Source of the DNA: Sulfuritalea hydrogenivorans sk43H
Lineage (GTDB): Bacteria; Pseudomonadota; Gammaproteobacteria; Burkholderiales; Rhodocyclaceae
DNA: 64,000 nt
Reading direction: 5' to 3'
Assembly: GCF_000828635.1 (NCBI RefSeq)
Contig: NZ_AP012547.1
Coordinates: 2,790,001-2,854,000, forward strand
The notes under the pieces are model-generated. The model was not told the DNA's origin and did no database searches. It worked only from the letters and a program-made list of their open reading frames with translations. This document shows, in pieces, positions 1-64,000 of the stretch. The translations under genes were made by a program, and so were the position numbers. Numbering within the stretch: position 1 is the first letter of the stretch; every line of letters begins with the position of its first letter.

Positions 1-260
1 GGATCGAGGATATCGTGCGCATGGCCGAAACCCAGGCCTCATGCGAACTCTACGGCCTGCTGAAGCGCCCCGACGAGAAGTACGTCACGGAACGCGCCTA
101 CGACAATCCCAAGTTTGTCGAAGACCTGGTGCGCGACGTTGCCGGCGCCCTGAATGCCGACCCGCGCATCGATGCCTACGTGGTCGAAAGCGAGAACTTC
201 GAGTCCATCCACAACCACTCGGCCTACGCGCTGATCGAGAGCAACAAGAAGCGCTACTGA
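1..260 (+). CDS. folE2: GTP cyclohydrolase FolE2, C-terminal part
   Basis: The gene begins before the window; 85 C-terminal residues are visible in the frame starting at base 3. FolE2 (type IB GTP cyclohydrolase I) converts GTP to 7,8-dihydroneopterin triphosphate, the first step of folate synthesis, in the cytoplasm. Recognition rests on the family's characteristic C-terminus: [20 protein letters not shown], then a conserved [13 protein letters not shown] stretch. It converges on the rplS operon across a strong hairpin. An in-frame GTG at base 15 is only an internal codon. The folate pathway gene folK lies near the other end of the window but is not linked to this one. Confidence 0.85.
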
Positions 261-279
261 TCTTCGCGCCCCCCAACGA

Positions 280-313
280 AAACGGGCCGCCCGGCATGCC
301 GGGCGGCCCGTTT
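280..313. terminator. Bidirectional terminator between folE2 and rplS
   Basis: A perfect 16-bp stem (AAACGGGCCGCCCGGC and its complement) closes on a 2-base centre, with a short T-run on the plus side and A-run on the minus side. It sits between convergent folE2 and rplS, so it can serve both. Confidence 0.8.
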
Positions 314-332
314 GCATTTGCACGGCGTCGAA

Positions 333-695
333 TCAGGCCTTGCGGGTCAGCTTCTCCTTGATGCGAGCCGACTTGCCGGAACGATCGCGCAGGTAGTACA
401 GCTTGGCGCGACGCACGTCGCCGCGGCGCTTGAGCTCGATGCTCGCAATCAGCGGCGAGTAAGTCTGGAAGGTGCGCTCGACGCCCTCGCCGGACGAGAT
501 CTTGCGCACGATGAAATTGGAATTGAGGCCGCGATTGCGCTTGGAGATCACGACGCCCTCGAATGCCTGGACGCGCTTGCGATCGCCTTCGACCACATTC
601 ACGTTGACGATCACGGTGTCGCCCGGTGCGAACTCGGGAATGGTCTTGCCGACGCGCTGGATTTCTTCGTTTTCAAGTTGCTGAATCAGGTTCAT
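333..695 (-). CDS. rplS: 50S ribosomal protein L19
   Basis: Protein of 120 aa starting [16 protein letters not shown], the standard L19 N-terminus, with GGAG about 7 bases upstream of the ATG. An in-frame start 5 codons further upstream is less likely because it adds residues absent from the family. The rest follows L19 throughout, including [14 protein letters not shown] and the R-rich [16 protein letters not shown] segment. L19 lies at the 30S-50S interface. It is the last gene of the rpsP-rimM-trmD-rplS operon, and the hairpin just downstream probably ends the transcript. Confidence 0.95.
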
Positions 696-780
696 GCTTG
701 GCTCCATCAATTATGGCTGCGGATACCACCCGCCAACCTTGCGCCCAGAGCAGGACGACATGTCCTGTTGTGCGCCGTTT

Positions 781-1548
781 CTAATTGCATTCCCGCTTGA
801 ATTCCGCCAGCAGGTCCGCTTCTTCCCTACTCAACGCCCTGACCTCGAGAAGCTCAGGGCGCCTTTGCCACGTCCGTCCCAGCGCCTGTTTCAGGCGCCA
901 GCGCCGGATTCTTTCGTGGTTGCCGGACAACAGCACATCCGGCACCGCACATCCTTCGTACACCTCTGGCCGCGTGTAGTGCGGGCAGTCCAGCAAGCCG
1001 GCGGCGAATGAATCCTCGACCGCCGATGCCTCGTCATTCAACGCCCCCGGCAATTGCCTGATGCACGCATCCATCAAGGCCATCGCCGCCAGTTCGCCGC
1101 CGGAAAGAACAAAATCGCCCAGCGACAGCTCTTCATCGACGCAGCGCTCGATCAACCGCTCATCGACTCCTTCGTAGCGGCCACAGAGCAGGATCGCACC
1201 TTCGCTTGCCGCCAGTTCCACCACGCGCTGCTGATTGATCCGCGCACCTTGCGGCGAAAGATAAATCACTTTCGCCGTACCGCCAGCGCCGACTCCCGCC
1301 GCCGCCGTTGCTGCCTTTTTCGCCGCCGCTACCGCCTGCTCCAGCGGCGACGCCATCATCACCATCCCGGGACCGCCGCCATACGGCCGGTCATCCACCG
1401 TCCGATGCACATCCTGCGTCCACTGCCGGGGATTCCAGCACTCCATCTGCCACAGTCCCCGATCCAGCGCGCGCCGGGTAATTCCCGAGGCCGTGAGCGC
1501 CGCAAACATCTCGGGGAACAGCGTGATGACATCGAAGCGCAAGCTCAC
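781..1548 (-). CDS. trmD: tRNA (guanine37-N1)-methyltransferase
   Basis: Protein of 255 aa. TrmD transfers methyl from S-adenosylmethionine to N1 of G37 in tRNAs reading CNN codons, preventing +1 frameshifting. Visible family motifs are [13 protein letters not shown] (about residues 51-62), the trefoil-knot SAM site YLSPQG and [11 protein letters not shown] (about 96-131), and [16 protein letters not shown]. It overlaps rimM by 4 bases (ATGA), indicating translational coupling. Oddity: residues 83-92 ([10 protein letters not shown]) lie between AAKKAAT and KVIYLSPQG, where the E. coli protein (from memory) is roughly 8 residues shorter. That segment is encoded by a copy of the dispersed 22-bp repeat. 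Confidence 0.95.
1273..1294 (-). repeat. Dispersed 22-bp repeat, copy in trmD
   Basis: Minus-strand copy of the dispersed motif (core GTCGGCGCTGGCGRNACGGC plus one flanking base at each end), matching all consensus positions. It encodes VGAGGTA in trmD, in a loop just before the SAM-binding knot. Confidence 0.8.
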
Positions 1549-2051
1549 CAGTCGCTATCCCAATCGGCGCGAATCGTTCCGCCGGGAACATCCACCGCCT
1601 TTACTACATGTTCGACAAACGGCAGCAATCTTTCACGCTCGCCGTCCACTACCACCAGCACTTCATTCGCACCGGTCTCGATCAAGGACTTGACGCGGCC
1701 CAAAAGCTGGTCCTGCATATTCACGACTGCCAGACCGATCAAGTCGTTCCAGTAGTACTCGCCTGGCGCCGGCGCCGGCAGTGCCTCGCGCGGTGCGCCG
1801 AAATAACAATTGCCCAGCGCTTCCGATGCATCCCGATCATCAATGCCGGCAAGCTTGGCGACGACACCATCGCCGTGGATCTTGACGGCTTCCAGACCAC
1901 ACGCCTTCCAGCCTTCGTCCGGAGCATCAACGTCAGCGGAAAGCCACCACTGCGGCATCTTCCGCCACGCCTCGGGATCATCGCCGAAGGGATGCACCCG
2001 CAACCAGCCTTGAACCCCGAACGGGGCGACAATCCGCCCCAAAACGATCAT
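1545..2051 (-). CDS. rimM: Ribosome maturation factor RimM
   Basis: Protein of 168 aa. RimM binds ribosomal protein S19 and assists maturation of the 30S head domain. The N-terminal beta-barrel is recognisable by [20 protein letters not shown]; the PRC-barrel half contains [14 protein letters not shown] and a C-terminal [19 protein letters not shown]. Its start lies 5 bases after the rpsP stop and its end overlaps trmD by 4 bases, the standard operon arrangement. Length is normal. Confidence 0.95.
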
Positions 2052-2056
2052 GCGGC

Positions 2057-2311
2057 TCAGGCGGCCTTTGTCGCCGTTGCCTGCTTGACCAGGCGTGCAG
2101 CCGTGGGCGACAACTGCGCGCCATGCCCTTGCCAGTAGGCCAAGCGTTCGGCATTGATCACCAGGCCGTTTTCGTTGGCGGCGGCGACAGGATTGTAATA
2201 ACCGATGCGCTCAATGAAGCGGCCATCGCGGCGGTTGCGCGAATCGGCAACCACCATGTTGAAGAAGGGGCGCTTCTTGGCACCGCTGCGGGCGAGACGA
2301 ATAACAACCAT
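2057..2311 (-). CDS. rpsP: 30S ribosomal protein S16
   Basis: Protein of 84 aa beginning [41 protein letters not shown], diagnostic for S16. It is the first gene of the rpsP-rimM-trmD-rplS operon. The 110 bases between pyrF and rpsP probably hold the operon promoter and leader, but no convincing -35/-10 pair was identified there. Confidence 0.96.
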
Positions 2312-2420
2312 GGTGTTCTCTTGAAAAGCGGGAAAGCCGGCGATTTTATTTCAAAAACCCGGAGAAAACAAGGCGTAGCGTTCGACTATCGGACTCTGGC
2401 CCTCCAAACCAGCCCGCTCC

Positions 2421-3155
2421 TCACTGGCCAGGCAGGGAGAACACCTCGCGGATGGTCTGCTGTATGCCGAGCGCTGCCTGGCGGGGATTCGCGGCCTGGC
2501 GTATGGGCCGGCCGACCACGATGTAGTCGGCGCCGTTCCTGAAAGCCTGCGCAACATCGACCGTGCGCTTCTGGTCATCCACCGGCTTGTTTTCCACGGG
2601 CCGAATTCCAGGTGTGACCACCATCAGCCTTTCGCCCAGTTCGCGCCGAATCATTGGCGCCTCGAGTCCCGATGAAACAATGCCGTCAACCCCGGCGGCC
2701 AGTGCCCGACGCGCGCGGGAAAGCACAAGCTTCTCCACCTCGCAGGAAAATCCGAGATCGTCCAGATCGCCGCGATCGAGACTGGTCAGCACGGTGACGG
2801 CCAGGATCTTGAGGTCGCCCTTATCCTTCACCGCCGCTTCCATGATGGCCTGATTGCCGTGAATCGTGGCAAATGTCGCACCGCTGCTTGCCAGGGCCCG
2901 AACCGCCGAACGCACGGTTTCCGGGACGTCGAAAAACTTCAGGTCCACAAAAACCTTCTTGCCCTGACTGACAAGCCATTGCAGCAGATCGAAGTAACCC
3001 GCTGTCATGAATAGTTCCAGGCCGATCTTGTAGAAGACCACTACATCGCCCAACTCGGTTACCAGGGCGCGCGCCGCTGCAGCATCCGGTACATCAAGAG
3101 CAACGATCAATCGGTCATGGGGCGCGATGGGCTTGGCTGAGAGCAAGCTGGTCAT
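2421..3155 (-). CDS. pyrF: Orotidine 5'-phosphate decarboxylase
   Basis: Protein of 244 aa. PyrF decarboxylates OMP to UMP, the last step of de novo pyrimidine synthesis. The catalytic DLKFFDVPETV (D-x-K-x-x-D) is present, as are LIVALDVP at the N-terminus and the phosphate-binding VTPGIRP and GADYIVVGRPI motifs near the C-terminus. The open frame extends 45 codons further upstream, but MTSLLSAKPIAPHDRLIVALD was chosen because GAGGA lies about 7 bases upstream and the extra residues are low-complexity. It is divergent from the PilZ-like gene, with an 83-base gap. Confidence 0.93.
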   Translation of the reverse strand: MTSLLSAKPIAPHDRLIVALDVPDAAAARALVTELGDVVVFYKIGLELFMTAGYFDLLQWLVSQGKKVFVDLKFFDVPETVRSAVRALASSGATFATIHGNQAIMEAAVKDKGDLKILAVTVLTSLDRGDLDDLGFSCEVEKLVLSRARRALAAGVDGIVSSGLEAPMIRRELGERLMVVTPGIRPVENKPVDDQKRTVDVAQAFRNGADYIVVGRPIRQAANPRQAALGIQQTIREVFSLPGQ

Positions 3156-3194
3156 TTCGGGTTCCTCGCAATGCAACAAAAGAAAACGCGTCCG

Positions 3195-3209
3195 GATTCT
3201 ACTAGAATC
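3195..3209. promoter_or_regulatory. Symmetric divergent -10 region
   Basis: GATTC-TACTA-GAATC is an inverted repeat centred in the pyrF/PilZ-like intergenic region. It places a TAGAAT hexamer on both strands, so overlapping divergent -10 elements are plausible. No good -35 was seen on either strand, so this is a weak promoter call; a regulator operator is an alternative. Confidence 0.35.
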
Positions 3210-3238
3210 ACCCATCGTCCCAGGCCATTCTGCCCACC

Positions 3239-4753
3239 ATGCGCCGCAAGAAGACCTCTCCGCCGCCGCCGATGCAGTTACAGCAGGCACTGGACTGGCT
3301 CGCCGAGCCGAAGCAGGACGATCCGCTGCTCGACCTGGTGCCCCTGCGCAATCATATCGCCGCAGTCGGTTCGCTGGGACTCCCGGTTCTGCACCGCCTC
3401 AAGATCGATGAACTGCTTCAGCAACGGGCCGAACGCATCGACGAAGCACTGACGCCCCTGTTGCTCGACGTCAAGCTGCCCTTGCCAATTCATCTCGGCA
3501 CGGTTGCCCAAGGCTTGATTGGCCTGCGTGCCGAACTGGGCGAGACCTGGTTGCAGGTGGCAGATGACGCCGACCCGCAAGAACTTGCCCGCATTCATCG
3601 CAGCAGAACGCAAATCTGCCTGCAGGGAATCTTCAACCTGTCGCGGCAATTCGTCGCCACGTTGCTGATTTCAATCCCCTCGCCGATCAACTTCTGGCGT
3701 AACGCCCAGGCGCTCTATCATCGTGCCCACGACTCGGTCGACCCGACGTCGACGCTACCCGCTGAAATGGGTGCGATCGATGCCCGCTTCAAGGCCATGC
3801 TGGCGCTCACCGCGGCGCAACCCGAAGGCCTCGCCCCGCGTGAGATCGCCTTTCTTGCCGACTACCTCGAAACGCACGCAGCGGCAACCCGCATTGACCT
3901 GATTCGCCCAGAGACAGCCGGAGACTGGTTCTGGCTGGATGCGAATCTTGACCAGCCACCGGTTGCACTTGCGCGTCTTCAGCCAGGCAACGGATCATGT
4001 CTTTACTTCCGTTTTGGCGAACTCGCCGATCTGGCCGCGCATCATCTCGATCAACTGAACGATGGCGTACCGCCACTATCACTCGGGCTGCCGATTCAAG
4101 CCGCCGGCGCCGACTATCGCAACGCGCTCGAACGGGCTCGCCAATGCTGGGCCGCGCCACGCCGACGCAGCTTCAACCGCCGGCCGCAAGCCTTGCGGGT
4201 GGAGGTATGCACGCAACTGAGCACCTTGTGGACCGCCCTCGAAAACGAGGTCCAGCAGGAACCCAAATCCACCGACTGCGAACTGACCTACAGCGACTGG
4301 ACGATGCTCAACGAAAGCCCGTCGGGCTATGCGATCGTGCATGTCGTTGGCGAAGTCACCGGAATCGTGCCCGGCTGTGCGGTGGGATTGCGCACAGGTG
4401 TCGGCGCGGCCTGGCAAATATGTCTCGTCCGCTGGGCTCGCAGCAAGAGCAGCACCCATGTCGAATTGGGACTGGAAGTTCTGGCACCATCGGCAAGCCC
4501 GGTGCGGATACAAGCCCTGAGCACTCGCAATCCGGAACCTCCGATACCCGCCCTGCTGCTGCCCGCCCTGCCGGGACTAAACCGCAGCGAAGCGATCCTG
4601 GCCGTGCGCGGCGACTACAACGTTCGTCCGTTCACATTGCTGCAAGAACAGGAAACCCGCCTGCGGGTCGTCGAATGCATGCCGCATCGCAGTCTCATCG
4701 AAACCTCAAGTGTCGAAGTATTCGAGTTCATCCGCAACGCGATGGCGGACTAG
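3239..4753 (+). CDS. Uncharacterised protein with C-terminal PilZ-like segment
   Basis: Protein of 504 aa, not assigned to a named family. The first 300 residues look alpha-helical and soluble, with no signal peptide or membrane segment. At about residues 355-425 it reads SDWTMLNESPSGYAI, then PGCAVGLRTG and a hydrophobic/aromatic block ending LVRWARS and VELGLEVLAP. N-x-S-x-x-G followed by an 'I-V-R-W ... G-V-E' beta pattern is the layout of PilZ c-di-GMP-binding domains, although the usual upstream RxxxR is not clear. A start 11 codons later (MQLQQALDWL) is also possible. It overlaps the opposing BrkB-type gene by 4 bases. The c-di-GMP effector role is inference. Confidence 0.6.
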   Translation: MRRKKTSPPPPMQLQQALDWLAEPKQDDPLLDLVPLRNHIAAVGSLGLPVLHRLKIDELLQQRAERIDEALTPLLLDVKLPLPIHLGTVAQGLIGLRAELGETWLQVADDADPQELARIHRSRTQICLQGIFNLSRQFVATLLISIPSPINFWRNAQALYHRAHDSVDPTSTLPAEMGAIDARFKAMLALTAAQPEGLAPREIAFLADYLETHAAATRIDLIRPETAGDWFWLDANLDQPPVALARLQPGNGSCLYFRFGELADLAAHHLDQLNDGVPPLSLGLPIQAAGADYRNALERARQCWAAPRRRSFNRRPQALRVEVCTQLSTLWTALENEVQQEPKSTDCELTYSDWTMLNESPSGYAIVHVVGEVTGIVPGCAVGLRTGVGAAWQICLVRWARSKSSTHVELGLEVLAPSASPVRIQALSTRNPEPPIPALLLPALPGLNRSEAILAVRGDYNVRPFTLLQEQETRLRVVECMPHRSLIETSSVEVFEFIRNAMAD

Positions 4754-5570
4754 GCACGAACGGACTGGGGCAGTTCGGCGACAAGCAGGGCGCCAATCAG
4801 AATTACGCTCCATGATGCATAGAGCCAGACCAGAAACACCGGGATTGCAGAGAAAGCGCCATAGACAACCGCGTTGACCGTGAATCCGGCAGCAAGATAA
4901 AGCGTAAACAGCTTCTGCAAGGCAACGAAGCCAAGCGCCGCCATGGCCCCGCCGAACGCCGCATGCCAGACTTTGACCGGCTTGTTGGGCACTCCCCAAT
5001 ACAACAGGCCGAAGAGAGCTGACATGAAGGCAAAAGGCAAAAGACCCCTGATTACGAAATTCGTCACCCAATAGGGCTCATCGACCAAGCCAAGCGACAC
5101 CCCGGCAACAAACGAGATTGCCGCCAGGCTGGCCCCGAATACCAACGGCCCCAGCAGCAGCGCGAGACCATGAATGGCAAGGCGACGCAGCAGCGGCCTG
5201 CCGGATTTGACCCGCCATATGTGGTTGAACGCCCGCTCTATGGTCAACATCTGCATCAAAGCGGTCGCCGCCAGCACCGCTATTCCGAAAAAGGTAACCC
5301 TTCCGGCGCGGGATGCGAACTGTCCGACATATTTTGCGATGATGACGCCGGCCTTGTCAGGCAGCAGATTGGCAAGTAGGAACTTTTCCAGCGCAGTCCC
5401 AAGACCGGCACCGACCGGCAGCAGCGAGATGAAGGCAAACGCCGCTGCAATCATTGGCACCAGGCCAATCAAGGTGGCAAAGGAAAGCGCCGCAGCGGTC
5501 TGCACGCAATGCTCGTCATGAAAACGACGCGCCGTACGAACGATCAACCGAAAGGGTGCCAGGAGCCACA

Positions 5571-5571
<1 letters not shown>
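4750..5571 (-). CDS. YihY/BrkB family inner-membrane protein
   Basis: Protein of 273 aa with about six hydrophobic segments and the family signatures HDEHCVQTAAALSFATLIGLVPM near the N-terminus and YASWSVILIGALLVAEL near the C-terminus. The family was once misannotated as ribonuclease BN; its function is unsettled, with transport or envelope roles proposed. The start codon abuts a TATAAT that serves the divergent wrbA, and no Shine-Dalgarno is visible upstream of the ATG. It converges with the PilZ-like gene. Confidence 0.85.
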
Positions 5572-6550
<979 letters not shown>

Positions 6551-6567
<17 letters not shown>

Positions 6568-8089
6568 GTTTCTCCTGCCCGGAGCACAGCTTGTTCAGCG
6601 CATTGATGTAGGCCTTGGCCGACGCCACCACGATATCCGTATCCGCACCCTGGCCATTCACGATCCGCCCGTCTTTCGACAAGCGCACCGTCACTTCGCC
6701 CTGTGCATCCGTGCCGGTGGTGATGGCATTGACTGAGTACAGCAGCAGTTCGGAACCGCTGGCGGCAACACTTTCGATCGCCTTGAAGGTTGCGTCGACC
6801 GGGCCACTGCCACTCGATGCAGCGTGCTGCTCGGTGCCTCCGGCGGAAAGTGTCAGCTTCGCCTGCGGCGCCTCGCCCGTTTCCGAGTGGAACATCGAGG
6901 ATACCAGCTTGTAATGCTCGTCATCTGGCGGGACCATCTCGTCGCTCATCAACGCATGCAAATCCTCATCAAAAATCTCGTGCTTCTTGTCGGCGAGTTC
7001 CTTGAAATGCGTGAATGCCACATTCAGGACCTGCTCGCTTTCCACTTCTATGCCGAGCTCCTTCAGGCGCGCCTTGAACGCCGTGCGTCCGGAGTGCTTG
7101 CCGAGCACAAGCTTGTTGGCGTTCCAGCCCACATCTTCGGCACGCATGATCTCGTAGGTTTCGCGGTGCTTCAGCACCCCATCCTGATGAATGCCCGATT
7201 CATGAGCGAATGCATTGGCACCGACAATCGCCTTGTTCGGCTGCACCGGGAATCCGGTAATGCTGGACACCATCTTCGATGCGGCGACGATCTGCGTCGT
7301 GTCGATCCGGGTGATGCAGGGAAACACATCCTGCCGCGTATGTACCGCCATGACGATCTCCTCCAGCGCGGCATTGCCGGCTCGCTCGCCAAGACCGTTG
7401 ATGGTGCATTCAACCTGGCGCGCACCAGCCATCACTGCAGCAAGACTGTTGGCCACAGCCAAGCCGAGATCGTTATGGCAATGCACCGACCAGACCACCT
7501 TGTCGGAGTTGGGAATGCGCTCACGCAACTGTCGAATGCGTTCCGCATACTGTTCCGGCACGTTGTAACCCACGGTGTCAGGGATATTGATGGTCGAGGC
7601 GCCCTCCTTGATCACCGCCTCGATGATGCGGCAAAGGAAATCAAGGTCGGAACGACCGGCATCCTCGCATGAGAATTCGACGTCACCGATTCCGTTGCGC
7701 GCGAAACGCACCGCATGCTGCGCGGCGACCAGCACGTCATCCGGCGACATGCGCAACTTCTTTTCCATATGGATCGGACTGGTGGCGATAAAGGTGTGGA
7801 TCCGTCCCGATTTGGCCGGCTTTACCGCCTCCAGCGCCCGCGCGATGTCCTTGTCAAAAGCACGGCACAGACCAGCAACGGTTGAGTCCTTGATGGTTTC
7901 GGCCACCGCCCTGACCGCCTCGAAATCGCCATTGGACGCAGCCGGAAAACCGGCTTCAATCACATCCACCCGCATCCGCTCGAGCTGACGGGCAATCCGC
8001 AGCTTTTCCTCCTTGGTCATGGAGGCGCCCGGGCTCTGCTCGCCGTCGCGCAATGTGGTATCGAAAATAATCAACTGTTCCTTGGACAT
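6551..8089 (-). CDS. leuA: 2-isopropylmalate synthase
   Basis: Protein of 512 aa. LeuA condenses acetyl-CoA with 2-oxoisovalerate, the committed step of leucine synthesis. The N-terminal TIM barrel starts [18 protein letters not shown] and contains [20 protein letters not shown] (metal-binding HxH) and [26 protein letters not shown] lies at about residue 290, and the C-terminal leucine-binding regulatory domain occupies about 370-512, so leucine feedback inhibition is expected. AGGAGATAACC precedes the ATG. A leader of about 200 bases upstream carries a leucine-rich ORF and a terminator-like hairpin. Confidence 0.95.
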
Positions 8090-8109
8090 GGTTATCTCCT
8101 GGGGAAACC

Positions 8110-8143
8110 AAAAAATGGCACGCCGCCCCAGCCGAGGCGGGCA
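8110..8143 (-). terminator. Candidate transcription attenuator before leuA
   Basis: On the minus strand TGCCCGCC and GGCGTGCCA flank a loop, forming an imperfect GC-rich stem followed immediately by TTTTTT, between the leader ORF and leuA. A C-rich stretch upstream (about 8157-8168) could pair with the GGGGCGG of the stem as an antiterminator, but that pairing is weak. A terminator just before the gene it would silence suggests attenuation rather than operon end. Confidence 0.45.
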
Positions 8144-8175
8144 TTATGAACAACCGGATTGTGGGGTGGGTGTAT

Positions 8176-8286
8176 TTAGCGCGCGCGGCGCAGCAGCGGA
8201 AGCAGCTTCGCGCGCAGCGGCAGACGCGCGATCAGCGCGCCTGAGAAGGCAAGGAATAGTGCGGAAAAGATAAGTTTCGCAGCCAT
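8176..8286 (-). CDS. Leucine-rich leader peptide of leuA (putative)
   Basis: A 36-codon ORF starting MAAKLIFSALFLAF and ending in KLLPLLRRAR. Ten of 36 residues are leucine, with four in six codons (LLPLL) near the 3' end, followed after about 30 bases by the terminator-like hairpin. This layout resembles amino-acid leader peptides such as E. coli leuL, although it is longer. There is no Shine-Dalgarno; the start sits about where transcription from the upstream promoter would begin, so translation might be leaderless. It could instead be a small membrane peptide or not expressed. Confidence 0.45.
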   Translation of the reverse strand: MAAKLIFSALFLAFSGALIARLPLRAKLLPLLRRAR

Positions 8287-8293
8287 AAAAATA

Positions 8294-8322
8294 ACTATAA
8301 AGTGTTTATTCCATACGTGCAA
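8294..8322 (-). promoter_or_regulatory. Sigma70 promoter for leuA leader
   Basis: TTGCAC and TATAGT separated by exactly 17 bases on the minus strand, a good sigma70 promoter. The predicted start falls at about 8287, giving a leader of roughly 200 bases before the leuA ATG. Confidence 0.7.
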
Positions 8323-8406
8323 CAGATTTTGTTGTTATAGCTGCACGGCTTGGCGCCCACTTCCACAAGATGCACTTGCACTGTCATCGGCCGAGGCAAG
8401 GCATAC

Positions 8407-9174
8407 TTAGCCACCGTTCGCACCTTGCTTCCGCCGACTGCGCCAATTCGACACAGCCATTACATAGCCCGACAGGGCGTAGGCAAGAAACAAGGCGAAC
8501 AGCACTCCCGGCGGATACGACGACACCAGCACATAGCCAAGAACAATGGCAGGAAGTACCATGAACGGTACACTCCGGCGCAGGTTGATGTCCTTGCCGC
8601 TCCAGTAGGGCAGCGTACTGACCATGGTGACTCCCGCAAACAGAGTCAACGCAAACGCATACCAGCGAACCTCTTCACCGGGGATATTGAGATCGTTGAT
8701 GATCCAGACGAATCCGGCCACCAGTGCAGCCGCAGCCGGGCTCGGCAGTCCCTGAAAATAGCGCTTGTCGACCACGCCGATATTGGTATTGAACCGGGCC
8801 AGGCGCAGTGCGGCGCCTGCGCAGTAAACAAATGCGGCGATCCAGCCCCACTTGCCCATCCCCTTCATGGCCCATTCGAATGCAATCAAGGCAGGAGCCG
8901 CGCCGAAGGAGACCATGTCGGACAGCGAATCGTATTCCGCGCCGAAAGCACTCTGGGTTCGCGTCATGCGTGCCACGCGCCCGTCAAGGCCATCGAATAC
9001 CATGGCGATGAAAATGGCCACTGCCGCATTCTCGAAACGGCCGGTCATGGCCTGAACAATGGCATAAAAGCCAGCGAATAAAGCAGCCGTCGTCAGCAGA
9101 TTGGGCAGCACATAAATGCCGCGCCGACGCAGTTCGGGGTTCATCAACGTCTTGCGGGGCGGGATCACCGGCAT
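8407..9174 (-). CDS. pssA: CDP-diacylglycerol-serine O-phosphatidyltransferase
   Basis: Protein of 255 aa with about seven membrane segments. It makes phosphatidylserine, precursor of phosphatidylethanolamine, from CDP-diacylglycerol and serine. The CDP-alcohol phosphotransferase motif D-G-x-x-A-R-x8-G-x3-D-x3-D is seen as DGRVARMTRTQSAFGAEYDSLSD at about residues 63-85. This is the membrane-integral type II enzyme, unlike the E. coli peripheral enzyme. An alternative start is MNPELRRRGIYVLPN, 10 codons downstream. Position between leuA and the ilv genes is common in related genomes. Confidence 0.93.
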   Translation of the reverse strand: MPVIPPRKTLMNPELRRRGIYVLPNLLTTAALFAGFYAIVQAMTGRFENAAVAIFIAMVFDGLDGRVARMTRTQSAFGAEYDSLSDMVSFGAAPALIAFEWAMKGMGKWGWIAAFVYCAGAALRLARFNTNIGVVDKRYFQGLPSPAAAALVAGFVWIINDLNIPGEEVRWYAFALTLFAGVTMVSTLPYWSGKDINLRRSVPFMVLPAIVLGYVLVSSYPPGVLFALFLAYALSGYVMAVSNWRSRRKQGANGG

Positions 9175-9296
9175 GATTTTGGACGAGTGGGAGACAAACC
9201 TTATTCTACCGGGTCAGCAAACCCAAGCGGCAAGTGTTCCGGCCGCCTTTGCGCCGGCATGCGTCGTGAACTCCTCGCGCAAGAATGAAAGCTGAT

Positions 9297-9326
9297 GGAA
9301 AAAGGGCACAGCGATGCTGTGCCCTT
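9297..9326 (-). terminator. Terminator of the ilvB-ilvN-ilvC operon
   Basis: An 11-bp perfect stem (AAGGGCACAGC and complement, 3-base loop) is followed on the minus strand by TTTTT, about 20 bases past the ilvC stop. Confidence 0.85.
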
Positions 9327-9345
9327 CGTAACTTCCGCACTGAAA

Positions 9346-10377
<1,032 letters not shown>

Positions 10378-10384
10378 TCAGAGT

Positions 10385-10876
10385 TCAGACTTTGAGAATG
10401 CGATCGCCGCGTCCGATGCCGGACACGCCAGTGCGAACGGTTTCGAGGATCAGCGCGCGATCGATGGCTTCGAGGAAGGCATCCAGCTTGGAGCCATTAC
10501 CCGTCAGTTCGATGACGTAGGTCGAATCGGTGACATCGATGATGCGGCCGCGGAATATATCGGCGATGCGCTTCATCTCCTCACGATCCTTGCCGGCGGC
10601 TCGCACCTTGACCAGCATCAGCTCGCGCTCGATGTGCGCGGCCTCGGACAGATCCACTACCTTGACGACATCTATCAGCTTGTTGAGCTGCTTGGTGATC
10701 TGTTCGATGACTTCGTCAGAACCCGTGCTGACAATGGTCATGCGGGAAAGTGAAGCATCTTCCGTCGGTGCTACCGTCAGCGACTCGATGTTGAAAGCGC
10801 GGGCAGAAAACAGTCCCGAAACACGGGAAAGTGCGCCAGCCTCGTTTTCAATAAGAATGGAAATAATGTGTCGCAT
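10385..10876 (-). CDS. ilvN: Acetolactate synthase small (regulatory) subunit
   Basis: Protein of 163 aa, the IlvH/IlvN type. The N-terminal ACT domain (RHIISILIENEAGALSRVSGLFSARAFNIESLTV) binds valine for feedback inhibition, and the C-terminal half binds and activates the IlvB catalytic subunit. Its start lies 2 bases after the ilvB stop, indicating tight coupling in ilvB-ilvN-ilvC. Confidence 0.96.
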   Translation of the reverse strand: MRHIISILIENEAGALSRVSGLFSARAFNIESLTVAPTEDASLSRMTIVSTGSDEVIEQITKQLNKLIDVVKVVDLSEAAHIERELMLVKVRAAGKDREEMKRIADIFRGRIIDVTDSTYVIELTGNGSKLDAFLEAIDRALILETVRTGVSGIGRGDRILKV

Positions 10877-10878
10877 GC

Positions 10879-12588
10879 TTACAGCTCCTCGGCCAGGATC
10901 ATTTCCGACAATCCCTTGCCGGCGGCCACCATCGGGTAGACATTCGCCGTCTGGTCAGTGAGGAAGTCCATGAAAACAAGATCATTCTTGTGCTTGGTGA
11001 ATGCCTCGCGCAAAGCCGGTTCCACATCGGCGGGACGCTCGATTTTCATACCGACATGCCCGTACGACTCTGCCAGCTTCACGAAATCGGGCAGGGCATC
11101 GACATAGGATTCCGAATAGCGGTTGCCATGAAACATCTGCTGCCACTGCCGCACCATGCCGAGATAGCGATTGTTGAGGTTGATGATCTTGATCGGCAGG
11201 CGGAACTGCTTGGCTGTCGACAACTCCTGAATGTTCATCTGGATCGAGGCCTCTCCGGTGACGCATGCCACCGTCGCCTTCGGGTTGGCGAAACGCACAC
11301 CCATCGCATAGGGCAAACCAACGCCCATTGTGCCCAAACCGCCAGAGTTGATCCAGCGCCGTGGCTTGTCGAACTTGTAGTACTGCGCCGCCCACATCTG
11401 GTGCTGCCCAACGTCGGAGGTGATGAAGGCCTCGCCGCCCGTAACCTCGTAGAGTTTTTCCACGACGTACTGGGGCATGATGACTTCCTTGCCCTGCTTG
11501 TACTTGAGCGACTTCTTGCCGCGCCATTCGTCGATCTGCTTCCACCAGACCGCCAATGCCTTCGAATCAGGCACGCCGGCAGAAGCTTCGAGAAGTTTCT
11601 GCAGTTCATCCAGGACATCCGGAAGATTGCCGACGATGGGGACATCGACCTTGACGCGCTTGGAAATCGAGGAAGGGTCTATGTCAATGTGGATGATCTT
11701 GCGCGGGATCTCGGCGAAATGCACCGGATTGCCAATCACCCGATCGTCGAACCGCGCACCGACGGCAATCAGCACATCGCAGTTCTGCATGGCCATGTTG
11801 GCCTCGTAGGTGCCGTGCATGCCCAGCATGCCGAGTGACTGCTTGTCGGTTGCGGGATAACCGCCCAAACCCATCAGGGTGTTGGTTACCGGATACCCGA
11901 GTGTGCGGGCAAGCTTAGCGAGCTTTTCCGCGGCATCTGAGAGAATCACCCCGCCGCCCGCATAGATCATCGGCCGCTTGGCCTCCAGCAGCATCTGCAC
12001 CGCCTTCTTGATCTGCCCGCTGTGACCCTTGACCACCGGGTTGTAGGAACGCATGGCAATCGTCTTGGGATAGTCGAACTCGCACTTCTGGTTGGTGATG
12101 TCCTTCGGAATATCGACCAGCACGGGACCGGGGCGGCCGGTCTTGGCAATGTAGAAGGCCTTTTTCAAGGTGATCGCCAGATCCCTGACATCCTTGACCA
12201 AAAAATTGTGCTTGACGCAAGGTCGGGTAATCCCCACCGTGTCGCACTCTTGGAAAGCATCCTGGCCGATATAGGCTGTCGGTACCTGGCCGCTGATGAT
12301 GACCATTGGCACCGAGTCCATATGCGCTGTCGCAATTCCCGTTACCGCGTTGGTGACGCCCGGACCCGAGGTGACCATGCAGACCCCGATCTTGTTGGAA
12401 GATCGCGAATAAGCATCCGCAGCATGGACGGCCGCCTGCTCATGGCGAACCAGAACATGCTTGAATTTGTCCTGCTTGAAGAGTTCGTCGTAAATAAAGA
12501 GTACTGAGCCGCCGGGATAGCCGAATACGTACTCGACCTTTTCCTCCTGCAAGCACCTGATTACAATTTCTGCGCCGGTTAGCTGCAT
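10879..12588 (-). CDS. ilvB: Acetolactate synthase large (catalytic) subunit
   Basis: Protein of 569 aa. This ThDP- and FAD-dependent enzyme condenses two pyruvates, or pyruvate with 2-oxobutyrate, at the first common step of branched-chain amino acid synthesis. Visible motifs are FGYPGGSVLFIYDEL, the catalytic-glutamate region LVRHEQAAVHAADAYSRSS (about 44-62), TSGPGVTNAVTGIATA, and the ThDP/Mg site VTGEASIQMNIQELSTA. At the last of these the usual G-D-G-S reads G-E-A-S. It heads the ilvBNC operon. No leader peptide resembling that of leuA was seen upstream. Confidence 0.96.
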   Translation of the reverse strand: MQLTGAEIVIRCLQEEKVEYVFGYPGGSVLFIYDELFKQDKFKHVLVRHEQAAVHAADAYSRSSNKIGVCMVTSGPGVTNAVTGIATAHMDSVPMVIISGQVPTAYIGQDAFQECDTVGITRPCVKHNFLVKDVRDLAITLKKAFYIAKTGRPGPVLVDIPKDITNQKCEFDYPKTIAMRSYNPVVKGHSGQIKKAVQMLLEAKRPMIYAGGGVILSDAAEKLAKLARTLGYPVTNTLMGLGGYPATDKQSLGMLGMHGTYEANMAMQNCDVLIAVGARFDDRVIGNPVHFAEIPRKIIHIDIDPSSISKRVKVDVPIVGNLPDVLDELQKLLEASAGVPDSKALAVWWKQIDEWRGKKSLKYKQGKEVIMPQYVVEKLYEVTGGEAFITSDVGQHQMWAAQYYKFDKPRRWINSGGLGTMGVGLPYAMGVRFANPKATVACVTGEASIQMNIQELSTAKQFRLPIKIINLNNRYLGMVRQWQQMFHGNRYSESYVDALPDFVKLAESYGHVGMKIERPADVEPALREAFTKHKNDLVFMDFLTDQTANVYPMVAAGKGLSEMILAEEL

Positions 12589-12693
12589 TGGTTACACCTG
12601 TTACACTTTTCGAGTGAAACGTATAACCTTACTGACTCGCCCGCAAATGGTCAAGATTTATGTCTGTGGTGCTCGCACCGCAGACGGTATCCC

Positions 12694-12722
12694 TTGCAGA
12701 TATAGCCAGTCCCGCGTAATGA
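12694..12722 (+). promoter_or_regulatory. Promoter of the sigma factor operon
   Basis: TTGCAG and TAATGA are separated by 17 bases. The predicted transcript start is about 12729, just upstream of the AGGAG that precedes the proposed CTG start at 12753. Confidence 0.5.
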
Positions 12723-12752
12723 AAAACTGCTGAATCCCGGCAGGAGTCCCCT

Positions 12753-13316
12753 CTGAGTTCCCGAACCGAACTTTCAACTTTCCTTGCCAGCGTAGAGCGA
12801 CGAGCCTTCAAACAGGCGATGTTCGCCATTCGGAACGAGGAGACCGCGCTGGACATTGTCCAGGATGCGATGATGAAACTCGCGGAGAAATACGGTGACC
12901 GGCCGGTGACGGAATGGCCGATGCTGTTTCAGCGAATCCTGCAAAATGCCATCCGCGACAATTACCGGCGATCAAAGGTCCGCTCCCTGTGGACAACCCT
13001 GCTGTCTTCCCTTTCCCCAAGCGATGACGAGGATGCCGATCCGCTTGAAACTTTTGCAGCTGAAAACGAGTCAGATGGACTGACCACACCACACCGGCAA
13101 CTGGAACGATCGCAACTCCTTGGTGCAATTGAAAAAGAAATCGAAAAGCTGCCTCCACGTCAACGTGAAGCCTTCCTGATGCGTTATTGGGAAGAAATGG
13201 ATATTGCCGAAACTGCGGAGGCAATGGGGTGTTCGGAGGGCAGCGTAAAGACGCATTGTTCGCGCGCCACCCATACTCTGGCCGAAGCACTCAAGGCGAA
13301 GGGCATCGAGTTATGA
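12753..13316 (+). CDS. RNA polymerase sigma factor, ECF-like
   Basis: Protein of 187 aa with sigma region 2 (SVERRAFKQAMFAIRNEETALDIVQDAMMKL, then the DNA-melting WPMLFQRILQNAIRDNYRR) and region 4 (LPPRQREAFLMRYWEEMDIAETAEAMGCSEGSVKTH). The first in-frame ATG is at 12819, but that start would remove part of region 2.1. A CTG at 12753, with AGGAG 6 bases upstream, restores LSSRTELSTFLASVERRAFKQ, which matches the family N-terminus. No in-frame ATG, GTG or TTG lies between. It overlaps the DUF3619 start by 4 bases and heads a four-gene cluster. Confidence 0.85.
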   Translation: MSSRTELSTFLASVERRAFKQAMFAIRNEETALDIVQDAMMKLAEKYGDRPVTEWPMLFQRILQNAIRDNYRRSKVRSLWTTLLSSLSPSDDEDADPLETFAAENESDGLTTPHRQLERSQLLGAIEKEIEKLPPRQREAFLMRYWEEMDIAETAEAMGCSEGSVKTHCSRATHTLAEALKAKGIEL

Positions 13317-13699
13317 ACGAAGATACTGAATTCGGTTACAAAACAAGGCAAATTCTCAATCAGGGCTTGGACACGCTTGACAAGAAGGTGACTGGTCGCC
13401 TCCATGAAGCCCGTCAGACAGCGTTGAGTAGTCAGCGGGTTGCAGTAAGGGGCTTGCGCTTGGCCGGAATCGGGCACAACATTGAAATGCTAGTATTTCC
13501 AAGCGCGCGTAGCTTGCTTGCCGTGATGGCTCTGAGTGTCGGCATCATGGGTACGTATTACTGGAATGCCTTTCAGCAATCTCAGGAATTCGAGGAAATC
13601 GACAGCGCCCTGCTTGCCGACGAACTGCCCCCGTCCGCCTACCTTGATCGAGGCTTCCACGTATGGCTCGAGCGCGCTTCGGACTCATCCTCGCAGTAG
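13313..13699 (+). CDS. DUF3619 protein, possible anti-sigma factor
   Basis: Protein of 128 aa. Residues 1-60 are charged and helical (YKTRQILNQGLDTLDKKVTGRLHEAR); one membrane segment lies at about 66-88 (SLLAVMALSVGIMGTYYW); an acidic segment, EFEEIDSALLADELPPSAYLDRGF, follows. It matches the betaproteobacterial DUF3619 family. The start overlaps the sigma factor stop (ATGA), and a soluble N-terminus with one membrane helix is the usual shape of an anti-sigma factor, so that role is a reasonable inference. Its end overlaps the DUF3106 gene by 37 bases. Confidence 0.75.
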   Translation: MNEDTEFGYKTRQILNQGLDTLDKKVTGRLHEARQTALSSQRVAVRGLRLAGIGHNIEMLVFPSARSLLAVMALSVGIMGTYYWNAFQQSQEFEEIDSALLADELPPSAYLDRGFHVWLERASDSSSQ

Positions 13700-14196
13700 C
13701 GCTCTGGCTGGCCTCTCCACTCGGCCATGCAGTCATCGTCCCGCCCCTGCCTCAGCCATCATGGGCTGAATTGACCGGGGAGCAAAAGCGCATCCTTGCC
13801 CCGCTGTCCCCTGAGTGGGACAAAATGGAAGGGTTTCGCCGCAAAAAGTGGATTGGTATCGCCCAACGCTACTCATCCCTCAGCGCCGACGAGCAGGCCC
13901 GCATGCAGCGCCGGATGACCGACTGGGCCAAGCTCACGCCTGATGAGCGCAAGCATGCCAGAGAACAATACAAATCACTGCTGAAGGCCTCTCCAGAAAA
14001 GAAGGAGGCCGTCAAGCTGAAATGGCAGGAATACAAGGAACTGCCCGAAAGCGAGAAAACTCGCCTCAAGGCCGAAGCTGCCCGTAAGCCGACGCCACGC
14101 CCGCCTCCGTCGAAGCAGGCAACTGTCCCTGTACCATCGTCCGCGCCGACCCCAGCGCCAGCAAGTACCCCGGCCGGCCAAGCTGCAGTTCGCTGA
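13663..14196 (+). CDS. DUF3106 secreted protein
   Basis: Protein of 177 aa with a signal peptide (ARFGLILAVALWLASPLGHA, residues 4-23). A repeat-like helical region follows, with alternating motifs of the kind W-x-x-L-T/S-x-x-E/Q-x-x (PSWAELTGEQKRILAPLSPEWDKM, then QRYSSLSADEQARMQRR and DWAKLTPDERKHAREQY), typical of DUF3106. The tail is Pro/Ala-rich (SSAPTPAPASTPAGQ). It is probably a periplasmic factor read out with the sigma factor and DUF3619. Mechanism unknown. Confidence 0.8.
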   Translation: MARARFGLILAVALWLASPLGHAVIVPPLPQPSWAELTGEQKRILAPLSPEWDKMEGFRRKKWIGIAQRYSSLSADEQARMQRRMTDWAKLTPDERKHAREQYKSLLKASPEKKEAVKLKWQEYKELPESEKTRLKAEAARKPTPRPPPSKQATVPVPSSAPTPAPASTPAGQAAVR

Positions 14197-14205
14197 TCCA
14201 CCCCG

Positions 14206-14646
14206 ATGCCAGATTCTGCCGCCATAGCCCTGGCGCCATTGCCCAGCCTGCGGCGTCGCCTTGCCAGCATGGCCTACGAAAGCCTGCTGCTGCTGGGGCT
14301 GCTCTCAGTGGCTTTCCTGCTTCCGCATCTCAGCCTCGGCATGGGCTTCGGGATCGCGCTGCCTGGCTGGGCATTGATCCTCCATGTTTTCGTGGTGCTA
14401 GGCGCCTACTTCATATGGTGCTGGCATCGCGGAGGACAGACCCTCGCGATGCAGACCTGGAAAATTGCGCTGTCTACTCCGAGCGGAGAGCAGCCATCCC
14501 TGGCTCGCCTTGCATTGCGCTATGCCTTGGCCTGGCCGAGCGTAATCTACCTGGGAGCAGGGCTATTGTGGGCGTTGTTTGACCGCGACCGCCAGTTCCT
14601 TCACGACCGGCTGGCGGGTACCCGAATAGTGTTCAAGCGCGTCTGA
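14206..14646 (+). CDS. RDD family membrane protein
   Basis: Protein of 146 aa with three or four membrane helices. The RDD signature appears as LRRRLASMAYESLLLLGLL near the N-terminus, W-H-R-G-G-Q-T-L-A-M-Q-T-W-K in the middle, and DRDRQFLHDRLAGTRIV at the C-terminus. Some RDD proteins act in ion transport but most are uncharacterised. It follows DUF3106 by 9 bases on the same strand, so it is probably the last gene of the sigma factor operon. It converges on lptG. Confidence 0.85.
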   Translation: MPDSAAIALAPLPSLRRRLASMAYESLLLLGLLSVAFLLPHLSLGMGFGIALPGWALILHVFVVLGAYFIWCWHRGGQTLAMQTWKIALSTPSGEQPSLARLALRYALAWPSVIYLGAGLLWALFDRDRQFLHDRLAGTRIVFKRV

Positions 14647-14667
14647 CCAGACAGGCACTCAAGTCGA

Positions 14668-15750
14668 TCAGCGCCGCTCGACCCACCAGAGCATCCCGGC
14701 AGCAGTCACCAGGAAAAGCACACTGGGGGTTATTGCGGAAAAGAAGGGCGGCCAGCTGTTGATCACGCCCAGACTGGAAAACAATCCATTCAGCATATGA
14801 AACCCGATGCCCAGCATGATGCCGGCAAATACCCGGATGCTGACGGCACCCATGCGATCCTGCATATAGGCAAACGGCAGCGCCAGTGCCATCATTACCA
14901 GTGCTGCCAAGGGATAAATCAGCTTTTTCCACATCGCGATGACGTAGCGATCGGTCTTCTGCTGGTTTCCGCTCAGATGCCGTATATAGAGATACAGATT
15001 GACCAGCGACATGCGCTCCGGAACCACCAGGAGCACGGCCAACAGATCCGGATTGAGGGCGGATTTCCATTTGAGCTCGCCGTACCGCTCGACGCTTGCA
15101 GAGTCGCCGGAAAATACCGTGCGAACCACTCCCTCAAGCGACCAATTCCCCGAGGAAAGATAGCGCCCGCGCTCTGCCTGGCTGATCGACAGCAATTGGA
15201 ACCGGTCATCGAATTCAAATACGCGAACATTTTGCAAAGAGGCATCCGGCAGCACTTCGCGAACATTGACAAACGCGCGCTCGTCCCTCACCCACAAACC
15301 GGAGCGAAATTCCTGGGCCACCAAAGAGCCCATGGCCTTGAGCCTTAGCTGCTGGGCGGCCCGTTCAGCCGGCGGCGCAACAAATTCGCCAACGAGAAGG
15401 GTCAGCGCGGCGAACATCAGTCCTATTTTTGCCAGGGTGATCAGCAGATCTCGCGTCGAGAGCCCTGCCGCGCGGAGCACGGTGATCTCTGAATGACGAG
15501 CAAGAACCGTAAGTGCATACAGAGTGCCGATCAAAACCCCGATCGGAAACAGTTCATACAATCGGCCGGGCAACGTCAGCGTCACATAGCCGAGTGCATG
15601 CTGCAGTTGATATCCCCCCTTGCCTATGCTTTCAAGTTGATGGATCAGGTCGAAGAAGGCGAACAACATCAGAAACGCTGCCAGGACCAGAGTCGTGGAA
15701 GCGTAGATTTCCCGCGCCAGATGGCGCTCGTATATCTTCAGCGCCGCCAC
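14668..15750 (-). CDS. lptG: LPS export ABC transporter permease LptG
   Basis: About 360 aa. LptG pairs with LptF in the LptB2FG inner-membrane transporter that extracts lipopolysaccharide and feeds the Lpt bridge. It has the YjgP/YjgQ architecture: three N-terminal helices, a periplasmic beta-jellyroll (about 130-260) and three C-terminal helices. The family N-terminus (KIYERHLAREIYAST) gives two candidate starts: a GTG (15750, used here), or a CTG at 15741 that would overlap the lptF stop as CTGA. The frame stays open 41 codons further upstream, but those residues lie inside lptF. Confidence 0.9.
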   Translation of the reverse strand: MAALKIYERHLAREIYASTTLVLAAFLMLFAFFDLIHQLESIGKGGYQLQHALGYVTLTLPGRLYELFPIGVLIGTLYALTVLARHSEITVLRAAGLSTRDLLITLAKIGLMFAALTLLVGEFVAPPAERAAQQLRLKAMGSLVAQEFRSGLWVRDERAFVNVREVLPDASLQNVRVFEFDDRFQLLSISQAERGRYLSSGNWSLEGVVRTVFSGDSASVERYGELKWKSALNPDLLAVLLVVPERMSLVNLYLYIRHLSGNQQKTDRYVIAMWKKLIYPLAALVMMALALPFAYMQDRMGAVSIRVFAGIMLGIGFHMLNGLFSSLGVINSWPPFFSAITPSVLFLVTAAGMLWWVERR

Positions 15751-16823
15751 CGCGCTTTGCCCCAGGCAAGCGGATTCTGCCGGCGATAGAACAGCACAAT
15801 GAGCAGCAGGAACATGCCGACGTGCACTGCCCAGACACCTATTTCGAAGCGTAATTTCCCCTGTGCAACCCACGCCTGGCTGACACTGAGCAAATTGCTG
15901 TAGATCATGTAGGTGAGCAGCGCGAAAATCAGGTTGTTGGTCCGCCCGGCGCGCGGATTGACGAAGGACAACGGAATGGCCAGAACGGCGAGATTCAGGG
16001 CTGCCAGCGGCAGACCGAGGCGCCAGAGCAGCTCAGCCAGATTGGCGGGTTGTGGATCGCGCAGCAGATCCCACAAGGGCTTGGTGCGCGGTGACTCCTC
16101 AAACCCGCGAGCCTCCTTGGTTTCGATACGCAAGGCGTAACGGTCAAACTCCATCACGCGATATTCGGCGGTTCCGGCAGTGCCTTCATAGCGCCGCCCG
16201 CGATCAAGAACAAGAAAGCGATCACCATTGGGCATGGTTTCCGTATGCCCCTGTGCCGTGGCCATCACACCCAGCCGACCTTGCTGGATGGAACTGATGA
16301 AGACGTTCTTCACCTTCCCTTCCTCGCCCGCTATGCTCTCGACAAAAAACACACGATCAGCCGCGCCCGACTCATTGAACGCCCCGGGCGAAACGCGCGC
16401 AACATCATCACGCTGATCCATGCTCTGACGGTATGCCTCGCTCTTCTGCGTTGCCCAAGGCGCCAGCAACAGGGATAGAACGGCAATCACCACCACGGGG
16501 GGGGCGACAAACTTCAGCACGGGCTTGATCCATGCGGTCAGCGGTATGCCTGATGCCAGCCAGACGACCATTTCCGAATCGCGGTACCAGCGCGACAGGG
16601 TCATCAATACTGCGACAAACAATGTCAGGGAAAGCAGCACTGGCAGGTAGCTGATGGCGCGGAAGCCCAAGAGTGCGATGACAGCTTCGGAAGCAAGTTT
16701 GCCACCTGCCGCATCGCCCAGCAGACGAATCAGCTGCGTGGTCATCAGGATCGCGAATAGCGCGACAAAGACCCCTGCCGCCGTATGGGTGAACTCCCGA
16801 ATTGCGGCGCGCTGGAAAATCAT
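15738..16823 (-). CDS. lptF: LPS export ABC transporter permease LptF
   Basis: Protein of 361 aa starting MIFQRAAIREFTHTAAGVFVALFAILMTTQLIRLLG, the normal LptF opening, with six membrane helices flanking a periplasmic jellyroll domain. It is the LptG partner in LPS export. It is divergent from pepA, the arrangement common in proteobacteria. Its 3' end overlaps the start of lptG. Confidence 0.92.
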   Translation of the reverse strand: MIFQRAAIREFTHTAAGVFVALFAILMTTQLIRLLGDAAGGKLASEAVIALLGFRAISYLPVLLSLTLFVAVLMTLSRWYRDSEMVVWLASGIPLTAWIKPVLKFVAPPVVVIAVLSLLLAPWATQKSEAYRQSMDQRDDVARVSPGAFNESGAADRVFFVESIAGEEGKVKNVFISSIQQGRLGVMATAQGHTETMPNGDRFLVLDRGRRYEGTAGTAEYRVMEFDRYALRIETKEARGFEESPRTKPLWDLLRDPQPANLAELLWRLGLPLAALNLAVLAIPLSFVNPRAGRTNNLIFALLTYMIYSNLLSVSQAWVAQGKLRFEIGVWAVHVGMFLLLIVLFYRRQNPLAWGKARWRR

Positions 16824-16944
16824 CGTGTAGCGGACAGCCTGCTTTGACTTTTAGTGAAAACTTGGGGAATAATCGAGGCACCAGCGGAAATCACGCGAAA
16901 CATGAAGATTTCTCCGATTTCCCTCATTCCCCGAGGAGAGTGTT

Positions 16945-18468
16945 TTGGAATTTAGCATAAAAAGCGGAAGCCCGGAAAAGCAGCGCAGTGCCTGCGTTGT
17001 CGTTGGCGTCTTCGAACCGAGAAAACTTTCCGCGCCAGCGGAGATTGTCGATAGCGCAGCGGACCAGTTTCTCAGCGACATCCTCCGTCGCGGCGACATG
17101 GAAGGCAAAGCAGGCTCCAGCCTGCTGCTGCACGGCGTACCCGGTGTCGAAGCGGATCGTGTCCTGCTGGTAGGCCTCGGCAAGGAAAGGGAATTCCGCG
17201 AAAAGGAATATCGTGCCGCACTGGCGACTGCAGTACGTCAGCTCAATGAAACCGGAGGCTTCGACGGCACCCTCTATCTGACGGAGCTCGATGTAAGGAA
17301 GCGGGATGTGACCTGGAAGATTCGGCAGGCTGCACTCGTGGTGCAGGAAACCGTCTACCGGTTCGATCGCCTCAAATCGAAAAAGGACGAAGTGCGCCGT
17401 CCGCTGCGCAAACTGACGTTCTGCGTCACCCGCCGCAACGAGCTTGCCATCGCCGAAGCGGCCCTGGCCGAAGGCTTGGCGATTGCCGCAGGCGTCGAAC
17501 TGGCCAAGGATCTTGGCAACCTTCCGGGCAACATCTGCACCCCGACCTACCTCGCCGATCAGGCGAAGCAACTCGCAAAATCGCATGGCCTCGGCGTCGA
17601 CATTCTCGATCGCGCCGACATGGAAAAGCTGGGCATGAACACCCTGCTTTCCGTCGCACGGGGATCGCACGAGCCACCCAAGTTCATCGTCCTGCGCCAT
17701 GCCGGCGGTGCCGCCGGAGCAAAGCCGGTAGTGCTGGTCGGCAAGGGCATCACCTTCGATTCCGGCGGCATTTCGCTCAAGCCGGGACCGGAAATGGATG
17801 AAATGAAGTACGACATGTGCGGTGCCGCCAGCGTACTCGGAACGCTCAAGGCCGCAGCCATGATGAAGCTGCCGCTCAACGTCATCGGCGTCATCCCGTC
17901 CACGGAGAACATGCCGGGAGGCGCCGCGACCAAGCCGGGAGACGTGATCACTTCGATGTCCGGTCAGTCCGTCGAGATTCTGAACACGGATGCCGAGGGC
18001 CGGCTGATACTGTGCGATGCGCTGACATATGTCGAGCGCTTCGATCCCGAGTGCGTGGTGGACATCGCCACGCTCACGGGCGCCTGCGTCATCGCTCTGG
18101 GGCACGTGGCCACCGGTTTGCTGGGCAACCATGACAGCCTGGCGCGCGACCTGCTCGATGCCGGGCACGACTCCTACGACCGGGCCTGGCAGTTGCCCCT
18201 GTGGGATGATTATCAGGAGCAACTGAAAAGCAACTTTGCCGACATGGCGAATATCGGCGGTCGCCCGGCGGGCACCATCACCGCCGCATGCTTCCTGGCC
18301 CGCTTCACGGAAAAATACAACTGGGCGCACCTCGACATCGCGGGTACGGCTTGGCGTTCCGGCAAGGAAAAGGGTGCTACCGGCCGGCCGGTCCCCCTGC
18401 TCACCCACTTTCTGATGGATCGCGCGGCCCACGCTCCCAAGCCAACCGGCAAGCGCAAGCGGAGATGA
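16945..18468 (+). CDS. pepA: Cytosol (leucyl) aminopeptidase
   Basis: Protein of 507 aa, M17 family, releasing N-terminal residues from peptides using two metal ions. Metal and catalytic motifs are [16 protein letters not shown] (about 268-283), YDMCGAASV and the signature [14 protein letters not shown] (about 346-359). The start is TTG, with GAGGAG 7 bases upstream; the next ATG would remove most of the N-terminal domain. E. coli PepA also binds DNA in Xer recombination and carAB control, which cannot be judged here. It overlaps holC by 4 bases. Confidence 0.95.
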
Positions 18469-18890
18469 CGCAAATCACCTTTCTACACGGCGCGCTCGAC
18501 AGGCTTCAGGCAGTTGCCGCCTGGCTTGCGCAGGCCGGCCGGGAAGGCAAGCAGGTACTCGTCTATGTGCCCGCTACCGAACGCAGCGAGCACTTGGATC
18601 GCCTGTTATGGACACACTCCGCGACAGGATTTACCCCCCATTGCAGAGCAGGCGACAAACTGGCCGCCGAAACACCGATCATTCTTGCGTCCGACCTCGA
18701 CCATCCGCTGCATGATGAATGTCTCTTGAATCTGTCTGACGAGGTTCCTCCCGGTTTCAGCCGCTTTCAGCAGTTGATAGAGATCGTCAGTGCCGAGAAT
18801 GACGACAAATTGCCGGGCCGCGAGCGCTTCCGCTTCTATCGGGAGCGCGGCTACCCACTGGAAGCCAACGATATCTCGGGGGGTATTTAG
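18465..18890 (+). CDS. holC: DNA polymerase III chi subunit
   Basis: Protein of 141 aa. HolC links the clamp-loader psi subunit to single-strand binding protein. Family features are the opening [47 protein letters not shown] and [11 protein letters not shown] near the end. The start was chosen by overlap with the pepA stop (ATGA) and by the family N-terminus. pepA-holC order is widespread; holC is normally followed by valS, which here lies 41 kb away. Confidence 0.9.
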
Positions 18891-18893
18891 ACC

Positions 18894-19295
18894 ATGGCTG
18901 ACGACAATACCGCGGATCTCCTGCGCAAAGCTGACGCGCTGATTCGCCGCACCCGGGTATATGTCGCCGGTGCTTCTGTGCCAGCAGAACAAGTGACGCA
19001 GGCCGATGAGGACTTGCCGACCCTGACCGATGTCGTCACGGAACATGAAGCTGCGCTTGCCACGGCACCGCCACACATGCAGCAGCACCTCGACGCGCTG
19101 CGCGAGGAGTTGTCGCGCTGGTTGGATCAGGAGCTACCGCACGCGGTGCTCAAGGTGACGGATGGATTGGCGGACCAGTTGATGGGAGAACTTACCCATC
19201 AAGCCGAAAAAAAGCTCTTGCCGCGCCTGATTGCCCGACTCGACGGCACGGCGACGCAGTCGCAAGAAGAGAAAAACGGAACGCAGCAATCGTAA
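18894..19295 (+). CDS. Uncharacterised small protein after holC
   Basis: Protein of 133 aa, acidic and helical, with no signal peptide or membrane segment. Visible features are DLLRKADALIRRTR at the N-terminus and a central amphipathic stretch, HLDALREELSRWLDQELPHAVLKV, then DQLMGELTHQAEKKLLPRLIARL. It starts 3 bases after the holC stop, so it is probably in the pepA-holC transcript. No function can be assigned; the helices suggest a protein-protein partner. Confidence 0.7.
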   Translation: MADDNTADLLRKADALIRRTRVYVAGASVPAEQVTQADEDLPTLTDVVTEHEAALATAPPHMQQHLDALREELSRWLDQELPHAVLKVTDGLADQLMGELTHQAEKKLLPRLIARLDGTATQSQEEKNGTQQS

Positions 19296-19298
19296 ATA

Positions 19299-19910
19299 CT
19301 AGCCCGGTGGCGGCGCGGTTTCCACGAACGCGGGACGCTGCATCAGCTTCTCGTAAAGGTGGGCCAGGTTGGGGTACTGCTCGTTCCAGCGAATGTCGCC
19401 GAGCCGAAAGGAGACATAGCCCAGCGCGCAGCCCACGGCGATATCCGCCAGCGACATGCTGTTGCCATGGCACCATGGCTGTTCCCCCAACTCACCGGAC
19501 ATCACCTGCAAGGTCTGGTTGATCTTCCCGCGCTGCCGTTCAATCCACGACGGACTGCGTTCGCCATCGGGACGCCGCGATTCGAGAAAAGCAGCCACGG
19601 CGGCATCAAGAACGCCATCCGCCATCGCTTCCCAGCGCTTGACGCTGATCCGCTCCCTTCCCGAAGCGGGAATCAGGCGATTGTTTGGCGCCACTGCATC
19701 CAGATACTCGGCAATTACGCGGGAATCGAAAAGAGTGGATTCATCATCCAGCACCAGCACCGGAACCTTGCCCAGCGGATTGAGCACTGCTACCCGGTTC
19801 CCCTGCTCCCACGGCGAATCGAGCACCAGGTCGTAATCGATCTTCTTTTCCGCCAGCACGATGCGAATCTTGCGGACATAGGGACTGGTAAGGGATGCAA
19901 TCAGTTTCAT
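19299..19910 (-). CDS. Glutathione S-transferase family protein
   Basis: Protein of 203 aa with an N-terminal thioredoxin-fold domain (MKLIASLTSPYVRKIRIVLAEKKI, catalytic Ser in S-P-Y-V-R-K; GKVPVLVLDDESTLFDSRVI with the cis-Pro and the glutathione-binding ES/DS) and a C-terminal helical domain (SMSLADIAVGCALGY). Architecture is that of beta/zeta-like bacterial GSTs. Substrate unknown. It ends 3 bases from the opposing small protein gene, with no hairpin between. Confidence 0.88.
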   Translation of the reverse strand: MKLIASLTSPYVRKIRIVLAEKKIDYDLVLDSPWEQGNRVAVLNPLGKVPVLVLDDESTLFDSRVIAEYLDAVAPNNRLIPASGRERISVKRWEAMADGVLDAAVAAFLESRRPDGERSPSWIERQRGKINQTLQVMSGELGEQPWCHGNSMSLADIAVGCALGYVSFRLGDIRWNEQYPNLAHLYEKLMQRPAFVETAPPPG

Positions 19911-19949
19911 TTGGTCAAATCGGAGATTTTTTGGGCGAGGAAACTATAA

Positions 19950-21428
<1,479 letters not shown>

Positions 21429-21429
21429 C

Positions 21430-21756
21430 ATGGCTTTCGCCGACAACCTCAAGCAGCTTCCCCGCATCTCGCATCTGGCGGCAATTCAGTTGCTCGACGG
21501 CGATGGCACAGTGGCTGCCACGATAGAGAACAAGCCGGGACAGACCGGCTCGCTGGCGGTGTACAACCATCTCGGTCAGATCTACGGTGCCATCACCGCA
21601 GAGGCCGCTCGCAAAGGGCTGGAGCTGTATGCCGAACACACCGAGGACGCCAGGCAGAATCCCGGCAAGCATCCCAACATCGACCGCCTGTTGGCACTGA
21701 CGGATGGCAAGGACCTTCTGCGCGTGAAGCACGTCTTCGCCACGGCCATTGAATGA
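21430..21756 (+). CDS. DUF2322 family protein
   Basis: Protein of 108 aa with no signal or membrane segment. It matches what I recall of DUF2322: FADNLKQLPRISHLAAIQLLDGDGT, IENKPGQTGSLAVYNHLG, LYAEHTEDARQNPGKHPNIDRLLAL. The family occurs in beta- and gammaproteobacteria and has no known function. It starts immediately after purB, so co-transcription is likely. Confidence 0.8.
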   Translation: MAFADNLKQLPRISHLAAIQLLDGDGTVAATIENKPGQTGSLAVYNHLGQIYGAITAEAARKGLELYAEHTEDARQNPGKHPNIDRLLALTDGKDLLRVKHVFATAIE

Positions 21757-21880
21757 TTCCCCGGCGGGAATCCTGGTACCCGCCCTGCCTTGCCGATGTA
21801 TGGAATAATTCCCCGGCGTCATGCGTATACCGTTTGCAGGTAGATGCTGAAAATTCCCCTCGACAGAACAAGGAGCTCTC

Positions 21881-22345
21881 ATGAAATTCAAGAACATCGT
21901 TGCTGCAACCCTGATGCTGGGCCTATCCACCGCGGCGCTGGCCCAATCCATTGGCAAGCCCGAAGACCAGATTCGCTGGCGCCAGTCGGCCTATCACACC
22001 ATGGCCTGGAACATGGGCCGCATCAAGGCCAACATCGAGGGCACCTACAACAAGGATCAGGTCGTTCAGGCCGCCAACATGATCCAGGCCATCGCCAACT
22101 CGGGCATGGGCGTCCTGTTCCAGCCGGGTACCGACAAGGGCAAGGGCTGGAAGGAAACCCGCGTCAAGGCTGAACTGTTTTCCGACAAGGAAGGCGTCGG
22201 CAAGGTGGCCAAACCTTACATGGAAGCCGCCAACGAAATGGCCAGGGTTGCCGCCAGCGGAGACCTTGCCGCAATCAAGACCCAGTTCGGCAAGCTTGGC
22301 GAGACCTGCAAGGGTTGCCACGACAAGTTCCGCAAGGAAGACTGA
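21881..22345 (+). CDS. Cytochrome c'
   Basis: Protein of 154 aa with a signal peptide (KFKNIVAATLMLGLSTAALAQ, residues 2-22) and a C-terminal haem site CKGCH at about 144-148, the placement typical of class II cytochromes c. The helical body IRWRQSAYHTMAWNMGRIKANIEG fits cytochrome c', a periplasmic four-helix bundle that binds NO and CO and protects against nitrosative stress. AAGGAG lies upstream of the ATG. A strong terminator follows. It faces a convergent cytochrome b561. Confidence 0.9.
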   Translation: MKFKNIVAATLMLGLSTAALAQSIGKPEDQIRWRQSAYHTMAWNMGRIKANIEGTYNKDQVVQAANMIQAIANSGMGVLFQPGTDKGKGWKETRVKAELFSDKEGVGKVAKPYMEAANEMARVAASGDLAAIKTQFGKLGETCKGCHDKFRKED

Positions 22346-22368
22346 AGCCCCTTCGGGGCGCACGGCGA

Positions 22369-22400
22369 CAAGGCCGCTCGTCGAGCGGCCTTGTTGTTTT
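22369..22400 (+). terminator. Terminator of cytochrome c' gene
   Basis: A perfect 10-bp stem (CAAGGCCGCT and complement, 5-base loop) is followed by TTGTTTT. Lying between convergent genes, it may also block antisense read-through. Confidence 0.85.
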
Positions 22401-22417
22401 GAAGAAGCGAAGCGGTT

Positions 22418-23107
22418 CTAGAATGCCGGCGCGCTGCCTGCCGCGGCGGGCGGCGCGGTGGGCTCTTCAGGCAACCAGGCACCGCTGGCGCCATACGCCG
22501 CAGCCAGGGCAATCACCAGAGCGACGCAGAAGGCGATCGCACCCCCGCCTTTCGCCGTCTCGCCAGCGCCGACTCTCCAACCGGTAACCATCGGCCGGAC
22601 CAGGCTTTCCTTCTTCACCCGAACGTAATAGAAGATGGCGCCCAGATGCGCCAGCACCAGCAGGATGATTGCTGGCTCGATCAGACGGTGGAGGCCGACC
22701 AGCCGATCCGAGAATTCCTTGCCGACCAGCGCATAGAGAGGGCCCTCGAACGCGATGTCGTCGTTGGCGAACAAGCCCGTCGCCACCAGCAGCATCAACG
22801 TTGCCAGCATCGCCAGCACCGAAAGCGCGCCCAGCGGGTTGTGTCCCGCGCCCTGCCACTGCCCGCGCAGGTAGGCCCTGATCGCGCTCGGCCCCCGCAC
22901 GAACTGGGAAAAACGTGCATAGGTCGAGCCGGAAAAACCCCATACCAGCCGGAATACCAGCAAACCGACCACCGTCACGCCGATGCGTCCATGCCAGACC
23001 ATGGCGTTGCCGCCGATCTTCGCGGTGACGAACGAGCCGACGACACAGAATGCCAAAGTCCAGTGAAATATCCGGGTCGGCAGGTCCCAGACGCGGAAGC
23101 GTTGCAT
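22418..23107 (-). CDS. Cytochrome b561 family protein
   Basis: Protein of 229 aa with four core membrane helices plus one near the C-terminus. Haem-ligand histidines are visible in RIFHWTLAFCVVGSF (about residue 15), VWHGRIGVTVVGLLVFRLVWGF and GLHRLIEPAIILLVLAHLGAIFYYV. The sequence opens RVWDLPTRIFHW, typical of b-type electron carriers paired with soluble cytochromes c. Its start overlaps the secF stop by one base (TGATG). The linker WRVGAGETAKGGG is encoded by a dispersed repeat copy. A redox partnership with the neighbouring cytochrome c' is a guess. Confidence 0.85.
   Translation of the reverse strand: MQRFRVWDLPTRIFHWTLAFCVVGSFVTAKIGGNAMVWHGRIGVTVVGLLVFRLVWGFSGSTYARFSQFVRGPSAIRAYLRGQWQGAGHNPLGALSVLAMLATLMLLVATGLFANDDIAFEGPLYALVGKEFSDRLVGLHRLIEPAIILLVLAHLGAIFYYVRVKKESLVRPMVTGWRVGAGETAKGGGAIAFCVALVIALAAAYGASGAWLPEEPTAPPAAAGSAPAF
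22553..22574 (-). repeat. Dispersed 22-bp repeat, copy in cytochrome b561
   Basis: Perfect match to the dispersed consensus on the minus strand. It encodes VGAGETA in the cytosolic linker before the last helix. Confidence 0.8.
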
Positions 23108-24066
23108 CAGACCACGGCTTCCTGCTTTTCGACCTTGACCTGGATGAACTGCTCGCGGGAAACGCCCATCCACATCACCAGCGGGCTGGCCACAAGAACG
23201 GAGGAGTAGATGCCGAACAGGATGCCGATGGTCAGCGCCAGCGCAAAGTAATGCAGGGCCGGGCCGCCGAAGATCAGCATGGAGGTGACCATCATCTGCG
23301 TGCAGCCGTGGGTGATGATGGTGCGCGAGATGGTGCTGGTGATGGCGTGATCGAGCACCTCCGGTGTCGTCATGCCGCGCTTCTTCTTGAAGGTTTCGCG
23401 CACCCGGTCGAACACCACCACCGACTCGTTTACCGAATAGCCGAGCACCGCCAATACGGCCGCCAGCACCGGCAGGGAGAACTCCCACTGGAACAGCGCG
23501 AAGAAGCCGAGAATGATCACCACGTCGTGCAGGTTGGCGATGATGGCCGAGACGGCAAAGCGCCATTCGAATCGCATCGCCAGATACAGCACGATGCCGC
23601 AGACGACGAGCAGCAGTGCCAGCGCACCGTCGGATGCGAGTTCCTTGCCGACTTGCGGGCCGACGAATTCGACGCGCTTGAGCGTCGGCGCGGCATCGGC
23701 CTGATTGCCCGCCGTACCGCCAGCGCCGACTTTCATCAGCGAGGCCATGACGCGCTCGCCCACCTTGGAGGTCTCCGCGTCCTTCGACAGCGGCACCCGG
23801 ATCAGCACATCGCGCGACGAACCGAAGTTCTGTATCTGCGTATCGGTGAACCCGTCCGCTTCCATCTGTTTGCGCAGTTTGTCGAGATCGGGCGCCTGCG
23901 CGTAATTCACTTCGAGCAAGGTGCCGCCGGTGAACTCGATCGAGAAGTGCAGTCCCTTGTTGACCAGGAAGAACACCGCCAGCAGGAAGGTGACCAACGA
24001 GATGACGTTGAACACCAGCGCATGGCGCATGAAGGGGATATCTTTTCTGATGCGGAAGAATTCCAT
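23107..24066 (-). CDS. secF: Protein translocase subunit SecF
   Basis: Protein of 319 aa, RND-type partner of SecD that uses proton motive force to assist late steps of Sec export. It begins MEFFRIRKDIPFMRHALVFNVISLVTFLLAVFF and has one periplasmic domain (about 40-150) then five C-terminal helices, with LAVLGYSVNESVVVFDRVRET and RTIITHGCTQMMVTSMLIFGG. The periplasmic linker SLMKVGAGGTAGNQADAA carries a dispersed repeat copy. It follows secD by 10 bases. Confidence 0.95.
   Translation of the reverse strand: MEFFRIRKDIPFMRHALVFNVISLVTFLLAVFFLVNKGLHFSIEFTGGTLLEVNYAQAPDLDKLRKQMEADGFTDTQIQNFGSSRDVLIRVPLSKDAETSKVGERVMASLMKVGAGGTAGNQADAAPTLKRVEFVGPQVGKELASDGALALLLVVCGIVLYLAMRFEWRFAVSAIIANLHDVVIILGFFALFQWEFSLPVLAAVLAVLGYSVNESVVVFDRVRETFKKKRGMTTPEVLDHAITSTISRTIITHGCTQMMVTSMLIFGGPALHYFALALTIGILFGIYSSVLVASPLVMWMGVSREQFIQVKVEKQEAVV
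23710..23731 (-). repeat. Dispersed 22-bp repeat, copy in secF
   Basis: Consensus match on the minus strand, encoding VGAGGTA in the SecF periplasmic linker. Confidence 0.8.
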
Positions 24067-24076
24067 GGCGATGTCC

Positions 24077-25954
24077 TTACTTGGTGCCGAGGCCGGGCTT
24101 CCAGACCTGGCCGATGCTCAAGGCTTCCAGCTTGCGACGGCGACCGTAGATCAGGTTCACCATGGCCCGCGAAACGACCACGGAACTGAAAATCGAAGTG
24201 AGGATGCCGAGGCAATGCACGACGGCAAAGCCGCGCACCGGCCCCGAGCCGAAGATCAGCAAGGCCACGCCGGCGATCAGCGTCGTCACGTTGGAATCGA
24301 GAATCGTCGCCCAGGCCCGCTCGTAGCCCGCCATGATGGCGGCCTGCGGCGTGCTGCCGTTGCGCAGTTCCTCGCGCACGCGCTCGTTGATCAGCACGTT
24401 GGCGTCGATGGCCATGCCCAGCGTCAGGGCGATGGCGGCGATGCCGGGCAGGGTCAGCGTCGCCTGCAAGAGGGACAGCAGCGCGACCAGGAACAGCAGG
24501 TTGGCCGAGAGCGCCACCACCGACACCATGCCGAACAGCAGGTAGTAGGCGATCATGAAGGCCGAGATCGCGGAGAAGCCCCACAGGGTCGAGTTGAAGC
24601 CCTTGGCGATGTTGTCGGCACCGAGGCTGGGGCCGATGGTGCGTTCCTCGATGATTTCCATCGGCGCCGCCAGGCTGCCGGCGCGCAGCAGCAGCGCCAC
24701 ATCGTTGGCTTCCATGGTGCTCATGCGACCGGAAATCTGCACGCGGCCGCCGCCGATCTCGGTGCGGATGACCGGCGCGGTGACGACCTCGCCCTTGCCC
24801 TTTTCGATCAGCAGGATGGCCATGCGCTTGCCCACGCTCTCGCGCGTCACGTCCTTGAAGATTCGCGCGCCGGCCGAGTCGAGGGACAGGTGCACCGCGG
24901 CCTCGTGGGTCTGGTTGTCGAAGCCGGGCTGGGCATCGGTCAGCCGCTCACCCGTCAGCACCACCTGCTTCTTGACCAGCAGGCCGCGCCCGCCGCGCTC
25001 GACGTAGTATTCGGTGCCTGCCGGCGGCTGGCCGCGCGCCGCCAGTTCCATGACGCTCGGGTTGGCACTGGCTTCGTCATCGACCATGCGCACTTCCAGC
25101 GTCGCCGTGCGGCCGAGAATGTCCTTGGCCTTGGCGGTGTCCTGCACGCCCGGCAATTGCACCACGATGCGATCCGCGCCCTGCTGCTGGATCACCGGCT
25201 CGGCGACGCCGAGTTCGTTGATGCGGTTGTGCAGGGTGGTGATGTTCTGCTTGACCGCGAATTCCTGGATGCGCTTCTGCGCTTCCGGCTTGAGCGTCGC
25301 CACCAGCTTGAGATCCGCCCCATCCTGGCCGTCGGCCAGTTGCAGATCGGGCTGGTTATCCGTCAGCGCAGCACGCGCCTTTTCGCGTGTTTCCGCCTCG
25401 CGGAAACGGATCGCCACGCTCTGCCCTTCGCGGCTGATGCCGCCATGGCGAATGTTCTTGTCGCGCATCAGGCTGCGCAAATCGGCACCGATCGAGTCGA
25501 GACGCTTGGTCAGCGCGCCCTTCATGTCCACCTGCAACAGAAAATGCACGCCGCCGCGCAGGTCGAGGCCGAGGTACATCGGCAGGGCATGAATGCCGGT
25601 CAGCCAGTTGGGAGAATTCGACACCAGATTCAGCGCCACGCTGTAGGTCGCATCCGCCGCCACCGGATTGAGCGCTTTCTCGATGACGTCCCTGGCCTTG
25701 AGTTGCGTATCCGTATCGGCCAGCCGCACGCGAACACTGTTAAGGTCGAGGACGACCCCCTGCGGTGCGACCGACGCTGCCTTGAGCGCTTCCTGCACCT
25801 GGGCCATGAGTTTGGCATCGACCTTGTGCGTCGACTTGACGCTGGCCACCTGCACGGCCGGCGCCTCGCCGAAAAAGTTGGGCAGGGTGTAGAGCAGTCC
25901 GAGCACCAGGGCGATCAGCACCGTGGCGTTCTTCCAGAGCGGGTAGCGATTCAT
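24077..25954 (-). CDS. secD: Protein translocase subunit SecD
   Basis: Protein of 625 aa. N-terminal helix (NRYPLWKNATVLIALVLGLLYTLPNFFGEAPAVQV), a large periplasmic P1 domain opening GLDLRGGVHFLLQVDM, then a six-helix RND domain with SLGADNIAKGFNSTLWGF and the conserved TLPGIAAIALTLGMAIDANVLINERVREEL. It forms SecDF-YajC with its neighbours and promotes periplasmic release of exported proteins. Length is normal. Confidence 0.96.
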   Translation of the reverse strand: MNRYPLWKNATVLIALVLGLLYTLPNFFGEAPAVQVASVKSTHKVDAKLMAQVQEALKAASVAPQGVVLDLNSVRVRLADTDTQLKARDVIEKALNPVAADATYSVALNLVSNSPNWLTGIHALPMYLGLDLRGGVHFLLQVDMKGALTKRLDSIGADLRSLMRDKNIRHGGISREGQSVAIRFREAETREKARAALTDNQPDLQLADGQDGADLKLVATLKPEAQKRIQEFAVKQNITTLHNRINELGVAEPVIQQQGADRIVVQLPGVQDTAKAKDILGRTATLEVRMVDDEASANPSVMELAARGQPPAGTEYYVERGGRGLLVKKQVVLTGERLTDAQPGFDNQTHEAAVHLSLDSAGARIFKDVTRESVGKRMAILLIEKGKGEVVTAPVIRTEIGGGRVQISGRMSTMEANDVALLLRAGSLAAPMEIIEERTIGPSLGADNIAKGFNSTLWGFSAISAFMIAYYLLFGMVSVVALSANLLFLVALLSLLQATLTLPGIAAIALTLGMAIDANVLINERVREELRNGSTPQAAIMAGYERAWATILDSNVTTLIAGVALLIFGSGPVRGFAVVHCLGILTSIFSSVVVSRAMVNLIYGRRRKLEALSIGQVWKPGLGTK

Positions 25955-25998
25955 GGCGTGGTGGCCGGCCTGCGTTTTCGCAGCCGGCCCTCAGAAAA

Positions 25999-26340
25999 TT
26001 ACAGGTTTTTCAGCGTGCCCTTGGGCAGCAATGCGCCCACGGCGTTCTTCTGCACGGTGATCACCACCGGGCCATCCTTGCCTTCGGCCACTTCCAGGCT
26101 CAGGTAGTTCTCGCCCACCTTGGCAATGCGGCCGGCGATTCCGCCCTGGGTGATCACTTCATCGCCCTTGGCCAGTTCGCTGACCATTTTCTGTTGTTCC
26201 TTGGCCTTCTTCATTTGCGGCCGGATCATGACGAACCAGAGCACGATGAACATCAGCAGGATGGGCAGCATGCCCATCAGGCCACCGGTCGGATCGGCGG
26301 CGGCGCCGGCCGCTTGCGCGTAAGCATTTGAAATCAGCAC
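25999..26340 (-). CDS. yajC: Preprotein translocase subunit YajC
   Basis: Protein of 113 aa with a short N-terminus, one membrane helix (MGMLPILLMFIVLWFVMIRPQMKKAKEQQKM) and a cytosolic beta domain (GDEVITQGGIAGRIAKVGENYLSLEV). It associates with SecDF. The tgt-yajC-secD-secF order is the usual one. Start ATG has an upstream GGAGACTG Shine-Dalgarno. Confidence 0.95.
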   Translation of the reverse strand: MLISNAYAQAAGAAADPTGGLMGMLPILLMFIVLWFVMIRPQMKKAKEQQKMVSELAKGDEVITQGGIAGRIAKVGENYLSLEVAEGKDGPVVITVQKNAVGALLPKGTLKNL

Positions 26341-26376
26341 TGTCAGTCTCCAAGAGTATCGGAAATAAGGGGCGGA

Positions 26377-28511
<2,135 letters not shown>

Positions 28512-28637
28512 CGGGATGGCAGGAAGGATTTTGCGAATTGTTTGCTGCGAGTGGCGCGGCAAACGACAGCCGACTCGGCGAGCGGCGCGAATAGTAGCAG
28601 AGCCCTATCCCCGATCCGCCGCCCGGAACATTGCGAC

Positions 28638-29339
28638 TCAGTTCGTCGCGGCGGCATCCCCATGCCGTCTGAACACCGCCAGATCGACCAGGATCAACTG
28701 GCCATCCGCCTCCTGGATCAGTCCCTGGGCCGTAAGATCGCGCATGACGCGACTGACCATCTCGCGCGAAGCGCCGATCATCTTGGCGATGTCCTGCTTG
28801 CTCATCTTGTGCATCACGACCAGGCGTCCATCCACGGTCTCCGCCGCTTCAAGCAACAGACGCGCAACGCGCCCATAGACGTCGAGCAGGGCCAGGCTCT
28901 CGATATTGCGGTCGGCCAGACGCAGGCGCTTGGTCAGATTGCGCATGATGAACAGCGACACGTCGGGATTTTCCACCAGGCACTGCTTGAAATCGGCCTT
29001 GCCGATCACCACGACTTCGCTGGCTTCGACCGCCAATACGGTCGCCGAACGTGGATGATCGTCGAGCACGCCCATTTCGCCGAACAGTTCCCCCGGCCCG
29101 AGCATGGAGAGGATGACCTCGCGCCCTTCGTCGTCGCTGATCTGCACCTTCAGGGCGCCCGACAGAACGAAGTAGATGTTGTCGGTACGATCGCCGGCGT
29201 GCAGCACCGCCGTATGCCGCGGAATGCTCCGCAGCGTGGCGACCCGGGTCAGGGGCTTGAGGCAGGCGTCATCGAGCATCTCGAAAATCGGCAGCGCCCG
29301 CAGGATCGTCAATGAAACTCCAGCATTCGGCGAAATCAC
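28638..29339 (-). CDS. Crp/Fnr family transcriptional regulator
   Basis: Protein of 233 aa with an N-terminal cyclic-nucleotide-binding fold (about 15-130: GDRTDNIYFVLSGALKVQISDDEGREVILSMLGPGELFGEMGVLDDHPRSATVLA) and a C-terminal winged helix (MSKQDIAKMIGASREMVSRVMRDLTAQGLI). The PGELFGE/RSATV phosphate-binding cassette resembles cAMP-binding Crp rather than Fe-S Fnr, and no N-terminal cysteine cluster is present. The GTG at 29339 was chosen because GGAGGG lies 6 bases upstream; the longer open frame runs through the tRNA-Leu gene. Regulon unknown. Confidence 0.88.
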   Translation of the reverse strand: MISPNAGVSLTILRALPIFEMLDDACLKPLTRVATLRSIPRHTAVLHAGDRTDNIYFVLSGALKVQISDDEGREVILSMLGPGELFGEMGVLDDHPRSATVLAVEASEVVVIGKADFKQCLVENPDVSLFIMRNLTKRLRLADRNIESLALLDVYGRVARLLLEAAETVDGRLVVMHKMSKQDIAKMIGASREMVSRVMRDLTAQGLIQEADGQLILVDLAVFRRHGDAAATN

Positions 29340-29458
29340 AAAATACCCTCCGTGAGGACAGACATTGCGCACTGGGAGCCAAGTGTAATCCGGAATGCGG
29401 CGATTTCCCTGCCGCAGGCCGCGCCTGCTGCCTGTCCCATGCGGGTTGAGGGTGTTCT

Positions 29459-29543
29459 TGGTGCCGGGGGGGGAAGTCGAATCCCCATGCCTTGCGGCGG
29501 CGGTGTTTGAGACCGCTACGTCTACCGATTCCGTCACCCCGGC
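29459..29543 (-). tRNA. tRNA-Leu (anticodon CAA)
   Basis: Cloverleaf read on the minus strand: acceptor GCCGGGG pairing with CCCCGGC, D-arm TGACGGAATCGGTAGACG, anticodon arm GCGGT-CTCAAAC-ACCGC giving CAA (decodes UUG), a long class II variable arm, T-arm GGATTCGACTTCC, discriminator A and an encoded CCA. Total 85 bases. It is upstream of and co-directional with the Crp/Fnr gene. Confidence 0.95.
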
Positions 29544-29586
29544 CAGGGATGTGGCAGCATTGGAGTGCGTGCTGCGCGAGGCGCGC

Positions 29587-29615
29587 ATTATCCGACAAAC
29601 TTGGCCGTCCCACAA
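29587..29615 (-). promoter_or_regulatory. Promoter of tRNA-Leu
   Basis: TTGTGG and GATAAT separated by 17 bases on the minus strand, with a predicted start about 37 bases before the tRNA 5' end. Confidence 0.5.
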
Positions 29616-29781
29616 TCTCCCAGGCCAAGTCGGCTCACCGGCTTGCAACAATCCCGGCAGGGAATTCCCCCGTTTGCTCCGGACTACTTCCCGGGATGGT
29701 CTGCAAGACACTTTCCCAAGGCATGCGCCACTATGACTAAAGTTAGCCGATGGCAACATGCCGCGCCATTACCATTGGGTC

Positions 29782-29787
29782 TATAAT
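29782..29787 (+). promoter_or_regulatory. -10 element for kup
   Basis: A consensus TATAAT lies only 6 bases before the preferred kup ATG, so the predicted transcript would start at or next to the ATG. No clear -35 was found. Confidence 0.4.
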
Positions 29788-29793
29788 CAATTT

Positions 29794-31689
29794 ATGGTGC
29801 ATAGCAACAATACCGTAGGTCCGTCAAAATCCAGCCTCGCCGCGATCTCCGTGGCGGCGATGGGCGTGGTTTATGGCGACATCGGCACCAGCCCGTTGTA
29901 CACAATGAAGGAGGTTTTCAACGGCCCGCATGCCGTAGCGGTGTCGCCGGATAATCTTCTGGGCATTCTGTCGCTGATTTTCTGGGCACTGACCATCACG
30001 GTATCGCTCAAGTATGTAATGTTCATCACCCGCGCCGACAACCGCGGCGAAGGTGGCATCATGGCGCTGACTTCGCTTGCGATGCGCACCCGCGGCGCAG
30101 GCCCGGGCATGCTGTGGCTGATGTCGGTTCTGGGCATATTCGGCGCCGGGTTGTTTTACGGCGATGCCGTGATCACGCCCGCCATGTCGGTGCTCTCCGC
30201 GGTCGAGGGCCTCGAAGTCGCCACACCGATGTTCAAGCCGTACGTGGTGCCGATCACCATCGCGGTGCTCTGTGGCCTGTTCATCTTCCAGCCGCGAGGC
30301 ACCGCAAGTGTGGGCGCCCTGTTTGGTCCCATCATGCTGTTCTGGTTCGGCACGCTGGGCGTGCTCGGCCTGTGGAACATCCTCAAGCACCCCGCTGTCA
30401 TAGCCGCCATCAACCCCTGGTATGCAGTGCACTTTTTCCTGGAGAACCGTTCCCATGCGTATCTTGCGCTGGGTGCCGTGGTGCTGGCGATTACCGGAGG
30501 CGAAGCCCTGTATGCCGACATGGGCCATTTCGGCCGACGATCGATCAAGTGGGCCTGGCTCGGATATGTATTCCCCTGCCTTTACCTGAATTACCTCGGA
30601 CAGGGTGCGTTGATTCTCGACAACCCGGCCGCCGTGAAAAACCCGTTCTTCATGCTGGTGCCGAATGAATTGCTTTATCCCATGGTCGGCCTGGCGACAG
30701 CCGCCACCGTCATCGCTTCGCAGGCAGTGATCTCGGGCGCATTCTCGCTCACCAGCCAGGCCATGCAGCTCGGCTATTGCCCGCGCGTCCAGGTCAAGTT
30801 CACTTCAGAACGCGAGAAAGGGCAGATCTACATCCCCAACATCAACTGGCTGCTGCTGCTGGCCGTGATCGTGCTGGTGCTCGGTTTCAAGTCGTCCTCG
30901 AATCTCGCCTCCGCGTATGGCATAGCGGTTACCCTGACCATGATGATCGATACCCTGCTGGCCTTCGTCGTGGTGCGTGCCCTGTGGAACTGGAACTGGC
31001 TGCAGGCCGGCCTCTTCCTGGCACTGTTCCTCGTCGTCGACTTTGCGTTCTTCTCCGCCAACCTGGTCAAAATCCTGGATGGCGGCTGGTTCCCGCTGGC
31101 CCTCGGCCTTGGCGTATTCACCCTGCTGGCAACCTGGAAGCGAGGCCGCACCCTGCTCTACGAAAGGCTTCAACAGGATTCCATCCCGCTCGACAGCTTC
31201 ATCACCAGCTTGCAGTACGGCGGCCCGCATCGGGTGGAAGGCACCGGGATTTTCATGACCACGCGCCCCGACGGCGTGCCGCGGGCGATGCTGCACAATC
31301 TGCTGCACAACAAGGTGCTGCACCAGCGGGTCATCCTGCTCAACGTCAACATGGAGGACATTCCCCATGTTGACGACGCCGAGAGAATCGGTGTCGAACA
31401 ACTCAGGGAAGGTTTTTATCGGGTCATCGTGAACTACGGCTTCAAGGACGATCCCAATGTTCCGCTGGCACTGGAGCAGTGCAGCAAGCATGGCATGGCG
31501 CCGATCGAGATGATGGAAACCTCCTTCTTCCTCGGTCGCGAAACCATTGTTCCCAACCGGGTGCCCGCCATGCCCTTGTGGCGACAGATCCTCTTCATGT
31601 GGATGTTCCGCAACGCGGGCACGGCCACCGACTTCTTCAAGCTGCCGACCAATCGTGTCGTTGAACTCGGCACGCAAGTCGAGCTCTGA
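29794..31689 (+). CDS. kup: Low-affinity potassium transporter Kup
   Basis: Protein of 631 aa, K+/H+ symporter of the KUP/HAK/KT family. About 12 membrane helices fill residues 10-430, followed by a cytosolic C-terminal domain. Diagnostic sequences are GVVYGDIGTSPLYTMKEVF, FYGDAVITPAMSVLSAVEGLE and TGGEALYADMGHFGRRSIKWAWL. A start 12 codons upstream would place the TATAAT inside the gene, so MVHSNNTVGPSKSS was preferred. No Shine-Dalgarno is evident, and leaderless translation is possible. Confidence 0.93.
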   Translation: MVHSNNTVGPSKSSLAAISVAAMGVVYGDIGTSPLYTMKEVFNGPHAVAVSPDNLLGILSLIFWALTITVSLKYVMFITRADNRGEGGIMALTSLAMRTRGAGPGMLWLMSVLGIFGAGLFYGDAVITPAMSVLSAVEGLEVATPMFKPYVVPITIAVLCGLFIFQPRGTASVGALFGPIMLFWFGTLGVLGLWNILKHPAVIAAINPWYAVHFFLENRSHAYLALGAVVLAITGGEALYADMGHFGRRSIKWAWLGYVFPCLYLNYLGQGALILDNPAAVKNPFFMLVPNELLYPMVGLATAATVIASQAVISGAFSLTSQAMQLGYCPRVQVKFTSEREKGQIYIPNINWLLLLAVIVLVLGFKSSSNLASAYGIAVTLTMMIDTLLAFVVVRALWNWNWLQAGLFLALFLVVDFAFFSANLVKILDGGWFPLALGLGVFTLLATWKRGRTLLYERLQQDSIPLDSFITSLQYGGPHRVEGTGIFMTTRPDGVPRAMLHNLLHNKVLHQRVILLNVNMEDIPHVDDAERIGVEQLREGFYRVIVNYGFKDDPNVPLALEQCSKHGMAPIEMMETSFFLGRETIVPNRVPAMPLWRQILFMWMFRNAGTATDFFKLPTNRVVELGTQVEL

Positions 31690-31705
31690 TCCGATCCCGG
31701 ACTTG

Positions 31706-31722
31706 AATCAGGTCGGCTGATT
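31706..31722. promoter_or_regulatory. Inverted repeat between kup and soxY
   Basis: AATCAG-GTCGG-CTGATT, 6-bp arms with a 5-base centre, 17 bases past the kup stop. It lacks a U-run, so either a weak terminator or an operator is possible. Confidence 0.3.
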
Positions 31723-31782
31723 TATGTATCACCTGAGATGATTTGCCAAGTGACACAAAGCACGGAACAATGCGCTATGCTT

Positions 31783-31801
31783 GCCTGCAATATATTCAGG
31801 C
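31783..31801. promoter_or_regulatory. Inverted repeat upstream of soxY
   Basis: GCCTG-CAATATATT-CAGGC, 5-bp arms around a 9-base AT-rich centre, 40 bases before the soxY ATG. Size and position suit a dimeric repressor such as the ArsR-type SoxR/SqrR proteins that control sox genes elsewhere, but no such regulator is encoded here. Confidence 0.35.
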
Positions 31802-31840
31802 TTAAAGAGTAATCACGCGAAGACGAGAGGAGATTCACCC

Positions 31841-32311
31841 ATGAACACAACCCGCAGAACGGTTCTCAAAGGCGCCACCGCCAGCAGCATACTGGCCGGT
31901 CTGATCGCCGCCGGCGCCCTGCGTCCGACACAAGTGCTGGCCGCCGAGTGGAACAAGGCGGCTTTTGAAGCAAAGGACACCGCAGGAGCGCTCAAGGGCA
32001 TCGGTGCCGGCGCCGCGGCGGACAACAAGAATCTGATCCTCAAGGTTCCGGACATCGCCGAAAACGGAGCCGTGGTCCCGGTAGACGTTGTCAGCAATAT
32101 TCCGAACACCACTTCGATCTCGATTCTGGTCGAGAAGAATCCGCAACCGCTTTCCGGCCACTTTGACTTTGCCAATGGCGCCTTGCCGGAAGTTTCGGCA
32201 CGCCTCAAGATGGGTCAGACATCCCTGGTCAAGGCTGTCGCCAAAGCCGATGGCAAGTTCTATACAACCCAAAAAGAAGTCAAGGTCACTGCCGGCGGTT
32301 GCGGCGGCTGA
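31841..32311 (+). CDS. soxY: Thiosulfate oxidation carrier protein SoxY
   Basis: Protein of 156 aa with a Tat signal (NTTRRTVLKGATASSILAGLIAAGAL) and the swinging-arm C-terminus AGGCGG, whose cysteine (third from the end) carries sulfur intermediates during thiosulfate oxidation in the periplasm. It works as the SoxYZ heterodimer with the next gene. The ATG at 31841, preceded by GAGAGGAG, gives the twin-arginine opening; the longer frame adds 20 unrelated residues. First gene of soxYZAX. Confidence 0.95.
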   Translation: MNTTRRTVLKGATASSILAGLIAAGALRPTQVLAAEWNKAAFEAKDTAGALKGIGAGAAADNKNLILKVPDIAENGAVVPVDVVSNIPNTTSISILVEKNPQPLSGHFDFANGALPEVSARLKMGQTSLVKAVAKADGKFYTTQKEVKVTAGGCGG

Positions 32312-32338
32312 CAATACCAGAGAGAAAAGGAGCACACC

Positions 32339-32650
32339 ATGGCAGATCCGATGAAGATTCGCGCGCAGTTGAAGGGCGATGTCGCAGAAATTCGTATCCT
32401 GATGAGCCACGCGATGGAAACCGGCCAGCGCAAAGATGCCGCCGGCAATACCGTGCCCGCTCATTTCATCCAGTCGATGACGGTTGCAGTCGGTGGCAAG
32501 ATCGTCGTCGATGGTCAACTGGGCACTTCGATATCGCGCAACCCGGTCTTCGGATTCAAGATGAAGGGCGCCAAGGCTGGCGACAAGGTCGTCGTCAACT
32601 GGGTCGACAACAAAGGCGACAAGAGGACTGACGAAGCCGCCGTAGCCTGA
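32339..32650 (+). CDS. soxZ: Thiosulfate oxidation carrier complex protein SoxZ
   Basis: Protein of 103 aa beginning MADPMKIRAQLKGDVAEIRILMSHAMETGQRKDAAGNTVPAHFI, characteristic of SoxZ. An immunoglobulin-like partner of SoxY with no signal of its own, presumably exported with SoxY through Tat. It starts 27 bases after soxY with an AAAAGGAG ribosome site. Confidence 0.95.
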   Translation: MADPMKIRAQLKGDVAEIRILMSHAMETGQRKDAAGNTVPAHFIQSMTVAVGGKIVVDGQLGTSISRNPVFGFKMKGAKAGDKVVVNWVDNKGDKRTDEAAVA

Positions 32651-32710
32651 TCCGTCAATCACCACAAACCGGCAACCAAGACCGGTCGCGCGTACCCTGG
32701 AGGAGAGATC

Positions 32711-33580
32711 ATGAAATATCGCATCGCACTGATGGCCGCGCTGGCCCTCGCCATGCTGCCGGCTTGGGCCCAGAGCAAGAAAGCCGCCGCCAAACCGCCT
32801 GCCGCAAAGGCAGCGCAGGCGCCAGCCGCGGAAGTGAAAGACGCGGCCACCCTTGAATTCGAGAAGTTTCGCGCCGAGATGGAGGACAGCAATCCGGCCG
32901 AGCTTTTTGAAATGAAGGGCGAGGAACAGTGGAAGAGCAAGCGCGGCCCGAAGAATGTGTCGCTGGCAGAAAGCTGCGACCTCGGCCTGGGCATCGGCAA
33001 GATCGAAGGCGCATACGTAAGGATGCCGCGCTACTTCGCCGACGCCGATGCCGTCATGGACGCCGAGCGCCGCATCGTCTGGTGCATGGTCGAAAAGCAG
33101 GGCTTCAAGTTCGACGACATCGCCAGCAAGCCGTTCGCCAATGCCAACTTCACGCCCGACATCACCAATCTGGTCACGTATGTCGCCGGCCATTCGCGCA
33201 ACATGAAGCTCGATGTGCCGCTCAAGGACCCGAAGGTGCGCGAGGCTTACGAAATCGGCAAGGAGATTGCGGCCTACCGCGCCGGACCCTACGACTTTTC
33301 CTGCAACACCTGTCATGGCTCGGATGGCAAGCGCATCCGCATGCAGAACCTGCCCAACCTCAGCACCCCACAGGGCGCCTTGAAAGGCGTGCAGGGCTGG
33401 CCGGGCTACCGCATGACCGGCGGCGTGATGCTCACCCATCAGTGGCGCATGGGCGACTGCTTCCGCCAGCAACGCTTCCCCCAGCCGAAATATGCCTCCG
33501 ACGCGGTGGCCTATCTGCTGACCTACATGATCGGCAACGCCAATGGCCAGGTTTACAAAGGCCCGGGCATCAAGCGCTAA
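32711..33580 (+). CDS. soxA: Monohaem sulfur oxidation cytochrome SoxA
   Basis: Protein of 289 aa with a signal peptide (residues 1-20, ending PAWAQ) and a low-complexity KAAAKPPAAKAAQAPAAE linker. One haem site, CNTCH, lies at 198-202. The catalytic cysteine that ligates haem and attaches thiosulfate to SoxY is Cys250 in WRMGDCFRQQRFPQP. Where diheme SoxA has its first haem, two lone cysteines (89 and 125) remain, probably a disulfide, so this is the monohaem type. SoxAX starts the cycle by oxidatively joining thiosulfate to SoxY. Confidence 0.94.
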   Translation: MKYRIALMAALALAMLPAWAQSKKAAAKPPAAKAAQAPAAEVKDAATLEFEKFRAEMEDSNPAELFEMKGEEQWKSKRGPKNVSLAESCDLGLGIGKIEGAYVRMPRYFADADAVMDAERRIVWCMVEKQGFKFDDIASKPFANANFTPDITNLVTYVAGHSRNMKLDVPLKDPKVREAYEIGKEIAAYRAGPYDFSCNTCHGSDGKRIRMQNLPNLSTPQGALKGVQGWPGYRMTGGVMLTHQWRMGDCFRQQRFPQPKYASDAVAYLLTYMIGNANGQVYKGPGIKR

Positions 33581-33593
33581 CAGGGAGACAGAT

Positions 33594-34208
33594 ATGACCA
33601 AGAAAATTCTTCTGGCCTTGCTGGCCGCCCCGCTACTCACCGCCGCCCTGCCGGCCTCCGCAGACGGCGACTATCGCACCAAGGCAATCGCGACCCTCAG
33701 GAAGGATTTCCAGCCCCGGGGCCAGGCTTCGCTCGACCGGCTTGCCGAGGATGGCTTGCAGACCGTGTGCAACCGCACCGGCAACAAGCCGCCCGAATAT
33801 CTCGCCAAGCAGATGGAGGCGGACCAGTTGGCCGGTGTCAAGTTTCCGGCCGACGGCCAGCTGATGGGCGACTGGAAGGAAGGCGAGAAGCTGGCCCAGA
33901 GCGGCCGCGGTTTCACCTGGACCGACAACCCCGGCCTGCCGGTGGGCGGCAACTGCTACAACTGCCACCAGATCGCGCCGAAGGAAACCTCCTTCGGCAC
34001 GGTCGGACCGAGCCTTTTCCGCTTCGGCAAGCTGCGCGGCAATACGCCGGACATGCAGAAATACGCCTATTCGAAAATCTACAATGCCAAGGCGTTCAAC
34101 CTCTGCTCGGAAATGCCGCGCTTCGGCCATGCTGGCGCACTGGGCGAGAAGCAGATCAAGGATCTGGTCGCGTTGCTGCTCGATCCCGAATCGCCGGTTA
34201 ACAAGTAA
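33594..34208 (+). CDS. soxX: Sulfur oxidation c-type cytochrome SoxX
   Basis: Protein of 204 aa with signal peptide TKKILLALLAAPLLTAALPASA. Haem-binding CYNCH is at 121-125, preceded by GLPVGGN and followed by QIAPKETSFGTVGPSL; the likely distal Met is in LCSEMPRFGHAGAL. Partner of SoxA in the SoxAX cytochrome. The ATG after GGGAGACAGAT was chosen over an upstream in-frame start lying inside soxA. A strong terminator follows 14 bases later. Confidence 0.93.
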   Translation: MTKKILLALLAAPLLTAALPASADGDYRTKAIATLRKDFQPRGQASLDRLAEDGLQTVCNRTGNKPPEYLAKQMEADQLAGVKFPADGQLMGDWKEGEKLAQSGRGFTWTDNPGLPVGGNCYNCHQIAPKETSFGTVGPSLFRFGKLRGNTPDMQKYAYSKIYNAKAFNLCSEMPRFGHAGALGEKQIKDLVALLLDPESPVNK

Positions 34209-34221
34209 CTCGCCCACCCCC

Positions 34222-34252
34222 GAAAGCCTGGCCCCGGCCAGGCTTTCTTTCT
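34222..34252 (+). terminator. Terminator between soxX and soxB
   Basis: A perfect 10-bp stem (GAAAGCCTGG and complement, 6-base loop) followed by TTTCTT. It would end or attenuate the soxYZAX transcript before soxB. Confidence 0.75.
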
Positions 34253-34286
34253 TGTGTCTCCGCTGCAAGCCGAGACGGTGCTTTGC

Positions 34287-34317
34287 ACGCCGGGGTTTCC
34301 GCTTCGCGGCCCGGCGT
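34287..34317. repeat. Second hairpin in soxX-soxB gap
   Basis: ACGCCGGG and CCCGGCGT form an 8-bp stem around a 15-base loop, about 30 bases before the soxB start. There is no U-run, so it may stabilise the processed soxB message or be a remnant repeat. Confidence 0.4.
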
Positions 34318-34348
34318 CCCCTGATGGAATCATCTTGAGGAACCTGTC

Positions 34349-36067
34349 ATGTCGTCGATGAATCGCCGCGAATTCCTGCAAATCCTGGCCGCGGCTTCCG
34401 CCGCCGGGTTTGCCCTCGATGCACGCTCGGTATGGGCCGCCGGCAAGGGCGACAGCCTTTACGAACTGAAGAAATTCGGCAATGTCCATCTGCTGCATTT
34501 CACCGATTGCCACGCCCAGCTGTTGCCCATCCATTTCCGCGAACCGAGCGTCAACCTCGGTATCGGCGGCGCACTGGGCAAGACTCCCCACCTGGTCGGA
34601 GAGCATCTGCTCAAAGCCTTCGGCATCAAGCCCGGCAGCATCGAAGCCCATGCCTTCACCTACCTGAACTTCGAAAATGCCGCAAAGACTTACGGCAAGG
34701 TTGGCGGCTTTGCGCATCTCGCCACGCTGGTCAAGCGCCTGCGCGCCGAACGTCCGAATGCGCTGCTGCTCGATGGCGGCGATACCTGGCAGGGTTCCGC
34801 GACCGCCTTGTGGACCAATGGCCAGGACATGGTCGACGCCTGCAAGCTGCTCGGCGTGGATGTCATGGCCGGCCACTGGGAGTTCACGCTGGGTCACAAG
34901 CGGGTACTGGAGATCGTTGAAAAGGATTTCAAGGGAAAGGTCGATTTCGTCGCGCAGAATATCAAGACCAGCGACTTCGGCGACCCGGTGTTCGCCCCGT
35001 ACAGCATGCGCGACATGAACGGTGTCAAAGTTGCCGTGATCGGCCAGGCCTTTCCCTACACGCCCATCGCCAACCCGCGCTGGATGATGCCGGACTGGAC
35101 CTTCGGCATCCAGGACGACAACATGCAGAAGACGGTCGACGAGGCCCGCGCCAAGGGCGCGCAGGTCGTCGTCGTGCTCTCGCACAACGGCATGGATGTG
35201 GACCTCAAGATGGCCAGCCGTGTCACCGGCATTGACGCCATCATGGGCGGCCATACCCATGACGGCGTGCCGCAGCCCGTGATCGTGAGGAACAATAGCG
35301 GGCAGACCCTGGTCACCAACGCCGGCTCGAACGGCAAGTTCCTCGGCGTGCTCGATTTCGATGTCAGGAACGGAAAAATTTCCGATTTCCGCTACAAGCT
35401 GCTGCCGGTGTTTTCCAAGCTGCTGCCGGCCGACGCGGAGATGGCTGCGCTGATCGACAAGGTCCGTGCCCCATACCGGGACAAGCTGGGCGAGAAACTG
35501 GCCGTCTCCGAAGGCCTGCTTTACCGGCGCGGCAACTTCAACGGCAGTTGGGACCAGCTGATTCTCGACGCCATCATGGAAGTGCAGGGCGCCGACATCG
35601 GCTTCTCGCCCGGCTTCCGCTGGGGCACCACCATTCTGCCGGGCCAGGCGATCACCTTCGAACACCTGATGGACCAGACCGCGATCACCTACCCGAGCGC
35701 GACGCTGACAGAAATGAGCGGCGAACAGATCAAGACCATTCTCGAAGATGTCGGCGACAACCTGTTCAATCCCGATCCCTATTACCAGCAGGGCGGCGAC
35801 ATGGTGCGCGTCGGCGGACTGCAATACACCTGCGCCCCCGACGCAAAAATGGGCAGCCGCATCACCGACATGCGCCTGAATGGCAAGCCGCTCGACGCAG
35901 GCAGGAAATACAAGGTCGCCGGCTGGGCCCCGGTGGCGGAGGGCGCCAAGGGCGAGCCGGTGTGGGATGTCGTGGCGCGCTACCTGCGCGACAAGAAGAC
36001 CATCACGCCGCGCAAACTGAACCAGCCCAGGCTGACGGGGATGAAGGACAATCCCGGCATCGCGTAA
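34349..36067 (+). CDS. soxB: Thiosulfohydrolase SoxB
   Basis: Protein of 572 aa with a Tat signal (MNRREFLQILAAASAAGFAL). A dimanganese enzyme of the 5'-nucleotidase family that hydrolyses sulfate from the SoxY-bound conjugate. Metal-site motifs are LHFTDCHAQLLPI, DGGDTWQGSATALWT, the SoxB-specific GHWEFTLG, LSHNGMDVD and MGGHTHDGVPQP. The 5'-nucleotidase C-terminal domain extends to about residue 540. soxCD, which oxidise the remaining sulfane, are not in this window. Confidence 0.95.
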   Translation: MSSMNRREFLQILAAASAAGFALDARSVWAAGKGDSLYELKKFGNVHLLHFTDCHAQLLPIHFREPSVNLGIGGALGKTPHLVGEHLLKAFGIKPGSIEAHAFTYLNFENAAKTYGKVGGFAHLATLVKRLRAERPNALLLDGGDTWQGSATALWTNGQDMVDACKLLGVDVMAGHWEFTLGHKRVLEIVEKDFKGKVDFVAQNIKTSDFGDPVFAPYSMRDMNGVKVAVIGQAFPYTPIANPRWMMPDWTFGIQDDNMQKTVDEARAKGAQVVVVLSHNGMDVDLKMASRVTGIDAIMGGHTHDGVPQPVIVRNNSGQTLVTNAGSNGKFLGVLDFDVRNGKISDFRYKLLPVFSKLLPADAEMAALIDKVRAPYRDKLGEKLAVSEGLLYRRGNFNGSWDQLILDAIMEVQGADIGFSPGFRWGTTILPGQAITFEHLMDQTAITYPSATLTEMSGEQIKTILEDVGDNLFNPDPYYQQGGDMVRVGGLQYTCAPDAKMGSRITDMRLNGKPLDAGRKYKVAGWAPVAEGAKGEPVWDVVARYLRDKKTITPRKLNQPRLTGMKDNPGIA

Positions 36068-36113
36068 CACCCGGTTACAAGCCTCATGGAAGGGATCGTC
36101 TAGAATTACTTCC

Positions 36114-37655
36114 ATGAAAACGTCCTCCCGCCTCGGGCTGGCTTTGCTGGCCCTGATCATTCTTGCCGCCGGTGGCTACGCGGCCTGGCGCAATTTCGGT
36201 ACCGCCGGCGACGCGCCGAAGTTCAAGCTGGCCAAGGCCGAAAGCGGCCCGCTTACCGCCGTCGTTTCCGCCACCGGCACCCTGAACCCCGTGGTATCGG
36301 TGCAGGTCGGGTCGCAGGTCTCGGGGCAGATCAAGGAAATCCTGGTCGACTTCAACTCGCCGGTGAAGTCCGGCCAATTGATCGCGCGACTCGACCCGGA
36401 AACCTATCAGCACCGTGTGCGGCAGGCGGAAGCCGACGTAGATGCGGCACGCGCCGGTCAGGGCGTGCAGCAGGCGGAAGTGTCCCGCGCCCGCGCCAAT
36501 TTATCCAACGCCCAGCGCGACTACGAGCGCAAGAAGACACTGGTGGAAAAAAACTTCATCTCCCCGGCCGAACGCGACACCGCGCAAAACACCCTGGATG
36601 CCGCACGCGCCGCCCTCGCCTCGGCCGAAGCGCAGGTACGCAACGGCGAAGCCGTCGTGCGCCAGCGCGAAGCCCAATTGGCAGCCGCCCGCGTCGATCT
36701 GCAACGCACGTCGATCACCGCGCCGGTAGACGGCATCGTGGTCAAGCGCAGCATCGAGCCGGGACAAACGGTGGCCGCAAGCCTGCAGGCGCCGGAACTG
36801 TTCGTCATTGCCAAGAACCTCACCGACATGCAGGTCGAAACCTCGATCGACGAGGCGGACGTAGGCCGGGTCAGGCTCGGACAAAAGGCCAGCTTCACGG
36901 TGGACGCCTTCGCCGGCCGCCATTTCGAGGGCGAGGTGCGGCAGGTGCGCAAGGCTGCAACCGTGGTGTCGAATGTCGTCACTTATACCGTGGTCATCTC
37001 GGCGGCAAACCCCGATCTCACCTTGCTGCCGGGGATGACGGCCAATGTGCGCATCATCACCGCGCAGAAGGACAAGACGCTGAAGGTACCCAACGCGGCG
37101 CTGCGTTTCCGTCCCGCCGGCACCGGCGACGAGAAAAAACCGGCCGCGACGACGCCGGCCGCCGTGTCCCCAGCGCCGACTTCCGGCAGCGGCTCGGGCG
37201 GTGGCGGCTTCAGCCAGTTGCGCGAGCGGCTGGTTGCCGAACTCAAGCTCGATGCCGACCAGCAGGGCAAGGTCGACGCCATCTTTGCCGGCATGCGCGA
37301 CAAGTTCCGGGCGACACGCGACCTGCCGGAAGCAGAAAAATCCAGGGCCCAGGAACGCAATCGCGCCGAGATTCGCGAGAAGATTTCGGCAATCCTCACG
37401 CCGGAACAGAAGAAGCGCTACGACGAGCTGGCCAGCGAGGCCCAGGCCACGCGCTCCGGGCTCGGCGGCGGCAGCGGGAAGGTATGGATCATCGGTGAGG
37501 ACGGCAAGGCGAAGGGCGTCGATGTGCGCCTCGGCCTCACCGACGGCAGCATGACCGAAATTGTTTCCGGCGACATCAAGGATGGCCAGGATGTCATCGT
37601 CGGACAGCAGGCCGTGGCGAAGGCTTCCGGCATGCCCGGTCCGCGCCTGTTCTAG
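36114..37655 (+). CDS. MacA-type efflux adaptor with Spy/CpxP-like insertion
   Basis: Protein of 513 aa, longer than the usual 370-400. Order: N-terminal helix ([17 protein letters not shown]), lipoyl/barrel-sandwich half [37 protein letters not shown], a coiled-coil hairpin (about 100-200) and a beta-barrel with [18 protein letters not shown] and [28 protein letters not shown] Gly/Ser-rich linker follows, then a helical domain (about 365-445) with [15 protein letters not shown] and [13 protein letters not shown], the LTxxQ style of Spy/CpxP chaperones, and the membrane-proximal C-terminus. The following ABC genes indicate a MacAB-TolC-type pump. Confidence 0.88.
37160..37181 (-). repeat. Dispersed 22-bp repeat, copy in macA-like gene
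   Basis: Consensus motif on the minus strand with one mismatch (GGGG for GGCG), so the gene carries the reverse orientation and encodes AVSPAPT. It sits in the linker before the Spy-like domain. Confidence 0.8.
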
Positions 37656-37668
37656 GGGAATCATCGCC

Positions 37669-38382
37669 GTGAGCGAGCCGCTGATCCGGGTCGAGGGACT
37701 GGCCAAGGATTACATCATGGGCAGCAATGTGGTTGCCGCCCTGCGCGGCGTAACGCTCGACATCGCGGCCGGCGAGTTTGTCGCCGTCATGGGACCCTCG
37801 GGGTCCGGCAAATCCACCTTCATGAACCTGCTCGGCTGCCTCGATCATCCGAGCGCAGGCAGCTACTGGCTCGGCGGCCAGGAAGTCTCGGCGCTGTCGG
37901 GCGACGAACTGGCGGCGGTACGCAATCGCAGGCTCGGCTTCGTCTTCCAGCATTTCAACCTGCTGGCGCGCACCACGGCGCTCGACAACGTGGCGCTGCC
38001 GCTGCTCTATGGCGAGGTGCCGGCATCCGAGCGCTACCCGCGAGCGGAACGCCGCCTGACCCAGATCGGGCTGGCGGAACGCATGGACCATCATCCCTCG
38101 CAGTTGTCCGGCGGCCAGCAGCAGCGCGTCGCCATCGCCCGCGCGCTGGTGAATGACCCGCAACTGGTACTCGCGGACGAACCCACCGGCGCGCTGGATT
38201 CGCGCACCAGCATCGAGATCATGGCGCTGTTGCAGCAGCTCAACCGCGAGGGCATCACCATCGTGCTGGTGACCCACGAACACGACATCGCCGATTTCGC
38301 CGGGCGCATCATTTCCTTTCGCGACGGCAAGGTGGTCGAGGACCGCGCCAACGCGCCCAAGGACGCGGCGGCGGCACTATGA
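37669..38382 (+). CDS. ABC transporter ATP-binding protein, MacB/LolD type
   Basis: Protein of 237 aa with all ABC motifs: Walker [11 protein letters not shown]-loop [17 protein letters not shown], signature [15 protein letters not shown], Walker [11 protein letters not shown]-loop ALDS and switch histidine LVTHEHD. GTG start with AGGGGAA about 10 bases upstream. It begins 13 bases after the adaptor and overlaps the permease by 4 bases. Here the MacB-like function is split into separate ATPase and permease proteins. Confidence 0.94.
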
Positions 38383-39614
38383 ACTTCGCCGCCACCCTGC
38401 GCATCGCCCTGCTCGCCCTGCGCATCAACAAGCTGCGCTCGGCGCTGACCATGCTCGGCATCATCATCGGCGTCGCCGCCGTGATCGTCATGATCGCCGT
38501 CGGCAATGGCGCCCAGGCACGCGTGGAAGACCAGATCCGCAGCCTCGGCTCGAACATCATCATGGTGCTCTCCGGCTCGATGACGTCGGGCGGCGCCCGT
38601 GGCGGCAGCGGTTCGCAGCCGACCATCACCGAGGACGACGCCTATGCGCTGAACCGCGAGATCGACGAGATTCAGGCCGCCGCACCGTCGCTGCGCGGTA
38701 CCGGACAGGTGGTGGTAAGCAACACCAACTGGTCGACGGTCTTCTATGGCACCTCACCCGAGTACCTGGAGGTACGCGAATGGGCAGTGGTCGAAGGCCG
38801 CAGGTTCGAGCAGGCGGAAATCAACGGCGCCGGCAAGGTGGCCCTGCTCGGCCAGACGGTGGCGAAGAACCTGTTCGGCGAAGCCAGCCCGATCGACCAG
38901 GTGGTGCGCATCAACAAGGTGCCGCTGACGATCATCGGCCTGCTCGATCGCAAGGGCCAGAACATGATGGGCCAGGACCAGGATGACATCATCCTGATGC
39001 CGATCAGCACCGCCAGGAAGCGCGTGCTCGGCTCCAGTCGTTTTGCCGCAGGCCGCAACGTGGGGTCGATCATGGTCAAGGTGAAGGATGGCGCCAACAT
39101 GACTGAAGCCGAAGCGCGCATGCGCGAGCTGCTGCGCCAGCGCCATCGCCTGCAAAGCGGCCAGGACGACGACTTTTATGTGCGCAACCTGTCGGAGATC
39201 CTCCAGGCGCAGGAAGCCTCGTCGAAAGTGATGTCGCTGCTGCTGGCGGCAGTTGCTTCGGTATCCCTGCTGGTCGGCGGCATCGGCATCATGAACATCA
39301 TGCTGGTCTCGGTCACCGAGCGCACGCGGGAAATCGGCCTGCGCATGGCCGTCGGTGCCCGTTCCCGCGACATCCTGACCCAGTTTCTGGTCGAGGCGGT
39401 CACGCTGTCCCTGATCGGCGGCGCCGTCGGCATCCTGCTCGGCGTCGGCGGGGCAACGGCGATTGCCGAACTTGCCGGCTGGCGCACCGAACTATCCGGC
39501 AGCTCGATCGTGCTTGCCGCCGGCTTCGCCGGTGCGATAGGCATATTTTTCGGATACTACCCGGCAAAGAAAGCATCGCGCCTGCTGCCCATCGAGGCGC
39601 TGCGCTACGAGTGA
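38379..39614 (+). CDS. MacB-type ABC transporter permease
   Basis: Protein of 411 aa: an N-terminal helix ([27 protein letters not shown], typical of MacB), a MacB_PCD periplasmic domain (about 50-270) and three C-terminal FtsX-like helices ([55 protein letters not shown]). With the preceding ATPase and adaptor it should form a mechanotransmission pump for drugs, peptides or siderophores. Substrate unknown. Confidence 0.93.
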
Positions 39615-39669
39615 CAAAGAGCAGGTATCTGTAATAAAAACCGGAGCGATGTACCGGTATAGTCCGATT

Positions 39670-39695
39670 CCTGATCCCTGATCCCTGACCCCTGA
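39670..39695. repeat. 7-bp tandem repeat before CYTH-CHAD gene
   Basis: Units CCTGATC, CCTGATC, CCTGACC and a partial CCTGA, ending 2 bases before the ATG of the CYTH-CHAD gene where a Shine-Dalgarno would normally be. Confidence 0.7.
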
Positions 39696-39697
39696 AA

Positions 39698-41209
39698 ATG
39701 GCTGAAGAAGTCGAGCTCAAGCTGGCGCTCGCGGAAGACCATCAGGCCCGCTTCCTGCGCCATCCGCTGCTGAAGCAGGCCTTGGCGCGTCATGTCGACA
39801 CGCTGGACAACATCTACTACGACACGGCCGACCTCTCGCTGCGACAGCGCGGCATCGCACTGCGCCTGCGCCGCAAGGGACGCGACTGGCTGCAGACCGT
39901 CAAGCTTGCCGGAAGCTCGGCGGGCGGCCTGAGCAGCCGACCGGAATGGGAAACCCCTTACAGCGGCCATTTCGATTTCTCGGCCATCGATGCGGTTTCC
40001 GTGCGCGAATGGCTGCAACGCCCCAAGCTGCTGGCACGCATCATTCCCATCTGCGAAACACGCTTTCGTCGCATCAGCTGGCGCTTTTCGGCAGATCACG
40101 GGGCCGTTCTGCTCACCCTCGACCGCGGCTGGATCATCGCCAACGGGCGTCGCGAAGCCATCTCCGAAGTGGAACTGGAGCTGGCGGGTGCGCCAGTGCA
40201 TGCGATCTTCGGTCTGGCCACCCAGCTCGCCGAGCGGATAGCCCTGACACCATCGGTATTGTCCAAGGCAGAGCGCGGCTACCGGCTGCATCTCGGGACG
40301 CCGCCGACGCCGTGCAAAGCCGAAACCGTGGCGTTGCCGGCCGCCATCGAGCCGCTGGATGCCTTTCGCCGCATTGCGATGTCCTGCCTCGAACATCTGC
40401 AGCGGAATCATCCCGGTGCCCTGGCCAGCGACGATCCCGAGTACATCCACCAGATGCGCGTCGCCACGCGAAGGCTGCGCGCTGCCTTGCGCCTTTTCCA
40501 CCCGGTGCTGCCCGGGGGTGTCGCCGAATCCCTGCGCGAACCGCTGTGGTCCTTGATGAAACAGCTGGGCCGTGCGCGCGACCTCGATGTATTACTCACC
40601 GAAATTGCCAATCCGGTTCTGGCCGCCCTGCCCAATGAGCCGCGCCTGCCTGCGCTGGCGAGCGACATCACCAACCGCCGCTATGCGGCGCGTGCGGAAG
40701 CGATTGCCATGCTCGCCGCGCCAGGCTATGGGCGCATGCTACTGACCGCGCTAGAGTCGCTGCACGCCGGGCCGGCTGATGGCCCGACACGACGCACCCT
40801 GCAAGACTTCGCCTTCAGGCGACTGAAACGCCTGCACAGGAAGATGCGACGACTGGCCCTGGCAGCAAGTATTGGCGATCCTGCGTCGCTGCACGCCCTG
40901 CGAATCGGCGTCAAGCGCCTGCGCTATGCGCTGGAATTCTTTTCGCCGCTGATGCGAGGGACCGCCGTAAACAATGAACTGAAGGAACTCTCAGCCCTGC
41001 AGGACACACTGGGCCAGTTGAACGACCTGACCAATGCCGGCGCCCTGCTCATGGACTGCGCCGGCGACGACCCCCGGCTGCGCGAAGCGGTGACGCTGAT
41101 CGGCGGCTGGCATGGCCCCCATTACGCCAGCCTGCTCGCCAGCGTATCGCACGAACTGATCCGCCTGCCGCAACTGCGGCTGCCGAAACTCAGCCACAAG
41201 CCGGCGTAA
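39698..41209 (+). CDS. CYTH and CHAD domain protein
   Basis: Protein of 503 aa. N-terminal CYTH domain (about 1-200) begins with the EVELKL signature (ExExK) and has NIYYDTADLSLRQRGIALRLRRKG, the triphosphate tunnel fold. The C-terminal CHAD domain (about 220-495) is helical and rich in conserved His/Arg, for example YIHQMRVATRRLRAALRLF and LHALRIGVKRLRYALEFF. CYTH-CHAD proteins hydrolyse inorganic triphosphate or bind polyphosphate; CHAD targets polyphosphate granules. There is no evident Shine-Dalgarno. Adjacent sixA suggests phosphate-linked signalling, as inference. Confidence 0.9.
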   Translation: MAEEVELKLALAEDHQARFLRHPLLKQALARHVDTLDNIYYDTADLSLRQRGIALRLRRKGRDWLQTVKLAGSSAGGLSSRPEWETPYSGHFDFSAIDAVSVREWLQRPKLLARIIPICETRFRRISWRFSADHGAVLLTLDRGWIIANGRREAISEVELELAGAPVHAIFGLATQLAERIALTPSVLSKAERGYRLHLGTPPTPCKAETVALPAAIEPLDAFRRIAMSCLEHLQRNHPGALASDDPEYIHQMRVATRRLRAALRLFHPVLPGGVAESLREPLWSLMKQLGRARDLDVLLTEIANPVLAALPNEPRLPALASDITNRRYAARAEAIAMLAAPGYGRMLLTALESLHAGPADGPTRRTLQDFAFRRLKRLHRKMRRLALAASIGDPASLHALRIGVKRLRYALEFFSPLMRGTAVNNELKELSALQDTLGQLNDLTNAGALLMDCAGDDPRLREAVTLIGGWHGPHYASLLASVSHELIRLPQLRLPKLSHKPA

Positions 41210-41268
41210 TGGCGATGTCACACCCCCGACTTAGCCTTGCCTCCCCCTCCCACAAAGGTGCAGCGAAC

Positions 41269-41730
41269 ATGGACTTGATACTCTGGCGCCACGCCGAGGC
41301 CGAAGAGGGCGAAGGCACGATGCCCGACCACAAGCGCCGCCTGACAGCGCGCGGCGAGAAGCAGGCAAAACAGGTCGCCCGCTGGTTGCGCGAACATTTG
41401 CCGCGCAAACGGAAGATTCTCGTCAGCCCCGCCGACCGTACCCAACAGACAGCCCACGCCCTGGAACTGCCCTACGAGATCGAGCCGAAACTGGGCATCG
41501 GCGCCTCGGTATCGGAGGTGCTGACGGTCGCCGGCTGGCCTCACCAGGGCGGCGCGGTGCTGATCATCGGACACCAGCCGACGCTGGGGCGCGTTGCAGC
41601 CTTGCTGCTCGGCGGCGATGAGGCTGACTGGTCGATCAAGAAAGGCGGCGTCTGGTGGTTTTCCAGCCGCGTGCGCAACGACGAGACGCAAACCGTGTTG
41701 CGAGCAGTCCTGAATCCCGATTTCGCCTGA
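41269..41730 (+). CDS. sixA: Histidine phosphatase SixA-like protein
   Basis: Protein of 153 aa. Opens MDLILWRHAEAEEGEG with the R-H-A/G histidine phosphatase motif, followed by KRRLTARGEKQAKQVARWL, LVSPADRTQQTAHAL and the second catalytic histidine in VLIIGHQPTLGR. SixA dephosphorylates phosphohistidine in HPt/PTS proteins. The ATG with AAAGGTG upstream was chosen; the frame stays open 20 codons further without similarity. Confidence 0.9.
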   Translation: MDLILWRHAEAEEGEGTMPDHKRRLTARGEKQAKQVARWLREHLPRKRKILVSPADRTQQTAHALELPYEIEPKLGIGASVSEVLTVAGWPHQGGAVLIIGHQPTLGRVAALLLGGDEADWSIKKGGVWWFSSRVRNDETQTVLRAVLNPDFA

Positions 41731-41752
41731 ATTCGGCGTACTTTTCGAAGAC

Positions 41753-41765
41753 ATGACCAAGTCAT
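41753..41765. promoter_or_regulatory. Inverted repeat upstream of marR
   Basis: ATGAC-CAA-GTCAT lies about 80 bases before the MarR-family start. It may be an autoregulatory operator; the sequence is short and the call tentative. Confidence 0.3.
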
Positions 41766-41846
41766 ACTTGTTGCGGAAATCGCCTATTTTTGATACTTTA
41801 GGCATCGATTATTCCACTGGCCTTCACAAACCCGAGCCTCACCCAC

Positions 41847-42347
41847 ATGTCCAAGAAATCCGTTCCTGCCGCTTCCGACACCGAAACACGCGCCACGTCC
41901 GAACATGCACCCGACCTCCGACTGTGGCTCCGCACCCTGGCTTGTACCAACCTGATCGAGAACCACATCCGTTCGCGCCTGCGCGCCGAGTTCGACATCA
42001 CCCTGCCGCGCTTCGATCTGATGGCCCAGCTTGAGCGCTCGCCGCAGGGCCTCAAGATGGGCGAGCTGTCCAAGCGCATGATGGTTACCGGTGGCAACGT
42101 GACCGGGATTACCGATCAACTGGTTGCCGAAGGGCTGGTGATCCGCGAAGACAGCCCGCGAGACAGACGTGCCTATATCGTGAAGCTCACCCCGGAGGGC
42201 CGTCGCAGCTTCCGCAAAATGGCCGAAGCCCACGAAAAATGGATAGTTGAGCTCTTCGGCGGAATGGACGAGAAACAGCGCAACCAGCTCTATGACTTGC
42301 TCGCCATCCTGAAAACAAGCGCCTCAAGGGTTTCCGGGAAAAAATAG
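41847..42347 (+). CDS. MarR family transcriptional regulator
   Basis: Protein of 166 aa with the winged-helix core LPRFDLMAQLERSPQGLKMGELSKRMMVTGGNVTGITDQLVAEGLVIREDSPRDRRAYIVKLTPEGRRSF (about 52-120) and dimerisation helices at both ends. D-x-R-D-R-R-A in the wing is the family hallmark. The N-terminal 25 residues are polar and probably disordered. Transcribed with no close downstream partner; ligand and targets are unknown. Confidence 0.92.
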   Translation: MSKKSVPAASDTETRATSEHAPDLRLWLRTLACTNLIENHIRSRLRAEFDITLPRFDLMAQLERSPQGLKMGELSKRMMVTGGNVTGITDQLVAEGLVIREDSPRDRRAYIVKLTPEGRRSFRKMAEAHEKWIVELFGGMDEKQRNQLYDLLAILKTSASRVSGKK

Positions 42348-42415
42348 GCGGCGCCAAGTCACTCAAGATTCAGGGAAGTTCTGCCGTACAATCTGTTCCG
42401 CATTCATCGCCCACC

Positions 42416-42856
42416 ATGAATATGAAACTAAGCTACGGTCTGATCCTGATTCTTCTGGCGCCCTTCCTCGCCGGCTGTGAACAGCTCGGCTTCGAAGACC
42501 CGGCCGCGGAGAAAGCCCGCGAAGAAGCCGAGGGCAAGGCCATTGGCGGAGGTTGCCGGCAGACCGGTCGCGCCCTGGAAGACTGCTACCAGATCAATCG
42601 CAGATTTCCGAAAGCAGCCATTTATGCCGGCTGGCGGGACATGGATGGCTACATGCGCGAAAACAAGATCGAGGAAATCAAACCGGATTTCCCGATGAAG
42701 CCACCTCCCGGAACAGGTCGACCACTGGAATCCGCCGAGGGCGCCGCCGAATCCGCACGGCCGGCGACTGGCGGCGAAGCCGCCAAGCCGGCCCAGGAAG
42801 CAAAGACGGCGGAAACCGCAGCCGCGCAAAATACCCGACCGGCGCCTGCTCGATAG
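42416..42856 (+). CDS. Putative lipoprotein
   Basis: Protein of 146 aa with a lipoprotein signal peptide ending in the lipobox LAGC (Cys at about 21). The mature part has two further cysteines (GGGCRQTGRALEDCYQINRRFPKAAIYAGWRDMDGYM), probably a disulfide, then an Ala/Pro/Glu-rich disordered tail. The N-terminal half may be a small conserved family of Rhodocyclales lipoproteins, but I cannot name it. Cellular role unknown. Confidence 0.75.
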   Translation: MNMKLSYGLILILLAPFLAGCEQLGFEDPAAEKAREEAEGKAIGGGCRQTGRALEDCYQINRRFPKAAIYAGWRDMDGYMRENKIEEIKPDFPMKPPPGTGRPLESAEGAAESARPATGGEAAKPAQEAKTAETAAAQNTRPAPAR

Positions 42857-42861
42857 AACCT

Positions 42862-42890
42862 CCTGATCCTGCGGCAGCCCGGAGATCAGG
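42862..42890. terminator. Possible hairpin between lipoprotein and aldo/keto reductase genes
   Basis: CCTGATC and GATCAGG form a 7-bp stem around a 15-base loop spanning the short convergent gap. There is no U-run, so terminator activity is uncertain. Confidence 0.35.
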
Positions 42891-43923
42891 GTGCGGGATT
42901 GAAGTACCGCAAGTGCAGTGCTTCGATCTCGTTCACGACCTCCTCAGGCAAGGTGCCGGTACAGCCGTCGATATCCTCGTGCAATTGCTCCATCGTGGTG
43001 GCGCCGATGATCGTGCTGTCGACAAAGGGCCGTGAAGCGACGAAGGCAAGGGCAAGGCGCGTCAAGCTGATTCCGTGCCGCCGTGCCAGATCGGCATATG
43101 CCGCCACCGCCGGCAGCACATTGATCTTCGAGTAGCGCTGACCAAATCCCGGAAACAGGGTCACGCGTCCGCTTGTCTGAGCGTCCGCAAGATATTTTCC
43201 CGACAGCAAACCGAAGGCCAGCGGCGAATATGCGAGCAGGCCGACATTCTCCCGAAAGCCGATTTCCGCCAGACCCGTTTCCCAGGTCCGGTTGAGCAGG
43301 CTGTACGCGTTCTGCACCGACACCACACGCGGCAGATTGCGTTCCTCCGCCAACCGCACGAATTGCATCACACCCCACGGCGTCTCGTTGGACAAGCCGA
43401 TGCAGCGCACCCGGCCTTCCTTGACCAGTTCCGCCAAAGCCTCCAGCGTTTCGGCCAGGGGCACGAAGTCGCGTTCCTTTTCCGGATCGAACTGGTACTG
43501 CCCGAAAAGTGGCGTATTGCGATCCGGCCAATGCAACTGGTACAGGTCCACATAGTCGGTTTGCAGGCGCCGGAGCGAGCCTTCGATCGCGGCGCGGATG
43601 TTCTTGCGATTGAACGCCAGTTCACCGTTCCTGATCCACTTCATGCCGCGCCCGGGGCCGCTGATCTTGGTGGCGAGAACGATCCTGTCGCGCGCCTGAC
43701 GTTTCAGCCAGGTGCCGATATAGGTTTCCGTCTTGCCGTAGCTTTCGGCATTGGGTGGCACCGAATACATCTCGGCGGTATCGATGAAATTGACGTCCCG
43801 CGCAAGCGCGAAATCGAGTTGCCGATGGGCATCGGCCTCGCTGTTCTGGGTACCGAACGTCATGGTACCGAGGCAGACGCGCGAAACCTTGAGATCGCTC
43901 CGGCCGAGCGTCGCATATTGCAT
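42886..43923 (-). CDS. Aldo/keto reductase, Tas-like
   Basis: Protein of 345 aa, NADPH-dependent (beta/alpha)8 barrel. The family tetrad is visible: Asp and Tyr in FIDTAEMYSVPP, Lys in VLATKISG, and His in DLYQLHWPDRNTPLFG. The latter, with LVKEGRVRCIGLSNETPWGVM, matches the Tas subgroup (YghZ/Tas-like). The C-terminal SKINVLPAVAAYADLARRHGISLTRLALAFV is also typical. Physiological substrate unknown. It is divergent from the alpha/beta hydrolase. Confidence 0.9.
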   Translation of the reverse strand: MQYATLGRSDLKVSRVCLGTMTFGTQNSEADAHRQLDFALARDVNFIDTAEMYSVPPNAESYGKTETYIGTWLKRQARDRIVLATKISGPGRGMKWIRNGELAFNRKNIRAAIEGSLRRLQTDYVDLYQLHWPDRNTPLFGQYQFDPEKERDFVPLAETLEALAELVKEGRVRCIGLSNETPWGVMQFVRLAEERNLPRVVSVQNAYSLLNRTWETGLAEIGFRENVGLLAYSPLAFGLLSGKYLADAQTSGRVTLFPGFGQRYSKINVLPAVAAYADLARRHGISLTRLALAFVASRPFVDSTIIGATTMEQLHEDIDGCTGTLPEEVVNEIEALHLRYFNPAP

Positions 43924-44005
43924 GGCCGCTGTTCCTTCCTGTTCCTGATGGCGCTATTCTATGGTGGCCGGAATGGATCGAACAAGACTGACCTGAGCCC
44001 AGTGC

Positions 44006-44854
44006 ATGCTTACCCCCGAACAACTTGACCGGGAATACAACGCCCGCGCTGCAATACCCGAGCATCCGCGGATATTCGAGCGGTGGCGTGCCGAGTCGCG
44101 CGCTGCCCGCGATCAACTGCGTTGCGAGACCGACTATCATTTCGGTCCATCGCCGGCCGAATCCCTCGACCTCTACCCCGCCGCCGCCCGCAACGCGCCA
44201 CTGCTGGTGTTTATCCATGGCGGCTACTGGCGCTCCCTCGACAAGCAGGATTTCTCCTTTCTCGCGCCGGCCTTCGTGCGCGCAGGCGTTGCCGTGGCGA
44301 TGCCCAACTACGACCTGGCCCCTGCCGCGTCGATCGAAAGCATGGTGCAGCAGATGCTGCGTGCCATGGCGTGGTTGTATCGCACGGTGCCGCAACTAGG
44401 CATTGATGCGCAACGCATCGTGGTCGCCGGGCATTCCGCCGGAGCCCATCTCGCCGCCATGATGCTGGCCGCCGACTGGCCGGCGTGGGCGCGTGACCTT
44501 CCGCCAGACCTGCTGAGCGGCGCGGTCTGCATATCCGGCATCTATGACCTGCAACCGCTGGTACGCGCCCCCTTCCTGCGGGCTGATCTCAAGCTCGACG
44601 ACGAAACCGCGCAACGGGTCAGTCCCGTTCGTTACCAACCCGGACTCGCCACTCCCTTGATCACCGCCGTCGGCGGCGACGAGAGCGGCGAGTTCCGGCG
44701 CCAGAACCGACTGATCCGTCAAGCCTGGCCACAGTGCTTCCACCGCGACCTGCCCCTCCCAGGCCGTCATCATCTGGCCAGTGTCGAGGCGCTGGGCGAG
44801 CCCGACCATCCATTGTTCCAAGCCACGCTGCACCTTCTAGGGAAAACACCATGA
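44006..44854 (+). CDS. Alpha/beta hydrolase
   Basis: Protein of 282 aa with the oxyanion-hole motif VFIHGGYWRSLDKQDFSFLAPAF and nucleophile elbow GHSAGAH; the acid and His are probably in GGDESGEFRRQ and PGRHHLASVE. The HGGYW type and EYNARAAIPEHPRIFERW N-terminus resemble esterases of the kynurenine-formamidase-like group. No tryptophan catabolism genes are nearby, so no specific reaction is claimed. The stop overlaps the next start (ATGA). Confidence 0.85.
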   Translation: MLTPEQLDREYNARAAIPEHPRIFERWRAESRAARDQLRCETDYHFGPSPAESLDLYPAAARNAPLLVFIHGGYWRSLDKQDFSFLAPAFVRAGVAVAMPNYDLAPAASIESMVQQMLRAMAWLYRTVPQLGIDAQRIVVAGHSAGAHLAAMMLAADWPAWARDLPPDLLSGAVCISGIYDLQPLVRAPFLRADLKLDDETAQRVSPVRYQPGLATPLITAVGGDESGEFRRQNRLIRQAWPQCFHRDLPLPGRHHLASVEALGEPDHPLFQATLHLLGKTP

Positions 44855-45558
44855 AAAAGCTTGCCGCCGTTCTGCTGGTTCTCGCCGTCATCGTCGCTGC
44901 CGGAGTGTTCTGGCTTTCCGGCAACATCGACGGCCTGATTAAAGCCGCGATAGCCAGCTACGGCAGTGCGATGACGCAAGCAACGGTCAGCGTCGACGCG
45001 GTAAGGATTGCCCCCGCCGACGGCAAGGGCACGATCAGCAACATCCAGATCGGCAATCCGGCAGGCTTCAAGACGGCCTACGCAATGAAGGTGGGCCAGA
45101 TCGACGTCGACATCGACATCGCTTCGGTTGCCCGAGATGTCGTCGTGATCCGTCGTATTGCCATCAACGCGCCCGATGTGATTTACGAAAAGGGCGATGC
45201 GATGACCAACTTCGATGCGATCCAGAAGAACATTGCAAGCTACCTCGGCCCCACCGACGGCAAGAAGGACGACAAAGGCAAGAAACTCATTGTCGAAGAA
45301 CTCACCATCCGCGACGCCAGGGCCCAGGCCAGTGCGGCCTTCATGAACGGCAAGACGGTCAACGTGCCCTTGCCTGACATCACCCTGAAGAATCTCGGCA
45401 AGGCCAAGGGCGGCATCACCGCCGGCGAACTGGGGCAGGAAGTGGCCGGTGCGCTGAAAGCCAAACTGACGGGCGCGGTAAGCTTCGACCGGCTGATGAA
45501 ATCGACGGGCGAGGCCCTCGACAAGGCAGGCGCTGCCGTCAAGGGCCTGTTCAAGTAA
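44851..45558 (+). CDS. AsmA-like envelope protein
   Basis: Protein of 235 aa with an N-terminal membrane anchor or uncleaved signal (KLAAVLLVLAVIVAAGVFWL) and a beta-rich periplasmic domain (SVDAVRIAPADGKGTISNIQIGNPAGFKTAYAMKVGQIDVDIDI), the pattern of AsmA/DUF748-type proteins. It is much shorter than AsmA or TamB. A helical C-terminus (FDRLMKSTGEALDKAGAAVKGLF) follows. Translationally coupled to the hydrolase by a 4-base overlap. A link to envelope lipid handling is inference. Confidence 0.7.
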   Translation: MKKLAAVLLVLAVIVAAGVFWLSGNIDGLIKAAIASYGSAMTQATVSVDAVRIAPADGKGTISNIQIGNPAGFKTAYAMKVGQIDVDIDIASVARDVVVIRRIAINAPDVIYEKGDAMTNFDAIQKNIASYLGPTDGKKDDKGKKLIVEELTIRDARAQASAAFMNGKTVNVPLPDITLKNLGKAKGGITAGELGQEVAGALKAKLTGAVSFDRLMKSTGEALDKAGAAVKGLFK

Positions 45559-45597
45559 GCCGCGCGCCCTGCTATCCCGGACAGCGCTACCGCACGG

Positions 45598-47328
45598 TCA
45601 GGCAGCCATGCGGGACAGATAGGCTCCCGCATCGGCCGCTGGCAGAGGTTTGCTGAACAAGTAGCCCTGGGCGTCCTCGCAACCGAGGCCGGCGAGGAAT
45701 TCGAGATGCTGAAGCGTCTCGACACCCTCGGCAATGACAATCATGTCGAAGCTGTGGGCCATCGCCACCACGGCGCGCGTGATCGCCGCGTCGCCCGAGT
45801 CGGTGGTTATGTTGCGCACGAAAGACTGGTCCACCTTCAAGGCATCGAGCGGAAAGCGCTTGAGATAGGACAGCGAGGAATAACCGGTACCGAAATCGTC
45901 CATGGCCAATGCGATGCCGAGCTTCTTCAGCGCGGTCAACATCGTCACGGTGCGCTCAAGACCCTGCATGGCGATGCTCTCCGTGATCTCCAGCTCGAGC
46001 GATCCCGGAGGCAATCCGGACTCGGCGAGCGCCGCATTCACCGTATCGAGAAGTTGGTCGTCGGCAAACTGGCGCGCCGAAAGATTGACCGCCATGCGCA
46101 AGGGGCCGTGGCCGGCGTCCCGCCATGCCTTCGCCTGATGGCAGGCTTCCCGCAGCGCCCAGGCGCCCATGTCCACAATGACTCCGCTCTCCTCGGCAAT
46201 GGGAATGAATTCCACCGGCGAGACGAATCCAAGCTCGGGGTGCTGCCAGCGCATCAGCGCCTCGAAGCCGATGACACGACGGCTGGCAATATCGACTTGC
46301 GCCTGATAGTGCAGACTGAGTTCCCCGCGCTCCAGTACCTTGTGCAGTTCGTTGTGCAGGCGCAGGCGCCGAGTCGCGCGATCGTTCATTTCGGCTGAAA
46401 AGAAACTCAGGCTTCCCGGTCCGCCCTCCTGTGCCTGGTGCAGGGCCGCATCGGCATTGCGCAGCAGGTCCTCGGGCGCACTGCCGGGCTCGAACAGCGC
46501 GACACCGGCACAGGCCTTGAGAAACAGCTGGTGCTCTTCGGTCTGGTATGGGCGTTCCACCGTCTCCAGCAGCTCGCGGCATAGCGCATCGAGGTAGGCA
46601 TCGTCGCCAAAGCCTTCCAGCAGTATCGCGAACTGGTCGCCGGAGACGCGCCCGACGCCGTCGAATTCACTGACAAACACGGCCTGATTGACCTTGCGAA
46701 ACAGCCGATCGGCAACCTGACGCAATACCGCGTCGCCGATTTCATGGCCGAGCGAATCATTGACCTGGCTGAGCCCGTCGAGACCAAGCATGATCAGCGC
46801 CAGACGCGAATTGCTGCGCTGCGCCTGATGGCTGGCGGCCCGCACGCGCTCGAGCATCAGCCTGCGATTCGGCAGGTTGGTCAGCGCATCGAAATGGACC
46901 AGGCGCTGCGCCTCGGCCTGCAGCCGCTGCGCCGCCTGGCCTTCCGTGGCACGCCTCGCCAGGCGGGCATGCACGGCGGCGAGCAGTTCATCGCGCTGGA
47001 AAGGCTTGACCAGATAATCGTCGGCACCGAGGTTCATGCCCTTGCGCAAATCGCTGCGATCCGCCCGTGCGGTGAGGAACACGAAAGGAATCGAAGACGT
47101 CAGCGGATCGTCGCGCACTGCCTGCAGCAGGCCGTGGCCATCCAGCACCGGCATCATCACATCCGACAGGATCAGTGCCGGCAAATGCTCCCGTACCAGT
47201 GCCAGTGCCTCCTTGCCATTGGCTGCGGCAGCGACATCGAAGCCTTCTATCTTGAGCATCCGCGCCAGGTTCTCGCGAATTGCATCCTCGTCTTCGGCAA
47301 TGACTATTCTCACTCGTTCGGCGCTCAC
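45598..47328 (-). CDS. Response regulator with degenerate GGDEF and EAL domains
   Basis: Protein of 576 aa. REC domain (1-120) with acidic ED pair, phosphoacceptor Asp56 in LSDVMMPVLDG and DDYLVKPF lysine. GGDEF domain (about 150-315): the active-site motif reads VSGDQFAIL, so cyclase activity is probably lost. EAL domain (about 325-570): FEALMRW, ELEITES, DDFGTGYSSLSYL, KVDQSFVRN and IAEGVET are intact, predicting c-di-GMP phosphodiesterase activity. GTG start 4 bases after the stop of the upstream response regulator. Probably the output of the adjacent histidine kinase. Confidence 0.9.
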   Translation of the reverse strand: MSAERVRIVIAEDEDAIRENLARMLKIEGFDVAAAANGKEALALVREHLPALILSDVMMPVLDGHGLLQAVRDDPLTSSIPFVFLTARADRSDLRKGMNLGADDYLVKPFQRDELLAAVHARLARRATEGQAAQRLQAEAQRLVHFDALTNLPNRRLMLERVRAASHQAQRSNSRLALIMLGLDGLSQVNDSLGHEIGDAVLRQVADRLFRKVNQAVFVSEFDGVGRVSGDQFAILLEGFGDDAYLDALCRELLETVERPYQTEEHQLFLKACAGVALFEPGSAPEDLLRNADAALHQAQEGGPGSLSFFSAEMNDRATRRLRLHNELHKVLERGELSLHYQAQVDIASRRVIGFEALMRWQHPELGFVSPVEFIPIAEESGVIVDMGAWALREACHQAKAWRDAGHGPLRMAVNLSARQFADDQLLDTVNAALAESGLPPGSLELEITESIAMQGLERTVTMLTALKKLGIALAMDDFGTGYSSLSYLKRFPLDALKVDQSFVRNITTDSGDAAITRAVVAMAHSFDMIVIAEGVETLQHLEFLAGLGCEDAQGYLFSKPLPAADAGAYLSRMAA

Positions 47329-47332
47329 GATC

Positions 47333-47725
47333 TCATCCCTGTCCCTTGCCCGCCGCCAGCTTCTGCTCGACGATGGCGCCCAGCACCGCCAGACTGAAAG
47401 GCTTGGTGACGTATTCGTTGGCGCCCAGCAGAAAACCGACACGCGCGTCTTCCATGTCGGCGCTGGCGGTAAGGAATACCAGGGGCACGCCTGCCGTCGC
47501 GGGCTCGGCGCGCAGCCGGGCGAGAACGCCGAAACCGTCAATGCCCGGCATCATCAGGTCGCACAGGACCAGGTCGGGCGGCGAGCGCAATGCAGCCTGT
47601 ATTCCGCTCTCGCCATCTTCCGCCTCGCTCGGCAGGTAGCCCTCGAGCTTCAGGAAGCGCACGACGTTCTCACGCACGGCGGCCTCATCATCGATTACCA
47701 GAATCCGGTAGCGTCGCTGGGTCAT
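47333..47725 (-). CDS. Single-domain response regulator
   Basis: Protein of 130 aa, REC domain only: RILVIDDEAAVRENVVRFLKLEGY, phosphoacceptor Asp56 in LVLCDLMMPGIDGFG, VFLTASAD and NEYVTKPF. It lies between the EAL regulator and the decayed regulator remnant, and its ATG overlaps the remnant's terminal TGA as ATGA. That suggests it was once coupled to an intact upstream receiver gene. A longer open frame upstream is the shifted frame of the remnant. Confidence 0.9.
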   Translation of the reverse strand: MTQRRYRILVIDDEAAVRENVVRFLKLEGYLPSEAEDGESGIQAALRSPPDLVLCDLMMPGIDGFGVLARLRAEPATAGVPLVFLTASADMEDARVGFLLGANEYVTKPFSLAVLGAIVEQKLAAGKGQG

Positions 47726-47920
47726 TTCGGGTCTCCCAAACGGCGGCGAATCAGCGCCGCCAGCAGTGGCAAATTGAAAAAACTGGTGACTCGTCGGCAT
47801 CCTGTCGGCGACCGTGCCGACCGTTTTCCACCTCAATCACCGCATACCCCTCCAGGCGAAGGAGGCGATACGGCGTGTCGCGAATCGGGCTTCACCCTCG
47901 ATGACCGGGATGTTTGCCAT
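47722..47920 (-). pseudogene. Decayed response-regulator remnant
   Basis: Starts at an ATG with GGAGG 7 bases upstream, 1 base after the histidine kinase stop. Frame 1 gives MANIPVIEGEA; one missing C then shifts to a frame reading PIRDTPYRLLRLEGYAVIEV and ENGRHG, a receiver N-terminal half. After a further shift and loss of the middle of the domain (roughly 60 residues), a third frame gives VTSFFNLPLLAALIRRRLGDPK and a stop that overlaps the next gene's ATG. The phosphoacceptor region is gone. Confidence 0.7.
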
Positions 47921-47921
47921 T

Positions 47922-50561
47922 TCAAACCTCCACACGCGGCAGGCGCACGGAAAACCGCGTTCCCTCGCCGACCATGCTCTCGACTTCCATGGTTCCGCCA
48001 TGCAATTCCACCGCCCGCTTGACGATCGCCAAGCCAAGCCCGGTCCCGGAAATATTCCTCACATTCCCCGCGCGATGGAAGGTCTCGAACAATCGCGGCA
48101 TGTCTTCGGCCGGAATGCCGATGCCCCGGTCGGCAACGATGAGCACAATATCCCCGCCATCGCCGAAAACCTCAAGGCAGACCCGGCCATCCGCCGGCGA
48201 GTATTTGAATGCGTTGCCAATCAGGTTGCCCAGAATGTGCCGCAACAGTTTCTCATCCAGCATCAGCTCCATCTCGGCGGGCGAGAATCGCGTATCAAGA
48301 CGCTGAGCCGCTGAACCATCGGCATTCGCCGCCCGCGCCGCTTCGGTGGCCAGCGCAAGGCATAGCGCATTAAGTTTGCAAGGGACTGGCGCGAACTCGA
48401 GATTGCCGGAATCGGCACGGCCGATCATGAGGACCGCATCCAGCATCTTCGTCATGCGTGCCACCGCGCTCTCGATACCGCCGAGCATTTCGAGCTTTTC
48501 CTCGGCGGGCAAGCGCTCACTGTAGTAACGCAACAGTTGCGCGGAGGAAAGGATGGTGGCCAGCGGTGTACGGAATTCATGCGAGGTCATTGAAACGAAC
48601 TGATTCTTCAGCTCACTTAGTTCCACCTGCTGCGCCAGGGCACGACGGATGTCTTCTTCCGCCTGGCGCCGCTTCGTCACATCGACGAACGTCCAGATGG
48701 TGCCGCGCGCCATGTCCCTGACGTCAACTGTCGTGCCGAACAGCTGGATCCAGATCAGTCCGCCGTCCTTGCGCCGCATCTGGCACTCGGTGGCATAGGA
48801 TTCGCCGCGCGCCAGCACCGGGTAGGCTTCCGCGCCGACTTTCTTCCAGGAAGCTTCGTCGGGAAAATGGATGCGGCTCGACACCCCGAGCAGTTCCTTG
48901 TCGCTGAAACCCATCATCTCGGCAAAGGTGCGATTGACCCACTGATGATGTCGATCGACCGACAGGGTAATGCCGATCTGGGTGCTCTGCAGAATCGCAT
49001 CCTGCTCGGCGGTTTTGCTGCGCAGCGCGGCCTCAAGCTTCTTGCGCCGATTGATATCGAGCACCACCCAGACCGTACCCTGTCCCATATCGTGCTGATT
49101 GACAGCGCGACCGGACAGGTGAACCCAGAACAACGCACCATCGGCTCTGCGCATCTGCAATTCGCCGTCAAAGGCCCGTCCGTCGCGGACCGCGGCAGAA
49201 ACCTCGGCGCCGATGCGCAGATACTCCTCGCGTGACGGGTAATACGCTTCCAGCGACTCTCCGATTGGCAATTCCCGATCCAGCGCAAATATCTGCTGCA
49301 TGGCGCTGTTTGCCCAGCGGACGCGCCCTTTCGGGTCGAGAAAGGCAATACCCATCACCGACGTCTCAAGTATCGTCTCGCGCTCTGCAAGCGCGCGCTG
49401 CAAATTGCCCTCGAGTTGTCGCTGCCGGGTGATGTCATGGATGAAGGCCAGCGTCGCCGGCAATCCTTCCCACTCCACCCGCACCGTACTGCCTTCGACC
49501 CAGACTGTTTCGCTGCTCTTGTTGCGCAGGCGGAAGCTCACCACCTGCTGCGAGCCGGACCCCATCTGCACATGCCGGCGCGCGACACCTGCCATCAACT
49601 CTCGATCAGCCGGCTCCACGCATTCGAGGAAGCTCGGCAAAGTCAGCATTTCCTCGCGACTGAAGCCCACCATATCGAGGATACGCGGATTGGCCAGGCA
49701 GACGCGATTGCTGCGGACGATGACGATGCCCACCGGAGCGCCTTCAATCAGGCTGCGGTAGCGCGCCTCGGAGCGGCGCAGTGCTTCCTCCGCCTCCTTG
49801 CGCCGGGTGATGTCGGACACGAAGGACAGGGTGGCCGGCGCACCATCCCAGGCAATGAGCACGGCCGCCAGTTCCACCCAAACCATCCTTCCGCCGGGTG
49901 TAACGATGCGAAATTCGTAGCGTGGCTCGATTTCCTCTCCACGTTGCCGACGCTGGTGACGGTCAAGCACCTTGGCGCGATCGGCTTCGTGTATCAGCGG
50001 CACGAACTCCAGGCCGACAATCTCATCGGGCCGAAAGCCGGTAATTTCCAGCGCCGCCGGATTGGCGAAACGAAACCGGCCGTCCTGCACCACGATGATG
50101 CCAATGCTCACGTTCTCGATCACCTGCCGGTAGCGTTCCTCCGAACGCCGCAGTGCCTGATCGGTGCGATCGAACTCGGCCATCTGCTGATATTGTCTGG
50201 CAATGCGCGCCTCGATGTCGGTAAAGGTCAGCAGCGCACAACGACTGCCATTGCCAGGGGAAATGACCCTGGCGTCGACCTGGACCATCACGAACCCACC
50301 GTTCTTGCAGCCCAGGCGCCACTCGCCGACTTCTTGCGGCGTACCGGAAAGGACCGCGGTCAGGAATTCTTCAGGTTGCTCCGCGATCTCGGGCGGAGCG
50401 GCCAGTTGCCAGGGCTGGTCCTGCAACTCCGGCGCCGTTCGGCCGAGCATGCGGCAGAATGCCGAATTGAACCGCAGCAGGCGTCCATCCGCGGCAATGA
50501 TGCAGGCGCCAATGCCCATCGCTTCAAATGCCGCGCCCAGCAGTTCATCAGCGTTGCCCAT
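47922..50561 (-). CDS. Multi-PAS sensor histidine kinase
   Basis: Protein of about 879 aa, no membrane segments, so probably cytosolic. Five PAS/PAC units fill about 5-640; repeated DITRRKEAEEALRRSE-type joints are visible. HisKA follows (FVSMTSHEFRTPL, His at about 656), then HATPase_c with HILGNLIGNAFKYSP, DRGIGIPAEDMPRLFETFHRAGN and SGTGLGLAIVKRAVELHGG. No receiver domain is fused. The downstream receiver genes are its probable partners. A TTG 5 codons upstream is an alternative start. One PAS loop (KKVGAEA) includes a 12-base partial copy of the dispersed repeat. Confidence 0.92.
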   Translation of the reverse strand: MGNADELLGAAFEAMGIGACIIAADGRLLRFNSAFCRMLGRTAPELQDQPWQLAAPPEIAEQPEEFLTAVLSGTPQEVGEWRLGCKNGGFVMVQVDARVISPGNGSRCALLTFTDIEARIARQYQQMAEFDRTDQALRRSEERYRQVIENVSIGIIVVQDGRFRFANPAALEITGFRPDEIVGLEFVPLIHEADRAKVLDRHQRRQRGEEIEPRYEFRIVTPGGRMVWVELAAVLIAWDGAPATLSFVSDITRRKEAEEALRRSEARYRSLIEGAPVGIVIVRSNRVCLANPRILDMVGFSREEMLTLPSFLECVEPADRELMAGVARRHVQMGSGSQQVVSFRLRNKSSETVWVEGSTVRVEWEGLPATLAFIHDITRQRQLEGNLQRALAERETILETSVMGIAFLDPKGRVRWANSAMQQIFALDRELPIGESLEAYYPSREEYLRIGAEVSAAVRDGRAFDGELQMRRADGALFWVHLSGRAVNQHDMGQGTVWVVLDINRRKKLEAALRSKTAEQDAILQSTQIGITLSVDRHHQWVNRTFAEMMGFSDKELLGVSSRIHFPDEASWKKVGAEAYPVLARGESYATECQMRRKDGGLIWIQLFGTTVDVRDMARGTIWTFVDVTKRRQAEEDIRRALAQQVELSELKNQFVSMTSHEFRTPLATILSSAQLLRYYSERLPAEEKLEMLGGIESAVARMTKMLDAVLMIGRADSGNLEFAPVPCKLNALCLALATEAARAANADGSAAQRLDTRFSPAEMELMLDEKLLRHILGNLIGNAFKYSPADGRVCLEVFGDGGDIVLIVADRGIGIPAEDMPRLFETFHRAGNVRNISGTGLGLAIVKRAVELHGGTMEVESMVGEGTRFSVRLPRVEV

Positions 50562-50740
50562 GGTTGCCCCGGTCAAATCGTCAGCCGCACACCGCCAGCG
50601 ATTCTATCAGCATATTCAGACAGTGAATCCACCACGCCCGTCTCGGCAAGGACCGGGTGTAATACAATACGGCCCACGCGCGCCCTGCCGGTTGGCGCCC
50701 GATCCGGCATTTCGCCGCACATTCCTCAAGCGCTTCGCCG

Positions 50741-50780
50741 CCTGAACCGGTTCCCCGCGAGGGGCAGGCCGATTCAGGAG
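50741..50780 (+). promoter_or_regulatory. Hairpin over helicase ribosome-binding site
   Basis: CCTGAACCGG pairs with CCGATTCAGG (9 of 10 pairs), with an inner CCCC/GGGG stem. The last AGG of the 3' arm is part of the AGGAG that serves the TTG start at 50786. The structure could limit translation initiation until melted, for example by temperature or by the helicase itself. Confidence 0.5.
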
Positions 50781-50785
50781 TTCAT

Positions 50786-52324
50786 TTGAACGCGACTACA
50801 CAGAGCACGACCCCTTCCGCCGTCGACGACCAGGACGCCAGCCCGGCCGCCGTCCCGCCAGCGCCGACCTTCGACGACCTCGGGCTGCTGCCCGAGTTGC
50901 TGCGTGCCGTGAAGGACAACGGCTACACGCACCCGACCCCGATCCAGACCCAGGCCATCCCCATCATCATGGCCGGCAAGGATGTCATGGGCGGCGCCCA
51001 GACCGGTACCGGCAAGACGGCCGGCTTCACCCTGCCGCTGCTGCAACGGCTGGCGCGCCATGCCAGCAGTTCGCCCTCGCCTGCGCGCCATCCGGTGCGC
51101 GCGCTGATCCTGGCGCCGACGCGCGAACTGGCCATGCAGGTGCATGAAAGCGTGGTCACCTACAGCAAGTACGTGCCGTTGCGCTCGGTCTGCATTTACG
51201 GCGGCGTGGATATCAAGCCGCAGATCGCCGAACTGCGCGAAGGCCGCGAGATCGTGGTCGCCACGCCGGGCCGCCTGCTCGACCACGTGCAGCAAAAGAG
51301 CGTGTCCTTCGCCGCGGTCGAGGTGCTGGTGCTCGACGAGGCCGACCGCATGCTGGACATGGGCTTCATCCCCGACATCAAGCGCATCCTCGCAATGCTG
51401 CCGAAAGAGCGCCAGAGCCTGCTGTTCTCGGCCACCTTCTCCAACGAGATCAAGAATCTCGCCGACAGCATGCTCAAGGCACCGCAACTGATCGAAGTCG
51501 CGCGCCGCAATGCCGTCAGCGAGACCATCACCCATCGCGTTTATCCCGTGGCCTCCGACCTCAAGCGCAGCCTGCTGGTGCACCTCCTGACCCACGACGA
51601 GGAGAAGGCCAAGCAGGTGCTGGTCTTCGTCGGCACCAAGTTCGGCGCCAGCCGGCTGGCCGTGTACCTCGAACGCCAGGGCATCGCCGCCGACGCCATC
51701 CACGGCGACAAAAGCCAGCAGCAGCGCACCGAAGCGCTCGAAGGCTTCAAGTCGGGCAGGATCCGCGTGCTGGTCGCCACCGATGTCGCCGCGCGCGGCC
51801 TCGACATCGACGACCTGCCGCATGTCATCAACTACGAATTGCCACACACCGCCGAGGACTACGTGCATCGCATCGGCCGCACCGGTCGCGCCGGCAAGCA
51901 GGGCGACGCCACTTCCCTGTTCGCCCCCGAGGAAAAGCAGCGGCTGGCCGACATCGAAAAGCTGATCAAGCGCCAGATCGAGCGCGTCGAGATCAGCGGC
52001 TTCGCCGAGCTGGCTTCCGCGCCGCCCGAGCGTGCGCCGAGCAATCGCGGCCACAAGCGCGAGCACCTCGAGCGCGCCCGCGAGAAAGCGCGCGAGCGCG
52101 ATCGCGCGCTGACGCTGGACGGCAACCGGCCGGCCGGGCGCGAACTGCCCACCCCCGCCGCCCACGTGCCGCGACTCGACCCGCGCCTGCCCAAGCTCGA
52201 CTTCGATCCGACCAAGCCCTATGTCAACAAACCTGGCGGTGCCGAAATCGCTCCCGAGAAACCGTCGCCGACGCGCCCGCAGCGGCCGGTCGCCGCACTG
52301 CTCGGCGGCCTGGGGAAAAAGTAG
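50786..52324 (+). CDS. DEAD-box ATP-dependent RNA helicase, RhlE-like
   Basis: Protein of 512 aa with all motifs in order: Q-motif FDDLGLLPELLRAVKDNGYTHPTPIQTQAIP, motif I AQTGTGKT, Ia PTRELA, DEAD at VLDEADRMLDMGF, III SATF, IV LVFVGTK, V TDVAARGLDIDDLPHVINYELP and VI HRIGRTGRAG. A basic, Arg/Pro-rich C-terminal tail (about 415-512) is typical of RhlE-type RNA-binding tails. TTG start with AGGAG 5 bases upstream. The N-terminal AVPPAPTFDDL contains a dispersed repeat copy. Confidence 0.95.
   Translation: MNATTQSTTPSAVDDQDASPAAVPPAPTFDDLGLLPELLRAVKDNGYTHPTPIQTQAIPIIMAGKDVMGGAQTGTGKTAGFTLPLLQRLARHASSSPSPARHPVRALILAPTRELAMQVHESVVTYSKYVPLRSVCIYGGVDIKPQIAELREGREIVVATPGRLLDHVQQKSVSFAAVEVLVLDEADRMLDMGFIPDIKRILAMLPKERQSLLFSATFSNEIKNLADSMLKAPQLIEVARRNAVSETITHRVYPVASDLKRSLLVHLLTHDEEKAKQVLVFVGTKFGASRLAVYLERQGIAADAIHGDKSQQQRTEALEGFKSGRIRVLVATDVAARGLDIDDLPHVINYELPHTAEDYVHRIGRTGRAGKQGDATSLFAPEEKQRLADIEKLIKRQIERVEISGFAELASAPPERAPSNRGHKREHLERAREKARERDRALTLDGNRPAGRELPTPAAHVPRLDPRLPKLDFDPTKPYVNKPGGAEIAPEKPSPTRPQRPVAALLGGLGKK
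50848..50869 (-). repeat. Dispersed 22-bp repeat, copy in DEAD-box helicase
   Basis: Minus-strand motif with one mismatch at its first base; the gene reads the reverse orientation as AVPPAPT in the disordered N-terminal tail just before the Q-motif. Confidence 0.75.
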
Positions 52325-53182
52325 GTGAAGCTGGTCCGCTTCGGCTCCCGTGGCCGCGAAAAGCCCGGCCTGATTGCCGCCGACGGCAGCCTGCGCGACC
52401 TTTCCGGGTACGTCGCCGACATCGGCTGGAACGAGCTTTCACCCGCCGGACAAAAACGCCTGCGCGCCCTCGATGCGCGCGCCTTGCCCAAAGTGCGCGG
52501 CACGCCGCGATTCGGCGTGCCCTTCACCGGCATTTCGAAAATCGTCGGCATCGGCCTCAATTACCGCGCCCACGCCCTCGAAGCGAAGATGCCGATTCCC
52601 ACCGAACCGGTGGTGTTCATGAAGGCCACCACCTGCATTACCGGCCCCTTCGATCCGATCCTGAAACCCGTCGACAGCACCAAGCTCGACTGGGAGGTCG
52701 AGCTTGGGCTAGTCATCGGCCGCGAGACCCGCCAGGTCAGCGAGGCCAGGGCGCTCGATCACGTCGCAGGCTACTGCGCGTTCCACGATGTCTCGGAGCG
52801 CGCCTTCCAGCTTGAGCGCGGCGGCCAGTGGGACAAGGGCAAGGGCTGCGACAGCTTCGGCCCGATCGGCCCCTGGCTGGTAACGAAGGACGAGGTCGCC
52901 GACCCGCAAGCCTTGCGCCTGTGGCTCGACGTCAATGGCGAGCGCATGCAGGATTCCTCCACCGCCGACATGATCTTTTCCTGCGCCGAAATCGTCAGCT
53001 ACCTCTCGCGCTTCATGACGCTCTTGCCCGGCGACGTGATCTGCACCGGCACGCCGCAGGGCGTCGGCATCGGGCGCGGACGCTTCCTTCAGGTCGGCGA
53101 CCGGGTCAGGCTCGGTGTCGAGGGCCTGGGCGAACAGGAACAGACTGTCATCGCAACTCGCCAGGCCGGAAGTCGGCGCTGA
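52325..53182 (+). CDS. Fumarylacetoacetate hydrolase family protein
   Basis: Protein of 285 aa with the FAH-fold core (about 65-280): IVGIGLNYRAHALEAKMPIPTEPVVFMKATTCITGP, metal-binding EVELGLVIGRET, GYCAFHDVSERAFQLERGGQWDKGKGCDSFGPIGPWLV and MTLLPGDVICTGTPQGVGIGR. Members include oxaloacetate tautomerases/decarboxylases, acylpyruvases and ureidoglycolate lyases; the exact substrate is unclear. GTG start immediately after the helicase stop. The extreme 3' end (GCCGGAAGTCGGCGCTG) is a partial copy of the dispersed repeat. Confidence 0.9.
   Translation: MKLVRFGSRGREKPGLIAADGSLRDLSGYVADIGWNELSPAGQKRLRALDARALPKVRGTPRFGVPFTGISKIVGIGLNYRAHALEAKMPIPTEPVVFMKATTCITGPFDPILKPVDSTKLDWEVELGLVIGRETRQVSEARALDHVAGYCAFHDVSERAFQLERGGQWDKGKGCDSFGPIGPWLVTKDEVADPQALRLWLDVNGERMQDSSTADMIFSCAEIVSYLSRFMTLLPGDVICTGTPQGVGIGRGRFLQVGDRVRLGVEGLGEQEQTVIATRQAGSRR
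53165..53181 (+). repeat. Partial copy of dispersed repeat at end of FAH gene
   Basis: GCCGGAAGTCGGCGCTG, 17 bases identical to the flank and left half of the macA copy (reverse strand), then diverging at the stop codon. It looks like a truncated or decayed copy. Confidence 0.5.
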
Positions 53183-53277
53183 TGAAACCCCTGCGCAGCA
53201 AGGCGGTCGAGCAAAGTACGCTCTCCTCGCCGCTGCGGATAACGACACGGCGATTTACCGCTCGTCCGTCGCCGGCC

Positions 53278-54741
53278 CTAATTCAGATAATCCAGCCGCA
53301 AGCGCTGCTGCAAGGTTCGCGCTTCGCGCAGGGCCTCCTTGAGGATCAGCCGATCGAGCTTGTGCAGGCGATCCGGATTGAGCCGGTTGGCCGCATCGGG
53401 AAACTCTCCGGAAACCTGATTCTGCAGACGCAGGCGCTGTATCTGATAGAAGGAGGCAGCCATCGCGGCGACCTCCTCGACCGGCATCCCCAGGGCCGGC
53501 CGCACACCGCGCAGACGTTCGACGGTATTGGTCTGGGCGACTCCGTAAGCCAGGGCAAAAATCCGCGCCGCATCGACAAACAGGCGGATCCCCTGCCCTT
53601 TGAGGTCGAGCGTGCGAGGAAAGTCGGGGCCGCCGCCAAGCCGGAAATCACGCCACCAGCTCAACGGCGGCGCCTGCTCCAGCGCATTGCCCGCCATCGC
53701 CCGCAGGAAGGCGGTGTTTCCCTTGACTCGCTGCAACAGCCATTCCTGCAGCTCGGCGACCAGCTCTTCGCGGCCATAGAGTGGACGGAAATCGAAAAAA
53801 ATGGTGGCATTGAGCAAGGCCTCGGGCTCCGGCACCGCGATCCAGCCGCCAAACCGCTGCTTCCACTCATCGAGGGAAAGGCACCAGGTCGGGTTGCCGG
53901 CCATGATCTGTCCCGAGCACAACGGAAACCCGCAGGCATCGAGCGCCGCATTGACGGCCTGGGCGAAGGGCAGGAATTTCCGGCGCAGCTCCCCGGCTTC
54001 CTCCGCCGAGGCCGCCTCGAACACGATGCCGTTGTCCTGGTCGGTGACCAGGGTCTGTTCCAGCCTGCCCTCCGATCCGAAAACCAGCCAGCACCATGGC
54101 ACATAGGGAAGCTCGAACTGGCCCTCCACCAGATCGATCGCCTGCAGGGCGATCAGGTCGTTGAGGGCCGCAATCCACTCGCACAATACCTCCGCCCCGC
54201 TTCCCTCGATCAGGCGGCGGGAGGCAAAACGCCTCACGGCAACAGTCTGCACCGAAAGCTCGGCAATACTCCGGGTTGCCAGAATGGCGTTGGCCAGGCT
54301 CGCCGAATCCGCGGCCTGCATGCCATACAGATCGCCCTGCGAGACGACATTGAAGAGGCGTCCATCGGGCCCGGTCAGGATCAGGTGGCGCATGCCGCGA
54401 CGGAACATGAGAACGGTCGCCTGATGTACCGTCGCCTCCGCCGGCAGGGTGGCGAGGCCTCCGGTCATGACGCCGGCCACCGGTCCGGCAAGATCACATT
54501 CGCCATCGATGATGGAACGCAGCGCATCGCGCAGGCTGACAATGCCCAGCGGCACCGAGCTCGTCTTGTCGACGACTACCGCCGCCTCGGCAGCGCGGGA
54601 ATCGATGGCCCGCAGGGTGTCGCGCACCGATGTTGCCGGATCGACCACGACGGGCGGCGCCAGCGGCAGATTGCGCAGCGCCGTGTTGAGGTTCACCGGC
54701 GCCGCGGCGAAGGCGTCAGGCCTGCCGGCGGATTCCTGCAT
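53278..54741 (-). CDS. CBS domain and DUF294 putative nucleotidyltransferase
   Basis: Protein of 487 aa. Two CBS motifs occupy about 30-150 (VVVDPATSVRDTLRAIDSRAAEAAVVVDKTSSVPLGIVSLRD and ATLPAEATVHQATVLMFRRGMRHLILTGPDG). A DUF294 nucleotidyltransferase-like domain with GSEGRLEQTLVTDQDNGIVFE (G-S-x-x-R-x5-T-D-Q-D-N) follows, then a DUF294_C helical domain to the end. Such proteins are thought to sense adenine nucleotides through CBS and to modify a partner. The CheY-like gene lies 51 bases upstream on the same strand, suggesting shared regulation. Confidence 0.88.
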   Translation of the reverse strand: MQESAGRPDAFAAAPVNLNTALRNLPLAPPVVVDPATSVRDTLRAIDSRAAEAAVVVDKTSSVPLGIVSLRDALRSIIDGECDLAGPVAGVMTGGLATLPAEATVHQATVLMFRRGMRHLILTGPDGRLFNVVSQGDLYGMQAADSASLANAILATRSIAELSVQTVAVRRFASRRLIEGSGAEVLCEWIAALNDLIALQAIDLVEGQFELPYVPWCWLVFGSEGRLEQTLVTDQDNGIVFEAASAEEAGELRRKFLPFAQAVNAALDACGFPLCSGQIMAGNPTWCLSLDEWKQRFGGWIAVPEPEALLNATIFFDFRPLYGREELVAELQEWLLQRVKGNTAFLRAMAGNALEQAPPLSWWRDFRLGGGPDFPRTLDLKGQGIRLFVDAARIFALAYGVAQTNTVERLRGVRPALGMPVEEVAAMAASFYQIQRLRLQNQVSGEFPDAANRLNPDRLHKLDRLILKEALREARTLQQRLRLDYLN

Positions 54742-54792
54742 GGCGGATGCGCCCGGTAGGGTTGCTCCCGCACAGCGGGCGATTCATGGCTT

Positions 54793-55164
54793 TCATGCGC
54801 GGTCCATCAGCGCCTTGACCTTGGCGACCAGCTCCCTGGTCGAAAATGGCTTGGTCATATAGACGTCGGCACCGAGTGCAAGTCCCTTGGACACCTCCGT
54901 ATCGCGCCCCTTGGCGGTCAGCATCATGATTCTCAAGTCCTTGAATTCAGGATCCTGGCGCAGATCCTGACAGACTTCGAAGCCATTGCGCAGCGGCATC
55001 ATGACGTCGAGAATCGCCAGATCGGGCCGCTCGGCGCGGACCTTAGCCAGCGCTTCGGCGCCATTCTGCGCGACGATCACGTCGTAGCCTTCGCGCTTCA
55101 GCAGAAACTCGATTGAAATGACGATATTCGGCTCGTCGTCGGCTATCAGTATTCTCTTCGCCAT
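54793..55164 (-). CDS. CheY-like response regulator
   Basis: Protein of 123 aa, REC domain only: ILIADDEPNIVISIEFLLKREGYDV, phosphoacceptor Asp53 in LAILDVMMPLRNGFE, MLTAKGRD and MTKPFSTRELVAKVKAL. GGGGGA upstream of the ATG. No kinase is adjacent; the neighbour is the CBS-DUF294 protein. In other proteobacteria such pairs lie near acetate-uptake or DNA polymerase epsilon-type genes, which are not seen here. Confidence 0.9.
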   Translation of the reverse strand: MAKRILIADDEPNIVISIEFLLKREGYDVIVAQNGAEALAKVRAERPDLAILDVMMPLRNGFEVCQDLRQDPEFKDLRIMMLTAKGRDTEVSKGLALGADVYMTKPFSTRELVAKVKALMDRA

Positions 55165-55232
55165 GCGTCCCCCGTCTTTCAGGTCTGGTGTGCTTCCTGT
55201 CGGAAGAATACACCGCGCCTCGCCACGGACAT

Positions 55233-55261
55233 AAAAAAGCCCACCGCTAGGGTGGGCTTTT
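55233..55261 (-). terminator. Terminator downstream of panD
   Basis: A perfect 11-bp stem (AAAAGCCCACC and complement, 5-base loop) with TTTTTT on the minus strand and TTTT on the plus strand, 19 bases past the panD stop. Confidence 0.85.
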
Positions 55262-55279
55262 CATGCAGCGGCCGGAAAA

Positions 55280-55663
55280 TCAGGCGGCGGCTTGCGCCGG
55301 AATCTGCCGGCTGTGGTGGGTAATGCGGTTTCTGGCATCGACATACACCAGATCGGGCTCGAAATTCTGCAGCTCGATCTCGTTCATCATGGCGTAGGTG
55401 GCGATGATCAGCAGGTCGCCGGTGGCGGCCTTGCGCGCGGCGGCGCCATTCACGGAAATGGTGCCGGTGCCGCGTTCGGCGCGAATGGCGTAGGTGGTGA
55501 AGCGCTCGCCGTTGTTGACGTTGTAGATGTCGATCTGCTGGTATTCCTTGATGTCCGCCGCTTCGAGCAGGTTTTCATCGATCGCGCAGGAACCCTCGTA
55601 GTGCAGTTCGGCGTGTGTCACCGTCACGCGGTGAAGTTTCGACTTGAGCATCATGCGTTGCAT
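55280..55663 (-). CDS. panD: Aspartate 1-decarboxylase
   Basis: Protein of 127 aa. PanD makes beta-alanine for pantothenate synthesis and is a pyruvoyl enzyme that self-cleaves between Gly24 and Ser25, seen in [10 protein letters not shown]. It opens [20 protein letters not shown], the family N-terminus; an upstream in-frame start adds 10 residues. The C-terminal half [24 protein letters not shown] is conserved. Last of the pan genes, 113 bases after panC. Confidence 0.95.
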
Positions 55664-55776
55664 TGTCAGACCTTTCTCATGCAAAGGCGGCAATCAATCG
55701 GGAACGGCCCCTAAGGAGCACTGTTCCCGCCTCGTTCGCTTCTGGCACACCACCGGCATGAGCGCATCGCAGTGGC

Positions 55777-56604
55777 CTAAACTTCCAGATTGTCGATGAG
55801 GCGCGTGCTTCCGAGACGCGCCGCCGCCAACACCACCAATCCGGAATCGTGAGCGGATGGCAATTGTAGATCAAGTTTTTTACGCAATGCAACATAATCC
55901 GTAATCCAGCCACTGGCCTGCAACTCCGATATTGCCCCTTGTTCAAGCAAGGTCAAATTTCGTCCCCCGGCACGTACCGCCTCTACTACTTTGGTCAGTA
56001 CCCGGAACAAATGCGGCGCTTCCGCCCTTTCCGCGGCGGACAGGTAGCCGTTGCGCGAGGACAGGGCCAGGCCGTCGGCCGCGCGCACCGTCTCGCCGCC
56101 GATGATGTCGATGGGCAGGTTGAACTCGCGCACCATGTTGCGAATTACCATCAGTTGCTGGTAATCCTTCTTGCCAAACAAGGCCACGTCGGGCTGGGCG
56201 ATCTGGAACAGCTTCATCACCACCGTGGCGACGCCGCGAAAATGCCCGGGGCGGAACTCGCCATCGAGGATGCCGGCCTGCTCGGGTGGCGGCTCGACCT
56301 GGTAGGTCTGCGGCTGCGGGTACATTTCCGCTTCCTGCGGGGCGAACAGGTCATCGACCCCCGCCGCCGCGAGGCGCTCGCAATCCGCCACGAAGGTGCG
56401 CGGGTATTTTTCGAAATCCTCGCCGGGACGGAACTGCAGACGATTGACGAAAATGGTCGCAATCACCTGATCGGCGTTGTCGCGCGCCTGCGTCATCAGC
56501 GCAATGTGGCCGTCGTGCAGGTTGCCCATGGTGGGCACCAGCGCCACGCGACCGTCCCTGCGCCGCGCCGCCCGCAGCGACGCGATGGTTTCGTGGATGC
56601 GCAT
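55777..56604 (-). CDS. panC: Pantothenate synthetase
   Basis: Protein of 275 aa. PanC joins pantoate and beta-alanine using ATP. Motifs are VPTMGNLHDGHIALM (HIGH-like), IFVNRLQFRPGEDFEKYPRT (usually N-P-x-Q-F; here N-R-L-Q-F), GHFRGVATVVMKLF, ALFGKKDYQQL and GLALSSRNGYLS (KMSKS-like). Its start overlaps the panB stop by one base (TGATG). No GGAG is obvious, which fits translational coupling. Confidence 0.95.
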   Translation of the reverse strand: MRIHETIASLRAARRRDGRVALVPTMGNLHDGHIALMTQARDNADQVIATIFVNRLQFRPGEDFEKYPRTFVADCERLAAAGVDDLFAPQEAEMYPQPQTYQVEPPPEQAGILDGEFRPGHFRGVATVVMKLFQIAQPDVALFGKKDYQQLMVIRNMVREFNLPIDIIGGETVRAADGLALSSRNGYLSAAERAEAPHLFRVLTKVVEAVRAGGRNLTLLEQGAISELQASGWITDYVALRKKLDLQLPSAHDSGLVVLAAARLGSTRLIDNLEV

Positions 56605-57419
56605 CAGTAACAGTGCTCCGGGCCGGGGAACGAGCCGTCCTTCACCGCCCTGACGTAGGCCTGTACGGCACCGTCGATGCTCTGCGCCTCGGCCATGAAG
56701 TCCTTGACGAAGCGCCCCTTCTTGCCCGGATAGACGCCGAGCATGTCGTGCAGTACCAGCACCTGGCCGTCGCACTCCTTGCCGGCGCCGATGCCGATGG
56801 TGGCGCAGACCTTGAGCAATTGCGTGATTTCACTGGCGAGCTGGGCGGGCACCATTTCCAGCACCATCATCGCGGCGCCGGCCTGTTCCAGCGCCAAGGC
56901 TTCGCGCTTCATGCGCGCCGCGCCCTCCTCGCCGCGCCCCTGCACCCGGTAGCCGCCCAGCGCATGCACTGACTGCGGCGTAAGGCCGATGTGGGCGCAG
57001 ACCGGCACGCCGCGTTCAACCAGGAAATGCACGGTCTCGGCCATCACCTCGCCGCCCTCCAGCTTGACCATCTCGGCGCCGGCGGCCAGCAGCTTTCCGG
57101 CATTGCGGATCGCCTGCTCCTTCGACTCGTGGTAGGCGCCGAAGGGCATGTCGGCGACCAGCATCGGCCGCGACGGCAGCGCCGCGACGCAGGCCGTGTG
57201 ATAGACCATGTGCTCCATGGTCACCGGCAAGGTCGAGGTCTTGCCCTGGATCACGTTGCCCAGCGAATCGCCGACCAGCATCACATCGACGCCGCAGCGG
57301 TCCTCCAGCGCGGCGAAGCTGGCGTCATAACAGGTGAGCATGGCGATCTTCTCGCCTTCGCGCTTCATGCGGCCCAGTTCCGGCAAGGTAATCGGCTTGT
57401 TGCTGGCGAGGTAGGTCAT
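56604..57419 (-). CDS. panB: 3-methyl-2-oxobutanoate hydroxymethyltransferase
   Basis: Protein of 271 aa. PanB adds a hydroxymethyl group from methylene-tetrahydrofolate to 2-oxoisovalerate, linking to the ilv genes in this window. Motifs: [79 protein letters not shown] and [19 protein letters not shown] much longer open frame exists upstream but runs through the DUF486 and folK genes out of frame; [15 protein letters not shown] is the family start. Confidence 0.95.
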
Positions 57420-57778
57420 GGCGATCTGAAAATGAAATAAACGGCGCCTAGGATACACAAACCCGCCCACAGAAAATCCAGCTTGAGCGGCTGCTTCATG
57501 TAGAACAGGGCAAACGGAACGAATACCGTGAGAGTGATCACTTCCTGCAGGATCTTGAGCTGGCCCAACGACATCTCGGAGTGGCCGATGCGATTGGCCG
57601 GCACCTGCAACAGGTACTCGAACAAGGCAATGCCCCACGAGGCCAGCGCGGCGATCCACCACGGCCGGTCGTTGAGGTTCTTCAAATGCGCATACCAGGC
57701 GAAGGTCATGAAGACATTCGAAGCCGTGAGCAACAGCGTGGTCTGCCAGACAACCGGGATATGCGGCAGTGACGACAT
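57416..57778 (-). CDS. DUF486 (DMT-like) membrane protein
   Basis: Protein of 120 aa with four hydrophobic helices and the DUF486 features [36 protein letters not shown] and [25 protein letters not shown]. The family is related to drug/metabolite transporters but is uncharacterised. It overlaps the panB start by 4 bases and follows folK by 3 bases, so it is in the pcnB-folK-panB transcript. Confidence 0.85.
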
Positions 57779-57781
57779 GGT

Positions 57782-58276
57782 TCAGGCAGCTGGCGACAGC
57801 ATCTTCTCGATCTGCTGATCGGCGCAGCGCAGCAGCAGATCGCCTACGTTGCCGTGGCCCGGAATGCGCAACAGCGGTGCGATTTCGGCCAGCGGCGCCA
57901 GCACGAAGGCACGCTCGTGCAGGCGCGGATGCGGCAGGGTCAGTTGCGGGTCGTCGCTGAGCAGGTTGCCGTAGAGCAGCAGGTCGAGATCCAGCGTGCG
58001 CGGCGCGTTCTTCACGCTGCGCTGGCGACCGAAGTCCGCTTCGATCGCAAACAGGGATTGCATGAGAGTCGGCGCCGGCGACACGGCGACCAGCTCGACC
58101 ACGGCGTTGATGAAGTCGGGCTGGTGCTTGAGTCCGACCGGCGCCGTGCGATACAGCGAAGATGCAGCGATGAATTCGGTCTGCGGCATTTTGCGCAAGG
58201 CGAGGATGGCCGCCTTCACCGTCGCCGCCGGGTCCCCCAGATTGGCGCCCAGCGCGATGAAGCAACGCTGCCCCAC
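57782..58276 (-). CDS. folK: HPPK, 6-hydroxymethyldihydropterin pyrophosphokinase
   Basis: Protein of 164 aa. FolK transfers pyrophosphate to 6-hydroxymethyl-dihydropterin in folate synthesis. Motifs are [39 protein letters not shown] and the metal-binding [13 protein letters not shown] with [19 protein letters not shown]. Starts 1 base after the pcnB stop. The segment [16 protein letters not shown] carries a dispersed repeat copy where other FolK proteins have a short S-x-x-P turn. Confidence 0.95.
58069..58090 (+). repeat. Dispersed 22-bp repeat, copy in folK
   Basis: Plus-strand motif with one mismatch (C for T at the centre). folK is on the other strand and reads it as AVSPAPT in a turn. 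Confidence 0.75.
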
Positions 58277-58277
58277 G

Positions 58278-59630
58278 TCAGCTTTCGCTGCTGACCGGAC
58301 TGGCGGAATCCCCCTCGCCCGACGCCTTCTTGCCGCGCACGCGACGCCGCTTCTTCTTTGGTCCGCTGTCGGGGATCAGCAGGGCTTCGCGGCCTTCGTG
58401 ATCGGCATTCTGGAAGGCATCCCACCAATCGGCGATGTCCATGCCGATTTCGCCGCTTTCGGCGCGCAAGACGAGGAAATCATAGCCGGCGCGAAAACGC
58501 GGCAGCTCGATCAGGCGATAGGGCGACTTTCCGGCGCGCTTCTCGAAGCGTGGCTGCAAGGACCAGATGTCCTTGATGTCGCCTACGATGCGGCGCGTGA
58601 TGGCGAGCTTTTCGCCCTGCGCATCGAGCACCTCGTCCATCGCTTCGTAGAGCGCGGGAATCGGCACTTCGCCGCGGGCTTTGCGGATCTCCCAGTTGGC
58701 CAGCACTTCGTGCCAGAGCAGCGTGGCGAACAGGTAGCCGGGCGACAGGGACTTGCCGGCCTTGACCCGCGCATCGGTATTGGCCAGCGAGAGCATGACG
58801 AACTTCTCGCCCAGCGGCTGTTCCAGGATCACATCCAGCATCGGCAGCAGGCCATGATGCAGGCCGTCGTCGCGCAGGCGTTTGAGGCATTCGACCGAGT
58901 GCCCGGAAAACAGCAGCTTCAGCATCTCGTCGAAGAGGCGCGCCGCGGGTACGTTTTCCATCAGCTCGGCCATTTCGCGGATCGGCGCACGCACCGCCGG
59001 ATCGAGCGTCAGGCCCAGCTTTGCGGACAGACGCACGGCGCGCAGCATGCGCACCGGGTCTTCGCGATAGCGCAGCTTCGGCTCGCCGATCATGCGCAGG
59101 GTCTTCTGCTGCAGGTCGGCCACGCCGTGGTGGTAGTCGATCACCGTCTCCGAGGATGGATCGTAGTAAAGCGCGTTGACCGTGAAGTCGCGGCGCGCGG
59201 CGTCTTCCGCGATCGAGCCGAAGACGTTGTCGCGCAGCACGCGGCCGTGTTCGTCCTTGACGGTATGGGCATCGTGCGCGGCGCGGAAGGTGGACACTTC
59301 GAGCGTCTCGCCGCCCTGCATCACATGCACGATCTGGAAGCGGCGGCCGATGATGCGGGCGCGGCGGAACAGGGCGCGCACCTGCTCCGGTTCGGCATCG
59401 GTGGCAATGTCGTAATCCTTGGGATCGATGCCCGCGATCAGGTCGCGCACCGCGCCGCCGACGATATAGGCCTTGTAGCCCGCCTGCTGCAGCGTCTCGC
59501 AGGTACGGCGGGCGCCCAGCGACACATGGTCGCGGCGAATGCCATGGCGCGCCACGGGAATCATGGCCGGCGCATGGGATGACGGGGAATCGCCGCGACG
59601 GAACACGCGGCGCAACAGCTTGCGGATCAT
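58278..59630 (-). CDS. pcnB: Poly(A) polymerase I
   Basis: Protein of 450 aa. PcnB adds 3' poly(A) tails that promote RNA decay. Class II nucleotidyltransferase head: AYIVGGAVRDLIAGIDPKDYDIATDAEPEQVRALF with the catalytic DYD, then RRDFTVNALYYDP, GEPKLRYREDPVRMLRAVRLSAKLG and MLKLLFSGHSVECLKRL. The Lys/Arg-rich tail (GPKKKRRRVRGKK) is typical of PAP and distinguishes it from CCA-adding enzyme. MIRKLLRRVF was taken as the start, 9 codons after a longer alternative. First gene of the pcnB-folK-DUF486-panBC run. Confidence 0.93.
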   Translation of the reverse strand: MIRKLLRRVFRRGDSPSSHAPAMIPVARHGIRRDHVSLGARRTCETLQQAGYKAYIVGGAVRDLIAGIDPKDYDIATDAEPEQVRALFRRARIIGRRFQIVHVMQGGETLEVSTFRAAHDAHTVKDEHGRVLRDNVFGSIAEDAARRDFTVNALYYDPSSETVIDYHHGVADLQQKTLRMIGEPKLRYREDPVRMLRAVRLSAKLGLTLDPAVRAPIREMAELMENVPAARLFDEMLKLLFSGHSVECLKRLRDDGLHHGLLPMLDVILEQPLGEKFVMLSLANTDARVKAGKSLSPGYLFATLLWHEVLANWEIRKARGEVPIPALYEAMDEVLDAQGEKLAITRRIVGDIKDIWSLQPRFEKRAGKSPYRLIELPRFRAGYDFLVLRAESGEIGMDIADWWDAFQNADHEGREALLIPDSGPKKKRRRVRGKKASGEGDSASPVSSES

Positions 59631-59742
59631 GGGATTGGAACGAAAAGGAGGGCGCAATGATAGCTGATATTGCCGCCCCGGAATTGCACGGAGGGGCGCC
59701 GGCTTCCGTTAAAATTGCCGGTTTCTGTCCCTCGCACGACCT

Positions 59743-62574
59743 ATGGAACTCGCCAAGAGCTTCGAACCCGCCGAAATCGAGCGGCGCTGGTACCCGATCT
59801 GGGAGTCGCGCGGCTATTTCGCCGCCGGGCTCGACACCGCAAAAACAGACAATTTCTGCATCCTGCTGCCGCCGCCGAACGTCACCGGCACGCTGCACAT
59901 GGGCCACGGCTTCAACCAGGCGATCATGGATTCGCTGACGCGCTACCACCGCATGCGCGGCGACAATACGCTGTGGCAGCCGGGCACCGACCACGCCGGC
60001 ATCGCGACGCAAATCGTGGTCGAGCGCCAGCTCGACGCGCAGGGCATTTCCCGCCACGATCTCGGGCGCGAATCCTTCCTGGAAAAAGTCTGGGAGTGGA
60101 AGGAGTACTCGGGCAACACCATCACCCGGCAGATGCGCCGCCTGGGCACCAGCCCGGACTGGTCGCGCGAACGCTTCACCATGGACGCCGGCTTGTCGAA
60201 GATCGTCACCGAGACCTTCGTCCGGCTCTACAACGAGGGCTTGATCTATCGCGGCAAGCGGCTGGTGAATTGGGATCCGAAGCTGCTTACCGCCGTGTCC
60301 GACCTCGAAGTCGTGAGCGAGGAGGAGGACGGCTTCATGTGGGAGATCCGCTATCCGTTTGTGGATGGCGAAGGCGTGGGCGAACTGATCGTCGCCACCA
60401 CGCGGCCGGAAACACTGCTGGGCGACGTAGCCGTGGCGGTGAATCCGGAGGACGAACGTTACGCGCATCTGGTCGGCAAACATGTGCATCTGCCGCTGTG
60501 CGGCCGCGAGATTCCGATCATTGCCGACAGCTATGTGGACAAGGAATTCGGCACCGGCTGCGTCAAGATCACGCCGGCACATGATTTCAACGACTGGCAG
60601 GTAGGCCATCGCCACGGCCTGGCGCCGATCTCGATCCTGACGCTGGACGCTCGCATCAACGAGCACGGACCCGAGAAATACCGGGGCATGGACCGCTACG
60701 AAGCGCGCAAGGCCGTGGTTGCCGACCTCGAAGCGCAAGGCCTGCTGGTCAGCACCAAGCCGCACAAGCTGATGGTGCCGCGCGGTGACCGCACCGGCGT
60801 GGTGATCGAGCCGATGCTCACCGACCAGTGGTTCGTCGCCATGACCAGGCCCGGGACCGATGGCAGCAGCATCGCCGGCAAGGCACTGGAATGCGTGGCC
60901 TCGGGCGAGATCCGCTTCGTCCCCGAGAACTGGGTCAATACCTACAACCAGTGGCTCAACAACATCCAGGACTGGTGCATTTCGCGCCAGCTCTGGTGGG
61001 GCCACCAGATTCCCGCCTGGTATGCGGACGACGGCCGCTTCTATGTCGCCCACGACGAAGCCGAGGCCTACGCACAAGCAAGGCGCGACGGCTACACGGG
61101 CGGTCTCGAACGCGATCCCGACGTGCTCGACACCTGGTACTCGTCGGCGCTGTGGCCCTTCTCGACGCTGGACTGGACGCCCGAATGGCCGGCCAAATCG
61201 AACACCGCGCTCGACCTCTACCTTCCTTCGACGGTGCTCGTCACCGGCTTCGACATCATCTTCTTCTGGGTGGCGCGCATGGTGATGATGACGAAACACA
61301 TCACCGGAAAGATCCCCTTCCGCGACGTCTATGTGCACGGCCTGATCCGCGACGCGGAAGGCCAAAAGATGTCGAAATCCAAGGGCAACGTGCTCGATCC
61401 GATCGACCTGATCGACGGCATCACGCTCGAAGAACTGGTGGCGAAGCGCACCACGGGGCTGATGAACCCCAGAGATGCGGCCAAGATCGAGAAGCGCACC
61501 CGCCGCGAATATCCGAACGGCATCCCCGGCTTCGGCACCGACGCGCTGCGCTTCACCTTCCTGTCGCTGGCGTCGCCCGGCCGCGACATCAAGTTCGACA
61601 TGCAGCGCTGCGAGGGCTATCGCAACTTCTGCAACAAGCTGTGGAACGCCTCGCGCTTCGTGCTGATGAACTGCGAAGGACAGGATTGCGGCCTCGCGCC
61701 GCACGGCTCGGACGCCTGCAACGCCACCTACCTCGACTTCTCCCAGGCCGATCGCTGGATTGTCAGCCGCCTGCAGAAGGTCGAGCACGAAGTCGAGCAG
61801 CACTATGCCGACTATCGCTTCGACCTGCTGGCCCGCGCGATTTACGAGTTTGTCTGGGACGAATACTGCGACTGGTATCTGGAGCTGGCCAAGGTGCAGG
61901 TGCAGCAGGGAAGCGGAGCGCAGCAGCGCGCCACGCGGCGCACCCTGGTGCGCGTGCTGGAAACCGTTCTGCGCCTCGCGCATCCGCTGATTCCCTTCAT
62001 CACCGAGGAACTCTGGCAGACCGTCGCGCCGATTGCCGGTCGCGCCGACGGCAGCGACATATCGCGTTCGATCATGTTGCAGCCCTACCCGAAAGCCGAA
62101 CTCGAACGCTGCGATGCCGACGCCGAAGCCTGGGTGGCGCGGCTCAAGGACATGATCAACGCCTGCCGCAGCCTGCGCGGCGAAATGAACATCTCCCCGG
62201 CGCAGAAAGTGCCGTTAGTCGGCGCTGGCGACACGGCGATTCTGAACGCCTACGCGCCTTACCTCGCAGCGCTGGCCAAGCTTTCCGAGGTCACCACGGC
62301 CGACGCGCTGCCCGATTCCGACGCACCGGTGCAGATCGTCGGCGACTTCCGCCTGATGCTGAAGATCGAGATCGACGTCGCCGCCGAGAAGGAGCGCATC
62401 GCCAGGGAAATCGCCCGCATCGAAGGCGAAATCGTCAAGGCGGAAAAGAAACTCGGCACTGAAAGCTTTGTCTCCCGCGCGCCCGCACAGGTGGTTGCGC
62501 AGGAGCGTGAACGGCTGCAAGGCTTTTCCTCGCTGCTGGAAAAACTTCAGGCGCAGTTCGCGCGATTGGGATGA
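59743..62574 (+). CDS. valS: Valyl-tRNA synthetase
   Basis: Protein of 943 aa, full length. Opens [30 protein letters not shown] motif in [17 protein letters not shown] (about 44-60), an editing domain with [19 protein letters not shown] and [12 protein letters not shown], then KMSKS in [20 protein letters not shown] (about 540). The anticodon-binding domain and a C-terminal coiled-coil arm ([30 protein letters not shown]) complete it. The segment [20 protein letters not shown] carries a dispersed repeat copy. Divergent from pcnB. Confidence 0.97.
62217..62238 (+). repeat. Dispersed 22-bp repeat, copy in valS
   Basis: Perfect consensus match on the plus strand, encoding VGAGDTA in a surface loop of the ValS C-terminal region. 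Confidence 0.8.
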
Positions 62575-62581
62575 CGGAAAC

Positions 62582-62612
62582 AAACAGTCCGGCTCATGGC
62601 CGGACTGTTTGC
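62582..62612. terminator. Bidirectional terminator after valS
   Basis: A perfect 12-bp stem (AAACAGTCCGGC and complement, 5-base loop) between valS and the convergent periplasmic protein gene, with TTT on each outer side. Confidence 0.8.
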
Positions 62613-62636
62613 ATGGCAAACCGCGCTACGCAGTGA

Positions 62637-63548
62637 TCAGCGCGCGTCTTTCTTGCCGCCGACCGTCATGGCCAGTGCCTCGCGGATGGCCTCGGGCGAC
62701 TTCATGATGTTCATGAAGCTGTTGGCGCCCATCATTGACAGATCGGGAAAGCTGACCGCAATGCGGAAACGGGCGTACTGGCCGTAAACCTTGTTGTCCG
62801 ACACAAGGATGTCGTAGGGCAGGTGTGCGGCCGACTTCACGTCCTTGAAGTCGATTTCGCTCATCAGGTAGGCGTCGTCCATCATCTTGCTGTCACCCGT
62901 ACCCTTCATCGCCACGCCGAACAGGACTTCCTTCTTGCCAGCGACATCGACGCGATAAACCTTGGTCACGCCCTGCTTGCCAGCGGCCAGGCCGGCCTCG
63001 ACAGCCTTGACCGCCTCTTCGTGGCTGCCGTACTGGACGAACTCATTGAGCTCGTTGAAGTATTCCATGCCGAAGGCGTAGTGATACTTGCGCAACTGCG
63101 CCGCCGTCAGGCCCTTGGCGCCGAATTCCTCCACCTTGCCCAGCGCCGCCTGCAGTTTTGCCGCCGTGTCCTTGAGTTCGCCCGTCATGCGGTAGGCATT
63201 GGCCCAGTAGGGCGGATTGGTGTAGGACACCTGAACGTCGTTGCCGACCTTGACCACCGCCACGCGCATCGCCGCACCGAAGCCGCCATGCTCCGACTTG
63301 GCAGCGGTAGCGCGCAATTCGTCGTTGGTGACGCCGATAACGGTGGTGTTCGCGTAGGGCGAATAGCTGCCGGCCACGGTGAAGCCCGCCTTGCCCAGCG
63401 CGGCTCTGGTCGCTTCGACCTTCTGCGCCAAGTCGCCGGCGCCCTTTGAAGCCAGCACGAAAGGTTTCAGCACGGCATCCTGCGCGAACGCCACGGTGGT
63501 GCTCAACGCCAGGGCCAGCACACTCAGGATTTTGCGAATTTTGGACAT
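62637..63548 (-). CDS. Uncharacterised periplasmic protein
   Basis: Protein of 303 aa with a signal peptide (IRKILSVLALALSTTVAFAQ, residues 4-23). The mature N-terminal half (KGAGDLAQKVEATRAALGKAGFTVAGSYSPYANTTVIGVTNDELRATAA, then AAMRVAVVKVGNDVQVSYTNPPYWANAYRM) alternates strands and helices in a way reminiscent of DUF302 domains. The second half has FGMEYFNELNEFVQYGSHEEAVKAVEAGLA. A named family is not claimed. It lies downstream of the FadL/OmpP1 gene, separated by a hairpin. Confidence 0.7.
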   Translation of the reverse strand: MSKIRKILSVLALALSTTVAFAQDAVLKPFVLASKGAGDLAQKVEATRAALGKAGFTVAGSYSPYANTTVIGVTNDELRATAAKSEHGGFGAAMRVAVVKVGNDVQVSYTNPPYWANAYRMTGELKDTAAKLQAALGKVEEFGAKGLTAAQLRKYHYAFGMEYFNELNEFVQYGSHEEAVKAVEAGLAAGKQGVTKVYRVDVAGKKEVLFGVAMKGTGDSKMMDDAYLMSEIDFKDVKSAAHLPYDILVSDNKVYGQYARFRIAVSFPDLSMMGANSFMNIMKSPEAIREALAMTVGGKKDAR

Positions 63549-63595
63549 ATCTCTCCCCCTCGGGACAATTTGCGTTTTTGGAATTTGGATGAAAC

Positions 63596-63627
63596 AAGGG
63601 CTGAAAGCGTTGCCGCTTTCAGCCCTT
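63596..63627. terminator. Terminator downstream of FadL-like gene
   Basis: A perfect 14-bp stem (AAGGGCTGAAAGCG and complement, 4-base loop) with TTTT on the plus side and a weaker T-rich run on the minus side. It separates the porin gene from the periplasmic protein gene. Confidence 0.75.
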
Positions 63628-63661
63628 TTCGTTGATTACGTCATTCGACGCGATCAGCCGA

Positions 63662-64000
63662 TCAGAACTTCATGCCGTAGGCGATGCCCAGCGCGTTCTG
63701 ATGCATTTTCAGGTCGACGGGGTGGCCGCTCACCGCAACTGCTCCACCGCAACCAAACGCGACTACGCACCCGCCATTACCGGTACCGACACCCGTAACC
63801 TTCTTTTCGAAGGCATGCATGTAAGACAAGGACAGTTCCGACTTGTCGGCCAGCGTCCAAGTAGCGCCCAGAGTCAGGTGATCTTCAACCGTGGCCGGCG
63901 CCAGGATGTTGAAGAAAGTCTGGGTTGAACCGAGCGGCGTCTTGGCATGGTTATAACCGGCACGCAGCAGCAGGTTAGGCGCATATTGATAGCTCATGCC
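63662..64000 (-). CDS. OmpP1/FadL family outer-membrane protein, C-terminal part
   Basis: The gene enters from the right edge; 112 C-terminal residues are visible. They show alternating beta-strands of an outer-membrane barrel (LLLRAGYNHAKTPLGSTQTFFNILAPATVEDHLTLGATWTL, then SELSLSYMHAFEKKVTG) and end in MKF with the C-terminal Phe used in barrel assembly. The FNILAPATVEDHLTLG block is typical of FadL/OmpP1 transporters of hydrophobic compounds. A Gly/Cys-rich extracellular loop (GTGNGGCVVAFGCGG) is unusual. Confidence 0.85.
   Translation of the reverse strand, partial: GMSYQYAPNLLLRAGYNHAKTPLGSTQTFFNILAPATVEDHLTLGATWTLADKSELSLSYMHAFEKKVTGVGTGNGGCVVAFGCGGAVAVSGHPVDLKMHQNALGIAYGMKF

Follow-up and report, generated by a model that had tools for sequence, protein, structure and literature searches.

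A very probably leaderless, leucine-rich leader ORF upstream of isopropylmalate synthase genes in Burkholderiales as a probable leucine sensor, with Rho as a possible read-out

The tnaC leader of Escherichia coli is a Rho-dependent attenuator based on an upstream ORF (uORF), and it senses free tryptophan. In mycobacteria, leaderless polycysteine uORFs reportedly act as attenuators (Canestrari 2020), with a codon run for the sensed amino acid near the stop codon, and Vitreschak and others are said to have made a comparative study of attenuators in Proteobacteria. According to excerpts from an earlier comparative study, the mycobacterial polycysteine uORFs have no clear intrinsic terminator (PMC1262725). 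In the betaproteobacterium Bordetella pertussis, a lead ribosome stalled on the cruR uORF keeps Rho off a C-rich site, and a pause of RNA polymerase has been proposed in the intergenic region, as stated in extracts of that report (PMC9426467). Attenuation of leu genes by leader peptides, mycobacterial leaderless uORF attenuators and, from the excerpted study, an actinobacterial leucine leader without a terminator (PMC1262725) are already known. Here we describe a leader upstream of leuA in Sulfuritalea hydrogenivorans sk43H that shares features with several of these systems.

The window analysed is a stretch of 64,000 nucleotides (contig NZ_AP012547.1, positions 2,790,001 to 2,854,000), and the parts of the leader are listed in Table 1. 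The original prediction, made from these letters alone, had proposed ribosome-mediated attenuation with a promoter TTGCAC-17-TATAGT at 8322-8294, a 36-codon ORF containing 10 leucines with LLPLL in its last third, and a GC hairpin followed by T6 just ahead of leuA. The promoter, which is near-invariant in the genus alignment described below, the ORF and the hairpin with its T6 run are all where they had been placed. The encoded peptide of 36 residues is MAAKLIFSALFLAFSGALIARLPLRAKLLPLLRRAR. Taken over its whole length, the leader shows no clear folding advantage over shuffled sequences (z -1.39; 20 of 200 shuffles were as good), and a generic promoter/terminator scanner reported no site in it at the scanner's own thresholds; the relevant parts must therefore come from comparison with related sequences. 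A search of Rfam 15 with window positions 7000-13500 at E values up to 5 returned only a chance miRNA match (18.7 bits versus a gathering score of 57), none of ten related loci gave an Rfam match at gathering score, and a search of plasmid DNA found nothing.

Table 1. Features of the leuA leader region (window coordinates).
Feature	Position	Strand	Basis or remark
-35 box TTGCAC	8317..8322	-	sequence; TTG near-invariant across genus alignment
-10 box TATAGT	8294..8299	-	sequence; 17-nt spacer to -35; 7 nt between box end and leader ATG
Leader ORF, 36 codons plus stop, 10 Leu	8176..8286 (ATG 8286, TAA 8176)	-	very probably leaderless
Core matched by covariance model R1	8157..8201	-	last Leu codons, P1, stop codon, C-rich run
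P1, small hairpin UGCGC-CGC-GCGCG	8180..8192	-	overlaps ORF end
C-rich, G-poor stretch directly 3' of stop codon	8154..8175	-	11 C and 2 G among 22 nt; putative site of Rho loading
P2, conserved GC hairpin (terminator of the original prediction)	8120..8144	-	more stable than shuffles; compensatory changes
T6 run	8110..8115	-	sequence; 4 nt past extended P2 stem, 7 nt past GC core
leuA, 2-isopropylmalate synthase, 512 aa, own SD (AGGAG)	6551..8089	-	NF002087, 912.7 bits versus cut-off 729; TIGR00973
pssA, gene upstream of leader	8407-9174		TIGR00473

A DNA search with the leader gave a match in 29 of 30 congeners, the exception being a genome that is 83% complete (G019). The region is present in all 30 aligned genus loci (the window and 29 congeners), and the leader ORF is intact in 29 of them; in the other, L028, it is disrupted by a deletion. 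Besides the promoter, the final ∼22 bases of the ORF barely vary, and leucine occupies codons 12, 24, 28, 31 and 32 in all 27 genus ORFs of 36 codons. A dispersed repeat of ∼65 bp was observed beside the leader: it lies between P2 and the leuA SD in L008, L010, L011, L013-L015, L018, L020, L021 and others, and in inverted orientation upstream of the leader promoter in L004, L005 and L009. A copy from L005 has 18 matches in the genome of the window; in three congeners the numbers are 10, 15 and 20. This repeat adds ∼60 nt to the leader in roughly half of the genus, leaving the leader undisturbed.

For the order as a whole, leuA was detected (E up to 1e-80) in 208 of 250 genomes. From 145 loci with a leuA start, L031 (a duplicate of L001) and L119 (too short) were taken out, leaving 143, that is, 30 of the genus and 113 others. 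A short ORF with at least four leucines in seven residues near its end is present in 72 of the 113 upstream regions outside the genus, as compared with 6.8% of Markov-resampled sequences. Typical leader peptides outside the genus are MSNAHQYRFVSFPANVLLAALLLRLAR and MFKFVSFLPSELSPRSLLLAGLLLRVRAR; an ending of the form LL..LLLRxAR* is common to many across the order, while the N-terminus is free and unrelated between families. The leucine codons are mostly the common CTG and not rare codons. The original prediction had named a lack of conservation among relatives as evidence against itself; conservation was found, since the ORF is kept in the genus and leucine-rich ORFs precede leuA across the order. 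Leaders were selected by the leucine-run or the tail rule (104), and removal of L100, L105 and L145 by eye left 101 (30 genus, 71 others); L028 stayed among the genus 30 with a wrong ORF in the terminator, hairpin-stability, pairing-map, promoter/SD and post-stop counts. The leuA leader of L105, MKFELLALLLTPHGRDL, which is left out of the counts, looks different from these; a strong hairpin, AAAGGCCC...GGGCCTTTT, comes after it, and it resembles a classical attenuator more closely.

The position of the promoter relative to the ORF is similar in most leaders. In 92 of 101 (29 of 30 in the genus and 63 of 71 others) the leader ATG follows the end of the best -10 match at a distance of 5-9 nt, versus 11.5% and 12.8% of shuffles, and the pattern TTGNNN-16..19-TANNNT-5..9-ATG fits 90 of the 101. 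In L006, L036, L042, L115 and L124 an upstream in-frame ATG had been taken, and these were scored as exceptions in the promoter-to-ATG count. An SD 4-mer precedes just one of the 101 leader ORFs, as compared with 99 of the 101 leuA genes. The 7 nt that separate the -10 box from the ATG in the window, a correction of a first reading, leave no space for a ribosome-binding site. Given this distance, the transcript should start at or beside the ATG, at about 8287-8284. These sequence comparisons indicate that the leader ORF is very probably leaderless.

The 3' end of the ORF was analysed with alignment A1, made of 58 of the 70 distinct core sequences, and with R1, a covariance model of this region comprising 45 positions. 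A small hairpin, UGCGC-N3-GCGCG (P1), is conserved there. The penultimate alanine codon is GCG in all 72 leaders ending in AR versus 765 of 1908 alanine codons of leuA (up to 250 codons each, loci L001-L060), a comparison in which the relatedness of the species limits independence. In L099, L115, L138 and L144, four odd leaders that stop earlier or end differently, the predicted folds retain a hairpin at this place. The 5' side of P1 is invariant in the 58-sequence alignment, and hence no two-sided covariation was seen there. Relative to shuffles, the mean z of P1 is -1.10 in the other families (n = 71) and -0.03 in the GC-rich genus (n = 30), where it is no better than shuffles. Support for P1 comes from the codon choice and from the folds of the four odd leaders. 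A longer pairing of GCGCGCG with CGCGCGC across the ORF, put forward in the original prediction as a pause structure, was rejected; it is not conserved in the genus alignment, and in some congeners it is disrupted, with TTGCGGGCG in L023 and L029. Averaged pairing probabilities also suggest a hairpin within the ORF, 5' of the last leucine codons, that covers the first ones, at -48 to -26 from the stop codon outside the genus and at -68 to -46 within it; the region outside the genus has a z of -1.08 (71 leaders).

The peptide itself might be the product, as a small membrane protein or an arrest peptide in which the leucine content is incidental. In the genus, the N-terminal half of the peptide is hydrophobic and its C-terminus is basic and conserved, and at codons 23-36 differences from the consensus are more often synonymous (31) than non-synonymous (16). 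At codons 2-22, however, non-synonymous differences exceed synonymous ones (154 versus 96), and the N-termini have nothing in common between families. Moreover, the fixed GCG codon shows that the 3' end is conserved as nucleotides, some leaders without the RxAR end retain a hairpin, and the peptides tried had no match in Pfam or NCBIfam. An arrest function of RxAR was set aside because the four odd leaders end otherwise. We consider it very improbable that the peptide is the product.

Directly 3' of the stop codon, 86 of 101 leaders pass a fixed cut for C-rich, G-poor composition over 18 nt, versus 12 of 566 long ORFs (mechanical ORFs of at least 250 aa from related contigs). Compared with shuffles, this stretch has less structure (mean z +0.86 and +0.23), and RNA of such composition at this position would become free upon release of the ribosome. 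In leaders outside the genus a recurring motif, CCCACAATTCGnGTnGTA, lies ∼18-40 nt past the leader stop between the C-run and P2, and sometimes a weak ACAA/TTGT hairpin is possible there. P2 is more stable than shuffles, with a mean z of -1.65 in the genus (30) and -1.97 in the others (71), and two-sided changes are kept at four of its seven pairs in the 25 of 30 genus sequences used for this analysis, where 11 of 175 cells are unpaired.

P2 could be the intrinsic terminator of a classical leucine attenuator, in which stalling of the ribosome would set part of the leader free to form an antiterminator with the 5' strand of P2. The order of the elements, leucine codons and then a conserved hairpin ahead of leuA, and the T6 near the hairpin in the window fit such a design, and one congener (L008) has a strong terminator score and another (L027) a score just above zero. 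These two are, however, the only passing leaders of the genus (2 of 30), and none of the 71 others pass, which is no more than among resampled sequences (2.0% and 0.8%); the score D, which combines hairpin stability with the U-tail, is uncalibrated on the known terminators of this genome. P2 of the window scores -43.5 to -60.8, far under terminator level, and the T6 run is not a conserved U-tract in relatives. The hairpin of the original prediction is real and conserved with compensatory changes, but a usable U-tract is lacking in the window and in nearly all relatives, and what had been called an imperfect terminator stem is, as judged by sequence comparison, not a terminator of the usual kind. 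Nor did an antiterminator emerge. Eight RNAduplex pairings of leader segments with downstream RNA (leucine codons, P1, the P1 3' strand, the C-rich stretch twice, the stop region, a ACAATTCG-like motif and the 5' part of the ORF) gave mean z values of -0.15 to +0.80 over 76 leaders, that is, no enrichment, including for the leucine codons and P1, in a test that a lineage-specific pairing could escape. The comparison of leuA leaders across relatives, which the original prediction had proposed, thus revealed recurring leucine codons but not enriched, mutually exclusive pairings; its attenuation model is supported as far as a leucine-codon leader peptide controlling leuA is concerned, and the classical terminator/antiterminator design is not supported by the terminator scores or the eight pairings. 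We regard a classical attenuator as quite unlikely.

Since neither terminator nor antiterminator was found, the position of the ribosome might act by other means that involve neither Rho nor a terminator: through access to the leuA ribosome-binding site, through reinitiation, or through exposure of the G-poor stretch to RNase. A precedent is the actinobacterial LEU element, for which excerpts of the comparative study propose pairing of the leucine codons with the leuA SD (PMC1262725). Against this, the RNA around the leuA start lacks structure (mean z -0.12 and -0.06), and pairing of the leucine codons with the leuA SD has a mean z of -0.18, with 7 of 76 leaders below -2, at most a weak excess in some. 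In addition, an insertion of 60 nt before the SD is tolerated in about half of the genus. Such a mode of action appears unlikely to us.

Next to the structure of the leader, its genomic distribution is informative about function. R1 matches the window with 53 bits (E 3.0e-7), the window being one of the 58 sequences in the model. A search of the 250 genomes of the order, which include the genomes used for building R1, gave 101 matches in 100 genomes and none in 150. Of these matches, 82 lie 63-126 nt upstream of a type-1 leuA, the type of the window, and 17 lie upstream of a second, long type of isopropylmalate synthase that is 27-32% identical to the window's LeuA and whose N-terminal pieces have PRK03739, PRK14847 and TIGR00970 as best matches. 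The two matches located elsewhere (G239:C60 and G226:C26) were taken as chance. In a class-level sample of 274 genomes, R1 was found, beyond the window's own genome, in two genomes of one genus outside the order, both times before a type-2 leuA. Scanning genome contigs for an exact 23-base pattern gave at least 120 loci; among the matches listed, all 117 that could be judged lie upstream of an isopropylmalate synthase gene (116 of type 1 and one of type 2), and three are too near the end of the locus. Two exact-pattern loci are from Sulfuricaulis and Lysobacter MAGs, which are possibly mis-binned. Parachitinimonas caeni has separate leaders ahead of each synthase type (L233 and L199). In three loci of the window's family (L032, L035 and L044; genomes G147, G223 and G254), a frame similar to the end of pssA has its stop 16-18 nt ahead of leuA, and neither a leader nor an R1 match is present. 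It looks as though leuA became part of the upstream operon, with loss of the leader.

That one and the same leader occurs with both enzyme types suggests a module tied to the reaction and not to the gene, and such tracking of a reaction across two non-orthologous types of gene is to be expected of a leucine sensor. On the strength of these comparisons we consider it highly probable that a leucine-responsive leader peptide controls leuA.

How the peptide would exert this control is less certain, and we favor ribosome-mediated leucine attenuation read out by Rho. This reading builds on observed features, namely the conserved leader ORF and the placement of its promoter, P1 and P2, the C-rich stretch, and an almost exclusive association with genes for isopropylmalate synthase; the leucine response, ribosome stalling, pausing at P2 and use of Rho are the parts that we infer. 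Transcription would start from or next to the leader ATG, and ribosomes would bind to the exposed 5' end of the RNA as it is made. Depending on how much charged leucine tRNA is available, the lead ribosome would then either stall at the leucine codons before P1 or run to the stop codon and be released. When leucine is plentiful, release would leave the C-rich stretch open, Rho would load and reach an RNA polymerase delayed near P2, which could act as a pause site, and leuA would not be transcribed. When leucine is short, the stalled lead ribosome would block the action of Rho and transcription would continue into leuA. Leucine would in this way be made only when it is short, apparently without the usual terminator hairpin.

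Several observations speak against this reading. Judging from the sizes of ribosome footprints, a ribosome stalled at the leucine codons should extend only to approximately the stop codon, so that shielding from Rho farther downstream is unaccounted for. For a Rho site the C-rich stretch is short, and its role could be no more than to hold P1 and P2 apart. The prevalence of common CTG codons, and the lack of an R1 match in the three same-family relatives and in the 150 genomes of the order, count against it as well. Given a leucine-responsive leader peptide, we put the chances that Rho is the read-out at about even, and the full reading just short of that.

It is possible, with a likelihood somewhat below even, that these leaders form an undescribed, order-wide class: a leaderless polyleucine uORF that ends in a conserved RNA hairpin and whose stop codon is followed by a Rho loading site, devoid of a terminator/antiterminator switch, shared by two non-orthologous synthases and occurring in at least one genus outside the order. 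No description of the leader in Betaproteobacteria was found in the literature searched, including extracts of PMC13236596, PMC2965389, PMC12121999 and PMC8632094; most subscription literature lay outside this search, and an earlier report may exist. With this leader, control of leucine synthesis by a leader peptide would extend to betaproteobacteria such as Gallionella, Nitrotoga, Nitrosomonas, Ferrovum, Methylophilaceae and Sulfuritalea. R1 finds it with few false matches, which argues for an Rfam family and for annotation of the leader ORFs. The leader also opens two questions to experiment: can attenuation in Proteobacteria be driven by ribosomes that load on leaderless RNA, and can amino-acid starvation be read out by Rho in place of a terminator hairpin?

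With the enterobacterial leuL attenuator, the leader described here shares a short leucine-rich ORF before leuA and a hairpin in between, as described in excerpts of PMC6123439. Unlike leuL, the ORF is very probably leaderless, its leucine codons are mostly the common CTG, the hairpin has no terminator U-tract, no antiterminator was found and Rfam gave no match. The LeuL peptides of Campylobacter and other Epsilonproteobacteria are likewise leaders of 20-35 aa with several C-terminal leucines, located before leuABCD; according to extracts of that report, however, those ORFs were found via their ribosome-binding site, and in C. jejuni their leucine codons are of rare types (PMC3847290). The actinobacterial LEU element also combines a leucine-run leader peptide before leuA with the lack of a classical attenuator, but in the excerpted account it is a pseudoknot in which leucine codons pair with the leuA SD (PMC1262725), a pairing that is not general here. 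The mycobacterial polycysteine uORFs are leaderless as well; the leader described here differs from them in encoding leucine instead of cysteine, in belonging to a different phylum and in its fixed hairpin at the ORF end. If Rho acts, the leader resembles uORFs of the cruR/tnaC type, in which the position of the ribosome near the uORF end decides whether Rho loads at an unstructured C-rich site. CruR is, as extracts of the report have it, a larger copper-sensing protein with an arrest motif (PMC9426467), whereas the leader described here would sense charged leucine tRNA, with Rho as the putative reader.
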